From Methylobacterium gnaphalii (lineage in GTDB: Bacteria; Pseudomonadota; Alphaproteobacteria; Rhizobiales; Beijerinckiaceae), in NCBI RefSeq assembly GCF_007992215.1, contig NZ_BJZV01000002.1:124001-188000 (forward strand): a DNA stretch of 64,000 nt. The letters are read 5' to 3'. The notes below the pieces were generated by a model. The model was not told the DNA's origin and ran no database searches. It was given only the letters and a program-made list of their open reading frames with translations. Both the position numbers and the translations under genes were made by a program. Below are positions 1 to 64,000 of this stretch, piece by piece (within the stretch, counting starts at the first letter, position 1; each line of letters starts with the position of its first letter).

Positions 1-1482
1 TTGCTCGCGGAAGTTTCGGGGCGGCTGACGCAATATGGGCTCGCCGCTGTCGAGACCCTCGGTAATCCAGATACGCCGCCCGAAGCGCTGTCTGTCACCC
101 GCGATGCGGTGGACAAAGCCCTCAACAAGGTTGAGGCGGCAATCGGCGGCAGCATCGCCGCGACGGCGGATCAGGCCGAGCAGTTCCGGTACGTGGCCCG
201 GACCCGACCACTGGCGAAGCTCCGCGCAGCGCGCGTGATCCTCGACCGGCAAGTCTCGCTGATCCAGCGTGAGCTCGATCCGGACAAGCGCAAGAGCATG
301 ATTCAGGGCACCCTGAACGGCTTCGGCGCCATGACCGGGCAACCGCTCTCGCTGCTGATCGAGGCGGAAAGGCGCGCGATGACGGCCGGCTCGGAGGAGG
401 CCCGTGCCATCTCGCAACGTATGCGAATTCTGTCGCTCCTCGGCCTCGCCATCGCGTTCAGCCTTGTAGGGGTCCTCTACCGGAGTGTGACGCGACCGAC
501 GCTTGCGCGTATCGAGGCCGTTCGCAAGGCGGCCGGCGCTGTTGGTAGCGGTGCCCTCGATACGCGGCTCTCGGTGGCGACCCGGGACGAACTCGGTCTG
601 TTGGTAGCAAACTTCAACCGCATGGCCGCCCGGCTCGGCCGGCGCGAGCGGCATGTCGCGGCGGATCGTGCCGCCCTCGAAGACACGATCGAGGCGCGCA
701 CGGCAGATCTCCGCGCGGCCAACGAGCGACTTGAGATGGTCGACCGCTCGCGGCGTCGCTTCTTCGCCGACGTCAGCCACGAGCTGCGCACCCCGCTGAC
801 GGTCATTCTCGGCGAGTGCGATCTCGCGACTCGCACGCAGAACAAGAGCGTCGATTACGGACCGGTCTTCGCGACGATCCGCAAGCGGGCGCAGGGGCTC
901 AAGCGGCGGGTCGAGGACTTGCTGCGGGTCGCCCGATCCGAATCCGGCCAGATCGAGCTCGACCGGCGGCCCGTCAGCGCGCTCGCCGTACTGACCGCGG
1001 CGGTGGAGGGAACCGCATCCGAGGCTGCGAAACGCCGGGTCGCCTTGACCCTGGAACCGGGCGAGCGCGACATGGAACTGCGGGCCGACCCGGAATGGCT
1101 TCGCCAAGTCGTGGAAAGCCTTACCGACAACGCCCTGCGTCATGCGACCGGGCTGACCCGGATCGTCATCGCCCTCGACGAGGTGCGGGTGGCCGGCGGC
1201 GTCCGCGCGAGGCTGACCGTGACCGACGATGGTCCGGGGTTTCCCGAGCAGGGTGACGGGTTATTCGAGCGGTTCCGCCGTGACGCTCATGCCGGCGTAC
1301 CGGGCTTCGGCATAGGCTTGGCTCTAGCGCGCTGGGTGATCGAGCGTCATGATGGCTCGATCAGCCTGGGTTCCGGCGAGGACGGCCGAGGTGCGCGGGT
1401 GACGATCGACCTTCCGATCGCCGAAGAAACGGCGGCAGAGCCAAGGGCCGATCGCGAACGGGTAAGGACTGGCGCCGCATGA
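1..1482 (+). CDS. mxbD: Sensor histidine kinase, MxbD-like, 5'-truncated
   Basis: Membrane sensor kinase of a two-component pair. The reading frame is open from base 1, so the gene starts before the window; the first transmembrane helix is missing and residues 1-140 are probably the rest of the periplasmic sensor domain. One membrane helix follows (about 142-163), then HAMP (about 165-220), a HisKA domain with the phospho-acceptor in SHELRTP (His260) and a HATPase domain with DNALRH, DDGPGF and GFGIGLAL boxes. Its stop overlaps the start of the response-regulator gene by 4 bases. In M. extorquens AM1, as I recall, mxbDM lies directly upstream of pqqA and is needed for expression of methanol-oxidation genes; the name rests on this synteny and domain layout. 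Confidence 0.8.
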   Translation: MLAEVSGRLTQYGLAAVETLGNPDTPPEALSVTRDAVDKALNKVEAAIGGSIAATADQAEQFRYVARTRPLAKLRAARVILDRQVSLIQRELDPDKRKSMIQGTLNGFGAMTGQPLSLLIEAERRAMTAGSEEARAISQRMRILSLLGLAIAFSLVGVLYRSVTRPTLARIEAVRKAAGAVGSGALDTRLSVATRDELGLLVANFNRMAARLGRRERHVAADRAALEDTIEARTADLRAANERLEMVDRSRRRFFADVSHELRTPLTVILGECDLATRTQNKSVDYGPVFATIRKRAQGLKRRVEDLLRVARSESGQIELDRRPVSALAVLTAAVEGTASEAAKRRVALTLEPGERDMELRADPEWLRQVVESLTDNALRHATGLTRIVIALDEVRVAGGVRARLTVTDDGPGFPEQGDGLFERFRRDAHAGVPGFGIGLALARWVIERHDGSISLGSGEDGRGARVTIDLPIAEETAAEPRADRERVRTGAA

Positions 1483-2183
1483 CACGCGTTCTGATCGTTG
1501 AGGACGACAGCGACATCCGCGGCATGCTTGCGCGCGGTCTCGAAGCCGAGGGATTTTCCGTCGGCGTTGCGGAGCGGGTCGACGATGCGCTCGTTGCCGC
1601 GCGAGAAAATGCACCCGAGGCCGTGGTTCTCGACATCACCCTCCCCGACGGCTCAGGCCATGACGTCTGCCGGTCCCTGCGCGAGGGTGGCTATCCCGGC
1701 GCAATCCTGTTCCTGAGCGCCCGCGACGAGATCCGCGACCGGGCCGAAGGGCTGGCGCTCGGCGCCGATGACTACATCGTCAAGCCGTTCGTCTTCGACG
1801 AACTGCTCGCTCGCCTGCAGACCCACCTCTTGCGCCGCAAGGAAGCCGATTCACCGCGCACCATCGTGACGGCAGGACGGCTCGTGCTCGATCTTACCGT
1901 CCGACAGGTGAGCTTCGGGGATGCGTCGGCGCGCCTCACCCCCCGCGAGGCAGAGCTGCTGGCGCTGCTAATGGACCAGGTGAACAAACCGATCTCGCGT
2001 GGCGACATCTTCGACAAGCTCTGGGCAACCCAAGGCGGCCTCTCGCTGAATGTCGTCGATGTCTACGTGGGTTACCTGCGCAGCAAACTCTCGGATTTCG
2101 TCCGTTTCGGCGGCCCGGTAATTACCACGGTGCGAGGCAAGGGCTTCATGCTGGACCTGCGCGGACAAGACTTCCGCCACTGA
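1479..2183 (+). CDS. mxbM: OmpR-type response regulator, MxbM-like
   Basis: DNA-binding partner of the upstream kinase (ATGA overlap). The receiver domain (1-115) has the acidic pocket VEDD near the N-terminus, phospho-acceptor Asp52 in VVLDITLP and the conserved Lys in IVKPF. A winged-helix domain with the typical LTPREAELLALL and a C-terminal VRGKGFML hairpin follows. At 234 residues it is full length for the family. It sits 177 bases upstream of pqqA, so control of the pqq operon, and perhaps of the xox genes further down, is a natural inference. The mxbM name is assigned by position. Confidence 0.82.
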   Translation: MTRVLIVEDDSDIRGMLARGLEAEGFSVGVAERVDDALVAARENAPEAVVLDITLPDGSGHDVCRSLREGGYPGAILFLSARDEIRDRAEGLALGADDYIVKPFVFDELLARLQTHLLRRKEADSPRTIVTAGRLVLDLTVRQVSFGDASARLTPREAELLALLMDQVNKPISRGDIFDKLWATQGGLSLNVVDVYVGYLRSKLSDFVRFGGPVITTVRGKGFMLDLRGQDFRH

Positions 2184-2272
2184 GATTCCGGCGGCCAGAT
2201 CCCTGAATCTGGGTAAATCCGGCAATTTGGCTCTTGCGGCTCCGGGTGGAATTGGCGATATAGCTCTCGCGC

Positions 2273-2312
2273 AAGAAATCTTAGCGCCGTCAGTGTCTTA
2301 GCATTCTCTTAG
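2273..2312 (+). promoter_or_regulatory. Candidate pqqA promoter region with AAGAAA box and TCTTAG repeats
   Basis: AAGAAA lies at 2273-2278 and TCTTAG occurs three times (2279-2284, 2296-2301, 2307-2312) within 34 bases, about 50-85 bases upstream of pqqA, in a locally AT-rich stretch. AAGAAA boxes were reported, to my recollection, upstream of methanol-oxidation promoters in M. extorquens AM1. OmpR-type regulators such as the adjacent MxbM bind direct repeats. No -35/-10 pair could be assigned confidently. Confidence 0.45.
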
Positions 2313-2360
2313 AGAGCTTTGCAGATGCTGCTGACGTTCTAGAAAAATTGGAGAGATGCC

Positions 2361-2450
2361 ATGAAGTGGGCCGCCCCCGTCGTTTCCGAGATCTGCGTCG
2401 GCATGGAAGTCACGAGCTACGAGTCGGCTGAGATCGACACCTTCAACTAA
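2361..2450 (+). CDS. pqqA: PQQ precursor peptide PqqA
   Basis: A 29-residue ribosomally made peptide that supplies the carbon skeleton of pyrroloquinoline quinone. The conserved Glu16 and Tyr20 of the family are present in the EVTSY segment (residues 16-20); PqqE cross-links these two side chains. A Shine-Dalgarno GGAGAG precedes the ATG by 5 bases. It is followed after 41 bases by pqqB. The C-terminal tail (IDTFN) is a few residues longer than in the 23-residue Klebsiella peptide, as in other methylotrophs. Confidence 0.95.
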   Translation: MKWAAPVVSEICVGMEVTSYESAEIDTFN

Positions 2451-2491
2451 GGTGTAGCGCCGGCCGGGGATTAGAGGCAGCGGGTTTTGCC

Positions 2492-3391
2492 ATGCATGTC
2501 GTAATCCTCGGCTCGGCTGCCGGTGGCGGCGTCCCCCAGTGGAACTGCCGTTGCTCCATTTGTTCTCTCGCGTGGGACGGTGATCCCCGCGTAAAGCCCC
2601 GCACGCAGTCGAGCATCGCGGTCTCTCCGGATGGAGAGCGTTGGCTCCTCGTGAATGCCTCACCGGATATCCGCCAGCAGATCCAGGCCAACCGCGCGAT
2701 GTTTCCGCGCGAGGGATTGCGGCACTCGCCGATCCATTCGGTGCTGCTCACCAATGGCGACGTCGACCACGTGGCCGGTCTGCTGACCTTGCGCGAGGGC
2801 CAAGCCTTCACGCTCTACGGTACAGCCGACATCCTCGGCTCCGTCGGCGACAACCGCGTGTTTGACGTGATGGCTACCAACGTCGTCACGCGCCAGCCAA
2901 TCGCAGTCGACAAAACCTTCGAGCCGGTGCTGGGTCTGAACGTCACGCTGTTCTCCGTGCCCGGCAAGGTGCCGCTCTGGCTGGAAGATGCCAGCATGGA
3001 GATCGGTGCCGAGACCGAGACAACGGTCGGCGCCATGATCGAGGCGGACGGCAAGCGCCTCGCCTACATCCCGGGCTGCGCCCGCGTCACCGATGGCTTG
3101 AAGCAGCGCATCGCGGGGGTCGACGCTCTGCTCTTCGATGGCACGGTGCTCGAAGACGACGACATGATCCGCGCTGGGGTCGGCACCAAGACCGGCTGGC
3201 GTATGGGCCATATCCAGATGAACGGCGAAACCGGCTCGATCGCTTCCCTCGCAGAAGTCGAGATCGGACGCCGGGTCTTCGTACATATCAACAACACCAA
3301 CCCGGTGCTGGTCGAGGGCTCACCCGAGCGAGCGAGCGTCGAGGAGCGCGGCTGGACGGTGGCGCATGACGGTTTGAGCCTGGAGCTCTAA
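2492..3391 (+). CDS. pqqB: PQQ biosynthesis protein PqqB
   Basis: Metallo-beta-lactamase-fold protein of PQQ synthesis, 299 residues, normal length. The N-terminus shows VVILGSAAGGGVPQWNC followed by a CxCxxC-type cysteine cluster (residues 19-24) typical of PqqB, and the degenerate metal motif NGDVDHVAGLL (about 88-98). PqqB is thought to act as a hydroxylase on the cross-linked PqqA-derived dipeptide after peptide release. It is transcribed with pqqA and separated from pqqC/D by a 232-base gap that carries a strong palindrome. Confidence 0.95.
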   Translation: MHVVILGSAAGGGVPQWNCRCSICSLAWDGDPRVKPRTQSSIAVSPDGERWLLVNASPDIRQQIQANRAMFPREGLRHSPIHSVLLTNGDVDHVAGLLTLREGQAFTLYGTADILGSVGDNRVFDVMATNVVTRQPIAVDKTFEPVLGLNVTLFSVPGKVPLWLEDASMEIGAETETTVGAMIEADGKRLAYIPGCARVTDGLKQRIAGVDALLFDGTVLEDDDMIRAGVGTKTGWRMGHIQMNGETGSIASLAEVEIGRRVFVHINNTNPVLVEGSPERASVEERGWTVAHDGLSLEL

Positions 3392-3428
3392 GAGCTTTCT
3401 CAGGGCGGAGGTACTGAGTTCGCGTATT

Positions 3429-3474
3429 GTTATGCATGCTGGCTCAGTAACCTGAGATCAACTTGAAGCATAAC
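3429..3474 (+). repeat. Nested inverted repeat in the pqqB-pqqC/D gap
   Basis: Outer arms GTTATGC (3429-3435) and GCATAAC (3468-3474) are perfect complements. Inside them CTCAG-TAAC-CTGAG (3443-3456) forms a second perfect stem. The whole lies in an AT-richer pocket of an otherwise G+C-rich operon. It has no T-tract, so an RNA-processing site or an internal operator is as likely as a terminator. Confidence 0.5.
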
Positions 3475-3623
3475 GGACCGCGATGGGAAGACCTGGAAAT
3501 CGCCCGCTTGAGCACTACATTTTACACGATCTAATTGTGTCGCTTTGATCGATGGCCCGGCATCGCCAGAGGCTCATTTAAGAAACGCTCCAGGAAACGC
3601 ACGAGACGGACCGCGACGACGCC

Positions 3624-4706
3624 ATGACCGCCCCATTCCCGACCCCCGTTACCGGCGACGATCAGCGCCTCCTGAGCCCCGACGAGCTGGAGGCGGCGCT
3701 TCGCGACATCGGCGCGCGGCGCTACCACAACCTCCATCCGTTCCATCGCCTGCTGCACGACGGCAAGCTGAGCAAGGATCAGGTTCGCGCCTGGGCGCTC
3801 AACCGCTACTACTATCAGGCGATGATCCCGGTGAAGGACGCGGCCGTCCTCGCCCGCATGCACGATGCCGAGCTGCGCCGCATCTGGCGCCAGCGCATCG
3901 TCGACCATGACGGCGACGCTCCTGGCGATGGCGGCATCGAGCGCTGGCTGAAGCTCGCTGAGGGCGTCGGATTCCGCCGCGATTACGTGCTTTCGACCAG
4001 GGGCATCCTGTCGGCGACGAAGTTCTCGGTCGAGGCCTATGTCCACTTCGTGAAAGAGAAGTCGCTGCTTGAGGCGATCGCATCCTCGCTCACCGAGATG
4101 TTCTCGCCGACGATCATCTCCGAGCGCGTCTCGGGCATGCTCAAGAACTACGATTTCATCACGAAGGACACGCTCGCCTATTTCGACAAGCGCCTCACCC
4201 AGGCGCCGCGCGACGCCGATTTCGCTCTCGATTACGTCAAGCAGCACGCCACGACGCCGGAGCTGCAGCGGCAGGCGATGGCGGCGCTCACCTTCAAGTG
4301 CAACGTGCTCTGGACGCAGCTCGACGCGCTGTACTTCGCTTATGTCGCCCCCGGCATGGTGCCGCCGGATGCTTGGCAGCCGGGCGAGGGCCTCGTCGAG
4401 GAGACTGCGGCGGCAACCGGAGCGGCCCGTGGCCCTTTCGTCACGGGTGATGTGCCCCGTCTGCCGCGCGGCGTCCGTCTGCGCTTCGACGACGTCCGCG
4501 GGAAGCACGTCCTGCTCGCGCCGGAGCGCACCTTCGATCTCGATGACAACGCCGTTGCCGTCTTGAAGCTAGTCGACGGCCAGCGCTCGGTCGGCGACAT
4601 CGCCGGCGAGCTTGCAGCCATCTACGCCGCCGATCGTTCCGTCATCGAGGCCGATATCGGCGTGATGCTCGCCGATCTCGCACAGAAGAGGGTCCTGGAG
4701 CGATGA
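3624..4706 (+). CDS. pqqCD: Fused PQQ biosynthesis protein PqqC/D
   Basis: Bifunctional protein of 360 residues. The N-terminal part (about 1-245) is PqqC, the cofactor-free oxidase that performs the last ring closure and oxidation to PQQ; it has the all-helical haem-oxygenase-like sequence [10 protein letters not shown]...WALNRYYYQ. The C-terminal part (about 265-360) is PqqD, the small chaperone that presents PqqA to PqqE, with [22 protein letters not shown] and a closing helix. A Pro/Ala-rich linker joins them. The fusion is known from Methylobacterium. The gene overlaps pqqE by 4 bases. The chosen ATG is the first in frame that matches PqqC N-termini. Confidence 0.95.
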
Positions 4707-5857
4707 ACGCACCGACACCCACCCCCGTCCCCGCCGAGGTCATTCCGGCGCCGGTTGGTCTGCTCGCAGAGCTGACCCATCGCTGCCCCTTGCGCTGCCC
4801 TTACTGCTCCAATCCGATGGAGTTGGACCGGCGCTCGGCCGAACTCGATACGGCGACGTGGTTGCGGGTGTTGACCGAGGCCGCGAAGCTCGGCGTCCTC
4901 CATGTCCATCTCTCCGGCGGCGAGCCTACGGCGCGCCAGGACATCGTCGAGATCACGGCCAAATGTGCCGAGCTCGGCCTCTACTCGAACCTGATCACGT
5001 CCGGGGTCGGCGGGGCGCTCGGTAAGCTCGACGCGCTCTACGATGCCGGCCTCGACCACGTTCAGCTCTCGGTGCAGGGCGTCGACGCGGCCAATGCCGA
5101 GAAAATCGGTGGTCTCAAGAACGCACAGCCGCAGAAGATGACCTTCGCCGCGCGTGTGACCGAACTCGGCCTGCCGCTGACCCTCAACTCGGTAATTCAC
5201 CGCGGCAACATCCACGAGGTACCCGGCTTCATCGATCTCGCGGTGAAGCTCGGCGCCAAGCGGCTCGAGGTCGCCCATACCCAGTATTACGGTTGGGCCT
5301 ACGTGAACCGCGCCTCGCTGATGCCGAACAAGGCCCAGGTCGACGAGTCGATTCGCGTGGTCGAGCGCGCCCGCGAGCAGCTCAAGGGCGAACTCGTCAT
5401 CGATCTCGTCGTGCCGGACTACTACGCGAAATATCCAAAGGCCTGCGCCGGCGGCTGGGGCCGCAAGCTCATGAACGTCACGCCGCAGGGCAAGGTGCTG
5501 CCCTGCCACGCCGCCGAGACGATCCCCGGCCTGGAATTCTGGTACGTCACGGAGCATTCGCTCGGCGAGATCTGGACGCAGTCGCCGGCCTTCAACGCCT
5601 ATCGCGGCACGTCCTGGATGAAGGAGCCCTGCCGCTCCTGTGACCGCCGCGAGAAGGATTGGGGTGGCTGCCGCTGCCAGGCTCTCGCCCTCGCGGGCGA
5701 CGCGGCCGCAACCGATCCGGCCTGCTCGCTCTCGCCCCTCCACGGAAAGATGCGAGATCTTGCCACAGAAGAGGCCGCCGAGAACCCGCCGGACTACATC
5801 TACCGGACGATCGGGAGTAATGTGCAATCCCCCCTGAAGGAAAAGGCACCTCTTTGA
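4703..5857 (+). CDS. pqqE: PqqA peptide cyclase PqqE (radical SAM)
   Basis: Radical SAM enzyme that forms the Glu-Tyr C-C bond in PqqA. The CxxxCxxC motif binding the SAM iron-sulfur cluster is Cys28, Cys32, Cys35 ([10 protein letters not shown]), followed by the SAM-binding HLSGGEP segment (about 72-78). The C-terminal SPASM region carries the further cysteines around [14 protein letters not shown] and [18 protein letters not shown]. At 384 residues it is full length. Its stop overlaps the TTG start of the next gene, so translation is probably coupled. Confidence 0.95.
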
Positions 5858-6564
5858 AACCGATCGCCTTCGCCGCTGCCCTGATGCTGGCTACGCTGCC
5901 CTCGCTTGCGGGGGCTGCCCCTGATGACAAACCTGCTCCCGTGCCGGCCGCGACCAACGGGACGCCCGACGCCGCTGACGTGCTGTTCGAGCAGCCGCAG
6001 ATGAAGAATACGCAGCCGGGTACCACGCTCCGCTACGTTTACCTGCGGCGCAGCGGCATCACACGGGGCCCCTACGGGCCGCCGATGGAAGATGAGATCA
6101 AGCTCAAGATTGAGTCTGGCAAGAACGCCGATGCCCGCGACATTCAGGTGCAGATGTTCTCCGGCGCCAATCGCGCGCCTGCCGGCCCGTTCGATGATAT
6201 GGCGGGCAACCCGGTCCTGCCTCTCTTCCTCGAGAACCATATGAAGGGTCTCGCGGCCCTGCTGGAGGCGAACCCACGCTACATCAAGAACGCGATCCGG
6301 ATCGGCCTGCGCAACAAGGCGACGGTCACTGCGACCAAGGTCGATTTCAAGGGCAAGCAGGTCGACGGCTGGCGCGTCGTGACCAAGCCGTTCGAGGGCG
6401 ACCCCGAGACCGCGAAGATGCGCGGCTTCGACGGCATCACCTACACCTTCGTCACCTCCCCTGATGTTCCTGGCGAGATCGTCTCGATCGAGGCGCAGGC
6501 CAAGAAGCCGGATGGGGGCGAATTGCTCGAGGAAAGGCTGAGCTATGATCAGAACGCTGGCTAA
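5854..6564 (+). CDS. Secreted protein of unknown function, pqq-operon member
   Basis: 236 residues starting at a TTG that overlaps the pqqE stop. The N-terminus [20 protein letters not shown] is a clear signal peptide with a predicted cut after AGA. The mature part has no cysteine and no motif I recognise; it contains alternating beta-type sequence ([29 protein letters not shown]) suggesting a soluble periplasmic beta-rich domain. It overlaps the next secreted protein by 20 bases. Tight coupling to pqqE suggests a role with PQQ or PQQ enzymes in the periplasm, but this is inference only. Confidence 0.85.
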
Positions 6565-6916
6565 GAGCGGCGCGCTCATCTTCTGCCTCGCCGCGTTTGC
6601 GGGGCCGGCTGCATCCGAGGGGCTCGAGAACGACTACCCGACGGATGCGCGGGTGGACTACGTGTTCGGCTGCATGGCCGCCAACGGACAGACCCGCGAA
6701 TCGATGGAGAAGTGCTCCTGCTCGGTGGATCAGCTCGCTGCGATCCTACCCTACGACAAGTACGTGTCGGCCAGCACCATCCTCTCGATGCGCCAGGGTC
6801 AAGGCGGCCAGCGCCAGATGGCGTTCAAGTCCACCAAGGCCTACGACGACAAGGTCGCCGACCTGCGCCGCGCCCAGGCCGAGGCCGAGATCCGCTGCTA
6901 TCGCGGCGGCGCCTGA
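6545..6916 (+). CDS. Small secreted cysteine-containing protein, pqq-operon member
   Basis: 123 residues with signal peptide [20 protein letters not shown]. The mature domain has four cysteines: one in VFGCMAA, two in KCSCSVD and one near the end in EIRCYRGG, a spacing that suggests two disulfides in the periplasm. It overlaps the preceding gene and lies 42 bases before folP. I do not recognise the family. The same pair of genes follows pqqE in M. extorquens, as far as I recall, which argues for a conserved but undescribed role. Confidence 0.85.
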   Translation: MIRTLAKSGALIFCLAAFAGPAASEGLENDYPTDARVDYVFGCMAANGQTRESMEKCSCSVDQLAAILPYDKYVSASTILSMRQGQGGQRQMAFKSTKAYDDKVADLRRAQAEAEIRCYRGGA

Positions 6917-6958
6917 CGTTCATCGTCGCGACGGCTCGGTACAGCCATTGCCGGGACT

Positions 6959-7864
6959 GTGCAGGACGGGCACATGACCGGTTCTGATCCTTCAGCCGGA
7001 GCCGTCGTGTCCCCTGCCCCGTCCGCCCAGCGTCGAAGCCTTCGCGACCTGCTGCCCGATCTTGGTCGCCGATGCCTCGTCATGGGCATTCTCAACGTTA
7101 CCCCGGACTCGTTCTCGGACGGTGGACGGTTTGAGAAGCCGGACGCTGCGCGGGCGCAGGCCGAAGCCCTTGCAGGCGAAGGGGCGGCGCTCGTCGATAT
7201 CGGTGGTGAATCGACCCGTCCTGGTCATGTCCCGGTCTCGGCCGAGGACGAGCAGGCCCGCGTTGTCCCGGTAATCGCTGCTCTGGCGGGGCATCTCTCG
7301 GTCCCGATCTCCATCGATACCTACAAAGCCTCGACCGCCGCCGCTGCGCTGAACGCCGGAGCTGCCATCGTCAACGACGTCTGGGGTTTGCAGCGCGATC
7401 CCGATATCGCCCGAGTTGCGGCCGAGCACGGCGCGCCGGTCATCGCCATGCACAACCGCGAGACGATCGATCCCGGCATCGACATCGTCGCCGACATGCT
7501 GGCCTTCTTCGACCGGTCGCTTTCGATCGCTCGACGCGCCGGTATTCCCGACGAGGATATCGTGCTCGATCCCGGGATCGGTTTCGGCAAATCCTGGGAG
7601 CAACATCTCGAAGCCCTGCGGCGGCTACCGGAGATCAAGGCGCTCGGCTTCCCGATCCTCGTCGGCGTCTCGCGAAAATCCCTGCTCGGCCGCCTGCACG
7701 ACAAGGAGACCGCGCCGAGCGACCGCCTCTATGGCTCGATCGCCGCGCATGTTCTGGCCGGAACGCTCGGGGCCGACATCCTGCGCGTCCACGACGTGAG
7801 GCCGCATGTCGACGCGCTGCGCGTGGTCGATGCCGTGCTGCGGCCGGGGACGGTTCATGTCTGA
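6959..7864 (+). CDS. folP: Dihydropteroate synthase
   Basis: Condenses p-aminobenzoate with hydroxymethyl-dihydropterin diphosphate to dihydropteroate in folate synthesis. Signature sequences: MGILNVTPDSFSDGG (about 42-56), VDIGGESTRPG (about 80-90), SIDTY, IVNDVWG, VLDPGIGFGK, VGVSRKSLLG. The open frame gives 301 residues from a GTG; an ATG five codons later (6974) is an equally good start. Overlaps folB by 8 bases. Folate supply links logically to tetrahydrofolate-dependent C1 metabolism in this methylotroph. Confidence 0.95.
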   Translation: MQDGHMTGSDPSAGAVVSPAPSAQRRSLRDLLPDLGRRCLVMGILNVTPDSFSDGGRFEKPDAARAQAEALAGEGAALVDIGGESTRPGHVPVSAEDEQARVVPVIAALAGHLSVPISIDTYKASTAAAALNAGAAIVNDVWGLQRDPDIARVAAEHGAPVIAMHNRETIDPGIDIVADMLAFFDRSLSIARRAGIPDEDIVLDPGIGFGKSWEQHLEALRRLPEIKALGFPILVGVSRKSLLGRLHDKETAPSDRLYGSIAAHVLAGTLGADILRVHDVRPHVDALRVVDAVLRPGTVHV

Positions 7865-8234
7865 TCGCATTCTCGTCCACCGTATCGCGGTTTTCGCCTA
7901 TCACGGCGTGCTGCCCGAGGAGGCGCGGCTCGGGCAGCGCTTCTACGTCTCGCTCGATTGCAGCCTCGATCTCTCGCAGGCCGGGGCGTCGGACGACGTC
8001 ATGCAAACGGTCAGCTACGCCGATCTCACGGAGATCGCCGTCGCTATCGCCTCCAACAGGCGTTTCGCCCTGATCGAGGCTCTGGCCGAAGCCATCGCGA
8101 GCGAGATCCTGGCGCGTTTCGCAGTGATCGAGCGCGTGAGCATCCGGGTCGATAAGCCGAGCGCGCCCGTGGCCGCTGTCATCGACGGCGTCAGTGTCGA
8201 GATCACTCGCTACCGCGCCGGAGAAGCCCGATGA
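7857..8234 (+). CDS. folB: Dihydroneopterin aldolase
   Basis: Cleaves dihydroneopterin to hydroxymethyl-dihydropterin and glycolaldehyde. 125 residues from the ATG at 7857 (MSDRILVHRIAVFAYHG), which overlaps folP; the upstream part of the open frame is not conserved. The FAYHGVLPEE segment, VSYADLTEIA and the C-terminal VSIRVDKPSAP are typical of FolB, with the catalytic Lys in the last of these. It is followed by folK with a 4-base overlap. Confidence 0.93.
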   Translation: MSDRILVHRIAVFAYHGVLPEEARLGQRFYVSLDCSLDLSQAGASDDVMQTVSYADLTEIAVAIASNRRFALIEALAEAIASEILARFAVIERVSIRVDKPSAPVAAVIDGVSVEITRYRAGEAR

Positions 8235-8707
8235 CCCGCGCTTATCTCGGACTCGGCAGCAATGTCGGCGACAAGGCCGCGATGCTTGCCGAGGCGGTGA
8301 AACGGCTCGACGAAACGCCAGGGATTTCGGTCGTTGCCCGCTCTCACGATTACCGCACGCCGCCCTGGGGCGACACGGATCAGGACTGGTTCCTCAATGC
8401 GGCTATCGGGGTCGAGACAGCGCTTTCACCGCATGACCTGCTCGAAGCCGGGCTCGCGATTGAGGCCGCACTCGGGCGCGTGCGCGAGCGCCGCTGGGGG
8501 CCGCGCCTGATCGATATCGATGTGCTCTCCTACGAGGGCGCGGAGGTCAGCGATGAGCGCCTTATTCTGCCGCACCGCTTCGTGAGGGAGCGAGCCTTCG
8601 TCCTGGTGCCGCTCGCCGAGATCGCACCCGATCTCGTCATCGGCGGGGAGACGGTGAGCGAAGCGCTGGCGAAGCTCGACCGGACAGGCATCGTGCCTGT
8701 GAAGTGA
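8231..8707 (+). CDS. folK: Hydroxymethyl-dihydropterin pyrophosphokinase
   Basis: Transfers pyrophosphate from ATP to 6-hydroxymethyl-dihydropterin. 158 residues, standard length. Motifs: AYLGLGSNVGDK at the N-terminus, YRTPPWGDTDQDWFLN, and the signature RERRWGPRLIDIDVL with the two metal-binding aspartates, then LPHRFVRERAFVLVPL. Last gene of the + strand block that begins with pqqA; the next gene is convergent and a hairpin lies between them. Confidence 0.95.
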   Translation: MTRAYLGLGSNVGDKAAMLAEAVKRLDETPGISVVARSHDYRTPPWGDTDQDWFLNAAIGVETALSPHDLLEAGLAIEAALGRVRERRWGPRLIDIDVLSYEGAEVSDERLILPHRFVRERAFVLVPLAEIAPDLVIGGETVSEALAKLDRTGIVPVK

Positions 8708-8718
8708 TGTCCCCCAAC

Positions 8719-8759
8719 CCGCCATTCCGGGTCCTCGCTTTCGCGAGCCGGAATGGCGG
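8719..8759. terminator. Hairpin between convergent folK and xoxJ
   Basis: CCGCCATTCCGG (8719-8730) pairs perfectly with CCGGAATGGCGG (8748-8759), and CTCGC (8734-8738) pairs with GCGAG (8743-8747) inside it. Being symmetric and placed between converging genes it could serve both strands. There is no T-tract. Its sequence resembles other intergenic hairpins in this window (54994-55031, 56582-56622), so it may be a member of a dispersed palindrome family. Confidence 0.65.
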
Positions 8760-8768
8760 CGGTGGTGC

Positions 8769-9620
8769 TTATTCTGCTGACGAACTCAGAGGCTTGTTCT
8801 CTTCCTCGTCGAGGAGTGGCACGTGGTACTCCCGCAGTACCTTCTCGATATCCGCCTTGCGCTTGCGCAGGACAGTGTTGAGCGTGCGCTTCCAATCGTT
8901 CTCGTTCTGGCGCACGCCCATGGAGACGCGGAAGGCCATTGGCGGCCGGTCGGGCTCCTTCAGCAGGGGAACCACGTCCATCGCGACGCCGCTCTGCTTT
9001 GCCAGCCATCCGCCGGCCGGCCCCCACAACAGGGCGACGTCGAGCTTTTTCGACGCCACGTCGGCGATGATCTCGGCGGCGACGGTTTGAAACTTGCGGT
9101 CCGATCCGAATGAGTAGGCTGCATAGGAATGCGCCTGTGCTGTCAGCCCGAGGGCGCCGATCCGGTCCGCGGGCGGGGTGCCCGCGACGATACCGATCTG
9201 CTTGTCCTTCAGCCGGGGGTCGTCGAGTGACGTGACGCCCGACAGCTCGCCCTGACGTGAGATCAGCACGTAGGCAGAGCGATAATAGGGATTGGTCGGC
9301 TGGATGATGTCGCCGCCGGACGTGCCGATGATGACGTCGCACAGGCCTGTGCCGAGGGTGTTGCGAACGAAGCCGGGGCCCTGCGTCAGCCAGTAATAGC
9401 GGAGCTTGACCTTGAGCTCGTCGGCGATGATTTCGGCGATCTTGTTCTCGAACCCGTCGGCCTTGCGCTCCGAGAACGGCATGTTTCCGGGGTCGGAGCA
9501 GACACGCAGCGTGTCCGTGGTGACCATGTCGGGCAGATGCTGCGCCAAAGCGGTGCGCGCTCCTACTGTCCCCAGCAGGAGCGCGCTGAGCGCTGCGTGA
9601 AGCGATGCGCGGATAAGCAT
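8769..9620 (-). CDS. xoxJ: XoxJ, periplasmic partner of lanthanide methanol dehydrogenase
   Basis: Periplasmic solute-binding-fold protein (MxaJ/XoxJ family), 283 residues from the ATG at 9620, whose A is shared with the xoxG stop (TGATG). Signal peptide about residues 1-27 ending at ALAQ. The type-3 binding-protein start TLRVCSDPGNMPFS is evident, followed by GFENKIAEIIADEL and TSGGDIIQPTNPYYRSAYVL. XoxJ is thought to assist maturation or activation of XoxF rather than transport. Last gene of the xoxF-xoxG-xoxJ order. Confidence 0.9.
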   Translation of the reverse strand: MLIRASLHAALSALLLGTVGARTALAQHLPDMVTTDTLRVCSDPGNMPFSERKADGFENKIAEIIADELKVKLRYYWLTQGPGFVRNTLGTGLCDVIIGTSGGDIIQPTNPYYRSAYVLISRQGELSGVTSLDDPRLKDKQIGIVAGTPPADRIGALGLTAQAHSYAAYSFGSDRKFQTVAAEIIADVASKKLDVALLWGPAGGWLAKQSGVAMDVVPLLKEPDRPPMAFRVSMGVRQNENDWKRTLNTVLRKRKADIEKVLREYHVPLLDEEENKPLSSSAE

Positions 9621-10225
9621 CAGCCGCCCAGGCACTCCTTCTCGGTCGTCTTGGCGGAGTCGGGCTTCTCTTCCTTCTCACCCGGGCGCGCACGACCCCA
9701 GGCGCCGGCAGCCCGCGCGCGCAGGTAGACATACAGATCGTCCGCGTAGCACATGACGTTCTTGTTGTCGGCGAAGGCCGGCATGACCTTCTGGTCGGAC
9801 GAGTTCACGTCCTGCTTGCCGCCGGCGAGGATGCCCATGAACTCGCTGTAGTTCAGGTGCTTCAGCGAATCCTTGAGAGCCGGAGCGTAGGTCGAACCCA
9901 TGGCGTCGGGGCCGTGGCAGACGTGGCACTCGGCGTGGTAGCGGCGGTAGCCGGAATAGGTGAACCAGTCGACCTTCTTGCCGTCATTGACGATGTGGAA
10001 GGTGGGATCGCCGTCCTTGTCCTTGTACTTGCCGTCCTCGACCTTCACAGCCGCGCTGGCCGCGAGAACCTTGTCGTCGATTTCCTTGGCATTGGGATCG
10101 AGCTTGTTGGCGAGCGATGCGTCGGCAGGCTTGGCATCCTCGGCTCGCACAGCAGCGGTCGCCACCATCCCGAATGCAAGGGCGGCTGCGGCCATCCCGA
10201 GCGCGGACTTCTTCGTATAGAGCAA
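9620..10225 (-). CDS. xoxG: XoxG, c-type cytochrome electron acceptor of XoxF
   Basis: Periplasmic monohaem cytochrome c that receives electrons from XoxF. 201 residues from a TTG start with a good GGGAGAAA Shine-Dalgarno; signal peptide to about residue 28 (VRAED). One haem-binding site CHVCH (CxxCH, residues about 99-103); a candidate axial Met lies in VMPAFADN. Ends with KECLGG. Separated from xoxF by 131 bases containing a strong hairpin, and coupled to xoxJ by overlap. Confidence 0.92.
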   Translation of the reverse strand: MLYTKKSALGMAAAALAFGMVATAAVRAEDAKPADASLANKLDPNAKEIDDKVLAASAAVKVEDGKYKDKDGDPTFHIVNDGKKVDWFTYSGYRRYHAECHVCHGPDAMGSTYAPALKDSLKHLNYSEFMGILAGGKQDVNSSDQKVMPAFADNKNVMCYADDLYVYLRARAAGAWGRARPGEKEEKPDSAKTTEKECLGG

Positions 10226-10302
10226 CGGGTTTCTCCCAGTTTGTTATTGCGCTGCAACAAAAGCCACCGCGCCAACTTTGAACGTCAGGACATAATCATA
10301 AA

Positions 10303-10332
10303 GGTGCCGGCGCGGAAACCCGCGCCGGCACC
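10303..10332 (-). terminator. Strong stem-loop between xoxF and xoxG
   Basis: A perfect 13-base-pair stem: GGTGCCGGCGCGG (10303-10315) against CCGCGCCGGCACC (10320-10332) with a 4-base loop. It lies 25 bases after the xoxF stop in transcription order and is followed on the minus strand by CTTTATGATTATG, a weak U-containing tract. It is well placed to end or attenuate most xoxF transcripts, or protect their 3' end, so that the abundant dehydrogenase is made in excess over XoxG and XoxJ. Confidence 0.8.
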
Positions 10333-10356
10333 CATTAGTCACGTCTCAAGTGCGAC

Positions 10357-12147
10357 TTAGTTGTTCGGCAGAGCGAACGCCGTCAGCTGACCACCGAGGT
10401 TGGTGTAGCTCGACAGAGCGGCGTAACCGCCGACCGCGCCGAGACCAGCGTTCGGGTCGGTCAGGCCGGCCGCGAGGCCGATGCCGGCCCAGCCACCGAC
10501 GCCCGACAGGACGGCGATGTACTGCTTGCCCTTGTGCTCGTAGGTCATCACGTTGCCGATGATGCCCGACGGGGTCTTGAACTTGTAGAGTTCCTTACCC
10601 GTCTTCGAGTCGACGGCCTTCAGGTAGCCTTCCAGCGTGCCGTAGAAGACCACGTCGCCAGCCGTGGCGAGCGCGCCGCCCCAGGCCGAGAACTGCTCGG
10701 GGTTCGACCACTTGATCTGACCCTTCACACCGTCCCAAGCGATGAAGTTACCCATGCCGCCATGGCTGTTCGGCGCGGGGTACATCGACAGGGTGGCGCC
10801 AACGTACGGCTGACCCGGGGTGTACGAAACCTTGAAGGGCTCGTAGTCCATGCAGACGTGGTTGGTGGGCACGTAGAACAGCTGGGTCTTCGGCGAGTAA
10901 GCCGCAGGCTGCTGGTCCTTGGAGCCGAGAGCCGCAGGGCAGATGCCCTTCGAGTTCACGTCCTCGCCGTTCTGCTCGGTCGAGTACTTGGCGACGACGG
11001 CCGGACGGCCGGTCTTCATGTCCACGCCCGTGGTCCAGTTCACGGCCGGGTCGTACTTCTGGGCGACCAGGAGCTCACCGGTGGCGCGATCGAGCGTGTA
11101 GCCGAGGCCGTTACGATCGAAGTGCGTCAGCAGGGGGCGTTCCTTGCCGTCAACCTTCTGATCCGTGAGGATCATCTCGTTGATGCCGTCGAAGTCCCAC
11201 TCGTCGTGCGGGGTCATCTGGTAGACCCACTTGGCGACGCCGGTATCCGGGTTACGTGCCCAGATGGTCATCGACCACTTGTTGTCGCCCGGACGCTGCT
11301 TGGGGTTCCAGGTCGAGGGGTTGCCCGAGCCGTAGTAGAAGAGGTCCAGCTTGGGATCGTAGCTGTACCAGCCCCAGGTGCAGCCGCCGCCCGTCTTCCA
11401 CTGATCGCCTTCCCAGGTCTTCAGCGAAGAGTCCTTGCCGACCGGCTTGCCCAGCGAGGTGGTCTTCTCCGGGTCGATCAGCATGTCGCTGTCCGGGCCC
11501 TGCGAGTGACCGCGCCAGATCTTCTTGCCGTCCTTCAGGCTGTAGGCCGTGACGTGGCAGTTCACGCCGAACTCACCACCCGAGATACCGACGATGACCT
11601 TGTCCTTCACCGGGAGAACGGTGGCGGTGTTGGTCTCACCCTTGGACGGATCGCCGTTCTTCACCGACCAGTTCACCTTGCCGGTCTTCGCGTCGAGCGA
11701 GACGAGCGTGGTGTCAGCCTGGTGGAGGAGGATGGCGCCGTCGGCATAGGCCAGACCACGGTTCACCGTGTCACAGCACATCACCGGGATAACAGCCGGG
11801 TCCTGCTTCGGCTCGTACTTCCAGACGATCTTCGAGCCCTGGTCCAGGTCCAGAGCGTAGACGATGTTCGGGAAGGGGGTGTGAACGTACATGATGTTGC
11901 CGACGACGAGCGGCGAGCCCTCGTGGCCGCGCAGCACGCCGGTGGAGAAGGTCCAGGCAACCTGGAGGTTCTTCACGTTCGAGGCGTTGATCTGGTCGAG
12001 CTTGGAATAACGGGTGTTGGCATAGTCAACCGTCTGAAGCACCTGCTCCGCCGGGTTGGCGATGCCCTTCAGGACGCTTTCGTTTGCGAGCGCCGGCGTC
12101 GCCGCCGCGAGGCCCGCACCCAGTGCGAGAAGATGTACCGCTCTCAT
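10357..12147 (-). CDS. xoxF: Lanthanide-dependent PQQ methanol dehydrogenase XoxF
   Basis: Periplasmic quinoprotein oxidising methanol (and probably formaldehyde). 596 residues from the ATG at 12147, preceded by GGAGGA at ideal spacing; the in-frame ATG at 12162 would put that site inside the gene. Signal peptide to ALAN (about 22). Eight-bladed propeller protein with the vicinal disulfide Cys124-Cys125 (VMCCDT), metal ligands Glu192 (GGEFGV) and Asn276 (SGNPSTW), and WDFDG with catalytic Asp318 and Asp320. The extra Asp320 marks lanthanide-type enzymes; calcium-type MxaF has Ala there. The numbering matches Asp320 of M. extorquens XoxF1. Confidence 0.97.
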
Positions 12148-12813
12148 GGATTCCTCCGACAAGCCTTATTGCCTCGCCCATCGGCATCACACCGCAAGCG
12201 TAGGTTGGCCCGTTGTTTACGACAGGGATCGAGTTTCGCCGCGGCAGCTCGCGACAAGTCCTTCAACGCAAAGCGTAAAAGCACCTGTCGGGCTAGGGTC
12301 GCCATCCCTGGGCGAGCCCCTCTTGGATCCGAAGCTTGAACGAACTCTAAGAAAAAAACCGACGCCGTCAACTCGCTTCAGCAGCCTGCGACAAAGACAC
12401 GGTCAAGTCGCTGTGCACGGAATACTAAAGGTCAAGCTGGCAGTGCCGCGCACAATTGTTATGCTGCGCTGCACTATAACGAATTAACGTAGCAAAACCG
12501 TTTGGAAGGATTCGCTTTATCGCATGCTGAGAGCGCATGTCGCGCGGCAAGCGCGAGTTAGGGTATGAGCGAACGGTAGGGCAGCGTCGCATATGGTAGG
12601 TTTAAATGCAGTTTTGGCGTCGAGTTGTCCGACGCGGCGCAATTGAGCCGGTGAGGCAACGGACAAACAGCTTGGTGTACGGATGGATGCTGGAAGCTCG
12701 TGGCCCGACTGTGCGCTTTCTCGCCGCATCACAGTCTCAGTTGTTTGTACGGAGGGTGATCGAGGTGAAAGAACGCACGAACGGCTGATGACACCACCGC
12801 GATTCTCAGAATC
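12148..12813. other. Long intergenic region upstream of xoxF
   Basis: About 665 bases with no supported gene; short frames on both strands look like chance. AT content rises between about 12340 and 12600. Visible elements: an imperfect stem GGGTCGCC...GGCGAGCCC (about 12297-12320), an A-tract (about 12353-12359) and the palindrome ACAATTGT (12452-12459). The xoxF promoter and its lanthanide- or MxbM-dependent control must lie here, but I cannot assign a promoter by eye. Confidence 0.6.
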
Positions 12814-13500
12814 CTACCAGGCCAGCGTCCGCCCAGCGTAGTCGAGATAGGCAATGCCGCGCTGGCCCGAGCGGCTCTCGATGACATCCGCCATGCCTGC
12901 AACGCTCGTGGCGACGTCCAAGTCTGCCCCGACGCCTCCCATGTCTGTACTCACCCAGCCGGGGTGCATCAGCAGTACGCCGAAGGGTCGCGCGCGGTGG
13001 CGGCTCTCGAAAGTACGGGCGTAGGTATTCAGAGCGGCCTTGCTGGCCCGATAGGTGTCCGAGCCGCCGGCCTCGTTCAGCGAAACGCTGCCGAGGATCG
13101 AACTCATGAACGCGATGGTACCGCCCGGCGATACGCGGTCGACGAAAACCTCCGCGAAACGGATCGGGCTGACGGCATTCGTCAGGTAGACTTGGACCGC
13201 GACCTCCCGCGGGACCTTATGAAGCGGGTCGTCGATCCGAGTCGCTACCCCAGCGACGACAAAGATCAGGTCGAAGCTCTTCTGTCCGAGACGCGTGCGA
13301 AGCTCGGAAACAGCGTCATCGTCGTCGATATCGACCGATTCGATGGTGAGCGCGTCACCGTCCAGAGCTGCGAGCCCCGGCGATGCCGTGCGCTCGGTCG
13401 CCGTTACCTGCCACCCGCGCGCGAGGAAGGTGTCTACGAGCCCGAGGCCGAGGCCCCGCGAGGCCCCCACGATCAGCGCGGTCTTTCTCGCCCCTGTCAT
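12814..13500 (-). CDS. Short-chain dehydrogenase/reductase
   Basis: 228-residue Rossmann-fold NAD(P)-dependent oxidoreductase. The nucleotide-binding motif is GASRGLGLGLVD (TGxxxGxG type, residues about 12-23), an acidic DIDDDD follows strand 3, and the active site is Ser in FMSSILGS with YRASKAALN (YxxxK). Substrate unknown; it resembles the C-factor/carbonyl-reductase group of short SDR proteins. Transcribed away from xoxF, with a long gap between, so no functional link to methanol oxidation can be claimed. Confidence 0.88.
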   Translation of the reverse strand: MTGARKTALIVGASRGLGLGLVDTFLARGWQVTATERTASPGLAALDGDALTIESVDIDDDDAVSELRTRLGQKSFDLIFVVAGVATRIDDPLHKVPREVAVQVYLTNAVSPIRFAEVFVDRVSPGGTIAFMSSILGSVSLNEAGGSDTYRASKAALNTYARTFESRHRARPFGVLLMHPGWVSTDMGGVGADLDVATSVAGMADVIESRSGQRGIAYLDYAGRTLAW

Positions 13501-13608
13501 GATCGATTCCTTGTGAGGCCATGCTCCCAGGCTGGCGCTGCCCGCACGGGTGCGGGATACGAAAGAGCCTGGGCGCCGGTTCCCGCCCGAGCCGCGACGG
13601 ATGGCGCC

Positions 13609-14325
13609 TCAATCGCCAGTCTGCACCGACCAAGTCGCGTGCCGGATCCCTGGCTGCCTGGCGAGTTCAGCCACCACCGCGTCGAGCTCCCTAGAATCGA
13701 CGGCCGTTGCAGTGAGCGTGGCGACCACCTCGACCACCTCCTCGCCGCGTTCCTCCACCGCAACGCCGCTCACGGGATAGGATGCCGCCTCCAGCCGCCC
13801 GACGAGGAGATCGCGCACGGGGCCTGCCGATCCCGCCTCCGTCGTCACCAGCACCTCGTACGTTGCCTCCGTCGCACTCTCGTCGATCGGGATGCGGTCA
13901 ATTAGGTTGACGAGCGGCCGCAGCAGCGTGTTGCCGGCGAGAACCGCGGCAGTGACGAAGGCGGCCTCAAGCGGCAGATCCGCACCAGCGAAGGCGCCGA
14001 CTGCGGCCGAGCACCAGAGCGTGGCGGCCGTGTTGAGGCCACGCACGTTCATGCCCTCTTTCATAATGACGCCGGCGCCGAGGAAACCGATGCCGGAGAT
14101 GACATAGGCCACCGTGCGCGTCGCCCCGTCGCCGCCGGTCAGCCGCATCCCGAGATCGACGAAGGCCGCAGCGCCGACAGCGACGAGCACTGCCGTCCGC
14201 AGCCCTGCGGTGCGCTGCCTGTACTGCCGCTCAGCGCCGATCAGCGTGCCGAGGCCGAAGGCGACGACAAGGCTCACCGCCGAGTTGAGGGCTTCCGGGG
14301 TGGGGGATGGAAAAGGACCGGGCAT
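13609..14325 (-). CDS. MgtC/SapB family inner-membrane protein
   Basis: About 238 residues from the ATG at 14325 (an ATG at 14349 would add 8). Several membrane helices lie in the first 140 residues, with the family sequences FGLGTLIGAERQ, GLRTAVLVAVGAAAF, ISGIGFLGAGVIMKEG and VRGLNTAATLWCSAAVG. The C-terminal 80 residues form a soluble ACT-like domain. MgtC proteins are linked to growth at low magnesium and to control of the F-ATPase; transport activity is unproven. It stands alone between an SDR gene and a divergent MoxR operon. Confidence 0.9.
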   Translation of the reverse strand: MPGPFPSPTPEALNSAVSLVVAFGLGTLIGAERQYRQRTAGLRTAVLVAVGAAAFVDLGMRLTGGDGATRTVAYVISGIGFLGAGVIMKEGMNVRGLNTAATLWCSAAVGAFAGADLPLEAAFVTAAVLAGNTLLRPLVNLIDRIPIDESATEATYEVLVTTEAGSAGPVRDLLVGRLEAASYPVSGVAVEERGEEVVEVVATLTATAVDSRELDAVVAELARQPGIRHATWSVQTGD

Positions 14326-14548
14326 CGGCTCTGCATGGCTCGGCGGCATGACGGTTCGGTGAAGGCGATAGCCTCTGTTCTCCCGCGGGCAAATTGACCG
14401 GATCGGCCGCGCCTGACCTTCCCGGGATTGACGCCCGGCCCAGGCAACGGGCACATCCGCTGCATGTGGCCCTCATAAGAAGCCATATCGAGGAGACGCG
14501 TCATATGCCGATGATCGGCCCTGCCCTGTCCAGTCGGGCGAAGCACTC

Positions 14549-15556
<1,008 letters not shown>

Positions 15557-15734
15557 GGGCGATGCGGATTCTTGCATCCTGCCTTGCCTCTCGTCACCAG
15601 GCGCTGGTGCGCAGCGTCAGCCTCGATGGAAGGCTGCAGATAGCCCTGCGGTATCTGAACCTCTCCTCGGAGGCTGCTTGCGCGGCATCCAGGGAGGAGG
15701 ATGTGAATGGGATGCGGAGGTTTCGCCTCCCGTC

Positions 15735-16661
15735 ATGACCGGCTCCCCTGCCCCGTCCGATGCCTTCCAGGCCCCCGGCATTCACCTGTCCGGTGAGACG
15801 CTGATGGGCCTGCGCCATCTCGCCCGGCGCGGTGTCTCGCCCTCGTCCCGCACGCTGGCCGGGCTGCCCGGCGGCATCGTCACCAAAAAGCGCGGGCGCG
15901 GCTCCGAGCCCGACGACGTTCGCCTGTGGTCGGAAGGCGACGACATGCGCTTCATCGACCGCAATGCCACCGCGCGCACCGGCGAGCTGCATGTGCGCAC
16001 CCATCACGACGAGCGCGACCGGGCCGTGGTTCTGCTCGCCGATTTCCGCCCGTCCATGCTGTTCGGCACGCGACGCGCGCTGCGCTCGGTCGCCGCTGCC
16101 GAGGCCCTGGCCCTGCTCGGCTGGCGCGTCGTCGGCGATGGCGGCCGCGTCGGGTTGATCGTTGCGGGCGCGGGCGAGCCGGTGGTGATCCGACCTGGTG
16201 GCGGCGAGCGCGCGATGATCGCGGTCACCGGCGCGATGGCACAGGCCCATGCCGTAGCGCTCGGGACCTCGGCCAAGGACGACCCACCGCTTGGCGCGAT
16301 GCTGACGCTCGCCCGGTCGCTGCTGCCGTCCGGCGGACACCTTGTGATGGCGACGGCCCTCGACGCGCCGGGGGCGGATTTCGATAGCCTTCTGACGATC
16401 CTCGCCGAGCGTCTCTCGATCCGGCTGCTGCTGGTCTCGGACGCATTCGAGCGCATTCGGATGCCCGGCTACTATCCTTTCGCGACGCCTGACGGGCAGC
16501 GCGGCACCATCCAGGCGACGCGCCGGGAGAATCAATTCCGAGCGGCCGACGACCGCCTCGCCGACATGCACCGCCGCGGCATCGAGGGCCTGCGCATCGA
16601 CGTCGAGAGTGGACCGGAGGCCTATGCGCCCCTGATGGAGCGGCTCGATGCGATGCTGTGA
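15735..16661 (+). CDS. DUF58 protein (MxaS/Bat-operon type)
   Basis: 308 residues from the ATG at 15735 (MTGSPAPSD). The DUF58 signature is visible as RLWSEGDDMRFIDRNATAR (about 77-95), followed by the VWA-like strand VVLLADFRPSM. Always found beside MoxR ATPases; it probably links the ATPase to membrane VWA partners. The 178 bases between it and the MoxR gene hold a small GGAGG...CCTCC hairpin just before the start, which could mask the ribosome site, but no gene. Confidence 0.88.
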   Translation: MTGSPAPSDAFQAPGIHLSGETLMGLRHLARRGVSPSSRTLAGLPGGIVTKKRGRGSEPDDVRLWSEGDDMRFIDRNATARTGELHVRTHHDERDRAVVLLADFRPSMLFGTRRALRSVAAAEALALLGWRVVGDGGRVGLIVAGAGEPVVIRPGGGERAMIAVTGAMAQAHAVALGTSAKDDPPLGAMLTLARSLLPSGGHLVMATALDAPGADFDSLLTILAERLSIRLLLVSDAFERIRMPGYYPFATPDGQRGTIQATRRENQFRAADDRLADMHRRGIEGLRIDVESGPEAYAPLMERLDAML

Positions 16662-16724
16662 GCGCGAGCTGTCCGCGACGCCATCCCCTCTCCTCGCTCG
16701 CTGGGGAGAGTGGCAGGTGCAGCC

Positions 16725-17177
16725 ATGAATCCCGATCTCTCCGCCCTCCGTGGTCTGCACCTCCCCACCGGCGGCGGCAGCCTTCTCCAGGGTGAGATCA
16801 TCGCCGCGATCGCGCTCGGCTTCGCCGCTGCGCTGATCCTCGGCGCTGTGCGCCTTCTGCTGGCGCGCAGGCGCGCCACCGTGCGTCGCGCAGCGCTTCG
16901 CGAACTGAGCCTCGCCGGAAGCCTCGAGCCGCAGGCGCGGCTGACTGCGCAGGCCGGGCTCTTGCGCCGCGTGGTCCGCACGCTCGCCGGCGACGAAGCT
17001 GCCACGACGCGCGGCACCGCCTGGGCCGGCACGCTCGATCGCACCTTCTCGACCGATTTCTTCAGCCGCGGCGCGGGCCAGGTGCTCGTCGACGGCCTGT
17101 ATCGCCGCCCCGGAGTGATCGACCCGGCCGCGATCGATGCCGAACTCGCCCGCCTTTTCTCCCGGATCAAGGGCTGA
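16725..17177 (+). CDS. DUF4381 membrane protein
   Basis: 150 residues from the ATG at 16725. One N-terminal membrane helix (IAAIALGFAAALILGAVRLL, about 28-47) is followed by an Arg-rich cytoplasmic helix domain. This is the usual DUF4381 architecture found between the DUF58 and VWA genes of such operons. Its stop lies one base before the start of the next gene. Function unknown; probably an anchor for the complex. Confidence 0.82.
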   Translation: MNPDLSALRGLHLPTGGGSLLQGEIIAAIALGFAAALILGAVRLLLARRRATVRRAALRELSLAGSLEPQARLTAQAGLLRRVVRTLAGDEAATTRGTAWAGTLDRTFSTDFFSRGAGQVLVDGLYRRPGVIDPAAIDAELARLFSRIKG

Positions 17178-17178
17178 C

Positions 17179-18201
17179 ATGCCGTCCTGGCTTTCCGCCC
17201 TCGTCTCGGCCTTCGACCTCGCTGCGCCCTACGCGCTCCTGCTGCTGCCGGCACCCTTGTTGTTCGCCCGGCTGATGCCGGCCGAGCGCGAGGGAACCAG
17301 CGGGGCGCTGCGGGTGCCGCACTCCCTCGTCGGCGGAGCCGATCGCGGCGAGAGCGTGATCGCTCGGGGCCGCCGACGCATCTGGCTGATCTGGACACTC
17401 TGGATCGCCCTTGTCGCGGCGCTTAGCGGTCCGCGCATCGTACTCTCGGCCAATGCCCTGCCCGCCTCGGGGCGCGAGATCATCCTGACGCTCGATCTCT
17501 CGGGCAGCATGGAGCGCAAGGACTTTTCGCTCGATGGCGAAACCGTGAGCCGGCTGGCGGCGGTCAAGCGTGTGGGTGCCGGCTTCATCCGCCGCCGTGC
17601 GGGCGACCGAATTGGTCTCGTGGCCTTCGCCGACCAGGCCTATGTGGCTGCCGCGCCGACCTTCGACACCGCTTCCGTGGCGCGCACACTGGAGGAGGCG
17701 AATATCGGCCTGGTCGGCCGCTCGACCGGGATCGGCGACGGGCTCGGCCTCGCGTTGAAGCGGCTTGCGCCCGCCCAAGTCGCGAGCGCCGATGTGGGCG
17801 GGCCGCTGCCAGCCTCCGACAAGGTCGTGGTGCTGCTCTCGGATGGCGCCAACAATGCGGGCCAGACTGCGCCGAAGGACGTCGCAGCCCTGGCCAAGGA
17901 GCTCGGCGTCAGGGTCTACACGATCGCCCTCGGGCCGATCGACATGGCCGACAATCCGAACAACGAGCAGGACGTCGTCGACGTCGAGACGCTCCGCGAA
18001 ATGGCGGAGATCAGCGGCGGCAAGGCGTTCCGGGTCAAGACCACGGACGACCTGAACGCGGTCGCCGATTCCATCGACCAGCTCGAAGGCGGCCGCGCCC
18101 AGGCCCCCCCAGTGCCGCTGTGGCGCGACCTCTGGCCCTGGCCGGCTGCGCTCGCCCTGCTCTGCGCCTGCGGGCTGCTCGCTGTGAGGCGGGACGCGTG
18201 A
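17179..18201 (+). CDS. VWA-domain membrane protein, BatA-like
   Basis: 340 residues from the ATG at 17179. Helices near residues 14-30 and 70-90 and at the C-terminus (about 315-333) frame a von Willebrand A domain with an intact MIDAS motif DLSGS in LTLDLSGSMERKDF, plus GIGDGLGLAL and VVLLSDGANN. It should display the VWA domain on the periplasmic side with a bound divalent cation. Comparable to MxaC/MxaL of methanol dehydrogenase assembly and to BatA. Confidence 0.9.
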   Translation: MPSWLSALVSAFDLAAPYALLLLPAPLLFARLMPAEREGTSGALRVPHSLVGGADRGESVIARGRRRIWLIWTLWIALVAALSGPRIVLSANALPASGREIILTLDLSGSMERKDFSLDGETVSRLAAVKRVGAGFIRRRAGDRIGLVAFADQAYVAAAPTFDTASVARTLEEANIGLVGRSTGIGDGLGLALKRLAPAQVASADVGGPLPASDKVVVLLSDGANNAGQTAPKDVAALAKELGVRVYTIALGPIDMADNPNNEQDVVDVETLREMAEISGGKAFRVKTTDDLNAVADSIDQLEGGRAQAPPVPLWRDLWPWPAALALLCACGLLAVRRDA

Positions 18202-18211
18202 TTCGGATGAG

Positions 18212-18303
18212 CGTCATGGCAAGCGCATCGCAGGAGTCCGGGACTGTACCCGCGAGGGCGGAGCGTTGGCTCTGGATTGCCTCGCGTGCGGCCCGCAATG
18301 ACG
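18212..18303. repeat. Intergenic palindromic element inside the VWA operon
   Basis: A roughly 90-base imperfect palindrome bounded by CGTCAT (18212-18217) and ATGACG (18298-18303), fitting exactly into the only sizeable gap of the operon. The right half contains CTGGATTGCC...GCAATGACG, a pattern common to dispersed intergenic repeats of Rhizobiales. Likely a mobile-derived REP/MITE-type element tolerated in the operon. Confidence 0.6.
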
Positions 18304-18325
18304 ATGCGACAGGCAGGAGTGTGCA

Positions 18326-19252
18326 GTGAGCCTCGACGCCTACGCCCTTCTCCGTCCCCTCTGGCTCATCGCCATCCCTGTCATCGCCCTGCTCGCCCTG
18401 CGTGCAGCTTGGCGTTCGGCACCGCTTGGCGACTGGGTCAAGGCGGTCGATCCGACGCTGATGGCGATGCTGGCGCAGCGCGGGGCCGTGCTCGGTGGCC
18501 GCCGCCAGGCCAACATCGTCGCGGCCGTCGCTGCCGGGCTGATCGCGCTTGCGCTGACCGGGCCGGCCTTCGAGCGCCCCAACGCGTCGACTTTCCGCAA
18601 CCTCGACGCCACCGTGGTGGTGCTCGACGTCTCGCGCTCGGTCACCGAGGGCGGTCGATTCAAGGAAGCCCGGCAGGCGGCCGAGGCGGTGGCGCAGGCC
18701 GCCGGCAGCCGTTCGGTCGCCCTGGTGATCTATGCGGGCGATGCCTACACTGCGGTCTCGCCCACCACCGACCGGGACTCGATCGGCACCACGCTGTTCG
18801 CGCTCGATTCCGATACCGTGCCCGACCGCGGCAGCCACCCCGAGCGCGGCCTGACCCTCGCCCGGAAGATCCTCGGCGAGGCCAATGTCGTGGCGGCCGA
18901 CGTGGTCTTGATCAGCGACGGAGACGGTATCGGCCAGGCTGCCGAGCGCGAGGCCGCCGCCATTCGTGACAAGGGCTGGCACCTGCACGCCCTCTTCGTT
19001 CCCGCCGGCAGGGCCCTGATGCCGGGCACACCGAAGCCGGACCGCGCCGCCCTCGATCGACTCGCCTCGGAAGGCGGAGGCCGGGTCGCGGATATCGACT
19101 CGGCCGAGCCCGTGCTCGACCGCGTCGGTGCGAGCACGGCGCAGCACCTCGCCGCCGGCGGCTACAGCGTGCTCGCTTTCCAAGATCTCGGCCGCTGGCT
19201 GCTGCTGTTGGCGCTACTGCCGGCACTGGTCCTGTTCCGGAGGAGCGCCTGA
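18326..19252 (+). CDS. VWA-domain membrane protein, BatB-like
   Basis: 308 residues from a GTG. N-terminal helices (about 10-27 and 66-82), a VWA domain with MIDAS DVSRS in VVVLDVSRSVTEGG, VALVIYAGDAYTAVSPTTD and VLISDGDGIG, and a C-terminal helix (LLLLALLPALVLF). It ends with TGATG, sharing a base with the next start. Partner of the BatA-like protein; the two probably form a heteromeric membrane complex served by the MoxR ATPase. Confidence 0.9.
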   Translation: MSLDAYALLRPLWLIAIPVIALLALRAAWRSAPLGDWVKAVDPTLMAMLAQRGAVLGGRRQANIVAAVAAGLIALALTGPAFERPNASTFRNLDATVVVLDVSRSVTEGGRFKEARQAAEAVAQAAGSRSVALVIYAGDAYTAVSPTTDRDSIGTTLFALDSDTVPDRGSHPERGLTLARKILGEANVVAADVVLISDGDGIGQAAEREAAAIRDKGWHLHALFVPAGRALMPGTPKPDRAALDRLASEGGGRVADIDSAEPVLDRVGASTAQHLAAGGYSVLAFQDLGRWLLLLALLPALVLFRRSA

Positions 19253-20181
19253 TGGCCGCCGCCCCCGACCATCGCCTGTTCCGCGCTGCCCTGCCCTTCC
19301 GACGGCCGGCGATCCGGCGGCGCTTGCAGCGATACGCACGCATCGCCGGGCTCGGAGTGGTGGGAGCAGCCATCCTGTCGCTCGTCCTCGTCTATGATCC
19401 CCGCACGAGCTTCGGCCGATTACTGATGGCCGGCGGCCTGCCATCCATGGCGGCTGACGTGATGACCAATGACGGCTGGCGGGCCGCTGCCCTCTACGAG
19501 GCCGGCCGCTACGCCGAAGCGATCGCGATCTTCCGGGCGCAGGGAAAGCGCAGCGCCTACAATCTCGGGAACGCGCTGGCCCGCTCGGGCGACCTCCAAG
19601 GCGCTGTCGATGCCTACGACGAAGCCCTCGCCTACAACCCGCGTGACGCCGACGCGCAGGCCAACCGCTCCCTCGTCGCCAAGCTGCTCGAGGAGGAGAT
19701 CGACCGCGGCAAGGGAGGTGGCATCGCCAACGCCTCGGCCCAGTACAGCGCCCGCTTCGGCAACACCCAGAACCAGGACAAGGCCGACGACATCAGGGCC
19801 ACCTCGAGCGGCGAAGGCCTCGCCGGCAACAAGGAGGCCGGCTCCAGTGAGTCGCTGCCCGGCAATAGCCCGGTCGCCCGTCGCGGCCGCTCGGAGCAGC
19901 AATCCGTCGATTCCGGCAAGGGCCAGGCGCGTGGGTCGGCCAGCGACGCTGCCGGCCGCGGCCGCCAAGGCGCCGGCTCCGCCATGGTTGCCGCCGCGCC
20001 CGAGCGCGAGGCCCGCCGCGTTACCAAGAGCTTCGAGGCGCACGAGATTCACCCGGACCGGCTCTGGCTTCAGACCCTGCCGGACGAGCCTGGCCGCTTC
20101 CTCAAGCTGCGGCTGAAGGCCGAGCAGGCCCGCCGGATCGAGGCCGGAACGGCGATTCCGGGAGGCAGCAACCCGTGGTGA
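19252..20181 (+). CDS. TPR-containing membrane protein, BatC-like
   Basis: 309 residues. An N-terminal membrane helix (about 27-44) is followed by tetratricopeptide-like sequence (AALYEAGRYAEAIAIF, AYNLGNALARSGDLQGAVDAYDEALAYNPRDADAQAN, about 75-140) and then a long low-complexity Gly/Ser/Ala/Arg-rich tail. The end (RLWLQTLPDEPGRFLKLR) matches the C-termini of such operon proteins. It overlaps the following gene by 7 bases. Likely a periplasmic scaffold for the VWA proteins. Confidence 0.85.
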   Translation: MAAAPDHRLFRAALPFRRPAIRRRLQRYARIAGLGVVGAAILSLVLVYDPRTSFGRLLMAGGLPSMAADVMTNDGWRAAALYEAGRYAEAIAIFRAQGKRSAYNLGNALARSGDLQGAVDAYDEALAYNPRDADAQANRSLVAKLLEEEIDRGKGGGIANASAQYSARFGNTQNQDKADDIRATSSGEGLAGNKEAGSSESLPGNSPVARRGRSEQQSVDSGKGQARGSASDAAGRGRQGAGSAMVAAAPEREARRVTKSFEAHEIHPDRLWLQTLPDEPGRFLKLRLKAEQARRIEAGTAIPGGSNPW

Positions 20182-21488
20182 CGTTTCTGAGAGTTCTCGC
20201 ACAGCGAACCCTCGCCCACAGTATGGGAAGGGTTTTGGCAGTGCTGCTCGCACTCCTCCTTGGACAAATCCCTGCCCGCGCCATCGAGCCGGGCGACTTG
20301 ACCCTCACGGTCACGCCGGAACTCTCCGGCAACGCGCAGCCCTATGCCCGCGAGATGGTCTTGCTGAAGCTGCGTGGGGTCTATCGCACGCAGATCCTGC
20401 TCGAAGACGTGCGGCAGCCGGCCCTGACCAATTTCTCCTGGACCCAGCTCGGCCGCGACAGCTGGAGCCGCACGCAGTTGCCGGATGGACAGATGGCGCT
20501 CCAGTTCGAGCGCACGGTCGCGATCTTTCCGCAGCACACCGGCACCTTCACCATCGAGCCGTTCGTCCACAAGTTGACCATCAACGACAATGGCGAACGC
20601 AAGCTCGTCGAGGTGCGCTCGGAGCCGATCGAGTTTCCTGTCGCCAAATGGACGGCCGAGACCGGCGGCCCGGATGCGCCCGAGCCATGGTGGCTGCCGG
20701 CCCGCGACGTCACGATCACGGATTCCTGGGATCCCGACCCGGAGACGGTCAACCAGGGTGACACTGCACGCCGCATCGTGACCCTCGAAGCGCAGGGAAT
20801 GCTCGCCGAAGGCCTGCCGCCGCGGCCGATCATGCGCACCCGCGGCATCGTCACCTTCGCGGGACCGGTGAAGCGCGAGACCATCATCACGCCGAGCGGT
20901 CCCGTCGCACGCGCAACCTACCAGTGGGACCTCAAGAAGGGTGTCCCCGAGGTGATCGCCCTCGAGGGCATCCAGATCCCCTGGTACGACACCCTCTCGC
21001 GCACCATGCGTGTGACAGAGATTCCTGCCCGCCAGATCGGCGGTGGCCTGCCCGACCGCGAGGACGACCTGAAGCCGCCGAGTCCAGCCTCCTGGGCGAC
21101 GATTGCGGCAGCCGCCTTGGCGGCCTTTGGCCTGGGGCTGGCGCTCATCGGCTTCGGCGCGCGCCGGCCGGTCCTGCGCCTCAGCCGCGGCGGGCGGCAG
21201 GCGTTGCGCCGCGCCGCGGCAGCGGGTGACGCCGTCGCGTTCCGTGCGGCACTCGGGCGGGCGATGCAGGCCGAGCCGGACCTCGCGCGGGTTTGGCGCG
21301 CCGACCCGGACGCGGCGGCCGCGCTGTCGGCGCTCGATCGGACGGTCTACGGAATGGGCGATGCGGCGACGCCCAATTTGACTGAGCTGACGCAGTTGTT
21401 CTCGCGGCGCCGAAAAGCAGCTGTGACCGTGCTCGCCGAGGAGCCCCGGCTGGCGCCGCTCGACGGATGGGGCAGGCCGGCGCGCTGA
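20175..21488 (+). CDS. BatD-like membrane protein
   Basis: 437 residues from one of two adjacent GTG codons. Signal-anchor helix near residues 17-32, a large periplasmic beta-rich domain (about 40-300) and a membrane helix (about 308-330) followed by a cytoplasmic helical tail. Oxygen-tolerance/BatD-type sequence. It is the last gene of the MoxR operon; a convergent small gene follows after 6 bases. Confidence 0.85.
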   Translation: MVTFLRVLAQRTLAHSMGRVLAVLLALLLGQIPARAIEPGDLTLTVTPELSGNAQPYAREMVLLKLRGVYRTQILLEDVRQPALTNFSWTQLGRDSWSRTQLPDGQMALQFERTVAIFPQHTGTFTIEPFVHKLTINDNGERKLVEVRSEPIEFPVAKWTAETGGPDAPEPWWLPARDVTITDSWDPDPETVNQGDTARRIVTLEAQGMLAEGLPPRPIMRTRGIVTFAGPVKRETIITPSGPVARATYQWDLKKGVPEVIALEGIQIPWYDTLSRTMRVTEIPARQIGGGLPDREDDLKPPSPASWATIAAAALAAFGLGLALIGFGARRPVLRLSRGGRQALRRAAAAGDAVAFRAALGRAMQAEPDLARVWRADPDAAAALSALDRTVYGMGDAATPNLTELTQLFSRRRKAAVTVLAEEPRLAPLDGWGRPAR

Positions 21489-21494
21489 AGAGGC

Positions 21495-21788
21495 TCAGCG
21501 CTTCGCGACGACGGCTTTCTGCGCCCTCTCGGGTGTGGTGCTGGAGATCAGTTTGAGCAGGTGACCCTGGTCGAGACCCTGCGTGACAGATTCCGACATG
21601 GCGTTGGCGCGCTCGACCTTGCGCGGGGTGATCGAGCCCGTGGTGACGGGATCGGGGATCGCGGCCATGGCCGGTGCCGGCGCGGAGTCGGCCGGGTCGC
21701 GCTGAATGCGCAGGGCCCAATGGGCCGCGGTGGAGAGAGCGGCGATGGCGAGAATCGCCTTGATGCCGCCTGTGAGAAGGCGCCGCAT
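21495..21788 (-). CDS. Small single-pass membrane or exported protein
   Basis: 97 residues from the ATG at 21788 (MRRLLTGGIKAILAIAAL); the longer frame upstream is not protein-like. One hydrophobic segment (about 7-23) could be a signal peptide or anchor; the rest is polar (VTTGSITPRKVERANAMSE). The family is not recognised. Convergent with the BatD-like gene. Confidence 0.6.
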   Translation of the reverse strand: MRRLLTGGIKAILAIAALSTAAHWALRIQRDPADSAPAPAMAAIPDPVTTGSITPRKVERANAMSESVTQGLDQGHLLKLISSTTPERAQKAVVAKR

Positions 21789-22212
21789 GATCAATGGCCC
21801 GAAGAGACGCAACAGGACGCAGAGGGTTCCCCGTGTCGGGCCTAGAGTTGCGCGGAAGCGTGAATGAAGCTTCTCACACCCCCGCGTTCGGCGTCTCGCC
21901 GTGAGACAGATCCGACAGAATTCTGTGGGCCATGCGCCGGGACCGCGGTTCCTGTTCCCCGCGCGCCCGACACTCCGGCAGCGACTCGGCCCACTGAGCC
22001 TCACAGATGCGGCGCAGAGAACTGGTCCGCGGCCGCTCCGTCACTGCAAGCCCCACTGCCAAGCAGGCCCGTTCGAGCTCGCGATACCGTCACAGGCGCA
22101 TCGGCTGCGGGGAGCGTCGATTTAGGATTGTTGCCGTTCGTCGGCAACCGAAGCTCGGCTGGTTGTAGCCACCCCGGCTTGATTTTCGGGCTGGGATTCG
22201 CCTGATGGGCGC
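21789..22212. other. Intergenic region upstream of bioB
   Basis: About 420 bases with no supported gene; frames of 60-75 codons on both strands have Arg/Pro-rich compositions typical of chance reading in G+C-rich DNA. A small hairpin TTGCCG-TTCGT-CGGCAA lies at 22131-22147, 66 bases before bioB, and could be an operator or leader stem. No biotin-repressor site was recognised. Confidence 0.5.
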
Positions 22213-23220
22213 ATGACCGAGCCGACACCCCTTTCCCGCCTCGACACCAACGCGATCCGTCACGACTGGACGCTGGCCGAGGTACAGGCCATTCACGACC
22301 TGCCGCTGCTGGATCTCATCCATCGCGCCGGCACGGTGCATCGGGCGCATAACGACCCGGCCGACATCCAGCGCGCCGCGCTTCTCTCCATCAAGACCGG
22401 CGGTTGCCCAGAGGATTGCGCCTATTGTCCGCAATCGGCTCACCACAAGGAAGCCGGCATGACGCGCCAGCGCCTGATGCCGGTCGAGGCCGTTTTGCGC
22501 GAGGCTGCCGCGGCGAAGGCTCAAGGCGCGCACCGCTTCTGCATGGGTGCCGCATGGCGCCAGCCGAAGGACGGGCCGGAATTCGACCAGGTGCTCGACA
22601 TGGTGCGCGGCGTGCGGGGCATGGGCATGGAGGCCTGCGTGACGCTGGGCATGCTCACCGCCTCACAGGCCGAGCGGCTCGCCGAGGCGGGGCTGACCTC
22701 CTACAACCACAACCTCGATACCGGCCCTGAATTCTACGGCGACATCATCTCGACGCGGACCTACGAGGACCGCCTGAAGACCCTCGACCACGTGCGGCAG
22801 GCCGGCATCGGCGTCTGCTGCGGCGGCATCGTCGGCATGGGCGAGCGGGTGCGCGACCGGGTCGAGATGCTGCAACTGCTGGCGAATCACGCGCCGCATC
22901 CCGAGAGTGTGCCGATCAATGCGCTGGTCGCTGTCGAGGGGACGCCGCTGGAGGATCGGCCGCCGGTTGATCCGCTCGACCTCGTGCGGATGTGTGCTAC
23001 GGCCCGTATCGTGATGCCGAAGGCCCGCGTACGTCTCAGCGCCGGACGCAAAGGATTGACGCGCGAGGCGCAGATTCTGTGCTTCCTCGCCGGCGCCAAC
23101 TCGATCTTCTACGGCGAGCGCCTGCTCACTACGGCCAACAACGAGGGCGACGAGGATGCGGCGCTGCTGCGTGACATCGGCGTCACCGTGCCGGAGATGA
23201 CGCTCGCCGCCGCAGAGTAG
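22213..23220 (+). CDS. bioB: Biotin synthase
   Basis: Radical SAM enzyme inserting sulfur into dethiobiotin. 335 residues, normal length. The SAM cluster motif is CPEDCAYC in [20 protein letters not shown] (about 60-80). Further typical sequences: [41 protein letters not shown] and [10 protein letters not shown] with the Arg that contacts the second cluster. Stands alone; other bio genes are not in the window. Confidence 0.96.
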
Positions 23221-23223
23221 GCA

Positions 23224-23241
23224 GCGGCCTCGGACGGCCGC
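23224..23241 (+). terminator. Hairpin after bioB
   Basis: GCGGCC (23224-23229) pairs with GGCCGC (23236-23241) four bases after the bioB stop. No T-tract follows, so this is a weak or Rho-assisted terminator at best. Confidence 0.4.
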
Positions 23242-23342
23242 AGCCGTCGCGTTCTTGCCGAGGCCTTGCGTATTGGGAACCGGCTAGGTCTCGCCTGTTC
23301 CGGTGATTCCTCCCGCCCTCCCGTCCGTCATCGGTCCGGAAG

Positions 23343-24134
23343 TCAGGCCTGCAGGCCTCTTCTGGCCAGCCACCGGCGCAAACCGACCGATAGCAGCGCG
23401 AACACCGCGAGCGCGACGAGGCCGGCGATCATGCCCGGCGTGACGAGGCCGCGCAGGTCGAGCGCGGCATCGCAGGCGGCATCGCCTCGGGCGAGGCAGG
23501 CGGTCTTGGCAGCCTCGTGCGCACCGACGATCTCCTCGAGCCCGGCCCCCGTGGCCGCGTAGACGAAGGCGCCCGGCGTCAGGCCGAGCAGCGTGGCGAG
23601 GATGAAGGTGCGCGGCCGGACGCCGAAGATGGCTGGCCCGAGATTGGTCATCCAGAACGGAAACAGGGGCAGCAGCCGCAGGAAGGCCACGTAACCGAAG
23701 GCATCGCGCCGAAAACCCTCGGCGAGCCGCCCGAGCCGGGAGCCGGCACGGCGCAGGAGCATATCGCGCGCCGCGTAGCGCCCGATCGAAAAGACGATCG
23801 CCGCCCCCGTGGTCGCCGAGGCGATCGCCGTCAGCGCACCGGTCACCGTGCCGAACAGGAAGCCGCAGATCATGCTCAGCACGAGGCTCGCGGGCACCGA
23901 GACAACCACGCAGGCGACGTAGACGGCCGCCGCTGCCGCGATCGCCCGCGGTCGATTGTCCGCGACGGCCTCATGCAGCCAGGCGCGTGAGGCCATCAAC
24001 CTGTCCATGTCGAGCAGGTGCGCTCCACCTGAGACGAGGATCGCGAGCGAGATGCAGACGAGCAGGATGAGCGGCAGCCAGCGCAACCACGCCCTGCGCG
24101 GTGTCTCCGGGCGCGGCTCCTCGGCGCTGGTCAT
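23343..24134 (-). CDS. TVP38/TMEM64 (VTT) family membrane protein
   Basis: 263 residues from the ATG at 24134 (MTSAEEPRPETPRR). Multi-pass protein with about six helices and the VTT-family core: VSVPASLVLSMICGFLFG, TTGAAIVFSIGRYAAR, FVAFLRLLPLFPFW-type segment (here YVAFLRLLPLFPFWMTN) and VYAATGAGL. Such proteins are proposed phospholipid scramblase-like or DedA-related transporters. It lies 23 bases after a phospholipid methyltransferase gene, so a lipid-related job is plausible. Confidence 0.9.
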   Translation of the reverse strand: MTSAEEPRPETPRRAWLRWLPLILLVCISLAILVSGGAHLLDMDRLMASRAWLHEAVADNRPRAIAAAAAVYVACVVVSVPASLVLSMICGFLFGTVTGALTAIASATTGAAIVFSIGRYAARDMLLRRAGSRLGRLAEGFRRDAFGYVAFLRLLPLFPFWMTNLGPAIFGVRPRTFILATLLGLTPGAFVYAATGAGLEEIVGAHEAAKTACLARGDAACDAALDLRGLVTPGMIAGLVALAVFALLSVGLRRWLARRGLQA

Positions 24135-24157
24135 GGCGGTGCTGCGTGTGCTGTTGG

Positions 24158-24823
24158 CTAGCCTGCCTTCCGCATCCGCAGGATCTTGAAGAACCCGCCG
24201 GGGAAGGTTGGTGCGACGCCGATGAACTCGACGCTGTTGCGGCGCGCCCAGGCCTCGATCCGCGTCGACTTGAAATCGGATGACCAGCCGATCTTGGTGC
24301 AGAGCGGTGCAACGATTTCCTCGACCCGCGCCACCGGTCCATTGGTCTGCCCGAAATGATTGGCGAGGATGATGCCGCCGCCCGGCCGCACCACCCGCAG
24401 GAACTCGGAGAGCGCCGCCTCGGGGTCGGGCACCAGGGTGATCAGGAACTGCGCGACCACGGCGTCGAAGCAATTGTCGGCATAGCCGAGGCGGCAGACA
24501 TCCATCACCTGAAGGCCGTGGACATGGGCGAGGCCGCGGCGGAGCACCTTGGCCCGGGCGCGCTTCAGCATGTCCTCGGACAGGTCGACGCCACAGACGA
24601 AGCTTCCCTTGGGATAGTAGCCGAGCGACAGGCCGGTGCCGACGCCGGCCTCCAGAATGCGGGGCCCATGCTCGACGGCTGCCTCGACGGCGGCACGGGC
24701 AGCAGGCTCGGTGAGCTTGTCGTAGATCACGTCGTAGACCGGCGCCCAGCGGGCATAGGCCTTGCGCATCAGGGCCGTGCTGGGTCCGGCCGTGTTCGCC
24801 TCGGGCACTCGCTCGCTCCGCAT
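24158..24823 (-). CDS. pmtA: Phosphatidylethanolamine N-methyltransferase-like SAM enzyme
   Basis: 221-residue class I SAM methyltransferase. The N-terminal ARWAPVYDVIYDKLTEPAR-type segment is characteristic of Rhodobacter/Methylobacterium PmtA and UbiE relatives. SAM-binding motif I is ILEAGVGTGLSLGYY (about 56-70), acidic motif II VCGVDLSEDML, and post-motif FLRVVRPGGGIIL. It would methylate phosphatidylethanolamine towards phosphatidylcholine. The gene name is likely but not certain within this large family. Confidence 0.8.
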   Translation of the reverse strand: MRSERVPEANTAGPSTALMRKAYARWAPVYDVIYDKLTEPAARAAVEAAVEHGPRILEAGVGTGLSLGYYPKGSFVCGVDLSEDMLKRARAKVLRRGLAHVHGLQVMDVCRLGYADNCFDAVVAQFLITLVPDPEAALSEFLRVVRPGGGIILANHFGQTNGPVARVEEIVAPLCTKIGWSSDFKSTRIEAWARRNSVEFIGVAPTFPGGFFKILRMRKAG

Positions 24824-24859
24824 GTGGTCGATTGTCTCCGGAAGGATGCTTTTGGCGCG

Positions 24860-26023
24860 TCAGGCGGCCCGGGCGCCGGCATCGGCGGCCGCGTGCGACT
24901 GGACGCGGCGGATGGTGCCTCCGCCGAGGACGCGGGACCGCTCAGTGGTGTCGGCGTAGATCACGCAGGCCTGGCCGGGGGAGACGCCGTCCTCCGGCGT
25001 CGCCAGCACGACCTCGGCGCAGCCGGCCTCGGCGTTCCAGTCGAGATGCGCCGGCCGCGGCGGCCGCGTGGAACGGACGCGCACGGCGACTTCAGCGCCG
25101 CGAAGCTCCTGCAGCGGCTGCTCGCCGAGCCAGTTCACATCGTCCAGCCGGATGCGACTCGTCGCTAGCGCCTCGCGGGGGCCGACCACGACGCGGGCGG
25201 TCTCCGGCTCCAGCCGCACGACGTAGAGCGGCGCCGAGGCCGCGACGCCGAGGCCTCGGCGCTGACCGATGGTGTAATGGATGATGCCTTCATGACGACC
25301 GAGAGCGCGTCCTTCGAGATCGACGATCTCGCCAGGGCGGGTCGCATCCGGGCGCAGCTTGGCGATCACGTCGGCGTAGCGGCCCTGGGGCACGAAGCAG
25401 ATGTCCTGGCTGTCGGCCTTCTCCGCGACAGACAGGCCGAAGTCGCGCGCGAGCCGGCGCGTCTTGTCCTTGCCCATCTCGCCGAGGGGGAAGCGCAGGA
25501 AGTCGAGCTGAGCGGACGTGGTCGCGTAGAGGAAATAGCTCTGGTCGCGGGCCGGATCGAGCGCACGGTAGAGGTCGCGCCCTCCCCCCGCCCGCGGGCG
25601 ACTCGCGACGTAGTGACCCGTCGCCAGGGCGTCGGCACCGAGATCGTGGGCCATGCCCAGCAGATCACGGAACTTGACCGAGCGATTGCACTCGACACAG
25701 GGGATCGGCGTCTCGCCGGCGAGGTAGCTCTCGGCGAAGCGGTCGATCACCGCCTCGCGGAAGCGGTCCTCGTAATCGAGCACGTAATGCGGGATGCCCA
25801 ACGCCTCGGCCACGCGGCGGGCATCGTTGATATCCTGCCCAGCGCAGCAGGCGCCCTTGCGATGGATCGCGGCGCCATGGTCGTAGAGCTGCAGCGTGAC
25901 GCCGACGACCTCGTAGCCCTCGCGCTTCAGCAATCCGGCCACGACAGAGGAATCGACGCCGCCGGACATGGCGACGACAACGCGTGTCTCGTCGGGAGGC
26001 TTCGGAAGATCGAGCGAATTCAT
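24860..26023 (-). CDS. mnmA: tRNA-specific 2-thiouridylase MnmA
   Basis: Thiolates U34 of tRNA Lys, Glu and Gln. 387 residues from the ATG at 26023 ([12 protein letters not shown]); the 71 upstream codons in frame are not conserved. PP-loop [14 protein letters not shown] (about 19-32), catalytic cysteines in the [10 protein letters not shown] segment and the later [10 protein letters not shown] region, ATGHYVASR and the C-terminal beta-barrel SPGQACVIY. Divergent from fliK. Confidence 0.93.
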
Positions 26024-26177
26024 CACGGCAGCATACGGCCGGCCGAGCCGGATGCGGCTGGGTATAGCGGTCTGGATGCCGGGTTTCCAGCGATCCCGTG
26101 ACGGCACAGAGACATAGCTGTCAAACGACGTGATGCGGCTTGCCCGCGCTGCGGCGGCCCGAGCGAGAACTGCCGCG

Positions 26178-26293
26178 CCGGGAAGAATCTGCCGGGCTGC
26201 GGCAATCTCATCCGAGCATGCCGACAAGTCGTTCATGCGAAGTCTATGAAAATCAATAGCTTATAAAATCTCTGGAATGGCTCGGCGCTTGCT
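26178..26293 (+). promoter_or_regulatory. Sigma-54 promoter and candidate FlbD site upstream of fliK
   Basis: TGGCTCGGCGCTTGCT at 26278-26293 fits the sigma-54 consensus TGGCACGrNNNTTGCW in all but one defined position, with the invariant GG (-24) and GC (-12) at correct spacing. The fliK ATG lies 29 bases after it. About 80-100 bases upstream, CCGGGAAGAATCTGCCGGG (26178-26196) resembles the fliF palindrome at 28813-28827 and is placed as an enhancer would be. FlbD, the matching activator, is encoded at 32577. Confidence 0.7.
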
Positions 26294-26321
26294 GATGTCC
26301 CGGTGAAGGAGTGCGCGCCGG

Positions 26322-27608
26322 ATGTCGCTGACGTTGAAGGATGTGGTGGAGAACCAGATGCGTCTGCGCGCATCAGGCCTGCGTCGGGACGCCGCCGATC
26401 CGCGCTCTGCAGGCCAGAGCGGACGCGAGCGTTTCGCTGTCGATGCATCCGAGCGGCCGGCTACTCAGACGCGGCACCCATCCGACCACGCTGATGCCAC
26501 AAAGACGCGAGGCTCCCGGGCCGACCCGCCCGGGCGGCAGGACGATCCGGCGCGGGCCAAAAGCGGCACAGAGGCAAAGCCCGAGGCGAAGCAGGCCGAT
26601 CGTCCCGATGCCCCGAGGAAGCCGACAGGACCCGGCCAACCTGGCAAAACGCAGGGCGCCGCTGATGCGCAGCGGGAGACCGCCGAAACATCGAAAGGTG
26701 AACTGACAGCCGAGGGTCTCGGAACGTCGGACGCGGCCGGCGGTGAACCTGCACCCGCTTCGGCGCCCGAGGCGAGCGCGTTGCCCGATACGTCCTCGAT
26801 CATTGCCCTGTTCGTCTCTCCGCCTGCTGCCGCTCCCCCGCCGCCTCCCGCGACGACCCTTGGTGGTGGCGATGCGATGACCGAGGATGCATCCGAGATC
26901 GAGACCGATCAGGGCGCTACGAAGGGGGCAGCGACATCCGACCTCAAGCCCGGTGCGGCATCTAACGCTGCAGGCACGGCCAAGCCCGAATTTCAGGCGA
27001 TGCTCGGCGACGCGGCCGCAGCGGCTCAGCCCGATGCAGCCCAGCAGGTTGCCGCACCGGCTGCCGATGCTGTTGCCGCTGCCGGGGCACCCGCGGCCTC
27101 ATCTGCGCCGACAGAGGCCAAGGCCGCCGCGGCAGCGCATCAGCAGGCGGCCGCCACACCAGCCGCGGCTCCGGTGCCGCTCGGTGCCGTGCCGATGACG
27201 ATTGGGCTGCGCGCGCTCGGTGAGTCGAATCGCTTCGAGATCCGGCTCGATCCGAAGGAACTCGGCCGCATCGACGTATCGATCGACATCGACAAACAGA
27301 GCGGCACCGTCGGTGCGCGCCTCGTCGTGGATCGGCCGGAGACGCTCGCGCTCCTCCAGCGAGATGCGTCGAGCCTCCAGCAGGCTCTGTCCCAGACCGG
27401 CCTCGACGCCAGCGCCGGTATCGCCCTCTCCCTGCGCGGCGACGGCACTGGGCAGGGCAACGGCAACGCCTTCGGCGCCAACGGCCAGCAACACGGTGCC
27501 AGCCAATCCGATCGCACCGGCCAGCAGGCCGGGACCGACCAGACCCCCATCGACCTCGTGCCGCTTCGCTCGCTCGCCGGGCTCGGTCGCGTCGACATCC
27601 GAATTTAA
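26322..27608 (+). CDS. fliK: Flagellar hook-length control protein FliK
   Basis: 428 residues. The first 290 are disordered, rich in Ala, Pro, Gln, Asp and Lys, as expected for the ruler part exported during hook assembly. The C-terminal 110 residues are the Flg_hook domain, with LRALGESNRFEIRLDPKELGRIDV-type sequence, VGARLVVDRPETLALL and LQQALSQTGLDAS, which switches export specificity via FlhB. Followed by flgD after 12 bases. Lies behind a sigma-54 promoter. Confidence 0.9.
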   Translation: MSLTLKDVVENQMRLRASGLRRDAADPRSAGQSGRERFAVDASERPATQTRHPSDHADATKTRGSRADPPGRQDDPARAKSGTEAKPEAKQADRPDAPRKPTGPGQPGKTQGAADAQRETAETSKGELTAEGLGTSDAAGGEPAPASAPEASALPDTSSIIALFVSPPAAAPPPPPATTLGGGDAMTEDASEIETDQGATKGAATSDLKPGAASNAAGTAKPEFQAMLGDAAAAAQPDAAQQVAAPAADAVAAAGAPAASSAPTEAKAAAAAHQQAAATPAAAPVPLGAVPMTIGLRALGESNRFEIRLDPKELGRIDVSIDIDKQSGTVGARLVVDRPETLALLQRDASSLQQALSQTGLDASAGIALSLRGDGTGQGNGNAFGANGQQHGASQSDRTGQQAGTDQTPIDLVPLRSLAGLGRVDIRI

Positions 27609-27620
27609 GGAGACACGCTC

Positions 27621-28292
27621 ATGGCCTCAGGCATCTCCAACATTGCCAGTACAGCCTCGTCCTCCGCGGCGGCAGGGGCGAGCACCCAGGCGATCGCCGG
27701 CAACTTCCAGCAGTTCCTGACGCTGCTCACGACGCAGCTTCAGAATCAGAACCCGCTCGATCCGATGGATACCAACCAGTTCACGCAGCAGCTGGTGCAG
27801 TTCGCTGGCGTCGAGCAGCAGCTCAAGACCAACGACCGCCTCGATTCGATCCTCACCAACGCCAAGGCTTCCGCCTCGGCAACCGCCTCGAGCTTCATCG
27901 GCAAGACAATCACCGCGGACGGAACGAAATCTACGCTGTCGGACGGTGACGCGACCTGGACGCTAACGCCTGCCCGCGCGGCGACGAAGGCCACCATCAC
28001 GATTAGCGACGCCAACGGCAACGTCGTCGCCACCCAGTCCACGACGCTCGCGGCAGGCCCCCAGTCCTACAGCTGGGACGGCCGTGGCTCGTCCGGATTC
28101 ACCCAGGCCGACGGAACCTATTCCATCAAGGTCGACGCCTCGGACGCCACCGGTGCGACAGTCGCAGTCAGCACGTCCGTGACCGGTACTGTCGACAGCG
28201 TGGATCTCAGCGGAAGTGAACCCGTGCTCTCGGTCGGAACGGCGAAGTTGCCGCTGTCGAGCGTGAAAAACCTCTCTGCGGCAGGCGCTTAG
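27621..28292 (+). CDS. flgD: Flagellar hook-capping protein FlgD
   Basis: Scaffold for hook polymerisation. 223 residues with the N-terminal signature FLTLLTTQLQNQNPLDPMD and QFTQQLVQFAGVEQQL (about 34-72), and an Ig-like/FlgD domain with GPQSYSWDGRGSSGFTQADGTYS-type sequence in the second half. Cotranscribed with fliK. A 118-base AT-richer gap separates it from sciP. Confidence 0.94.
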   Translation: MASGISNIASTASSSAAAGASTQAIAGNFQQFLTLLTTQLQNQNPLDPMDTNQFTQQLVQFAGVEQQLKTNDRLDSILTNAKASASATASSFIGKTITADGTKSTLSDGDATWTLTPARAATKATITISDANGNVVATQSTTLAAGPQSYSWDGRGSSGFTQADGTYSIKVDASDATGATVAVSTSVTGTVDSVDLSGSEPVLSVGTAKLPLSSVKNLSAAGA

Positions 28293-28410
28293 GATGTTTT
28301 CCACATATTGTACGCAAATTCGAATCACATTCGAGCAGGCCGCTTCAACATATTTTAAGCGGGCGCAAGTAGCTTCCGTCTCGACAGGTCAGTCGAGTGT
28401 AGAGCGTAGC

Positions 28411-28686
28411 ATGACCGAGACACCGCGCCCGAGAGTGAAGTACGTCATTGGGCCAGACGGGTCCCCGCTGACGATCGCGGACCTTCCCCCCGTTTCCACC
28501 CGTCGTTGGGTTATCCGCCGCAAGGCGGAGGTCGTGGCCGCCGTCCGCGGCGGGCTGCTGAGCCTCGAAGAGGCCTGCCAGCGCTACACCCTGACCACCG
28601 AAGAATTTCTGAGCTGGCAGTTCTCCATCGATCAGCACGGCCTTGCCGGCCTGCGCACCACGCGCATCCAGCACTACCGTCACTGA
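28411..28686 (+). CDS. sciP: SciP-type CtrA inhibitor (DUF1153)
   Basis: 91 residues from the ATG at 28411. Helix-turn-helix protein with the DUF1153 layout: YVIGPDGSPLTIADLPP, RRWVIRRKAEVVAAVRGGLLS, EEACQRYTLTTEEFLSWQ. In Caulobacter SciP binds CtrA and promoter DNA and shuts off CtrA-activated flagellar and cell-cycle genes. Here it lies inside the flagellar block, directly before fliF, whose upstream region has a CtrA-like box. Confidence 0.88.
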   Translation: MTETPRPRVKYVIGPDGSPLTIADLPPVSTRRWVIRRKAEVVAAVRGGLLSLEEACQRYTLTTEEFLSWQFSIDQHGLAGLRTTRIQHYRH

Positions 28687-28788
28687 GGAACGGCCCTCGG
28701 GCCGCCGGAAGAGTCATTCTGCAAGGCTGAGCCGTGTCCGCACATGCGGGCGCGGCTCTTTCCGTTTCCGGGCCCGAGGAGAGCTTTC

Positions 28789-28827
28789 TTAACCACCCGC
28801 TAACCATGGACCCGGCAAATCTTGCCG
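28789..28827 (+). promoter_or_regulatory. CtrA-like box and FlbD-like palindrome upstream of fliF
   Basis: TTAACCACCCGCTAAC (28789-28804) matches the CtrA site TTAA-N7-TTAA with one substitution. Nine bases on, CGGCAA-ATC-TTGCCG (28813-28827) is a perfect palindrome that resembles, as I remember them, Caulobacter ftr sites bound by FlbD. In Caulobacter, fliF is activated by CtrA and repressed by FlbD at just such an arrangement. Confidence 0.6.
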
Positions 28828-28872
28828 AGCGGGCCGCGGGGCGCCGCGATCGCTTTCGTGGGCGTACGGTCG

Positions 28873-30486
28873 GTGAAGTCGGTCCTCGAACTGGTGACGA
28901 AGCTCGGACCGGCACGGCTCGCCGCCATGGCGGCGGTGACGCTGACCCTGATCGGCTTCTTCGCCTTCGTGATCCTGCGGATGTCGCGCCCGGATATGGG
29001 CGTGCTCTTCTCCGACCTGTCGATGCAGGATTCGGCCTCGGTGATCCGCGACCTCGATTCGCGCGGCATCGCCTACGAGACCAGGGGCGATGCCGGCCAG
29101 ACCATCCTCGCACCGCGCCAGGATCTCGCACGCCTCCGCATGGACCTCGCCGGCAAGGGCCTGCCGCAGCAGGGCGGCGTCGGCTACGAGATCTTCGACA
29201 AGGGCGACGCCTTCTCGTCGACGAGCTTCGTCCAGAACGTCAACCACCTGCGCGCCCTCGAGGGCGAACTTGCCCGCTCGATTCGCGCCATTGGCCGCGT
29301 ACAGGCGGCACGCGTCCATCTCGTCCTGCCCGAGCGCCGCCTGTTCGAGCGCGACCGCGAGGCCCCGAGCGCCGCGATCGTCCTGAAACTCGCGGGTGAC
29401 CTCGATTCCTCCCAGGTGCGCGCGATCCGCCACCTCGCGGCCTCGTCCGTCGAGGGCCTGAAGCCGGAGCGTGTCTCGATCGTCGACGAGCGCGGCCGGC
29501 TGCTGGCCGACGGCGCGCGCGGCGCCGAGGCCGACGGTGCGGTGGGATACGAGGAGAAGCAGACCGGGATCGAGCGCCGACTGCGCTCGCAGATCGAGGA
29601 GATCGTCGCCGGCGTCGTCGGTCAGGGCCGCGCCCGCGTGCAGGTCTCAGCTGATCTCGACGTAAACCGCATCGAGAGCCGCTCGGAGACCTTCGACCCC
29701 GAGAGCCGCGTCGTGCGCTCCAGCCAGACTCGCAGCGAGAATTCGCTGACGGGCGGCAGCGAAGGACAGGTCACCGTCGGCAACGAACTTCCCGGGGCCA
29801 ATCAGCCGGAGAAGCAGCCGAGCCAGAAGGACCAGAGCCAGAAGAACGAGGAGACCACGAATTACGAGATCTCCCGCGTCACCAAGACCGAAGTGGTTGA
29901 GGCCGGCCGTGTGAAGCGCCTGTCGGTCGCCGTGCTCGTCGATGGCGTCTACGTGCCCGGCGCAGACGGCAAGCCCACCTACCAGCCGCGTCCGGCCCAG
30001 GAGATTGACCGGATCACGGCGCTGGTGCGCACCGCTATCGGCTTCGACAAGGCGCGCGGCGATCAGGTCGAGGTGGTCAACCTGCGCTTCGCCGAGGCGC
30101 CGTCGAGCCCCGAATTCGTCGAGCCGTCGCTGATGCAGTCGCTGCTCACGCCGAGCAAGGAAGACGTGATGCGCTGGGTTGAGCTCGCGGTGCTCTCCGC
30201 GCTCACGGTGCTTGTCCTGATGGCCGTCGTCCGTCCGCTCGTGAAGCGCGTCCTCGAATCGGATGCCCCTGCAGCGATGCTCGCCGGTCCTGTCGCGGCC
30301 ACGGCCGGCGGCCCCGAGATCGACGTGCCCGCGATCGCCGTCGAGAATCGCACTGCGACCTTTCTCGAACACGCCAAGCTGAACGGGAAGATCCAGGCCG
30401 AGACCGTCGAGCGCGTGGTCGACATGGTGCGGGCTAACCCGAACGAGACTGCCGAGGTTCTGCGCAACTGGATCCACGACAACTGA
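28873..30486 (+). CDS. fliF: Flagellar MS-ring protein FliF
   Basis: About 537 residues from the GTG at 28873, giving an N-terminus (MKSVLELVTKLGPARLAAM) like other alphaproteobacterial FliF; the frame is open from a TTG at 28822, but that would overlap the palindromic operator. Membrane helices near residues 17-37 and 435-455 flank the periplasmic ring-building motifs (VLFSDLSMQDSASV, GYEIFDKGDAFSSTSFVQNVN, ARVHLVLPERRLF). The C-terminal tail (TVERVVDMVRANPNETAEVLRNWI) binds FliG. First gene of the switch-complex operon. Confidence 0.93.
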   Translation: MKSVLELVTKLGPARLAAMAAVTLTLIGFFAFVILRMSRPDMGVLFSDLSMQDSASVIRDLDSRGIAYETRGDAGQTILAPRQDLARLRMDLAGKGLPQQGGVGYEIFDKGDAFSSTSFVQNVNHLRALEGELARSIRAIGRVQAARVHLVLPERRLFERDREAPSAAIVLKLAGDLDSSQVRAIRHLAASSVEGLKPERVSIVDERGRLLADGARGAEADGAVGYEEKQTGIERRLRSQIEEIVAGVVGQGRARVQVSADLDVNRIESRSETFDPESRVVRSSQTRSENSLTGGSEGQVTVGNELPGANQPEKQPSQKDQSQKNEETTNYEISRVTKTEVVEAGRVKRLSVAVLVDGVYVPGADGKPTYQPRPAQEIDRITALVRTAIGFDKARGDQVEVVNLRFAEAPSSPEFVEPSLMQSLLTPSKEDVMRWVELAVLSALTVLVLMAVVRPLVKRVLESDAPAAMLAGPVAATAGGPEIDVPAIAVENRTATFLEHAKLNGKIQAETVERVVDMVRANPNETAEVLRNWIHDN

Positions 30487-30525
30487 GATGAGCGCCTCCC
30501 TATCCCGTCCTGAGAGGAACCCGTC

Positions 30526-31575
30526 ATGGCTGCCGGCCTGAGCCTCGCTACCCTGAATTCCGATTCCGGCGCTGGCTTCGATCAGCTCACGGGCGCGCAG
30601 CGCGCCGCGACGCTCCTGCTGCTGCTCGGCGAGGCCGAGGGCGCCGCGATCTGGCGCCTGCTCGACGAGGAGGAGGTCAAGAAGGTCTCGCACGCGATGG
30701 TGCAGCTCGGCTCGCTCGAGGCCGAGACTATCGAGCGGCTGATCGTCGACTTCGTGTCGCGGCTGCCATCCGGTGGCGGCATCACCTCGAACTACGAGCG
30801 AACCGAGTCCCTGCTGCTCAAGATCTTCCCGGCCGAGCAGGTCACGTCGATCATGGCCGAGATCAAGGGCGCCTCGGCCAAGCGCGTCTGGGGCAGCCTG
30901 ACCCAGATCGACCCCGACATCCTCGCCGCCTTCCTGCGCAACGAGTACCCGCAGACCGTCGCCGTCGTGCTCTCGAAGGTTCGGCCCGATTACGCGGCGC
31001 GCGTGCTCACCATCCTGCCGGAAGAGTTCGCCATCGATGTGCTCAACCGCATGCTGCGGATGGAGACGGTGCAGAAGGAGGCCCTGCGCCACATCGAAGA
31101 GACTTTGCGCGTCGAGTTCGTCTCGACCATCGCCCAGAGCACGCGCCGCGACGCGCACGAGCTCATGGCCGACGTCTTCAACGCCTTCGACCGACAGACC
31201 GAGACGCGATTCCTTGCCGCCCTCGACCAGGGCAACCGCGGGTCGGCCAAGCGGATCCGCGAACTCATGTTCACCTTCGAGGATCTGCTCAAGCTCGATC
31301 CGGGCTCGGTGCAGACGCTGATGCGCAGGGTCGACAATGACACGCTCTGCCGCGCGCTCAAGGGCGCCGACGAGCGCGTGCGCGGCTTCTTCATGGCCCA
31401 GATGTCGACCCGTGCCGCGAAGAACCTCACCGACGAGATGGAATCGATGGGTCCGATCCGCCTCAAGGAGGTGGATGAGGCACAGGCCAAGATGACCGAA
31501 CTCGCCAAGGAGCTCGCCGAGAAGGGTGAGATCATGATCGCCAAGAACGGTGGCGAAGAGGAGCTGGTCTATTGA
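30526..31575 (+). CDS. fliG: Flagellar motor switch protein FliG
   Basis: 349 residues. N-terminal LTGAQRAATLLLLLGEAEGA binds FliF; the middle domain has the EHPQ-like motif as NEYPQTVAVVLS; the C-terminal torque domain shows TFEDLLKLDP and the charged helix GADERVRGFFMAQMSTRAAKNL. Interacts with FliM, FliN and the stator. Overlaps the following fliH start (TTGA). Confidence 0.95.
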   Translation: MAAGLSLATLNSDSGAGFDQLTGAQRAATLLLLLGEAEGAAIWRLLDEEEVKKVSHAMVQLGSLEAETIERLIVDFVSRLPSGGGITSNYERTESLLLKIFPAEQVTSIMAEIKGASAKRVWGSLTQIDPDILAAFLRNEYPQTVAVVLSKVRPDYAARVLTILPEEFAIDVLNRMLRMETVQKEALRHIEETLRVEFVSTIAQSTRRDAHELMADVFNAFDRQTETRFLAALDQGNRGSAKRIRELMFTFEDLLKLDPGSVQTLMRRVDNDTLCRALKGADERVRGFFMAQMSTRAAKNLTDEMESMGPIRLKEVDEAQAKMTELAKELAEKGEIMIAKNGGEEELVY

Positions 31576-32168
31576 ACTCGCGCCCGTTCCTGTTCGACAC
31601 GGACTTCCGGCGGCCGAACGCTCAGGGCGCCGCGCGCGAGGCTGCGGCGGTCGCAGATGCCGAGGCGCGGGCCTATGCCCGCGGGCTGGAAGAGGGCCGC
31701 GCCCAGGCTCACGCCCAGGCCCAGGCCCGGCTCTCCGACGCGCTGAACCGCCTCGCCCTCGCCGCCTCCGGATTGCTTTCCCAGTCCGATGCCCGCGATG
31801 CCGAGCGCGAGGACCAGGCGATCACCTTTGCCACGGCGCTGGCCCGCAAGCTCGCGGGCGATGCTCTCGCCGCGAGCCCTCTCGCTGCCGTCGAGGAGGC
31901 GGCACGCTCTGCCCTCCAGCACGTGCGCGGCGTCCCGCACCTCGTCGTGCGCGTGAACGACGCCATCGTCGATGAGGCGGAAACCTTGATGAAGCGGCTC
32001 GCCCGCGAGCGCGGCTTCGAGGGCCGCCTCGTGGTGCTCGGCGAGCCGGAGCTTCCAGAGGGTGACGCGCGCATCGAATGGGCCGACGGCGGCATCGTCC
32101 GCGAGCGCGCACGGGTCGAAGCCGCGGCGCTCGACGCCGCGGGCATTCTCACATCACGGTTCGGTTGA
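31572..32168 (+). CDS. fliH: Flagellar export regulator FliH
   Basis: 198 residues from a TTG that overlaps the fliG stop. An N-terminal segment (NSRPFLFDTDF) is followed by an Ala/Arg/Glu-rich helix with repeated EARAYARGLEEGRAQAHAQAQ-like heptads, typical of the FliH stalk, and a C-terminal domain (about 95-198) that binds the FliI ATPase. Low sequence conservation makes the call depend partly on position between fliG and fliN. Confidence 0.82.
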   Translation: MNSRPFLFDTDFRRPNAQGAAREAAAVADAEARAYARGLEEGRAQAHAQAQARLSDALNRLALAASGLLSQSDARDAEREDQAITFATALARKLAGDALAASPLAAVEEAARSALQHVRGVPHLVVRVNDAIVDEAETLMKRLARERGFEGRLVVLGEPELPEGDARIEWADGGIVRERARVEAAALDAAGILTSRFG

Positions 32169-32180
32169 GGCACCTCCATC

Positions 32181-32528
32181 ATGGCTGGCGACGATTTCCA
32201 CCTGCCGCAGCTCGGAGAGCTGGATCAATCCTTCGACGGAGCCGGCCCGGAATCCGTGCTCGACGCGCCCACGACGCCGAAGACCGCCTCGGATCTCGAA
32301 CAGGTCTTCGACGTGCCGGTCGTCGTCTCCGCGGTGCTCGGCTCCTCGCGCATGCCGATCGGTGATCTGCTCCGCCTCGAGCCCGGCGCCGTGCTGGAGC
32401 TCGACCGCAAGGTCGGCGAGGCCATCGACATCTTCGTGAACAACCGCCTCGTCGCACGCGGCGAGGTCGTCCTCGTCGAGGAGCGCCTCGGCGTCACCAT
32501 GACCGAGATCATCAAGAACGATCACTGA
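32181..32528 (+). CDS. fliN: Flagellar motor switch protein FliN
   Basis: 115 residues. C-terminal surface-presentation domain with the family sequence VFDVPVVVSAVLGSSRMPIGDLLRLEPGAVLELDRKVGEAIDIFVNNRLVARGEVVLVEERLGVTMTEI; here spanning about residues 45-112. Forms the base of the C-ring. Followed after 48 bases by flbD. Confidence 0.94.
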   Translation: MAGDDFHLPQLGELDQSFDGAGPESVLDAPTTPKTASDLEQVFDVPVVVSAVLGSSRMPIGDLLRLEPGAVLELDRKVGEAIDIFVNNRLVARGEVVLVEERLGVTMTEIIKNDH

Positions 32529-32576
32529 CACGGCGCCGGGCCGCGAGGCCTGCTGCGCGAACCGAAAGTCTGAATC

Positions 32577-33941
<1,365 letters not shown>

Positions 33942-33948
33942 GGTGGGA

Positions 33949-34233
33949 TCAGCGGTGGCGCCCGGATCGCGCTTCGGCCTCTGCGTCCTGCCGGGCGGCC
34001 ACCTCGGCCAGCTTCTTCAGCGTGAGGTGCCGGACGATATCGATCTCGATGTCGCGGATCGTCTCCTCGACGAGATGCCGCTGCAGGCTGCGCCGTGGGT
34101 CGCGCGGATCGAGGTTCTCACGTTCCTGCAGACGTAGAACGGCCTGGCGCACGACGTTGTAGACGGCATCGCGCTCTTCCCGACTCATCGACGGGTTGAC
34201 TGCACGTGCGACGAGATCTGTGAAATCCGACAT
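33949..34233 (-). CDS. Small conserved alphaproteobacterial protein
   Basis: 94 residues, charged and mostly helical, without signal peptide: MSDFTDLVARAVNPSMSREE, VYNVVRQAVLRLQERENLDP, LVEETIRDIEIDIV. Convergent with flbD, 7 bases apart. I recognise this as a type of small conserved protein in Rhizobiales but know no function. Confidence 0.75.
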   Translation of the reverse strand: MSDFTDLVARAVNPSMSREERDAVYNVVRQAVLRLQERENLDPRDPRRSLQRHLVEETIRDIEIDIVRHLTLKKLAEVAARQDAEAEARSGRHR

Positions 34234-34311
34234 GAGGCCTGTGACGGCAGAAGTCCCTCGCGAGCCTCTACCAGAGGAGCTCGCCCGCGATCCAGCGGTC
34301 GGCGGGCGTGA

Positions 34312-35649
34312 TCAGATCCGCTGGTCCTTGACGCCGCTGATCAGCAGCGATGCGGAGCTCCACAGGGCGAAGCAGCAGAAGAACGTGATCAGGAGTGCGT
34401 GTCCCCGCTCGGGGTAGATCGAGGAGGCCGGGATCGTCGGCGGCACGAAGGTCGCCAGATAGACCTGCTGCTTGCTCGCGGCGATGCGTGCCCGGTCCAG
34501 CATCAGGTTCAGAGACTCGTTCAGCTTCTCGGCGATGGTCTGTTCGACCTTCAGCCCCTCGAATTCGAGGAGCGCCTGCGTGATGTTGTTCGGTGCGCCT
34601 GCAGCGAGCCCCTCGTTGGTGAGCTGACTCCTCAACCGCTTGATCTGGCCATCGACCGCCGCGACCGTCGCGACGAGCGTCTGGATGCCGCGAGAATTCT
34701 CATCGAGCCGCGAGCCGCGCAGCACCTGCAGGTCGTTCTCGGCCTTCAGCTTGTCCTTCTGCAAGTCGGCGATCGTCTTCAGCGTCGCCTCGGCCGACTT
34801 GACCGGGTCGATGATGCCCCAGGTGTTCCGGAAGTTCTGCAGAGCGGCCCGGGCCTTCTTCAGCCGGTCCTCCGAGGCTTGGACGTCCCGCTCTGCATGG
34901 GCGACGAGGTCGGCCTGGGCGCGGCGGGAGATGTCGTTGACGAGACGTTCGGAGCGGTCGATGACCAGCTTGGAGATCGCCAGCGCATCCTCCGGTGTGA
35001 AGGCACGCACGGTCACGGTGATCACGCCCGACACCATCTCGATATGGGCGTTGACGTGCTGGAGCCAGTACTTGGCCAGCTCCTCCATGGGCTGCCCGCT
35101 GCGGTAGCGCGCCCAGAAATCGGCCTCGCGGCGCGAGAACATCCCCGAGACGTTCAGCTCTTTCTGCGCCATTTCCGCCATGGCCCGGCTCTGCACGAAG
35201 TCGCGGACGATGAAGCTGTCCTGACTGTTGTGCTTGCCGATGAGGCCGGCGAACTCGCCGCCGCCGGTGGCCTCGCCCATCGGCTCGACATTACCGCGCA
35301 CGGCGAACTTGGCCTCGGCGACGTATTGGTCGGATGCAAAGACGAACAGGTAGACTGCCATGAGCGCCGTCGGCAGCAGCACGAAGGCCGCCACGCGCTT
35401 GGCGAGAACCACCTGAAGCTTCTCTTCGGGCTTGGGCGGACTCGGGCGAATTCCCGGCAGACGCTGCCAGTCGAGCTTCTCCCGGGCGCGGCGCAGCAGG
35501 GCTACGGCGCCCTTTGGCTTGAGCGGTTCCAGCGTCTCGATGTTGCGGCGCAGCTCCGGGACGGAGTTGCGGGCCAAATCCATCAGGCCTTGCAGACCAT
35601 TGCTCGGCCTCGTCTTGGCCTCGCGGTCCTTGACCTCGTCGGCGTTCAT
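34312..35649 (-). CDS. Capsule/polysaccharide export inner-membrane protein (KpsE/CtrB-like)
   Basis: 445 residues. Membrane helices at about 91-110 and 415-435 enclose a large periplasmic domain with long coiled-coil sequence (about 245-345: AERDVQASEDRLKKARAALQ, IADLQKDKLKAENDLQVLRG). This is the polysaccharide co-polymerase plan of BexC/CtrB/KpsE. No ABC subunits or outer-membrane exporter are adjacent, so its partners must be encoded elsewhere. Confidence 0.82.
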   Translation of the reverse strand: MNADEVKDREAKTRPSNGLQGLMDLARNSVPELRRNIETLEPLKPKGAVALLRRAREKLDWQRLPGIRPSPPKPEEKLQVVLAKRVAAFVLLPTALMAVYLFVFASDQYVAEAKFAVRGNVEPMGEATGGGEFAGLIGKHNSQDSFIVRDFVQSRAMAEMAQKELNVSGMFSRREADFWARYRSGQPMEELAKYWLQHVNAHIEMVSGVITVTVRAFTPEDALAISKLVIDRSERLVNDISRRAQADLVAHAERDVQASEDRLKKARAALQNFRNTWGIIDPVKSAEATLKTIADLQKDKLKAENDLQVLRGSRLDENSRGIQTLVATVAAVDGQIKRLRSQLTNEGLAAGAPNNITQALLEFEGLKVEQTIAEKLNESLNLMLDRARIAASKQQVYLATFVPPTIPASSIYPERGHALLITFFCCFALWSSASLLISGVKDQRI

Positions 35650-35890
35650 TCAATCGGGTCCCTGCGGAGCCATCGGCGGGTACGAGCCGTCACGCCCCGG
35701 ATACGAAAGCCCTACCACGGTCGATGAGCCGGATCGCTCTCGCCTCTTAGGCAGGTCTCGTTTTTTTCGGCCCTTTTTGTGGCGCATGCGGCACTGGCGC
35801 AGCACCGAGGCAGTGGTGCCGGAACGGCGCTTCCGCGATACGGGGTGGTGACGACATCACCGCGCCCGCGCGGCGCGAGGGGGGCCCCGC

Positions 35891-36277
35891 TTGGGCAAGA
35901 AGGCAGTTCAGGGCGCGATGCCTGCGACCGGAACGATGATGCGGACAGCCAAGGTCGATTTCGATGGCATCGTCGTGGTCTGTGCGAAATGCGCCAAGCG
36001 CCAGGGCTTCGCCAAGCGTGATTTCGGCCGCTCGCTGAAGAAGGCATTCAGGCGCGAGGTCCGCGGCCGCAAGATCAAGGTCGTGGAAACGGGCTGCTTC
36101 GGCCCCTGTCCGAAGCGGCTGATCGCCGTCGCGACCCAGCCTTCCATGGGCCGCAAGCGTGTGATGCTGATCGATCCCGCGCTGCCTGCACCGGACGTCC
36201 AAGGATTGCTTCCCGATCTCGGCCTCGATGCTGCGGCGAGCCCACCGGCGGTGAATGTCGGGAGTGGCAAACGGTGA
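35891..36277 (+). CDS. Thioredoxin-like [2Fe-2S] ferredoxin-type protein
   Basis: 128 residues from a TTG, or 119 from the ATG at 35918. The domain has VVVCAKCAKRQGF and, later, VETGCFGPCPKRLIAVA; the CxxC plus CxxxC spacing and order are those of the thioredoxin-like ferredoxins (COG3411 type). It overlaps the next gene by 4 bases. Redox partner unknown. Confidence 0.7.
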   Translation: MGKKAVQGAMPATGTMMRTAKVDFDGIVVVCAKCAKRQGFAKRDFGRSLKKAFRREVRGRKIKVVETGCFGPCPKRLIAVATQPSMGRKRVMLIDPALPAPDVQGLLPDLGLDAAASPPAVNVGSGKR

Positions 36278-37329
36278 GCGCGCGTGTCATGGCCGGTCCC
36301 GGGCGGGCGCTGCTGCGCCGGCTGCCGCTTGCCGGTACCGTGCTCGGTATCGGACTGGCGCTCTGGCTGATCTCCACGAACGATGTCGCCGCGATCGGTG
36401 CAGCATTTGGTCGGATCGGCTTCCTCGGCCTGGCGGCCGTCGTCCTGGTGCGCGTGGCGGTGATCCTCCTGTGCGGTCTGGCCTGGGCGCGCGTCCTCCA
36501 GGGGGTCGTCACTGTCGGAAGCGCGCCCTTCGTCATTCTTCGCTTCGTCCGCGAGGGCATCAACGTCCTGCTGCCGGTGGCATCCGTCGGCGGGGAGTTC
36601 GTGGGAGGGCGGCTTCTGACGTTCTGGGGCGTCACCGGCACCCTGGCCGCCGCATCGGTCCTCGCCGACATGCTGATCCAGGTGGCCACCGAGATGACCT
36701 TCGTCGTCATGGGCGTCTTGCTGCTGCAAAAGCTCGAGGGTGAGCAGGCGGCGTCTCTCGCGGGTTGGACGCTCGAAGTCCTCGCAGTGGCCGCGGTTCT
36801 GCTCGCGGCATTCTTCGCCCTGCAGCGATCCGGGGCGGCCCGGCGCATCGAGCGGCGCGTCGTCTCGTGGGGGCGGCAGGTCTCCGCTGCTCCGGCGAGC
36901 GATGGATGTGCCGAACCGGGCGTTCAGGCGGCCTTGGATGCGGTCTGGGCGCGCGGCCGACGGCTCGATCTCGCCAAGGCCTTTCTGCTGCATCTCGCGG
37001 CCTGGTGCCTCGGCGCTGCCGAGATCTGGATCGCGCTGGCCTGCATCGGCATCGAGATCAGTGTCTCCGACGTGATCGTGCTGGAATCGCTCTCCCAGGC
37101 GATCAAGTCCGCGGCTTTCCCGGTGCCGAGCGGGCTCGGCGTTCAGGAGGGCGGCTTCGTGCTGATCGGCGCCCTGTTCGGGATCGATGCGGGGACCGCC
37201 ATCGCCCTGTCGCTGGTGAAGCGCGTGCCCGATGTGGTTCTCGGCCTGCCGTCCCTGATCGCCTGGCAGGTCCTGGAAGCCCGACGCGCGACGGTTCTGC
37301 CGCCCACTCCGATCGCAGGTCCTCGATAG
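36274..37329 (+). CDS. HpnL-like lysylphosphatidylglycerol-synthase-type membrane protein
   Basis: 351 residues, about eight membrane helices. Shows the family sequences LPVASVGGEFVGGRLL, FPVPSGLGVQEGGFVLIGALFG and SLVKRVPDVVLGLPSLIAWQ typical of the UPF0104/HpnL group, some of which sit in hopanoid clusters and may move lipids. It has no synthase domain. Cotranscribed with the ferredoxin-like gene. Confidence 0.82.
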   Translation: MSARVMAGPGRALLRRLPLAGTVLGIGLALWLISTNDVAAIGAAFGRIGFLGLAAVVLVRVAVILLCGLAWARVLQGVVTVGSAPFVILRFVREGINVLLPVASVGGEFVGGRLLTFWGVTGTLAAASVLADMLIQVATEMTFVVMGVLLLQKLEGEQAASLAGWTLEVLAVAAVLLAAFFALQRSGAARRIERRVVSWGRQVSAAPASDGCAEPGVQAALDAVWARGRRLDLAKAFLLHLAAWCLGAAEIWIALACIGIEISVSDVIVLESLSQAIKSAAFPVPSGLGVQEGGFVLIGALFGIDAGTAIALSLVKRVPDVVLGLPSLIAWQVLEARRATVLPPTPIAGPR

Positions 37330-37529
37330 GGAAGCCGTATCGCGGGCCAGGGGCTGCGTTTCCGGGTCGTCAGCCGGGCCATATCCCGATGCGCTCGCCT
37401 ACCAGGGTGGTGATCGGTTATGCATCATTACCGGGTTTGGGACTCTGCTCCGCTGTCGATCCTGTGCGGGCGTAGGCCTCGACGGAACAGGCCGAACCCG
37501 TCGCGTGGCGTCGAAGGGAGGGCGCAGAC

Positions 37530-38408
37530 ATGAGCGAGACCATCGAGATCCGGGCCGCGGACGGCACGAGCGCCCGCATCGCACTGCGCGGCGCCGAGCC
37601 GGTCTCCTGGCAGGTCGGCGGCCGCGAATACCTCTGGAGCGGCGATCCCGAGCACTGGAACCGGCATGCGCCGTGGCTCTTCCCGGTGGTCGGAGCCTCG
37701 GCCGGCGGTGTCGTGCGTGTCGATGGCCAGACCTATCCGATGGCGCAGCACGGCTTCGCCCGTGACCTCACCTTTGCCGTCGTCACGCAGTCCGAGGATG
37801 CGGTGACCCTGCGGCTGGAGGACAGCGACGAGACCCGCGCCCACTATCCCTTCGCCTTCCGCCTGGACATCGACGTGCGGGTCGATGCTGCGCGGCTGCT
37901 CTTCGTGGTGAAGGTGGAGAATACCGGCGAAGCGCCCCTGCCCTACGCGGTCGGCTTCCACCCCGCGTTCCCCTGGCCCTTCGCCGAAGGCGAGCGCCGG
38001 GCCGGTGGCGGCTATCACGTGGTGTTCGACGAGGCCGAGGTGCCGGACGTTCCGGAGATCGCCGAGGGCGGCCTCATCGCGGCCGAGACGCGGGCCGTGC
38101 CGCTGACCGACAACACGCTGCCGCTCGATCCCGAGATGTTCAAGGAAGCGCTGGTGTTCCTCGATGCGAAGAGCCGTTCGATGCGCTTCGTCGGCCCGGA
38201 CGACAAAGCGATCGCCATGGCCGTCGAGGATTTCCCGCATTTTGCCATCTGGACGAAGCCGACGGCCCCGTTCCTGTCGCTCGAATGCTGGACCGGGCAC
38301 GCCGACCGTGCCGGCTTCGAGGGCGAGCTCGCCGAGCGCGACTCGCAGCGCCTGCTCGCACCCGGCGCCCAAGCCCTGCACGGGGTCGGCCTCAGCCTCC
38401 AGGGCTGA
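37530..38408 (+). CDS. Aldose 1-epimerase family protein
   Basis: 292 residues, galactose-mutarotase-like beta-sandwich fold. Typical segments: GAEPVSWQVGGREYLWSGDPEHWNRHAPWLFPVVG-type start (residues about 18-52), MAQHGFARD with the conserved His and Arg, and VGFHPAFPWPF with the second His. Resembles the YihR/LacX subgroup. Alone on its strand. Confidence 0.88.
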   Translation: MSETIEIRAADGTSARIALRGAEPVSWQVGGREYLWSGDPEHWNRHAPWLFPVVGASAGGVVRVDGQTYPMAQHGFARDLTFAVVTQSEDAVTLRLEDSDETRAHYPFAFRLDIDVRVDAARLLFVVKVENTGEAPLPYAVGFHPAFPWPFAEGERRAGGGYHVVFDEAEVPDVPEIAEGGLIAAETRAVPLTDNTLPLDPEMFKEALVFLDAKSRSMRFVGPDDKAIAMAVEDFPHFAIWTKPTAPFLSLECWTGHADRAGFEGELAERDSQRLLAPGAQALHGVGLSLQG

Positions 38409-38419
38409 AGCCGATCAGG

Positions 38420-38947
38420 CTACTTCTCGACGGGCGTCACTGCGATGCGGACCGTCTCGGCTGGCGCGTTGCTGACGCTGACGACGAGCGGCTTGGCATC
38501 GACCTTGAAACGCACGCTCTTGCGGAGCGTGGCGCAACCCTTGCGCCCGCTATGGGCGCCGGGCTTGAGCACGGCACCCCCCTCCGGCGCCACGTCGATC
38601 CAACCCTCGCCCGACAACGTCACCTGAACCTCTCCCGGAGCGGCGGGTGCGGGGACGCGGACATAGCCGGCAAAACTGCCGGGCTTCGGCTCGCGACTAG
38701 GCGCCTGCGGCAGGTCCGCCTCGGCGGCAGGCTTCAGCGTGAGCAGCACCGCCGGCCGGTCGGCCGGCAGGGTCGCCCCGGAGGCCGCCGTCGGCAGGTC
38801 GGGCGCGGAGAACCAGGCCAGTTCGCGCGCCAGCGGCCAGTCGAAGCTGGCGCAGACATCTGCCTCGGGCTTGGCCGGTTCGTCCGCCGCGGCGGCACCG
38901 CCGGCGAGGGCGATCAGAACGAGAAGGGCCGAGGCAGACGCGCGCAC
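38420..38947 (-). CDS. Secreted protein of unknown function
   Basis: 175 residues with a signal peptide (MRASASALLVLIALAGGAAA). The mature part has two cysteines (DVCASFDWPL and RKGCATLRKS) and a homogeneous beta-type sequence (AGYVRVPAPAAPGEVQVTLSGEGWIDV). Family not recognised. Lies directly downstream of the broken molbindin gene. Confidence 0.75.
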   Translation of the reverse strand: MRASASALLVLIALAGGAAAADEPAKPEADVCASFDWPLARELAWFSAPDLPTAASGATLPADRPAVLLTLKPAAEADLPQAPSREPKPGSFAGYVRVPAPAAPGEVQVTLSGEGWIDVAPEGGAVLKPGAHSGRKGCATLRKSVRFKVDAKPLVVSVSNAPAETVRIAVTPVEK

Positions 38948-38952
38948 GGCGT

Positions 38953-39162
38953 TCAGTCCACGGCGATCATGACGTCGGAACTCTTGACCACCGCGTAGGC
39001 CTCGGCCCCGATGGTGAGCTTGAGGCTGTCCACCGATGCGTTGGTGATCGACGAGGTGATGACCTGGCCTGGGGCGACCTCGATCTTCACATGCGCGGTG
39101 GTGGCGCCCTTCTCGATCGAGACGATCTTGCCCTTGAGGACGTTGCGCGCGCTGATCTACAT
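38953..39162 (-). pseudogene. Molbindin (Mop/TOBE domain) gene with amber codon 2
   Basis: The minus strand encodes a 67-residue molybdate-binding Mop domain (ISARNVLKGKIVSIEKGATT..., ending VKSSDVMIAVD) that is intact except that the start ATG (39160-39162) is followed at once by TAG, where relatives read Lys (MKISARN). A Shine-Dalgarno GAAGGA precedes the ATG. No other start codon lies in frame before GTG 25 codons on. A single A-to-T change, or a sequencing error, would explain it. Molbindins store molybdate in the cytoplasm. Confidence 0.85.
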
Positions 39163-39244
39163 GACAGGTCCGTTCCTTCGATGCCCGACGGCTGCGAATG
39201 GCTGGCGCCGTTCTGATCCGTCTTCAGCACGCGATCAAGCGGTC

Positions 39245-39598
39245 TCACGGCGCGGCCTCCTCCTCCGCCTCGGGGTCATCCGAGACCGTCCGTCGGCAGC
39301 CCCACTCGGAGAGCACAGCGTTCAGATCGTCGAGGACGAAATGGCGTGCGCTGTCGCGATCGTAGCCGTCGTCGAGAAGCGAATCGTACTCAGTGAAGAC
39401 GTGGCGGGCATAGGCGACGAGGGCGAGCCAGGCGGCCGTTTCCGGGATGGCGCCGCGCAGACCGGGGCTCGACAAGGCCCGTTCGAGAGCGGCCTCGGCC
39501 TCGAAGCCTGGAAGACGCGGCGCGAGCCGAGCCAGGGCTTCGGCGATAGCCTCCCGCCGGTTTCGCGGCAGCGCGGACATGTGCCGTGTCGAACTCAT
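39245..39598 (-). CDS. DUF2293-like protein
   Basis: 117 residues from the ATG at 39598, chosen because GGAAGGGA lies 10 bases upstream. The second half contains ARHVFTEYDSLLDDGYDRDSARHFVLDDLNAVLSEWGC-like sequence (about 63-100), which matches my memory of the DUF2293 family. Helical, cytoplasmic, acidic tail. Function unknown. Confidence 0.75.
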   Translation of the reverse strand: MSSTRHMSALPRNRREAIAEALARLAPRLPGFEAEAALERALSSPGLRGAIPETAAWLALVAYARHVFTEYDSLLDDGYDRDSARHFVLDDLNAVLSEWGCRRTVSDDPEAEEEAAP

Positions 39599-39739
39599 TG
39601 CACAACAATCCCTTCCGGTCGCGGCCAAGCGGCGGCTTACGCTTGCGACCCGGCGACGCCGATGTCACTGTCGTCGAACCCTGGGGCTGGCGTTGCAGAT
39701 CCTGGCGCCGCCGCGCCCTTCTCTTGGAACCATGATGCC

Positions 39740-40084
39740 ATGCGCCGCTCTCTCGCAGCATCCCCACTCATCCTTGCCGCCGCGCTGACGGTTCTCAGTC
39801 TTGGCTCCCCGGCCTCTGCGCAAGGCACGCCGTCGGAGGCTCCGTCAGGTTCCCCGTCGACCGGCGCGGTCGTGCCGCCCGCTCCGAGTGCGGGCCGCAA
39901 CGTTTCGGCGACCGGCCGCGTGATGCCGCCGGCGAGCGGTCGTCGACCCGCAGCCGATGGCGGCTCGGGCGAGTCGTCCGTTGGAGCCGACATGCTGAAG
40001 GCGCAGAAGGCCGCCGCCGCGCGCGAGAAGGCCTGGGATTCGAAGATGCGCCGGACCATGGGCTCGATCTGCTCGGGCTGCTGA
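39740..40084 (+). CDS. Small exported protein, low complexity
   Basis: 114 residues from the ATG at 39740 with a signal peptide MRRSLAASPLILAAALTVLS and cut near ASAQ. The mature part is Pro/Ser/Gly-rich and ends in a basic helix (AQKAAAAREKAWDSKMRRTMGSICSGC) with two cysteines. Family not recognised. Thirty-one bases before the ABC ATPase gene. Confidence 0.68.
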   Translation: MRRSLAASPLILAAALTVLSLGSPASAQGTPSEAPSGSPSTGAVVPPAPSAGRNVSATGRVMPPASGRRPAADGGSGESSVGADMLKAQKAAAAREKAWDSKMRRTMGSICSGC

Positions 40085-40115
40085 CAGCGTTCGACGCCTG
40101 CTCGCGCCGCGCGCC

Positions 40116-41084
40116 ATGATCCGGTTCGAGGGCGTTTCCAAGCGTTTCGCAGGCGCCGAGCGGCCAGCCGTCGATGGTCTCGACCTCACCGTCCCGGAGG
40201 GATCGACCTGCATCCTGCTCGGGCCATCCGGCTGCGGCAAGTCGACGACGCTGCGCATGGTCAACCGGCTCGTCGAACCGGATGCGGGCCGGGTGCTCGT
40301 GAACGGTCGGGACGTGGCGGAAGTCGATCCGGTGCAGCTGCGCCGCGGTATCGGCTACGTTCTGCAGGGGGTCGGACTGTTTCCCCACCGCAGCGTGGCC
40401 CGGAACGTGGCCACGGTGCCGGCGCTCCTGGGCTGGCCGCGGCGACGGATCGACGAGCGCGTCGACGCCATGCTCGCCGTCGTCGGCCTCGATCCCGGCG
40501 AGTATCGCGACAGGCGTCCGGACACCCTCTCGGGCGGGCAGCGCCAGCGTGTCGGCGTGGCGCGGGCCCTGGCTGCCGATCCACCCATCCTGCTGATGGA
40601 TGAGCCGTTCGGTGCCGTCGACCCGGTGGCGCGGGGCCGGCTCCAGAGCGAGATCGGCGCGATCCTGCGGCAGCTCGGCAAGACGGTGATGATCGTCACG
40701 CACGACCTCTCCGAAGCGCTGCTGATGGGTGACCGGATCGTGCTGATGCGCGACGGCGCGAGCGTTCAAGCCGACACGCCGGAGCGATTTCTGGCGAAAC
40801 CGGCCAATGCCTTCGCGTCGGATTTCATCGGCGCCGACCGGATCCTGCGCCGCCTCTCCCTCGTCGCTGCAAGCGAAGTCGCGTCACCGGGGGAGGCACC
40901 CCGCGCGGCCCGCATCGATTGTGAGGCCTCCCTCGCGGATGCGCTCGCCCTGATGCTCGCCTCCGGCACCGACCGACTCGCCTTCGACGACGTCGGTCCG
41001 TCGCGTGTGGTCACGCTCGACGCCGTGAGGGGGGCGGTTCGGGAGGACGGGCCGCTCGAAATGGCGAGGGCGCTGGAGAACTGA
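40116..41084 (+). CDS. ABC transporter ATPase, glycine-betaine/osmoprotectant type
   Basis: 322 residues. Walker A GPSGCGKST (about 33-41), Q-loop VLQGVGLFPHRSV, signature LSGGQRQRVGVARAL, Walker B ILLMDEPFGAVDP and H-loop VTHD. The C-terminal extension (about 245-320) is CBS-like, as in OpuCA/ProV proteins. The usual permease and binding-protein genes are not adjacent: the next gene is a convergent Nudix hydrolase. Confidence 0.88.
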   Translation: MIRFEGVSKRFAGAERPAVDGLDLTVPEGSTCILLGPSGCGKSTTLRMVNRLVEPDAGRVLVNGRDVAEVDPVQLRRGIGYVLQGVGLFPHRSVARNVATVPALLGWPRRRIDERVDAMLAVVGLDPGEYRDRRPDTLSGGQRQRVGVARALAADPPILLMDEPFGAVDPVARGRLQSEIGAILRQLGKTVMIVTHDLSEALLMGDRIVLMRDGASVQADTPERFLAKPANAFASDFIGADRILRRLSLVAASEVASPGEAPRAARIDCEASLADALALMLASGTDRLAFDDVGPSRVVTLDAVRGAVREDGPLEMARALEN

Positions 41085-41093
41085 GCGGACGGG

Positions 41094-41552
41094 TCAGCCG
41101 GCGGTGCCCGCCTCGCGCTTGCATGCCGCTCGGATGATGCCCGACAGCCCGGCCTCTGCAACGGCTTCGGCGGCATCGGCGGGTGAGAACCATTGCCCCT
41201 CGCGCTGACCCTTTTCGGGCCAGGCCTTGAGCTGTTTGCGTACCTCCAGCGGAAACACTTTCACTTGGCAGAGCACGGAATCGCGGCTCTTCAAGCGCTT
41301 GTCGTAGAAGTAGAAGCCCAGCGGACGCTTGCCGATACGGCCGACGAGCCCCGCCTCTTCGTAGGCCTCGCGGGCAGCCGCCTCATAGGGCTTGCGCCCC
41401 TTCATCGGCCAGCCCTTCGGGATCACCCAGCGGCGGCTCTCGCGAGAGGTGATCAGGAAGATCGAGAAGCTGCCATCGGGCATCCGCCGGAAGGGGAGAG
41501 CACCGACCTGGCGGCGTGGCTCGGAAACCGACTCCATGGGGACCAAACTCAC
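41094..41552 (-). CDS. Nudix hydrolase
   Basis: 152 residues. Nudix box GRKPYEAAAREAYEEAGLVGRI (about 51-72) keeps the REAYEEAG core, preceded by RWVIPKGWPMKG. Resembles the diadenosine/diphosphoinositol polyphosphate-type hydrolases of alphaproteobacteria. Start chosen at the first ATG of the frame (MSLVPMESV); MESV is an alternative. Confidence 0.88.
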   Translation of the reverse strand: MSLVPMESVSEPRRQVGALPFRRMPDGSFSIFLITSRESRRWVIPKGWPMKGRKPYEAAAREAYEEAGLVGRIGKRPLGFYFYDKRLKSRDSVLCQVKVFPLEVRKQLKAWPEKGQREGQWFSPADAAEAVAEAGLSGIIRAACKREAGTAG

Positions 41553-41807
41553 GCCAAGGATCCGACCGGCCGGTACCAGCGCTGTGCGGGCATGGATCGC
41601 GTCGGCTGTCGTGAGTTCAAGGCCATGAACTCAGTATCCAGGGCCGGCACGAGCGCTCAAGCAGAAATTTACCTGGCAAAACATTTTCGGGTGCCTCGTT
41701 CCGAATACGAAGGCCGTCCCGTGACGCGTTCACGACGATGTGCGCTACGCCCCGAGATTCATGCGGGCAAACCGCGATGGCACGGCCCGATCCAACGTCG
41801 GACCGCC

Positions 41808-42293
41808 TCAGGGAACGATGCTGAGATTCTCGATCAGCGCATTGAGATCGGCACGCATGGCCTGGATCTCCGGTTCGGTCATGTGAAGTTGGCACATCAC
41901 GGACTGCCGCACCGCGAGCGCCTCTTCGCGCAACGCCCGCCCGCTCGCGGTCACGGAAACCTCCACCTCGCGCTCATCCGTACGCCGTCGGCTGCGGACG
42001 ACGAACCCGGCCGTCTCCAGACGCTTGAGCACCGGAGTCAAAGTACCTGAGTCGAGTCTGAGCCGCCGGCCGATCTCCGAGACCGTCACGCCGTCGGTTT
42101 CCCAGAGCACCAGCAGCACGAGGTATTGCGGATAGGTCAGTCCCATCCGCTCCAGCATCGGACGGTACGACTTCGTCATGCGGTGCGCGGCGGCGTAGAG
42201 CGCGTAGCAGAGCTGATTGTCGAGGAGCAGCGGATCGCGAAGCTCCCCGTTCGGCTCGGTCTGCTCGGTCGGCGCGTGAAGCATACTCACCAT
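41808..42293 (-). CDS. ohrR: OhrR-type MarR family regulator
   Basis: 161 residues from the ATG at 42293 (or 158 from 42284). The N-terminal LLLDNQLCYALYAAAHRMTK with its single reactive Cys, followed by YRPMLERMGLTYPQYLVLLVLWE, is characteristic of the organic-peroxide sensor OhrR. Winged helix with DSGTLTPVLKRLE and the wing RRRTDEREV. The expected target gene ohr is not next to it. An inverted repeat GGGAAT-N6-ATTCCC lies upstream at 42424-42441. Confidence 0.85.
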   Translation of the reverse strand: MVSMLHAPTEQTEPNGELRDPLLLDNQLCYALYAAAHRMTKSYRPMLERMGLTYPQYLVLLVLWETDGVTVSEIGRRLRLDSGTLTPVLKRLETAGFVVRSRRRTDEREVEVSVTASGRALREEALAVRQSVMCQLHMTEPEIQAMRADLNALIENLSIVP

Positions 42294-42532
42294 CTCGCTG
42301 GGTCCCCTGCCCCGGGCCATCCGTGCCGACGGTGCGCGCGCCGATCCCTCAGTATGCTCGCCGTGACGCGGGCATGCCACGATAGAGGAAGGAAACCCCT
42401 GAGATCCATGCACAAATCTCCTGGGGAATTTTGATATTCCCGCATGACCGACCTGTCGATGCCTCGCGCCGTCCCCTTGCTGCGCGACGCCGATCGACGG
42501 GATCGTGGGGCGATCGGGGCTGCCCGCGCCGG

Positions 42533-42700
42533 CTATGCTCCCGCGCCCTGAAGCGCTCGCACGATCAGGATCACCAACAGCACGGTCAGAAGCAATCCGA
42601 CGATGTTGCCTGGTCCGCGATAGGCGCCGCCGAAGCCGAAATTGCCTCCTCCGAATGCGATCAGGATCAGAATGATCAGGAGGATTTCGAGAAGGCCCAT
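42533..42700 (-). CDS. Small membrane protein, DUF3309-like
   Basis: 55 residues: MGLLEILLIILILIAFGGG, a Gly/Phe/Tyr-rich turn (FGFGGAYRGPG) and a second hydrophobic stretch LLLTVLLVILIVRAL. A Shine-Dalgarno CGGAG lies 10 bases before the ATG. Two-helix hairpin or amphipathic peptide like the DUF3309 stress-related small proteins. Function unknown. Confidence 0.75.
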   Translation of the reverse strand: MGLLEILLIILILIAFGGGNFGFGGAYRGPGNIVGLLLTVLLVILIVRALQGAGA

Positions 42701-42896
42701 TGTGACGCTCCGTTCTATGTCGGAGAGGCAACGGCGTTCATGGCAAGACGGTTTCGCGTCGCCTCGAGGAGCCTGCGCGCTGACGCCGGCAAATCGCGAG
42801 ATGCCGGGCTTGAGCAGGGGAGAGGAGCCGCGGTGAGGCAGCCTGCACCAATGCCGAAACCGGCATCAGGACCATGATTGAATGTATGGGAATGAT

Positions 42897-42972
<76 letters not shown>

Positions 42973-43071
42973 GTCGCCGAAACGACGACGCGGGAGTCAC
43001 CAGTCCCCCGCGAGTGGAGGGCTGATAGCAATGCCATCAGGGGCTGTCTACCCCTGACGGCCGAGTTTTCT

Positions 43072-44628
43072 TCAGACCGTTGCGGCGTGCTGTGCGTGCA
43101 GCCGTACGGACGTGGCCGAGAGCTTGTTCAGCGCCGAGAGATAGGCCTTCGCGGAAGCGACTAAAGTGTCCGGATCGGCACCGCGTGCGGTCATCGAGCG
43201 CTCGCCGGCCTTGAGGCGTACGGAGACCTCCGCCTGGGCGTCCGTGCCCTCGGTGACGGCGTGAACCTGGTAGAGCTCGAGCATGGCGTCGTGCGGCACC
43301 ATGGCCTTGATGCAGTTGAAGACCGCATCCACCGGACCGTTGCCGTCCGCTTCCTCCGTGAAGGTGCGGCCGTCCATGTCGATCTTCATGGTGGCACGCT
43401 GAGGTCCGCGGGTGCCGGCGATCACTGAGAGTGAGAGCAGCTTGATGCGGTCATGGGCCGTGGCGAGGTTCTCATCGACCAGCGCCTCGATGTCCTCGTC
43501 GTAGACGTGCTTCTTGCGGTCGGCGAGGTCCTTGAAGCGCTCGAACACGTCCTGCAGCTGGTTGTCGGACAGCGACAGTCCCAACTCCGTCAGCTTGGCG
43601 CGGAAGGCGGCGCGGCCGGAATGCTTGCCCATCACCAGCGAGGTCTTGGTCAGCCCGACGGAGGCTGGCGTCATGATCTCGTAGGTGTTGGCGTGCTTCA
43701 GCATGCCGTCCTGGTGGATGCCGCTCTCATGCGCGAAGGCATTCCGGCCGACGATCGCCTTGTTGTACTGCACCGGGAAGTTCGTCGCATGGCTGACGAG
43801 CTTCGAGGCGCGGGTGAGCATCGTCGAGTCGATGCCGGTATCGTAGGGCAGCACGTCACCGCGGGTGCGCAGGGCCATCACGACCTCTTCGAGCGCCGCG
43901 TTGCCGGCCCGCTCGCCGATGCCGTTGATGGTGCACTCGATCTGGCGCGCGCCGCCCTCGACGCCCGCCAGTGAGTTGGCGACGGCCAGGCCGATATCGT
44001 CGTGGCAATGGGTCGAGAAGATCGCCTTGTCGGCATTCGGCACGCGCTCACGCACCTGCCGGAACATGTCCCGGTATTCCTCGGGCGTGGCGTAGCCGAC
44101 GGTGTCGGGCAGGTTGATCGTGGTGGCACCCATGCGGATCGCCGCCTCAACGCAACGGCACAGGTAGTCGATACCGGTGCGGGTCGCGTCCATGGCCGAC
44201 CACTCGACGTCCTCGACGAGGTCGCGGGCCTGGGCGACGGTTTTCAGGATGATCTCAACGACCTCGTCCTCGCTCTTGCGCATCTGGTGCGCGAGGTGAA
44301 TCGGCGAGGTCGAGACGAAAGTGTGGATGCGGCCGCGCTGAGCATGCCGCACGGCTTCGCCGGCCCGCGCGATATCGGCCGGGATGGCGCGGGCGAGGCC
44401 GGCGACGGTCGCGCGCTTGGTGCGCTTGGCGATCTCGCTGACGGCTTCGAAGTCGCCGTTCGAGGCGATGGGGAAGCCGGCCTCGATGATGTCGACGCCC
44501 ATCGTGTCGAGCAGCTCGGCCACCGCGAGCTTCTCGTCGAGATTCATCGTGGCGCCGGGGCATTGCTCGCCGTCGCGCAGCGTCGTGTCGAAGATGACGA
44601 CGCGATCCTTGTCCGTGGTGCTGGTCAT
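43072..44628 (-). CDS. leuA: 2-isopropylmalate synthase
   Basis: First committed enzyme of leucine synthesis; condenses acetyl-CoA and 2-oxoisovalerate. 518 residues, full length. HMGL-like barrel with VIFDTTLRDGEQCPGATM (about 9-26, metal and substrate Arg-Asp), NLPDTVGYATPEEY, HCHDDIGLAVANS (metal-binding His-x-His) and GIGERAGNAALEE, followed by the C-terminal LeuA allosteric domain that binds leucine. Preceded by a leucine leader peptide and attenuator-type hairpins. Confidence 0.96.
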   Translation of the reverse strand: MTSTTDKDRVVIFDTTLRDGEQCPGATMNLDEKLAVAELLDTMGVDIIEAGFPIASNGDFEAVSEIAKRTKRATVAGLARAIPADIARAGEAVRHAQRGRIHTFVSTSPIHLAHQMRKSEDEVVEIILKTVAQARDLVEDVEWSAMDATRTGIDYLCRCVEAAIRMGATTINLPDTVGYATPEEYRDMFRQVRERVPNADKAIFSTHCHDDIGLAVANSLAGVEGGARQIECTINGIGERAGNAALEEVVMALRTRGDVLPYDTGIDSTMLTRASKLVSHATNFPVQYNKAIVGRNAFAHESGIHQDGMLKHANTYEIMTPASVGLTKTSLVMGKHSGRAAFRAKLTELGLSLSDNQLQDVFERFKDLADRKKHVYDEDIEALVDENLATAHDRIKLLSLSVIAGTRGPQRATMKIDMDGRTFTEEADGNGPVDAVFNCIKAMVPHDAMLELYQVHAVTEGTDAQAEVSVRLKAGERSMTARGADPDTLVASAKAYLSALNKLSATSVRLHAQHAATV

Positions 44629-44648
44629 GGTCGTTGCTACCTTCTCGC

Positions 44649-44752
44649 GGTGCAGGTCCCCATCAGCGGGGAAGGCACCGAAACCCGGGATCCGTTTTCC
44701 GAAGCGCGTCCCCTGAAGGCCCAGGCGGCCACGCCCGGGCGGCCCTCAGGGG
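44649..44752 (-). promoter_or_regulatory. Attenuator hairpins of leuA
   Basis: CCCCTGAAGGCC at 44710-44721 pairs with GGCCCTCAGGGG at 44741-44752 (one mismatch), a 43-base hairpin that includes the leader-peptide stop. A second hairpin (44649-44679; arms GGTGC/GCACC and CCCC/GGGG) lies nearer leuA. Ribosome stalling at the leader Leu codons would prevent the first stem and allow an alternative fold. No clear T-tract follows, so control might also act on translation. Confidence 0.65.
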
Positions 44753-44850
44753 CGGGTAAGGAGAAGGCCTGCAAGAAGGAGCTGGGCGCGCACGTTCGCC
44801 GCCGCGGAAGCGGCGTTCGAGATCGTCAGCGCTGAGCCGGCGAAAGCCAC
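44746..44850 (-). CDS. leu operon leader peptide
   Basis: A 34-codon frame from a GTG with the Shine-Dalgarno GAGGAGA 8 bases upstream. It ends QLLLAGLLLTRP, with six leucine codons among eight consecutive codons just before the stop. This is the hallmark of transcription attenuation sensing charged tRNA-Leu. It lies 117 bases upstream of leuA in the same direction and its stop falls within the attenuator hairpin. Confidence 0.8.
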   Translation of the reverse strand: MAFAGSALTISNAASAAANVRAQLLLAGLLLTRP

Positions 44851-45098
44851 GGCTCGTCTCTCCTCGACTGGGGCAACCCGGCATGTTGCCGATCCCTGAG
44901 CGCCGTATCTAACTTTGCCGTCGGAGCCTGACAAGCGTGCGGTTTTCGACAGGTGATGCGCACTGGCCGCACCTGCCGGGAAACGGAGGGTTTGCGGCAA
45001 CCGTCCGCAGCCGCCGCGATTGACCGGCCCGGGCCGACGGCTCAGCTTCCTCGTTCGAAAGTGCCCCCCACGTCCTCGCAGTTCCGGAGACGTCTGCT

Positions 45099-45449
45099 AT
45101 GTCGATCCGCCCTACGGGTCTCGCCCTCGCCGCTCTCATCGCCGTCAGCTCCCTGGGAGCCTGCAACAGCGTCTCCAGCGTCCCCGGTCCGACGGCTGCG
45201 GCTGCCCTGCCCGCCGAGCCCGCGGCGGCACCCGTCGCCGATCTGGCCAAGGGCAGCGGTTGTGGCCCGACCATCGCGCATACGCGGGCGATCGTGGACA
45301 GCGACATCGCCACCGAGAACCTGAACGCCTCTGTCGGCAAGCGCTTCGCCGCCGATCTCGACGGTGCAGCGGCGGCCTGCGCGGCCGGACGCAGTGCCGA
45401 GGGGCTGCGCCTGCTCGCGGCGGCCAAGTCCCGCTACGGATACCGGTAG
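45099..45449 (+). CDS. Putative lipoprotein
   Basis: 116 residues with a lipoprotein signal: MSIRPTGLALAALIAVSSLG and lipobox LGAC, Cys22. After an Ala/Pro linker the mature domain has two further cysteines (GSGCGPT and AAACAAG) and is helical. Family not recognised. Expected in the envelope. Confidence 0.75.
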   Translation: MSIRPTGLALAALIAVSSLGACNSVSSVPGPTAAAALPAEPAAAPVADLAKGSGCGPTIAHTRAIVDSDIATENLNASVGKRFAADLDGAAAACAAGRSAEGLRLLAAAKSRYGYR

Positions 45450-45531
45450 CACCGTCATCCCTTTCCCAAAGCTGCGCGCTAGATGATCGCCCGCCGGACG
45501 ACGCAACGTCGTCCGTGAAGGCGGATGATTG

Positions 45532-46479
45532 ATGCTGAAATGCTTGTCGCTCGCAGCGCTGTCGGTACTGGCGACCCTCGCGGCCGCCCATGCGGAGCCA
45601 GCGGTTCGCGTCGACCTCGGCACGGCCACGCCGGGCGGCGGTTTCCCGGCCTATGGCGAGGCGCTGGCAGCCGCCGTACACGAGGCTGATCCCGCCCTCA
45701 CGATCGAGCTGCGCACGACGAAGGGCTCGACGGAAAACCTCGTCCTGCTGAGGGAGGGCAAGCTCGATCTCGCCCTCGTCCAGGGCGAGTACGCCTATGA
45801 CGCGCTTGCCGCGCAGGGCAACGCGCCGGGGCTCACGGTGGTCGCGCCCGTCGATACGACGCCCGGCATGTTCGTCGTGCCGGCCGCGAGCGCGATCCAC
45901 GCCGTCTCCGACCTCCGCGGCAAAGCCGTCGCGCTGGGCACGCACAGCTCGGGCCTCACCGTCATGGCGCGAGCCGTCCTGAAGGGCTCGGGCATCGATC
46001 CCGAGCACGACATCACGCCGATCCTGCTCGACCGCGCCGGCGACGGGCCGACGATGGTCATCGAGGGCAAGGCGGCGGCCCTCTGGGGCGGCAGCGTCGG
46101 CTGGCCGGGCTTCAAGACGATGGCCGCGGCGCCAGGCGGTGCGCGGTTCTTCGGCCCGGCACCCGAGGCCGTGGCCTCTATCCTGGCGCTGCGGCCCTCA
46201 CTGCGCCGCCTGACCGTTCCGGCCAACGCGTTCAAGGGGCAGGAGGCGGCGATCGAGACCGTCGGCTCCTGGAGCTTCACGATGGGCAAGCCGGGCCTCG
46301 ACCCGGCCGTGGTCTCGCGGCTCGTCCGCGCGATCGACAAGGGCAAGGCGAAGCTGGCGCAGCTCTACGCCCAGGGAGGCGAGAGCGACCCGCGCAACCT
46401 GCCGGGCGCGACCAAGGTGGAGTGGCTGCATCCGGCAACCGTCGACTATCTCAGGGAGATCGGTGCCTTGCCGCGCTGA
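45532..46479 (+). CDS. TAXI-family TRAP transporter solute receptor
   Basis: 315 residues with a signal peptide (cut near AHAEP). Periplasmic binding-protein fold; VDLGTATPGGGFPAYGEALA and LVLLREGKLDLALVQGEYAYDAL are characteristic of TAXI proteins, as is VALGTHSSGLTVMARAVL. The membrane subunits (DctQM-like) are not adjacent, so the substrate cannot be inferred. The ATG at 45532 is preferred to the TTG one codon earlier. Confidence 0.85.
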   Translation: MLKCLSLAALSVLATLAAAHAEPAVRVDLGTATPGGGFPAYGEALAAAVHEADPALTIELRTTKGSTENLVLLREGKLDLALVQGEYAYDALAAQGNAPGLTVVAPVDTTPGMFVVPAASAIHAVSDLRGKAVALGTHSSGLTVMARAVLKGSGIDPEHDITPILLDRAGDGPTMVIEGKAAALWGGSVGWPGFKTMAAAPGGARFFGPAPEAVASILALRPSLRRLTVPANAFKGQEAAIETVGSWSFTMGKPGLDPAVVSRLVRAIDKGKAKLAQLYAQGGESDPRNLPGATKVEWLHPATVDYLREIGALPR

Positions 46480-46512
46480 GGCAGGGCTCCCGAGGTAACG
46501 ACCGCGTCGCCG

Positions 46513-47229
46513 TCAGAACAGGGTTTCGAGGTAGGCGCGGACGTAGACGGGCATCCGCTCGGGATCGAGGTCCGAGAGCCTGCGCACGATCACCATCTGC
46601 GCGAGTTCCGGTTCATCGTCGTCCGCGTGATAGGCCGCGATCCGACGGACGAGGTCCTCTGCCGATGCATCGAAGTGGACCGGGCGAAGGAACGCCAGGA
46701 GATCCCCGACCCGCACGAGCACCCACGGCGCATCATGCGCGCCCTCGGGCAGCGTCAGGCCGGTCTCCTCCTCGAATTCCCGTGCCGCGCTGCCGGCGAG
46801 ATCGACGATGCCGCCCTCGCGGATGTCGTCGCGGTCCGGCGTACCGCAGGCGAAATAGACCTGGCCGGCATTGGCCGTATGCGCCCCCATCTGCCCGAGC
46901 AGCACCGCGCCGTCGCTCGTGCACGGCACGATCGCCGAGAAGGCGTTGAGCACGCCCGTCTCGGGCGAATCCCAGTCGCGGGTGGCGATGAAGCGCGAGT
47001 AGCGCGTCTCGAAGAACGTGACCTCGCAGGTGTCGCCCGCGATCGCGCAGTCCAGGCTCAGCAGCACCGGGCCGTCGAACATGCCCGGCCGCTCGGCGAC
47101 GCGGCGCTGCCAATGCCGATCGATCGCCTCCGCGTTGTCCCGCGCCCAGGCCCAGTCGTGCTCGGTGAGCCTGCCGGAGATGGTCGCGAGATGCGTGAGG
47201 CTGGCGCCGTGCGGCTTATCCTCGCGCAA
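46513..47229 (-). CDS. Nudix-fold hydrolase-like protein
   Basis: 238 residues. The C-terminal half has a Nudix-type segment GGIVDLAGSAAREFEEETGL (about 138-157): the REFEEETG core is intact, but the Glu normally eight positions before Arg is Val. The N-terminal half (WARDNAEAIDRHW, GPVLLSLDC, TFFETRYSRFIATRDWD) is not recognised. Overlaps the PhzF gene by 14 bases, so the two are cotranscribed. Confidence 0.78.
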   Translation of the reverse strand: MREDKPHGASLTHLATISGRLTEHDWAWARDNAEAIDRHWQRRVAERPGMFDGPVLLSLDCAIAGDTCEVTFFETRYSRFIATRDWDSPETGVLNAFSAIVPCTSDGAVLLGQMGAHTANAGQVYFACGTPDRDDIREGGIVDLAGSAAREFEEETGLTLPEGAHDAPWVLVRVGDLLAFLRPVHFDASAEDLVRRIAAYHADDDEPELAQMVIVRRLSDLDPERMPVYVRAYLETLF

Positions 47230-48142
47230 GCAGCTTGCCCTCGCTCATCACGACGGCCGCGCCGCCGATCTCGACGGAGCGCAGGGTGCCTCCCTCGACC
47301 ATCACCTGCAGCTCGATCTCGCTCGGTCGGCCCATGGCGCAGCCTTGTCGGATGAGGACGTCGTGCGTGCCGTTGCCGAGCTGCTCGAACTGCATCAGCA
47401 CGCCGGCAAAGGCCGCCGCCGCCGAACCCGTCGCGGGATCCTCGGGGATGCCCTTGTGCGGCGCGAACATCCGCGCCTGGTAGCGCCGGCCAACGGGCGC
47501 GGGATCGGGTGTGTAGAGGTAGAGCGCGCCGGTCTTGCCCGACGCATGCGCGCGGTCGAACGAGGCGGTGTCGAGCTTCGCCCGGTCGAGGGCCTCGCGG
47601 CTTGCGATCGGCACGAAGGTGAAGGGCTCGCCCGTGCCGTGGCGGCTCGCCTTGTGCCGGAAATAGCCGATGTTCTCGGATTTGAGCCCGAGCATCCCGG
47701 CGAGCGTGCTCGCCTCCAGCCCCTCCCCGGCGAAGACCGGCAGGCTCGGAACCTTAAAGCGGGCGCGGCCCCTGCCCTTCCCGGTCTCGACGACGCAGGG
47801 AACGATGCCAATCGTCTCCTCCAGCCCGAAGGCGGTGGCGTCGGCGTGGTTCTCGGTCTTGTGCGCGGAGCGATCCCGCAGCGCGAGCAGCACGGCGGTG
47901 CCGATCGTCGGATGGCCGGCGAAGGGCAGTTCGCTCAGCGGCGTGAAGATGCGCAGGCGCGCCCGGTGGCGGGGCTGCTCGGGCGGTAGGACGAAGACCG
48001 TCTCCGACAGGTTGAACTCGCGCGCGATGGCCTGCATCGCCGCATCGTCGAGGCCTTCGGCGTCCAGGACCACGGCAAGCGGATTGCCCGCGAAGGGCTC
48101 CTCCGTGAAGACGTCGAGGGTGAAGAAGCGGCGCTGAGTCAT
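47216..48142 (-). CDS. PhzF-family isomerase
   Basis: 308 residues from the ATG at 48142 (MTQRRFFTLDVF); an ATG at 48151 is possible. The family start FTLDVFTEEPFAGNPLAVVLDA, the catalytic Glu in REFNLSETVFVLP, FAGHPTIGTAVLL and the matching second-half motifs EDPATGSAAAAFAGVL are all present. Members isomerise small carbonyl compounds; the substrate here is unknown. Coupled to the Nudix-like gene. Confidence 0.9.
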   Translation of the reverse strand: MTQRRFFTLDVFTEEPFAGNPLAVVLDAEGLDDAAMQAIAREFNLSETVFVLPPEQPRHRARLRIFTPLSELPFAGHPTIGTAVLLALRDRSAHKTENHADATAFGLEETIGIVPCVVETGKGRGRARFKVPSLPVFAGEGLEASTLAGMLGLKSENIGYFRHKASRHGTGEPFTFVPIASREALDRAKLDTASFDRAHASGKTGALYLYTPDPAPVGRRYQARMFAPHKGIPEDPATGSAAAAFAGVLMQFEQLGNGTHDVLIRQGCAMGRPSEIELQVMVEGGTLRSVEIGGAAVVMSEGKLLARG

Positions 48143-48253
48143 ACGGCTCATCTCGGTCTGCAGACCGCCAAGCGACAGAGATCAGGTAGGTCCGTCAAGG
48201 CCAAGATGCGGCGGCAGGCACCGAAGACAGTTCGGCGCCGCCTGCCCGATCGC

Positions 48254-49105
48254 TCACACCGCCTCGATCGGAAACGTCTTGGTCGGGCTCACGAACTCAT
48301 CCTGTGCCTCGACCGTGAGAAGCTCCATCGATCCCGCCTCCGCCGTCTGCTTCAGCAGGCCGTGGATCGAGGCGGCGGCCATTCCGAGGGCCGTCGCGGC
48401 CGAGCCGCTGCGCAGGTAGTGGACGAGAAAGAGCGCGGCGACCGCGTCGCCGGCTCCACTGACCGCCTTGAGTTCGAGCCGTGGTGTGCGCACCCGCCAG
48501 AACTGCCCTCCCTCACCTGCCATCATGTCGATGGCGCCCTCGGGGGTGACGTCAGTGGTGACGGAGGTGACGAGCACCACACGTGGACCGAGCGCCTGGA
48601 TGGCAGAGGCCGCCGCCTTGGCCTCGGCGAGGGTACCCGTCGGCTGCCCGGAGAGCAGGTTCAGCTCGAACTGGTTCGGCGTGACGATGTCGGCGGCGGG
48701 CACGGCGCGCTCGCGCATCAGCTCGGCGATGCCGGGGCGGACATAGACCCCCGAATAGGTGTCGCCGATCACTGGGTCGCAGCAATACAGCGCCTTCGGG
48801 TTGGCGGCGCGCACCTTGGCGACGGCATCGAGGATGGCCGTGCCGATATCGGGCGAGCCCATATAACCCGAGAGGACCGCATCGCACCCGCCAAGCACGC
48901 CGCGCTCCTCGATGCCCTGCACGACCTCCTCGATCGCCGGCCCATCGAACACACGCCCCCGCCAGGCGCCGTAGCCGGTATGATTGGAGAACTGCACCGT
49001 ATGGACCGGCAGGACCTCCACGCCCATGCGCTGCATCGGGAACACCGCGGAGGCGTTGCCGACATGGCCGTAGGCGACGTGGGACTGGATGGAGAGGACC
49101 TTCAT
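48254..49105 (-). CDS. pdxY: Pyridoxal kinase PdxY
   Basis: 283 residues from the ATG at 49105 (MKVLSIQSHVAYGHVGNASA), normal length. Ribokinase-fold enzyme phosphorylating pyridoxal for PLP salvage. Typical sequences: HTVQFSNHTGYGAWRG, YCCDPVIGDTYSGVYV, TPNQFELNLLSG and the anion hole GAGDAVAALFL with catalytic Asp. The longer open frame upstream is not conserved. Confidence 0.93.
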   Translation of the reverse strand: MKVLSIQSHVAYGHVGNASAVFPMQRMGVEVLPVHTVQFSNHTGYGAWRGRVFDGPAIEEVVQGIEERGVLGGCDAVLSGYMGSPDIGTAILDAVAKVRAANPKALYCCDPVIGDTYSGVYVRPGIAELMRERAVPAADIVTPNQFELNLLSGQPTGTLAEAKAAASAIQALGPRVVLVTSVTTDVTPEGAIDMMAGEGGQFWRVRTPRLELKAVSGAGDAVAALFLVHYLRSGSAATALGMAAASIHGLLKQTAEAGSMELLTVEAQDEFVSPTKTFPIEAV

Positions 49106-49309
49106 GGCGCTCCCGCCGATGAGCAAAGCCGCTGCCTGATAGCCGAGTTTGGCAAACGGCACACCCGACTGAGCGAGGCCCGCGCATCGTGATCGCCGGA
49201 ATGTCCCGATCCCGGACAACCGCCGGCGACGCCATTAATCCTAAAACAACGAAGTCGTAGGCGCCGGCTGAAATCCGCGTACGGATCGTGAGTCAGAGCG
49301 AGCCCCTTC

Positions 49310-50458
49310 GTGGATCGCGGGAGGACGCCGACCGTGTCGACATCCGTGGTTGCGCCGTCCGCGGCATCGGACGCGAAGATCCTGATCCAGGTGCAGTGGC
49401 TGCGTGCCGTCGCGGCCATCATGGTCGTGTTCCACCACGCCAACTTCCACTGGAGCGGGCTGCGCGAGGCGCTCAACCTGCCGCCCGCCGACTTTCTCGG
49501 CCTGAACTGCTGGTGGTTCGGCATCTACCTGTTCTTCGTGATCTCCGGCTTCCTGATGGTGCGGGCGAGCCCGGATTTCGGGGTGCCGGGCGCGTCGCGG
49601 CGTTTCCTCGCGCGCCGGATCATCCGGATCGTGCCGCTCTACTGGCTGCTGACCACGGTCTCGGTGATCGCCCTGATCCTGGTCCCGTCGAGTCAGGTCA
49701 TCGAGACGGGCACGCTCGCCTACATCGTGAAGTCCTACCTGTTCATCCCCACGCTGCGGGTGGCGGGCGACATGCGACCGATCCTCGGCCAGGGTTGGAC
49801 CCTGAACTACGAGATGTTCTTCTATCTCTCCTTCGCCCTGGCGATGCTGCTTCCGCGCCGGCTCGGACTGCCCGCGCTGGCGGCGGCCTTCCTGGCGCTC
49901 GCCTGGATCGGCCGGGATGCGACGGTCGCGACGCCGATCTTCTACAGCGTCACCGACGGGCTGCTCATCGTGTTTCTGTTCGGCTGCGGGCTCGGCCTTG
50001 CGCATGAGAAGGGCCTGCGGCTGTCCTGGCCGATCGCGGCGGCGGCCATCGTCGCCGGCATTGCATGGCTGCTCGCCGATCTGCAGGGCTCCGCGCCCTG
50101 GGTCGCGGGCGTTCCGGCCCTGCTCGTCGTCGCCGGCACGGTGCTGCGCCCGCCGCCGCGCGAGACCCTTGCCGGTCGCTGGCTCGCGGCCGTCGGTGAT
50201 GCCTCCTACAGCCTCTACCTGACCCATACTTTCGTGCTGCGTGGCGTCTTCCTGGTCTGGAAGCGGCTCTGGCTCAGCGCCGCCTCCGTCCCGTTCTTCA
50301 TGCTCGTGTCGAGCCTCGCCGCGGTGCTCGTGAGCCTGCTGATCTACCGTTCTGTCGAGCGGCCGATGACGCGGACCTTGCTACGACGCTACCGCGCGAT
50401 GGAAGCTGGAGGCCGTGTTCCCTCGGTCGCGGCGAGCCCCGAGCCGCGCATCGCCTGA
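49310..50458 (+). CDS. Acyltransferase-3 family membrane protein
   Basis: 382 residues, about ten membrane helices. Family motifs: IQVQWLRAVAAIMVVFHHANF with the catalytic His, FFVISGFLMV, RRIIRIVPLYWLLT and QGWTLNYEMFFYLSFA. OafA/ExoZ-type enzymes acetylate or acylate surface sugars. The start is a GTG at 49310; a GTG at 49334 is an alternative. No sugar-synthesis genes adjoin it. Confidence 0.9.
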   Translation: MDRGRTPTVSTSVVAPSAASDAKILIQVQWLRAVAAIMVVFHHANFHWSGLREALNLPPADFLGLNCWWFGIYLFFVISGFLMVRASPDFGVPGASRRFLARRIIRIVPLYWLLTTVSVIALILVPSSQVIETGTLAYIVKSYLFIPTLRVAGDMRPILGQGWTLNYEMFFYLSFALAMLLPRRLGLPALAAAFLALAWIGRDATVATPIFYSVTDGLLIVFLFGCGLGLAHEKGLRLSWPIAAAAIVAGIAWLLADLQGSAPWVAGVPALLVVAGTVLRPPPRETLAGRWLAAVGDASYSLYLTHTFVLRGVFLVWKRLWLSAASVPFFMLVSSLAAVLVSLLIYRSVERPMTRTLLRRYRAMEAGGRVPSVAASPEPRIA

Positions 50459-50526
50459 TCGCCGGTCCTTGCGGGCGGCGCCCAGTCCGGCCACATGCTT
50501 GGCTCCCTCACAAAAGACTGCCGAGC

Positions 50527-51048
50527 ATGGATTTCGACGCTATCCGCCAATCCGTCCTCGGCTTTGTCGAGCTGCACAAGGCCTGGACGCCGCTGGTGGC
50601 CGGCGCGCTCGCCTTCTGCGAATCCCTCGCATTCCTGTCCATTCTCGTGCCGGCAACGGTGATCCTCGTGGGGATCGGCGCGCTGATCGGGGCGAGCGAA
50701 ATCCCGTTCTGGCCGGTGGTGATCGCGGCTGCCGTCGGCGCGGCTCTCGGCGACTGGCTGTCCTACGAGTTCGGCCGCTACTTCAAGGAAGACGCCAAGG
50801 GCTTCTGGCCGATGAGCCGCTACCCGGAGCCGACCCGGCGCGCCGAGGACTTCCTGCGGCGCTGGGGTGCGGGGGCCGTAGCGATCGGCCGGTTCTTCGG
50901 GCCGGTGCGTGCGGTGATCCCGCTCATCGCCGGTATTTTCGACGTGAACCGCCTACCCTTCCAGGTGGCGAACGTGCTCTCGGCGGCGGTCTGGGCCTTC
51001 GTGCTGCTGGCGCCAGGGGCTGGGCTGCTCTCCTGGTTCCAGGGCTAG
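50527..51048 (+). CDS. DedA-family membrane protein
   Basis: 173 residues. Family sequences: FCESLAFLSILVPATVILVGIGALIG, AAVGAALGDWLSYEFGRYF, IGRFFGPVRAVIPLIAGIFDV and the C-terminal helix. DedA proteins are linked to undecaprenyl-phosphate or phospholipid recycling and membrane potential. Eight bases before the BtuF-like gene. Confidence 0.9.
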   Translation: MDFDAIRQSVLGFVELHKAWTPLVAGALAFCESLAFLSILVPATVILVGIGALIGASEIPFWPVVIAAAVGAALGDWLSYEFGRYFKEDAKGFWPMSRYPEPTRRAEDFLRRWGAGAVAIGRFFGPVRAVIPLIAGIFDVNRLPFQVANVLSAAVWAFVLLAPGAGLLSWFQG

Positions 51049-51055
51049 CCGCGCC

Positions 51056-51847
51056 ATGCGGCGCTTTCCGCCCGAGCGCATCGTCTGCCTCACGGAGGAG
51101 ACTGTCGAGACGCTCTACCTGCTCGGTGAGCAGGACCGCATTGTCGGCGTTTCCGGCTACGCGGTGCGGCCGCCGCAGGTGCGCCGGGAGAAGCCGCGCG
51201 TCTCGGCCTTCACCAGCGCGGACCTGCCGAAGATCGTGGCGCTCGAGCCGGACCTCGTTCTCGCCTTCTCCGACCTCCAGGCCGACATCGTCGCCGATCT
51301 CGCCCGCGCCGGCATCGCGGTGCATCTGTTCAACCAGCGGGACCTCGCCGGCTGCCTCGCGATGATCCGGACGCTGGGCGCGCTCGTGGGCGCCTCGGAG
51401 CGGGCCGAGGCCCTGGCGCAGGGCTATGAACGGGAACTGGCCGCCGCAGCCGAGGCGAGCCGCGGCCGGCCAAGACCCCGCGTCTATTTCGAGGAGTGGG
51501 ACGAGCCGATGATCTCGGGCATCGGCTGGGTCAGCGACCTGATCCGCGCGGCCGGCGGCGATGATGTTTTTCCGGAACGCGCGCGGGCGCAGGGAGCCAA
51601 GGACCGGATCGTCACCTCGGAGCAGGTCATCGCTGCCGCGCCCGACGTGATCCTCGCCTCCTGGTGCGGCAAGAAGGTCAACATCGAGCGCATCCGGTCC
51701 CGGCCGGGCTGGGACGCGATCCCTGCCGTCGCGGCGGGGCGGATCCACGAGATCAAATCGCCGCTGATCCTGCAGCCGGGGCCGGCGGCGCTGACCGACG
51801 GGTTCGCGGCGATTCGGGCGGCTCTCGCGAGCTGGTCGGAAGCTTGA
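51056..51847 (+). CDS. BtuF-like cobalamin-binding protein
   Basis: 263 residues of the helical-backbone binding-protein family (PF01497 type): RIVCLTEETVETLYLLGEQDRIVGVSGYA, LPKIVALEPDLVLAFSDLQ, ISGIGWVSDLIRAAGGDDVF and PDVILASWCGKKVN. There is no signal peptide, which is unusual for a periplasmic binding protein; either it is cytoplasmic or the start is misplaced. No BtuC/BtuD genes adjoin it. Confidence 0.8.
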   Translation: MRRFPPERIVCLTEETVETLYLLGEQDRIVGVSGYAVRPPQVRREKPRVSAFTSADLPKIVALEPDLVLAFSDLQADIVADLARAGIAVHLFNQRDLAGCLAMIRTLGALVGASERAEALAQGYERELAAAAEASRGRPRPRVYFEEWDEPMISGIGWVSDLIRAAGGDDVFPERARAQGAKDRIVTSEQVIAAAPDVILASWCGKKVNIERIRSRPGWDAIPAVAAGRIHEIKSPLILQPGPAALTDGFAAIRAALASWSEA

Positions 51848-52081
51848 ACACGCCGGGCGTGCGCGGATGGCGTCTCGAGCGCCCGCAGGACTTTGTCGAC
51901 CTGGTCCGGCAGCGAAAAGCCGCCGCGCCGGGGTTTTCGAGCCAGTGGCTGTCGCGCCGGAGCGGTGGGCTCGACGGCGTCCGCGGCTGCGACCATTCGA
52001 ACGGTGGCAGGTGACGGGGGATGACAAGGCGAGGCTGAGCTGATTCAGTCCCCGGGCCGCCTCCCCCCTGCTTCGCTGCCC

Positions 52082-52567
52082 ATGTCCGCTGCCCTCGCCC
52101 ACGTCGTCCTGCCGCCCGACCGCCGCCAGTCGGCGACGGCCCTGCACGTCCAGCGCGGCGTGCGCCGGCTGTTCGCCGGGATGGGCTGCGTCTCGCTGCC
52201 CGAGTTCTCGCTGGCGAATGGCCGCCGCGCCGACGTGATCGCCCTGTGCCCGGCCGGGCGGCTGACCATCGTCGAGATCAAGTCGAGCGTCGCGGATTTC
52301 CGGGCCGACCGGAAATGGCCGGATTATCGCGACTTCTGCGACCGCTTCCTGTTCGCGATTCCCGACACGGTGCCGGAGGGCCTGATCCCTGAAGAATGCG
52401 GCCTCATCGTCGCCGATGCCTTCGGCGCCGCGATTCTCCGCGAGCCGGCGGAGCATCCGCTCAGCGGAGCGCGGCGCAAGGCGGTGACGCTGCGGTTCGC
52501 GCATTACGCCGCGGGGTTGCTGCACACGCTGGCCGATCCGGGGGCGGTGCGCGACGGGGCGCTCTGA
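52082..52567 (+). CDS. mmcB: MmcB-family DNA repair protein
   Basis: 161 residues. Nuclease-like fold with LANGRRADVIALCPAGRLTIVEIKSSVADFRADRKWPDYRDFCD-type core (about 45-88), carrying the D...E-x-K catalytic pattern of PD-(D/E)XK enzymes. In Caulobacter MmcB acts with the ImuB/DnaE2 mutagenesis system in response to DNA damage. ImuAB is not in the window. Confidence 0.85.
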   Translation: MSAALAHVVLPPDRRQSATALHVQRGVRRLFAGMGCVSLPEFSLANGRRADVIALCPAGRLTIVEIKSSVADFRADRKWPDYRDFCDRFLFAIPDTVPEGLIPEECGLIVADAFGAAILREPAEHPLSGARRKAVTLRFAHYAAGLLHTLADPGAVRDGAL

Positions 52568-52599
52568 CGCCGGACCTCGTCTGGGCGAGGCCTCGGCTC

Positions 52600-53595
52600 T
52601 CAACTTCCCCAGTTCTGGCCGTGATAGATGAACCGGTCGCCCTCGCTCGCCAACGCCGCGAGGCCGCCCAGCGCCGGGTCGTGCACGGTGATGACGCTGG
52701 TCGGGATGCCGCGCATCATCTGGGCAAAGGGCGGCTTGTGCTCGAAGCTCTGGCGGAAGCTGCCGGCCTTGAGTGCCGTCAGGATGCGCGGGGCGATGCC
52801 ACCGCCGATATAGACGCCGCCCGTCGCCAGGAAGGTCAGCGCGAGGTCGCCGCAGACCCGGCCGAGATACTTGCCGAACAGTCGGATCGCCTCGGCCGCA
52901 TACGGGTCCTCGCCGGAAAGCCCGGTCTCGGTGATCTGGGCCGGGTCGATCTGCGATCCGTCGCCACCGGCCCGCGCGCGCCTCACGGCGGCGTGGAGAC
53001 GCGACAGGCCCGGGCCCGAGAGCAGGGCCTCGACCGTGACGCGGCCGTCCAGCCGTTCGATCCCCGGCCAGATCTCGAAATCCTCGTCGTCGACGGGACC
53101 GAAATCGGTGTGGCCGGCCTCCGTCGAGACGATGGCGAGGCGGTCCTCGTACGGCACCAGCGCGGCGGCGCCGAAGCCGGTGCCGGGGCCGAGCACGAGG
53201 CGGGCGCCGCGACCGGGATCTGTCGCTTCGCCGATCGGCGAGAGGTCCGTCGGCGCGATGCCGGCGGCACCGGCCGCGACGGGCACGTAGTCGTTGACCA
53301 CGACGACTCGCGAGAGACCGAAATCCCGGCCGATGCGCTCGGCCTCGATCACCCAACTCGCGTTGGTGAGCTGCACCGAGGGGGCATCGACCCGGCCGGC
53401 GATGGCAAGCACCGCAGAGCGCGGCGTCGGATTGCCGCCCTTCTCCAGCGAGGCACGGATCGCCGCGCTGATGTCCGGGTGCCCCTTGGTCGGCTCGTGG
53501 GACAGCACGCGGGGCACGGCGCCACGCTCGTCGATCACGCCGAAGCGGGCATTGGTGCCGCCGATATCGCCGACGAGGACCGGAAATTCGAACAT
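52600..53595 (-). CDS. glk: Glucokinase
   Basis: 331 residues from the ATG at 53595 (MFEFPVLVGDIGGTNARFGV), normal for bacterial Glk. Phosphate-binding GDIGGTNARF, sugar-binding VVVNDYVPVAAG and LVLGPGTGFGAAAL, and STEAGHTDFGP. The frame is open further upstream but this is antisense to otsB-side sequence and not conserved. otsB lies directly upstream on the same strand. Confidence 0.92.
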   Translation of the reverse strand: MFEFPVLVGDIGGTNARFGVIDERGAVPRVLSHEPTKGHPDISAAIRASLEKGGNPTPRSAVLAIAGRVDAPSVQLTNASWVIEAERIGRDFGLSRVVVVNDYVPVAAGAAGIAPTDLSPIGEATDPGRGARLVLGPGTGFGAAALVPYEDRLAIVSTEAGHTDFGPVDDEDFEIWPGIERLDGRVTVEALLSGPGLSRLHAAVRRARAGGDGSQIDPAQITETGLSGEDPYAAEAIRLFGKYLGRVCGDLALTFLATGGVYIGGGIAPRILTALKAGSFRQSFEHKPPFAQMMRGIPTSVITVHDPALGGLAALASEGDRFIYHGQNWGS

Positions 53596-53675
53596 CGCGC
53601 GCCGTTGTCTCACCTGCCGTGCCGGCATGGGAAGGCTACCAGAGGCAGGGTTTACCGGTCGACAGGCTTGTCGCC

Positions 53676-54431
53676 TCAGGCGGGCGGAAGCGTGTCGGGA
53701 TCGATCTTTGCGCCGTTTGCCCAGGCCGCGATGAGTGCGCGAACGTCGGCCGGGGCCGCGAGGCGGCGGCGGGCGATGGTCTCTTCGTCGCCAATACGGA
53801 CGCTGACGCCGCCATCGGCATTGACGGACTCGAAGGCGAGTTCGTCGGTCTTGTCGTCGCCGAAAAAGATGGCGCGGCGCCCCGCATAGGGCGGGTGCTC
53901 CATGAAGGCACGGATGGCGTGACCCTTGGTGGCGTTGGCCGGCACAACCTCGCCCACCGCCTTGCCGAGCTGCAGCCGGTAGGCGGAGCCAAGCTCCGAC
54001 GCGAGCGCCTTGACGATGCCCTGCGCGGTTTCGGTATCGGCCTCGTTGGCAAGGCGCCAATGCACGGCGACCGAGGCACCCTTGTCCTCGATCAGCACCT
54101 TGTCGAGTGCGGCGGTCTGCGCCTTCAGGCGCTCCACACCGGCGCGCAGTGCCGGGTGATCCTCGGGCCGGCCGCCGCTGAGCCGGCCCTCGACCCGGCG
54201 CTCGACGCCGTGGAGGCCGGCGATATCGAACCGCGACGGCGCCAGGAACTGGTCGATCACATCCACCGGCCGTCCGGTCACGATGGCCAGAGCGCCCCCG
54301 AGGCGGCTCTTCAGGCTCTCGAGGTTCGGAACCAGGGTCGGGTCGACCTGGACCGCGTCGGGCGTCGGCGCGAGTTCGGCGAGCGTGCCGTCGAAATCGA
54401 GGAAAACGGCAAAGGCGGCGGGCTCACTCAC
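53676..54431 (-). CDS. otsB: Trehalose-6-phosphate phosphatase
   Basis: 251 residues. HAD-type hydrolase with the nucleophile motif FLDFDGTLAELAP (DxDGT, about 10-22), motif II IVTGRP, and motif III/IV FFGDDKTDELAFESVN. Releases trehalose from trehalose 6-phosphate. No otsA is in the window. Same direction as glk, 80 bases apart. Confidence 0.92.
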   Translation of the reverse strand: MSEPAAFAVFLDFDGTLAELAPTPDAVQVDPTLVPNLESLKSRLGGALAIVTGRPVDVIDQFLAPSRFDIAGLHGVERRVEGRLSGGRPEDHPALRAGVERLKAQTAALDKVLIEDKGASVAVHWRLANEADTETAQGIVKALASELGSAYRLQLGKAVGEVVPANATKGHAIRAFMEHPPYAGRRAIFFGDDKTDELAFESVNADGGVSVRIGDEETIARRRLAAPADVRALIAAWANGAKIDPDTLPPA

Positions 54432-54491
54432 GCGGGGTCCTTTCGGAGACTCGTCAGGGCGCTAGCTTGGGCGGAGGCTTCGAAAGGCAAT

Positions 54492-54985
54492 ATGCCGATG
54501 CGCAGACCGGATCCGATCCCGCCGTCTCCCGGACAGGAAAGCGTCTGGAACTATCCCCGCCCTCCCCGGCTCGAACGTGTCGACCGGCGGCTGCGGGCGG
54601 TGTTTGCGGGCCAGACCATCGCGGACACCACCGCGGGCTGGCGCGTGCTCGAGACGAGCCACCCACCGACCTACTACTTCCCGCCGGATGCGGTCGCACC
54701 GGGCGTGCTCGGCGCGCGGGTATCTGCGAATGGAAGGGTCGCGCGGTGATCTTCGACGTCATGTTCGGCGTGTGCACGGCGCCCGGGGCTGCCTGGGCCT
54801 ATCCCGACCCGACGCCAGGCTTCCGCGAGATCGCGGGAGCAGTGGCATTTTACGCCGGGCCGATGGAGGCCTGCCTCGTCGGCGAGGTGCGTGCCGAGCC
54901 TCAGCCCGGCAGCTTCTATGGCGGCTGGATCACACCCTACGTCGCCGGCCCGTTCAAGGGCGGGCCGGGGACGATGGGTTGGTGA
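54492..54985 (+). pseudogene. DUF427 gene with a one-base frameshift
   Basis: The first frame from the ATG at 54492 gives MPMRRPDPIPPSPGQESVWN, RLRAVFAGQTIADTTAGWRV and SHPPTYYFPPDAVAPGVL, then runs into a stop at 54747-54749. The rest of the DUF427 domain continues in the frame one base back: GICEWKGRAVIFDV, AYPDPTPGFREIAGAVAFYA and GGWITPYVAGPFKGGPG, to 54985. One base missing near 54700-54720 explains it; with it the product would be 164 residues, normal for DUF427. Either a recent pseudogene or a sequencing error. Confidence 0.85.
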
Positions 54986-54993
54986 AGCCCCGA

Positions 54994-55031
54994 CCGTCAT
55001 CCCGTCCCGCTGCGCGGCACCGGAATGACGG
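54994..55031. repeat. Intergenic hairpin
   Basis: CCGTCATCCCG (54994-55004) pairs with CGGAATGACGG (55021-55031) with one mismatch, between convergent genes. Likely a bidirectional terminator or dispersed palindrome of the same type as at 8719-8759. Confidence 0.6.
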
Positions 55032-55050
55032 GTTTAATGGTGCGTAGGCC

Positions 55051-55467
55051 TTACTTCACGCCGAGCAGTTCGACGTCGAAGATCAGCGTCGCATTCGGAG
55101 GGATGACGCCGCCCGCACCGCGGGCGCCGTAGCCGAGCGCGGCCGGGATGAGCAGCGTGCGCTTGCCGCCGACCTTCATGCCGGCGACGCCCTCGTCCCA
55201 GCCGCGGATAACCTGGCCGCCGCCGAGCGAGAAGCCGAAGGGCTGGCCCCGGTCGCGCGACGAGTCGAACTTCTTGCCCTTCTTGCCGCCCTCATCGAGC
55301 CAGCCGGTGTAGTGCACGCTGACCTGCTGGCCGGATTTGGCTTCCGCACCGGTGCCGACGACCTCGTCGGTATAGGTGAGGCCCGAGGGCGTGGTGACGG
55401 GAGAGGCGGCGGACGCGGCTGCTGTCATGGCGAGGGCTATGGCTCCGGCGAAGAGGGTCGAGCGCAT
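55051..55467 (-). CDS. FKBP-type peptidyl-prolyl isomerase
   Basis: 138 residues from the ATG at 55467, with a signal peptide [24 protein letters not shown] domain: [58 protein letters not shown]-type core, [15 protein letters not shown]. Folding helper in the periplasm. Confidence 0.92.
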
Positions 55468-55566
55468 GGATCGGTGATGTCCTGGCTGCTGCTGAACGGC
55501 CCGCGAGTTAGCACGGTGCGCGCAGCGACCCAACCGCCGTGCGGTCGATCGCACGGGAGGAGCCTG

Positions 55567-55719
55567 TCAGAGATAGTGCCGGAAGACGACGTCCGAAGCC
55601 GCTGGCTGCGCGGTCGCTGCAGCCTCGCTGTCCTTCGCGGAGCGGCAGGGGCCGAGTGCAGAGGGGACCACCAATGCGAGAAGCGTCAACAGCCAGTGGA
55701 AAGACACCTTAGACGCCAT
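55567..55719 (-). CDS. Small exported peptide, family unknown
   Basis: 50 residues from the ATG at 55719, supported by GAGGAG 8 bases upstream. A hydrophobic stretch (FHWLLTLLALVVPSALG) and one Cys (GPCRSAKD) give a lipoprotein-like or signal-anchor N-terminus, followed by a short polar tail ending FRHYL. The longer frame upstream is not convincing. Unrecognised. Confidence 0.5.
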   Translation of the reverse strand: MASKVSFHWLLTLLALVVPSALGPCRSAKDSEAAATAQPAASDVVFRHYL

Positions 55720-55907
55720 CGGCAAACTCCTCGATCGTCTGGGCTCCCCCGGTGACTGCTTTTGCAAACAGTCTGGACTTGCCTCCCCTCTCTGAAACAG
55801 CGCGACCATTCGGGCTGTGCCGCCGCGCACATCGGGGTTAATGGCGGGCATCGGTCCTTGCGGGGCCGCACGACGACAGCCGCCGTCCGATCCTAAAGGA
55901 ACTGCCC

Positions 55908-56567
55908 GTGTTCTCGACCGATGCCTGGATACGAAACGCTGCGATCTACGAGGCGACGCGTACGCACTCTTTCAACCGGCAGCTCGCCGCCGGCACGCTG
56001 CCGATGCCGGCATTCCGCCACTACATGATCCAGGATTCGCACTACCTCGTCGCCTTCGCACAGGCGCTTGCGGTGGCCGCGGCAAAGTCGGACGAGCCCG
56101 ACCACATCGTGCAGTTCTGCGGCGCAGCCTCGGTGGCGATCGAGGTCGAGCGCTCGCTGCACACCGACTATTTCCGCCGCTTCGGCGTGAGCGATGCCGA
56201 GGTCGCTGCCACGCCGCCGACACCGGTGGCGCATCACTACCAATCGTTCCTGATCGCCAGCGGCTTTCGCGAGCCTCTCGCCGTACATCTCGCGGCGATG
56301 CTGCCCTGCTTCTGGATCTACCGGGAGATCGGCAACGACATCCATACGAGTGCGGCAGCGGACAATCCGTACCGATCCTGGATCGATACCTATGCCGGCG
56401 AGGATTTTTCGAACGCCGTCGACGCGATGATTGCCGTGACGGATGCGCGGGCGGCGCAGTCCGGCCCGAAGGAGCTTGCTGCCATGCATGCGAGCTTCAC
56501 GAGGGCGTGCCAGCTCGAATGGATGTTCTGGGACTCCGCTTATCGCGAGGCGGACTGGCCGGTCTGA
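55908..56567 (+). CDS. tenA: TenA-family thiaminase II
   Basis: 219 residues from a GTG with AAAGGAA 8 bases upstream. All-helical fold: FRHYMIQDSHYLVAFAQALAVAAAK, AIEVERSLHTDYFRRFGVS, AHHYQSFLIASGFREP and LPCFWIYREIGNDI. TenA salvages thiamine pyrimidine by hydrolysing aminopyrimidine precursors. No TPP riboswitch was seen upstream and no other thi genes are adjacent. Confidence 0.9.
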   Translation: MFSTDAWIRNAAIYEATRTHSFNRQLAAGTLPMPAFRHYMIQDSHYLVAFAQALAVAAAKSDEPDHIVQFCGAASVAIEVERSLHTDYFRRFGVSDAEVAATPPTPVAHHYQSFLIASGFREPLAVHLAAMLPCFWIYREIGNDIHTSAAADNPYRSWIDTYAGEDFSNAVDAMIAVTDARAAQSGPKELAAMHASFTRACQLEWMFWDSAYREADWPV

Positions 56568-56581
56568 GGCCGGCACACCAC

Positions 56582-56622
56582 CCCATCATTCCGGCTTCCG
56601 CTTTGCAGCGCCACAATGACGG
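56582..56622. repeat. Intergenic imperfect hairpin after tenA
   Basis: CCCATCATTCCGG and CCACAATGACGGG form an imperfect stem between the convergent tenA and a secreted-protein gene. Shares the TCATTCCGG/AATGACGG theme with the hairpins at 8719 and 54994. Confidence 0.45.
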
Positions 56623-56631
56623 GCCGTTGGG

Positions 56632-57105
56632 TCAGTACCGCGAACTCACCGCCGCCCGGAACTCTGCCGGGCAGCGTGCCTCGACACGGGGGCCGATCAC
56701 CACGTCGCCCTGACGCGGCGTATTGACGGTGAGCGGCGCAGTATCCTCGACGCCGAGCGCAAAGCCGGGGCCGAGTTGCTCTTCGAAGAAGCCGTTACCG
56801 ATCTCATAGTAGCAGCGGTCGATGATCGCCGAGTAGCTGAGCGAGGAGCGATAGACAGCATTCTCGGGGCCACCGCGGCCGCAAATGAGGGCGAAGTCGA
56901 CTTTACCGGGCTGATTGAACCGGATTGATTGCGACCGGTGCGGCGGAACGGCGACCCAGGGGCCGCCGTCGCGGCTGACGAGGGCCGTGAGCGCCGACTT
57001 GTTCACGATTTTCCGGGCGCAGCCCGCTTCGGCCGGAACCGCCGCAAGCCCGGCGAGCAGCCCCGCTGCGATGAACCCGATCGTCGTCGCTCTCACGCGC
57101 GTCAT
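56632..57105 (-). CDS. Secreted protein of unknown function
   Basis: 157 residues from the ATG at 57105 (MTRVRATTIGFIAAGLLAGL); signal peptide cut near AEAG. Mature part has four cysteines (AGCARKI, LICGRGG, DRCYYEIG, EARCPAEF), consistent with two disulfides, and a beta-rich pattern (FNQPGKVDFAL). Family not recognised. Confidence 0.75.
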   Translation of the reverse strand: MTRVRATTIGFIAAGLLAGLAAVPAEAGCARKIVNKSALTALVSRDGGPWVAVPPHRSQSIRFNQPGKVDFALICGRGGPENAVYRSSLSYSAIIDRCYYEIGNGFFEEQLGPGFALGVEDTAPLTVNTPRQGDVVIGPRVEARCPAEFRAAVSSRY

Positions 57106-57272
57106 CCTTAGGAAGTGCCGAAGTCCCACCGTAGACGGCGGTAGCACGAACACCGGAGTGCCGGAAGATCACAGGGCCACGCTCCCTGGCGCAGGGCCAC
57201 AGGCTTGATCGCCACGGATCAACGCGCGACAGGGTTCGCAGCGACCCGTTCAACATCTGAGGTAGTCCTGCG

Positions 57273-58088
57273 ATGAGCGTGCCCGACTCCGTTCCAGTCG
57301 ACGAGCTGCTGTTCGAGACCGACGATGCCGGGATCGCCCGCATCACACTCAACCGGCCGCAGGCGCGCAACGCGCTCACTTTCGCGATGTACGAAGGATT
57401 GGTCGCCCTGTCTCAACGGATCGAGGAGGATCGTTCGGTCAAGGCCGTGATCATCACGGGGGCCGGCGAAAAGGCCTTCGCTGCCGGCACCGACATCGCC
57501 CAATTCCGAGGCTTCGAGAAACCGGAGGACGCGCTCGGCTACGAGCGCTTCATGGACCGTGTGCTCGGAACGCTCGAGCGCCTGCGCGTGCCGACCATCG
57601 CGGCGGTGGCCGGAGCCTGTACTGGGGGCGGTGCCGCCATTGCAGCGGCTTGCGACATGCGGATCGCGACGCGCGACGCCCGCTTCGGGTTTCCCATCGC
57701 GCGCACACTCGGCAACTGCCTGTCGCTGGGCAACCTGAAGCGACTATCGAGCCTGATCGGGCCGGCCCGCGTGAAGGACATCCTGTTCACCGCTCGCCTC
57801 ATCGGTGCGGAGGAGGCGCTGTCAATCGGTCTCGTCAACGAGGTGGTTGAGGATGCCGCTGCCCTCGGACAGCGTGCGACGGAGCTGGCGAAGCTGCTGG
57901 CTGGCCATGCCCCCCTCACGCTCCAGGCAACGAAGGAAGGCCTGCGCCGGCTTGCTGAGGAGGACGCTGCTCAGGGCGAAGCCCGACCGGGCGACGACCT
58001 TATCCTGATGACCTATATGAGCCGCGATTTCCGTGAGGGCATGGAAGCCTTCCTCGGTAAGCGCCCCCCGAAATGGGAGGGTCGCTGA
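57273..58088 (+). CDS. Crotonase-fold enzyme lacking both hydratase glutamates
   Basis: 271 residues of the enoyl-CoA hydratase/isomerase superfamily: ITLNRPQARNALTFAMYEGL, the oxyanion segment GAGEKAFAAGTDIAQF and AGACTGGGAAIAAACDMRI. In hydratases two Glu act: one in GGGCELA and one in FGxPE. Here these read GGGAAIA and FGFPIA, so both are missing. It may be an isomerase, hydrolase or C-C lyase of the superfamily rather than a hydratase. Convergent with a GntR regulator gene. Confidence 0.85.
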   Translation: MSVPDSVPVDELLFETDDAGIARITLNRPQARNALTFAMYEGLVALSQRIEEDRSVKAVIITGAGEKAFAAGTDIAQFRGFEKPEDALGYERFMDRVLGTLERLRVPTIAAVAGACTGGGAAIAAACDMRIATRDARFGFPIARTLGNCLSLGNLKRLSSLIGPARVKDILFTARLIGAEEALSIGLVNEVVEDAAALGQRATELAKLLAGHAPLTLQATKEGLRRLAEEDAAQGEARPGDDLILMTYMSRDFREGMEAFLGKRPPKWEGR

Positions 58089-58130
58089 GCTGCGAGCCGA
58101 TGCCCTCCCAAAAACAAAGGGATAGTGGCG

Positions 58131-58826
58131 TCACACGCCGTTGGCCGGCTCCGTGCCTTGATCGCCGTAACTCGCGACGATGACCGGCTTCTTACCGCGG
58201 ATATGCTCGCGCATCCGCTTGGCCAGACCCTCGCTGTCGCGCGCGCGCAACCGATCCATCAGGCCCTCGTGTTCCTCGACAGCCATGGCCCATTGTTCGT
58301 CGGTTTGATGCGCCTTGTAGCGTGAGCGCTGCGTGCGGCCGCTGAGACTGCCATAGATCGATTGCAGCGTCGCATTGCGGCTCGCGCTCATGATCGCTTC
58401 GTGGATCTCACGGTTCAGACGAAAATATTCGACCTCGTCTCGCGCGTGCCAGGCTGCAATCATGCTGGCGTGCTTCTCCTCAATCGCGACGATTTCCTCC
58501 TGATCGATCGTTCGACAGGCGATGTCGCACGCTGTCGCCTCGAGCCCGGCGATCACCTCGATCATCTCCTCGATCTCAGCTTCCGAGATGCTGGCGACCC
58601 GGGCGCCCCGGTTCGGTAGGAGTTCCAGCAGCCCTTCCGTGGCAAGGATCTTGATGGCCTCGCGCAGGGGCGTGCGCGAGATCCCGAAGCGCTCGGTCAG
58701 CTCGCCCTCGTTGATGCGCGCCTTCGGCTCCAGTTCGCCCGTCTGGATGAGCTCGCGCATGCGCTCGGCCACCTCGTCGTGCAGGTAGCGCCGGTTGATG
58801 CCGATGCCGGCCTCGATCTTGGTCAT
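58131..58826 (-). CDS. GntR-family regulator, FCD (FadR-like) type
   Basis: 231 residues. N-terminal winged helix (RRYLHDEVAERMRELIQTGEL, INEGELTERFGISRTPLREAIKILATEGLLELLPNRGARV; about 10-80) and C-terminal all-helical FCD ligand domain with metal-binding residues (MIAAWHARDEVEYFRLNREIHEAI). Possible self-operator ATTGGTCCATAAG overlaps its start. Ligand unknown; the crotonase next to it and the CitE-like lyase 3.6 kb away are possible targets. Confidence 0.9.
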   Translation of the reverse strand: MTKIEAGIGINRRYLHDEVAERMRELIQTGELEPKARINEGELTERFGISRTPLREAIKILATEGLLELLPNRGARVASISEAEIEEMIEVIAGLEATACDIACRTIDQEEIVAIEEKHASMIAAWHARDEVEYFRLNREIHEAIMSASRNATLQSIYGSLSGRTQRSRYKAHQTDEQWAMAVEEHEGLMDRLRARDSEGLAKRMREHIRGKKPVIVASYGDQGTEPANGV

Positions 58827-59048
58827 TGGTCCATAAGATTTTGGCGGCTTTCCCGAAAAAGGCCAAGCCGTTCGACGCTAGGCTGAGCCGTGACGCATGT
58901 CGAGCGGACTACCCGTGATTGAATGCGGCGGCCACATCAAATGTCATGAGTGCGCGGTAGCCGGCAACTGGACTTATGGCTCTCTGGCGACGTTCCGTGA
59001 CGAGTCCGCCGCTAGGTGACCATGCCTTCGGCCGCAGGTTTGGCCGGC

Positions 59049-59684
59049 TCACGTATCAGCGTCGCCTGCAGAGGCTGCCCAGGCCTGAACTTGGTCCATC
59101 CAGGCATCCGGCGAAAGGATGGCGATGCCCGGCAGAACCATCAGCGGTGTCACACGCTCCGGCCTGTCGCGTTCACCGAGTCTCACGGCTCCCTTCCTCG
59201 CGAAAAGCCGCAGAATCTCGGTGAGGCGGGTCTCCTCGGGGGGATCACTGCGGGCCGCAGTACGGATTGCCTCGGCAATATCGTCGGTGGTGCATTCCAC
59301 CACGCCGTCAGTGGTGACGCGGTGGTCTCGCAGGCCTTCCTCGTAGGCGAGCCTGAGCGCGAGCAGGACGAGCGTCTCGTCCTTGCGCAGGCGTTCCGCG
59401 GGCGCATCGTGCCGTGCACCCTCTGGCGGCACGCGCAGAAAGACCATTTGATCGCGGTGCGAGACCTCGAACTCGTAACCGAGGCAGGCGAAGTAATCGC
59501 GGAAGAACGGCGCGTAGTGCCGTGCGAGCTCGTAGGAGCGGCCGATACCCGGGGTCTCGGCATAGATCACCTGGATCTTGAGCAGTGCCTGCAGGGCGCG
59601 GGTGAGGTCCTCCTCGCCAGGTGACCGCGTTCCAGCTGGCGGCGGCTCGTCTCCGTCGACGATGGCACGGAAGGGCTCAAGCAT
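59049..59684 (-). CDS. jetB: JetB-like KITE subunit (DUF4194) of an incomplete Wadjet/Mks system
   Basis: 211 residues from the ATG at 59684, overlapping jetA by 8 bases. DUF4194/MukE-like winged-helix protein: RALQALLKIQVIYAETPGIG, FFRDYFACLGYEFEV, MVFLRVPPEG, ETLVLLALRLAYEEGL and LTEILRLFARKGAVRLGE. In Wadjet this subunit joins the kleisin JetA and the SMC ATPase JetC. The gene expected next, jetC, is absent: after the stop there are 222 non-coding bases and then a GntR gene. Confidence 0.85.
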   Translation of the reverse strand: MLEPFRAIVDGDEPPPAGTRSPGEEDLTRALQALLKIQVIYAETPGIGRSYELARHYAPFFRDYFACLGYEFEVSHRDQMVFLRVPPEGARHDAPAERLRKDETLVLLALRLAYEEGLRDHRVTTDGVVECTTDDIAEAIRTAARSDPPEETRLTEILRLFARKGAVRLGERDRPERVTPLMVLPGIAILSPDAWMDQVQAWAASAGDADT

Positions 59685-61059
59685 GAGGGGCTCGCTCGAC
59701 GATGAAATCCGGGCAGTCGAGCCAGCCATTCACGATCCGGCCCTCCGCCCGCGACAGGCGATAGCGGCGCGAGAGCACGCCGTCGAACAGCACGTCGATC
59801 TCACGAAGTCGCTGGAACACCACGAAGGAATCGACATCCGCGATTGGGATGCCCGAGCCGCGGATCGATCCGCCATCCGCCAGGAATTGGCGTTCGAGGA
59901 AAGCCGCGATCGAGTCTGGCGTCACCGTCGTGCGCCGGCGGAAGGCGTCCTTGGCCTCGACGAAGGCGTCGATTGCTGGGTCGCTCGCGGCGTCCAGGAG
60001 CGGTTCGGTGACGATCGCGCGACGCTTGATTCGGGGAGCATAGAGATGCGGCGGGCCGATCGGCGCGCGCGTGAAAAGGATCGGCGGCGTCGGGGCCGTC
60101 GCAACATCAGCGACGGCTCCTACCGCCCGTAGCGTTGCCGCCGTCCGCTCGATCCGCGCGGAATCGCGGTTGCCCTCGTAGCGGAGTGCTGCCGCGATGC
60201 GCCGCTCCATCCGCGCGACAATATCGGCAACCACGTCGAGATGCCGATCGAGGCCCTCGAAGATCGTGAGGATGTCCGTGAGTTCACCACGCACGGTCCG
60301 CTCAGCAACCTCGACACTGGTCGCCCTGCCCTCACGCACAGCGCCCTCTGCCAAGGCGCGTACGGTTAGCGGGTCGCGCAGCGCTCGGCCGGCCTCGCGG
60401 ACGATGCCGGAGCGAAACCGGAATGGATTGAACCGGGTGTGCAGCGTCCGGTAGTCGCTGACGAGGTAGCGACCCACGAACTCCTCGAAATATAGCCGGA
60501 AGGCCGATCTCAGATCGTCCTGTGCGAGGATGCGCTCCTCTATCTTACGCATGGCGCCTGCGAGACCGCGCAGATGGCCGAGGAAGTCGCGGGAGGCCTT
60601 GGCGGCATTGCTCAGCGCTTCTGAGCGTTCGCCCGGATTAGAGGTGGCGCTCTCCAGCGCGCTCAGCACGTCCAATACCGCTCCACCGTAAGACCGGGTC
60701 TCACCGCGATCGAGCCGGGCGAGATCGTCGAGGAGGAGGCGCGCCTGAGGATCGAGATCGACGACGGGCACGTAACGCTCGCGCCGCTCTACCAACCAGC
60801 CCGCATCCAGCAGCCGGCGATAGACCGCCGAGCGCCGCTCCACCGGATCGCTGGGCGTAGTGTCGTCGTCGGCGATCTCAGCCTGCGTCCAGTCGGCGCA
60901 GAAGTCTCCTATCGCCGTCAATAGCTCGCTCTTGCGCAGAGGCTCCATGATCTCACCGAACAGCCGCGTGTGCAGATGCAGCAGTAAGGCTGCATTGAAG
61001 GCGCGGCTCGGCGAGGCCAGCGGCTTGAACAGGTCGTCGGAGAGGTGGGTGAAGAGCAT
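59677..61059 (-). CDS. jetA: JetA-like kleisin subunit of an incomplete Wadjet/Mks system
   Basis: 460 residues from the ATG at 61059 (MLFTHLSDDLFKPLASPSRA), the start used by relatives; 21 codons upstream are in frame but not conserved. Winged-helix N-terminus, a long helical middle (LRGLAGAMRKIEERILAQDD, FEGLDRHLDVVADIVARMERR) and a C-terminal winged helix (VVFQRLREIDVLFD, YRLSRAEGRIVNGW). Matches the JetA family of Wadjet, equivalent to MukF/MksF. Complete in length and apparently intact. Confidence 0.82.
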   Translation of the reverse strand: MLFTHLSDDLFKPLASPSRAFNAALLLHLHTRLFGEIMEPLRKSELLTAIGDFCADWTQAEIADDDTTPSDPVERRSAVYRRLLDAGWLVERRERYVPVVDLDPQARLLLDDLARLDRGETRSYGGAVLDVLSALESATSNPGERSEALSNAAKASRDFLGHLRGLAGAMRKIEERILAQDDLRSAFRLYFEEFVGRYLVSDYRTLHTRFNPFRFRSGIVREAGRALRDPLTVRALAEGAVREGRATSVEVAERTVRGELTDILTIFEGLDRHLDVVADIVARMERRIAAALRYEGNRDSARIERTAATLRAVGAVADVATAPTPPILFTRAPIGPPHLYAPRIKRRAIVTEPLLDAASDPAIDAFVEAKDAFRRRTTVTPDSIAAFLERQFLADGGSIRGSGIPIADVDSFVVFQRLREIDVLFDGVLSRRYRLSRAEGRIVNGWLDCPDFIVERAPHA

Positions 61060-61333
61060 GGCTATACGGATGGAGGACAACCTGGCGTGCGGGCGCAGGT
61101 CAAGGATCCGCACGCCCGGCACGATGCGTTAGGGGCAGCGCCGGGCCGTTATACCCTGGTTCGCGGCTTTGACTGGCTCCGACGCGGTACACGGAGGCCC
61201 ATGCGCGCACCTCTCGAAAGCTGCTGCTGCTGCGCAGTGCCAATGCGCTGATAGCGACGCTAACCGCGAATCGCGTCCTCTGCGCGATCACCACGAGTAA
61301 CCGGCAGAAATGGCGAGCCGCAACCTCGCCGTT

Positions 61334-61716
61334 CTAGAAGTCGAACCTAAGATCGTGCCGGTGACTAACAGCAAACTCGATACCTACGCCAAGCCAAATC
61401 CCGACTTTTTTCTCGCTGTGACCAAGCAAATGGTTTAGCTGTTCGATCACAGCATGACCCTCAGCGATGTAATCTGACTTGTGTTCGCCGCCGCGCGCGC
61501 AGAGGTCTGGTCTCTTGATTGCTGTCGAGTGGGTACAGCACTGAGAGAATTGAGCGCTTCGGCGCCGTGCTTATCTATGACGACCAGTTTGTTCTGCCGC
61601 AGGGTCTCGATGAAGCCGGTGGACGGCGCTGAGATATCGAAATTAGATCGGTCGATGTTGCTCGACTGTGTAGCACAATGTCGCAGTAGAGACAGATAAT
61701 AACGGAAGATATATCA
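61334..61716 (-). pseudogene. Putative decayed coding region of unknown identity
   Basis: In an AT-richer stretch the minus strand shows two protein-like frames in succession. The first (about 61716-61530) includes NIDRSNFDISAPSTGFIETL and RQNKLVVIDKHGAEALNSL. The second (about 61560-61334) includes KSDYIAEGHAVIEQLNHLLG and HSEKKVGIWLGVGIEFAVSH and ends HRHDLRFDF before a TAG. A single frameshift near 61540 would join them. I recognise no family. The opposite strand has a 42-codon frame at 61310-61438, so the coding strand is not certain. Confidence 0.4.
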
Positions 61717-61841
61717 GACATTTATATTGCTACGCTTCGCGTCGATACAACTAGGCCAGCCATATCAATATGAACTTGGCGCAGCGAACCCCGTTGGCTC
61801 CCCAACTGACCCATCGCGGGTCGAAGGAATGGAGCTCTGCT

Positions 61842-62141
61842 TTGAAGCAGATCGCAGTCATGACCGCCGCAGCGCTGATAGGCGCTGGCAGCCTTGCATC
61901 GACCGGCGCCGAGGCGCGTGGGCGCGGCGGTGCCGTCGCGGCGGGCGTTATTGGTGGACTAGCTCTCGGTGGCCTCGCCGCAGGCGCCGCTAATTCAGGC
62001 TACGGTTATGGCTATGGCCGTTCGGCCTACGGCTACGATGATGGATATTACGGTGGCTATCGCGGCGCTGGCTACGGTGCCTATGATTATGGCCCGCGCT
62101 ACCGCCGCCCGGCCTACGATTATTACGGCTACGGCTACTAA
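61842..62141 (+). CDS. Exported Gly/Tyr-rich protein
   Basis: 99 residues from a TTG at 61842 with GGAG upstream (an ATG at 61860 is possible). Signal-like N-terminus (MKQIAVMTAAALIGAGSLAS), a Gly/Ala-rich hydrophobic stretch (AAGVIGGLALGGLAAGAA) and a tail dominated by GYGYGY, YDDGYYGGYRG and YDYYGYGY. Common type of small envelope protein in Methylobacterium, function unknown. Followed by a terminator. Confidence 0.72.
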   Translation: MKQIAVMTAAALIGAGSLASTGAEARGRGGAVAAGVIGGLALGGLAAGAANSGYGYGYGRSAYGYDDGYYGGYRGAGYGAYDYGPRYRRPAYDYYGYGY

Positions 62142-62160
62142 GGCAGTCGCCTCTTTAGGC

Positions 62161-62194
62161 AAAGCGGTCGCGCCCTCAGGCCCGGCCGCTTTTT
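62161..62194 (+). terminator. Rho-independent terminator
   Basis: AAAGCGG (62161-62167) pairs with CCGCTTT (62186-62192) and a T-run follows, 20 bases after the stop of the Gly/Tyr-rich protein gene. The best classical terminator in the window. From here to 62434 nothing else is supported. Confidence 0.75.
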
Positions 62195-62434
62195 CACATC
62201 AGGCCGCCCCTTCAACCGGGGCCGATGTGATGCTGATCCGGTGCGAAGCCGGTGTAGTTTCGTCGCTTCCCGTGGAGGGGTCTCTGATGGAGGCAAATGC
62301 GACGCTCTCGGCAACGACCGTATTCCGCGTTGGCGACTAGGCCTCTCAAGAGAGGTGAGACTAGGATGTCATCGGTCTCAAAGTGAGAGGTGACCGCACG
62401 GTCGAGTGCGGCCACTTGTCTGGAGAGGTAGCTC

Positions 62435-63331
62435 CTAACCACGCGCCTCGGCATCGCGTGCCGCAATCGTCTCTGACCAAGCTACAGCGCGGGCGGCCAT
62501 GCCGATGTGCTGACGCTCGTACATGCGCCCCTCGACCTTGATCGCCGCTCGCTTGGCGTTCTCTGGCAGGTCGAATGCCTCAATGACGAGACGGGCACGA
62601 CGCACCTCCTCCTCCGTCGGCGCGAAGGACGTATTGGCCGGCTCGATTTGATTGGGGTGGATCAAGGTCTTGCCGTCGAAGCCGAGATCGCGCGCCTGTC
62701 GGCACTCCTCGCGGCAGCCCTCCGGATCGGCGATGTCATTCCAGACGCCGTCGAGGATGGTCAGGCCCTCAGCGCGGGCTGCGGCGAGGGCGAACATCAT
62801 CCAGGGCAGCATCGGCACGCGCCCGCGCACCAATTGCGCCCAGGTATCCTTCGCGAGGTCGTTGGTTCCGAGCACGAAGCAGGTCAGCCGTGTCCGGCGG
62901 TCGCGGCGCGCCTTGGCGATCTCGGCAATGTTCAGGATGGCCGCCGGTGTCTCGATCATCGCCCAGATCGCGATGGACTCTGGCGCGTCGAGAGCCTCCA
63001 GGTGGTCGGCGATGCTCTCCAGGACAGCGGGCGAGGACACCTTCGGCATCAGGATCGCATCGGGCTTAGCCTGGATCGCAGCCCGAAGATCTGCTTCCCC
63101 CCAGGGCGTCTGCGGAGCGTTGACGCGGATGATGAGCTCGCGGTGGCCATAGCCACCGCCCTTCACAGCATTGCAGACCTGCTCGCGCGCCTCTTCCTTC
63201 GCCTCGTTTGCAACAGCGTCTTCGAGGTCGAGGATCAGGGCATCGGCCGGGAGGGTCTTGGCCTTGTCGAGGGCGCGCTGGTTGGACCCCGGCATGTAGA
63301 GCACGCTGCGGCGTAGGCGGAGGTCCGACAT
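62435..63331 (-). CDS. HpcH/HpaI aldolase family, CitE-like lyase
   Basis: 298 residues from the ATG at 63331 (MSDLRLRRSVLYMPGSN), with AAAGGGA upstream; an ATG at 63349 is possible. CoA-ester lyase beta/alpha barrel: LPADALILDLEDAV with metal Asp, ELIIRVNAPQTPWG with catalytic Arg, IWAMIETPAAILNI with metal Glu, and GFDGKTLIHPNQIEP. Related to malyl-CoA/citramalyl-CoA lyases; the precise substrate is not clear. Methylotrophs use a malyl-CoA lyase of this family in the serine cycle, but that gene normally lies elsewhere. Confidence 0.87.
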   Translation of the reverse strand: MSDLRLRRSVLYMPGSNQRALDKAKTLPADALILDLEDAVANEAKEEAREQVCNAVKGGGYGHRELIIRVNAPQTPWGEADLRAAIQAKPDAILMPKVSSPAVLESIADHLEALDAPESIAIWAMIETPAAILNIAEIAKARRDRRTRLTCFVLGTNDLAKDTWAQLVRGRVPMLPWMMFALAAARAEGLTILDGVWNDIADPEGCREECRQARDLGFDGKTLIHPNQIEPANTSFAPTEEEVRRARLVIEAFDLPENAKRAAIKVEGRMYERQHIGMAARAVAWSETIAARDAEARG

Positions 63332-63622
63332 GGTGGTTCCCTTTGGCATGGCGCTGCCCCCCTTAATGTGCGCGGCGATGGATGCGGTTCTTTTGCATTC
63401 ATAATGCGCAGGAATCGACATCGTCTTGGGTCGAGCTTACGGCATCCCGGCCTGCGACTGCCACAACACCAAAATTTTCCGCGTAGGTAAGCCGGTGACG
63501 CCTTCTCAGGCCTGTGCCCAGCCGGTTTGGCGATGGCGGCTCGAATGGCTACCTCTCGCAGGTCAATGCAACGGCAGCGGTCGGCCGCGCACTTGTCTCC
63601 ACCCAAGCTCCACAGGAATCCC

Positions 63623-64000
63623 ATGCCTCTACTTCGCTTCGACCTGATCGAGGGCCGTTCCGAGTCCGAACTCAAGACGCTGCTCGACGCCGCGCACGAG
63701 GCGATGCTCGAGGCGTTTCAGGTCCCACCCGGTGACCGCTACCAGATCGTCACCGAGCACAAGCCCTCGCGTATGATCGTCGAGGATACCGGGCTCGGCA
63801 TTCCGCGCACCAAGGACGTTATCGTGGTGCAGATGATTACCCGGCCGCGTGGGCGCGAGAAGAAGGAGCTGTTCTACCGCCTGCTCACCGAGAAGCTGCA
63901 GGCCGCCTGCGGCATCTCCCCCACCGACGTGATGGTCTCGACCGTCGAGAACACCGACGAGGATTGGAGCTTCGGCCACGGCCGCGCGCAGTTCCTCACA
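63623..64000 (+). CDS. Tautomerase-family protein, 3'-truncated
   Basis: 126 codons from the ATG at 63623 to the window edge without a stop. N-terminus MPLLRFDLIEGRSESELKTL carries the catalytic Pro2 expected after Met removal. Further sequence (MLEAFQVPPGDRYQIVTEHKP, VVQMITRPRGREKKELFYRLL, CGISPTDVMVSTVENTDEDWSFG-like end) fits the longer, roughly 130-residue tautomerase family. Probably only a few residues are missing. Confidence 0.85.
   Translation, partial: MPLLRFDLIEGRSESELKTLLDAAHEAMLEAFQVPPGDRYQIVTEHKPSRMIVEDTGLGIPRTKDVIVVQMITRPRGREKKELFYRLLTEKLQAACGISPTDVMVSTVENTDEDWSFGHGRAQFLT

Follow-up and report, generated by a model that had tools for sequence, protein, structure and literature searches.

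The jetA and jetB genes of the window

The window, by which we mean the whole stretch of 64,000 nucleotides of Methylobacterium gnaphalii that was analysed, carries on its minus strand two genes, jetA and jetB, that encode the kleisin and the KITE subunits of a JetABC-type SMC system (Table 1). JetA matches the Pfam family PF18982 (E 8.9e-67, 226 bits for a cut-off of 26.2), JetB matches PF13835, DUF4194 (E 2.8e-21, 76.4 bits for a cut-off of 32.7), and the PADLOC models JetA1 (E 2e-211) and JetB1 (E 8.5e-116) are both matched over almost their full length. The preliminary description of this DNA had recognised an intact, overlapping pair of kleisin and KITE genes and had recommended a profile search of the two proteins; the kleisin and KITE matches and the overlap of the genes bear it out. 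It had also pointed to gene-free bases 3' of jetB, with the short frame ATG-GTC-ACC-TAG and then a GntR gene, and the coordinates and Pfam matches agree with this. The four-codon frame alone carries no meaning, and the GntR/FCD regulator is a neighbour of jetAB that lies outside the system. No jetC match was found in the 5 kb 3' of jetB, and simple patterns found neither sigma-70-type promoter-like nor terminator-like sites between 58700 and 61500.

Table 1. Positions of the jetAB genes and their surroundings in the window, and of jetC in the same genome
Feature	Position	Strand	Remarks
jetA, kleisin subunit, 460 aa	59677-61059	-	ATG start; PF18982 and PADLOC JetA1; the listed frame opens further upstream, at a GTG (61122)
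jetB, KITE subunit, 211 aa	59049-59684	-	PF13835 (DUF4194) and PADLOC JetB1
Overlap of jetA and jetB, 8 bases	59677-59684		
Gap 3' of jetB, 222 bases without notable gene	58827-59048		Where jetC follows in many relatives
ATG-GTC-ACC-TAG within the gap	59023 down to 59012		
GntR/FCD regulator adjoining jetB	58131-58826	-	PF07729 (E 5.1e-25), PF00392 (E 4.9e-17)
jetC, on another contig of the window's genome	G000:C1:289472-292915 (= L032:5473-8916)	+	Frame open over 1189 codons

Compared by sequence with solved structures, JetA and JetB gave no meaningful match, and chance matches were all that resulted for a JetB of a JetD-bearing genome. The top fold matches of the predicted JetA model (mean pLDDT 67.5, modest) were Wadjet-II JetABC and MukBEF chains, and those of the JetB model (mean pLDDT 58.6, low confidence) were JetABC chains of the E. 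coli and P. aeruginosa Wadjet systems; MukF and MukE chains were also matched, all of which, coming from modest models, serves as support only.

A single jetC on another contig

When the window's genome was searched for the SbcC Walker B family, one place was found, a single jetC gene on another contig. The PADLOC JetC1 model fits its product over the whole profile (1780 bits), the sequence resembles solved JetC chains (8as8, E 1.9e-12), and the ATPase motifs are intact: Walker A (GPTGAGKST), signature (RGSGGEAQ) and Walker B (LGLCLLDEAFSKLD) are the same in 25/25 aligned JetC sequences. One of these 25, from genome G007 (L040), carries a stop codon in frame near codon 811, possibly an assembly error. 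The closer end of contig C2 is about 183 kb away from jetAB, and that of C1 is 116.7 kb away from jetC, so that the two loci are separated by at least about 300 kb, provided that the assembly is correct.

Two origins had been proposed for the isolated pair, a recent deletion of jetCD or partnership with an SMC protein encoded elsewhere. The second is supported by this full-length jetC, and also by the genus, where 47 of 51 genomes carry jetA and jetC on the same strand of one contig and where the two genes are always found both or neither (59 genomes). The first finds no support, with jetC intact elsewhere and the JetD domains absent throughout the 99 genus genomes sampled. A search of the rest of the genome for an SMC ATPase with a nuclease, also suggested at the time, succeeded for the ATPase and failed for the nuclease, of which no JetD_C match was found.

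Arrangement and evolution of jetABC in the genus

Among 59 Methylobacterium genomes, 51 carry both jetA and jetC, 8 carry neither, and no genome has just one of them; the other 50 JetA proteins have 62-86% identity with that of the window. In the larger sample jetC occurs in 84/99 genomes, a count from which the match in G101 (a short stretch, E 5e-4, in a 571-codon frame) was dropped. By contrast with a two-gene unit universally without jetC anywhere, which would have spoken against the first reading of the locus, jetC is present in most of the genus genomes sampled.

The two genes share a contig in 47 of the 51 genomes with both, always on the same strand (47/47). The gap between jetA and jetC measures 0.7-1.7 kb in 20 of these genomes, which leaves room for little beyond jetB, 2.5-5.7 kb in 26 and 12.5 kb in one. 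Five jetB-jetC gaps were read: the fifth contains several unrelated genes, and the other four a gene that by eye resembles a chemotaxis receptor (L037:11486-13207, L038:7544-9259, L040:5564-7615 and L041:10988-12703). The genes lie on different contigs in 4/51 genomes, one of which, G050, has its jetB cut by a contig end. In G027 the split separates jetA from jetBC, in G032 jetC is on a contig other than that of jetA, and in G058 jetA, jetB and jetC are all kilobases apart. The parts of JetABC may be scattered, yet all are kept in the genome. Matches broken over two pieces, which may be assembly errors, were seen for jetB and jetC of G122 (L117) and for jetA of M. segetis (L104).

The flanks on both sides of jetAB are common to M. 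brachythecii, M. haplocladii and Methylobacterium sp. C25, and no jetC was found near jetAB in these three within flanks of about 9-10 kb. The full jetABCD that the preliminary description had suggested looking for at this locus in relatives was not encountered, the closest ones keeping jetAB there without jetC. The jetC neighbourhood, for its part, is common to the window's genome, G032 and G100.

Pairwise distances of JetA, JetB and JetC correlate over 25 taxa (r 0.94-0.95). In 12 comparisons dN/dS ranged from 0.06 to 0.21, values that are rough in the several cases where dS is near 1. Between the window's genome and G032 the ratio is 0.11 for jetA and 0.09 for jetB, and both genes are under purifying selection. 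In the same pair of genomes the JetC distance (0.06; L032:5473-8916) is far below those of JetA (0.155) and JetB (0.153; window 59049-61059).

The missing JetD nuclease

Neither the C-terminal family of JetD (JetD_C, PF09983) nor its N-terminal family (DUF3322, PF11795) was found in any of 99 genus genomes, while the positive control, Corynebacterium glutamicum, was matched in both searches. Since the JetD domains are missing from 99/99 genomes, the lack of jetD is no peculiarity of the window locus. When 8 JetD proteins were combined into a profile, it recovered those 8 and nothing in the genus loci examined. Across 385 sampled genomes of the class, six had a JetA above the cut-off: two are members of the genus and have no JetD, and the four from outside the genus all have JetD within about 8 kb (4/4). 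G371 and G385, with JetA matches below the cut-off, have no JetD_C match, and G438 has a weak JetD_C match and no JetA. In G093, outside the genus, a second JetD match about 108 kb from jetA (L085) is broken over three frame pieces and is perhaps a decayed copy.

We also considered a replacement nuclease encoded beside jetC. No constant fourth gene was found 3' of jetC in 26 loci, read over up to 3 kb each (less than 700 bases in two of them) and forming 12 groups with no coding segment in common; with the contents of the five jetB-jetC gaps, given above, this led us to reject the candidate for the adjoining genes. The N-terminal IFDR motif of JetB is said, in a review (PMC10586767), to touch JetD. 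By eye, x-D-R occurs in only 3/8 JetB proteins from JetD-bearing loci, so that the motif does not discriminate JetD loss.

Smc-ScpAB in the same genomes

ScpA was found in 0/51 genus genomes with JetABC, that of the window included, and in 7/8 of those without it. Outside the genus, 37/40 genomes from other families of the order have ScpA, the three misses being 67-90% complete, and JetA occurs in 1/40; ScpA and JetABCD are found together in G093. The SMC hinge family was detected in 0/51 genomes with JetABC, 3/8 without and 26/40 of other families. Its model performs weakly in this class, recovering 3 of the 7 genus genomes that have ScpA and missing Caulobacter. One genus genome, G038, is 100% complete and has neither JetABC nor a detected ScpA or SMC hinge.

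A search of the window's genome with SMC_N gave 19 matches, none of them in a frame of more than 766 codons, and no Smc was found. The proteins above the cut-off were named by reading their translations as RecN (50.7 bits), RecF (53.9 bits with neighbours) and an ABC exporter (40.3 bits with neighbours). The same model gives 184.2 bits for the genus's own Smc and 28.3 bits for JetC. Where the genus has its own Smc, ScpA and ScpB (L145, L148), the gene order in L148 is argS-SPOR-nagZ-scpA-scpB-tatABC, with scpA, scpB and nagZ identified by Pfam and the other genes by reading. Fisher's test on 51/0 versus 1/7 yields 2.3e-8, a value that ignores the kinship of the genomes and on which we do not rely; the presence of JetABC and of ScpA follows relatedness, and the contrast of 51 with 7 genomes may represent a single evolutionary switch.

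Plasmid-borne and other relatives

JetA matches were found in 9 of 72,556 plasmid records, of which 8 were examined, one of them from Methylobacterium. The JetA-bearing 'plasmid 1' of M. bullatum isolate mbul2 (L155) is a linear record of 2.83 Mb and perhaps part of a chromosome. The closest relatives outside the genus are those of Rhizobium leguminosarum pRlX5 (45% identity) and Salipiger (36%), both with a plasmid-borne jetABC; no JetD was found within 17 kb in either locus, including the 3.4-3.9 kb 3' of jetC. Since these plasmid loci are JetD-less too, the loss of JetD does not in itself point to a chromosomal role. On pRlX5 an N-acyl amino acid synthase gene (FeeM, E 1.1e-31; L150:14251-15018) follows jetC at the place expected for jetD.

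JetD is present in the plasmid loci of Azospirillum, Erythrobacter, Microvirga and Vibrio. On the plasmid of Vibrio nigripulchritudo (L157:10071-14793) the jetC region is annotated in two pieces around an IS3 transposase, followed by jetD. On that of Synechocystis sp. B12 (L156:8025-13945) jetA and jetB adjoin TniB, TnsA and transposase genes, and neither jetC nor jetD is annotated nearby.

In trees of JetA and of JetC, both arbitrarily rooted and with long branches flagged by the program, the JetD-less sequences (9 Methylobacterium, Rhizobium and Salipiger) stand on one side of a branch with a support of 97/97 for JetA and 100/100 for JetC. As they group together in both trees, the loss of the nuclease may predate the establishment of the complex in Methylobacterium.

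Comparison with known SMC systems

The system resembles Wadjet type I in that its kleisin, KITE and SMC match PADLOC JetA1, JetB1 and JetC1 and that jetA and jetC, where they share a contig, share the strand. It differs in having no JetD domain in 99/99 genomes, in genes that are often apart and sometimes on different contigs, and in that JetABC is found where ScpA is missing. In the window's genome JetA, JetB and JetC are thus all present, and JetD and a single operon are not, jetC being on another contig; we do not file it as a Wadjet defence system, because both JetD and the one-operon order are lacking.

With MksBEF of P. aeruginosa the system shares a MukBEF-like SMC, a kleisin and a KITE without a nuclease. 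MksBEF coexists with Smc-ScpAB in P. aeruginosa, according to PMC8357415, whereas here ScpA was not found, and JetB scores 17.2 bits against the MksE profile PF21980, below its cut-off of 27. Judged by its sequences, JetABC would work like MksBEF but is not filed under the MksE profile.

The MukBEF of enterobacteria offers another likeness, as an SMC complex that apparently replaced Smc-ScpAB in a whole lineage (PMC10586767); here PADLOC JetC1 fits over the full length, and Smc-ScpAB would have been displaced independently, inside a single genus. Smc-ScpAB itself would share the proposed role and shares the three-part layout of SMC, kleisin and KITE, but its Smc and JetC are far apart in their SMC_N scores, as given above. 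The same review speculates that MukBEF, and likely MksBEF, descended from a defence complex (PMC10586767). Further background was drawn from parts of PMC10123090, PMC8357415 and PMC4255302.

A nuclease-free JetABC as probable chromosomal SMC complex

We consider it likely that, in most of the Methylobacterium sampled and in the window's genome, a working JetABC without JetD has superseded Smc-ScpAB as the SMC complex of the chromosome. JetA would be the kleisin and JetB the KITE of a JetABC complex whose ATPase, JetC, would be supplied from a distant locus. Two JetC would join at the hinge, JetA would bridge their heads and JetB would bind the kleisin, and the complex, acting as a loop-extruding motor, would move along chromosomal DNA using ATP. 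Because it has no nuclease, it would be unable to cut plasmids the Wadjet way. Formation of the complex and loop extrusion are probable, as is the chromosomal role, to which the distribution of the genes points. The system is probably to be seen as a JetABC without nuclease where ScpA is not found, rather than as a plasmid defence that is missing two genes.

We also weighed a JetABC that is still directed against plasmids, the part of JetD being played by a nuclease, unrelated or strongly diverged, whose gene lies elsewhere. The PADLOC models do place JetABC in Wadjet type I, and a nuclease of a different family would escape the JetD_C, DUF3322 and JetD-profile searches. We nevertheless hold this explanation to be improbable: no constant fourth gene accompanies jetC (26 loci, 12 groups), the jetB-jetC gaps hold chemotaxis-receptor-like or unrelated genes or, in 20/47 genomes, fit little beyond jetB, the complex is found in 51/59 genus genomes with subunits diverging in step, in contrast with defence systems, whose spread is usually patchy, and the absence of ScpA would be left unexplained.

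An accessory JetABC, comparable to MksBEF of P. aeruginosa, beside a main condensin that is either a too-diverged Smc-ScpAB or another complex, has a similarly small, if very slightly better, chance of being right. P. aeruginosa has both kinds of complex (PMC8357415 and PMC4255302; for the role of MksBEF, PMC10586767), and the SMC hinge model is weak in the class. The distribution of ScpA, present in 7/8 genomes without JetABC versus 0/51 with it, argues against such an arrangement, and so do the SMC_N matches of the window's genome, none of which lies in a frame of Smc length, the three above the cut-off being RecN, RecF and an ABC exporter by their translations. Least credible by far is a decaying remnant, in which jetCD was recently deleted and jetAB is functionless; it would account for jetC not following jetB at the window locus, but jetC is intact elsewhere in the genome, and jetA and jetB are under purifying selection (0.11 and 0.09 against G032) and kept in relatives with the same split.

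Taking JetABC as the chromosomal complex, the Methylobacterium case fits the idea of descent from defence and adds a lineage with a nuclease-free complex and without detected ScpA. Among the titles and abstract openings of the open-licence literature on Methylobacterium and Methylobacteriaceae we found no earlier report on the subject. For annotation, software that counts jetA, jetB or jetC alone would label a probable housekeeping complex as defence.

In a wider reading, to which we incline with somewhat less assurance, chromosome folding and segregation in most of Methylobacterium is the work of a domesticated Wadjet JetABC, which shed its nuclease and displaced Smc-ScpAB. This switch would be distinct from the one to MukBEF and caught within one genus, with the JetD-less plasmid cousins in other alphaproteobacteria as possible intermediates. 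Smc-ScpAB and the nuclease-free JetABC both occur within this one genus and overlap in 0/59 genomes sampled for JetA and ScpA; because both states exist there without overlap, comparison of close relatives would make it possible to test how a plasmid defence turned into a chromosome organiser.
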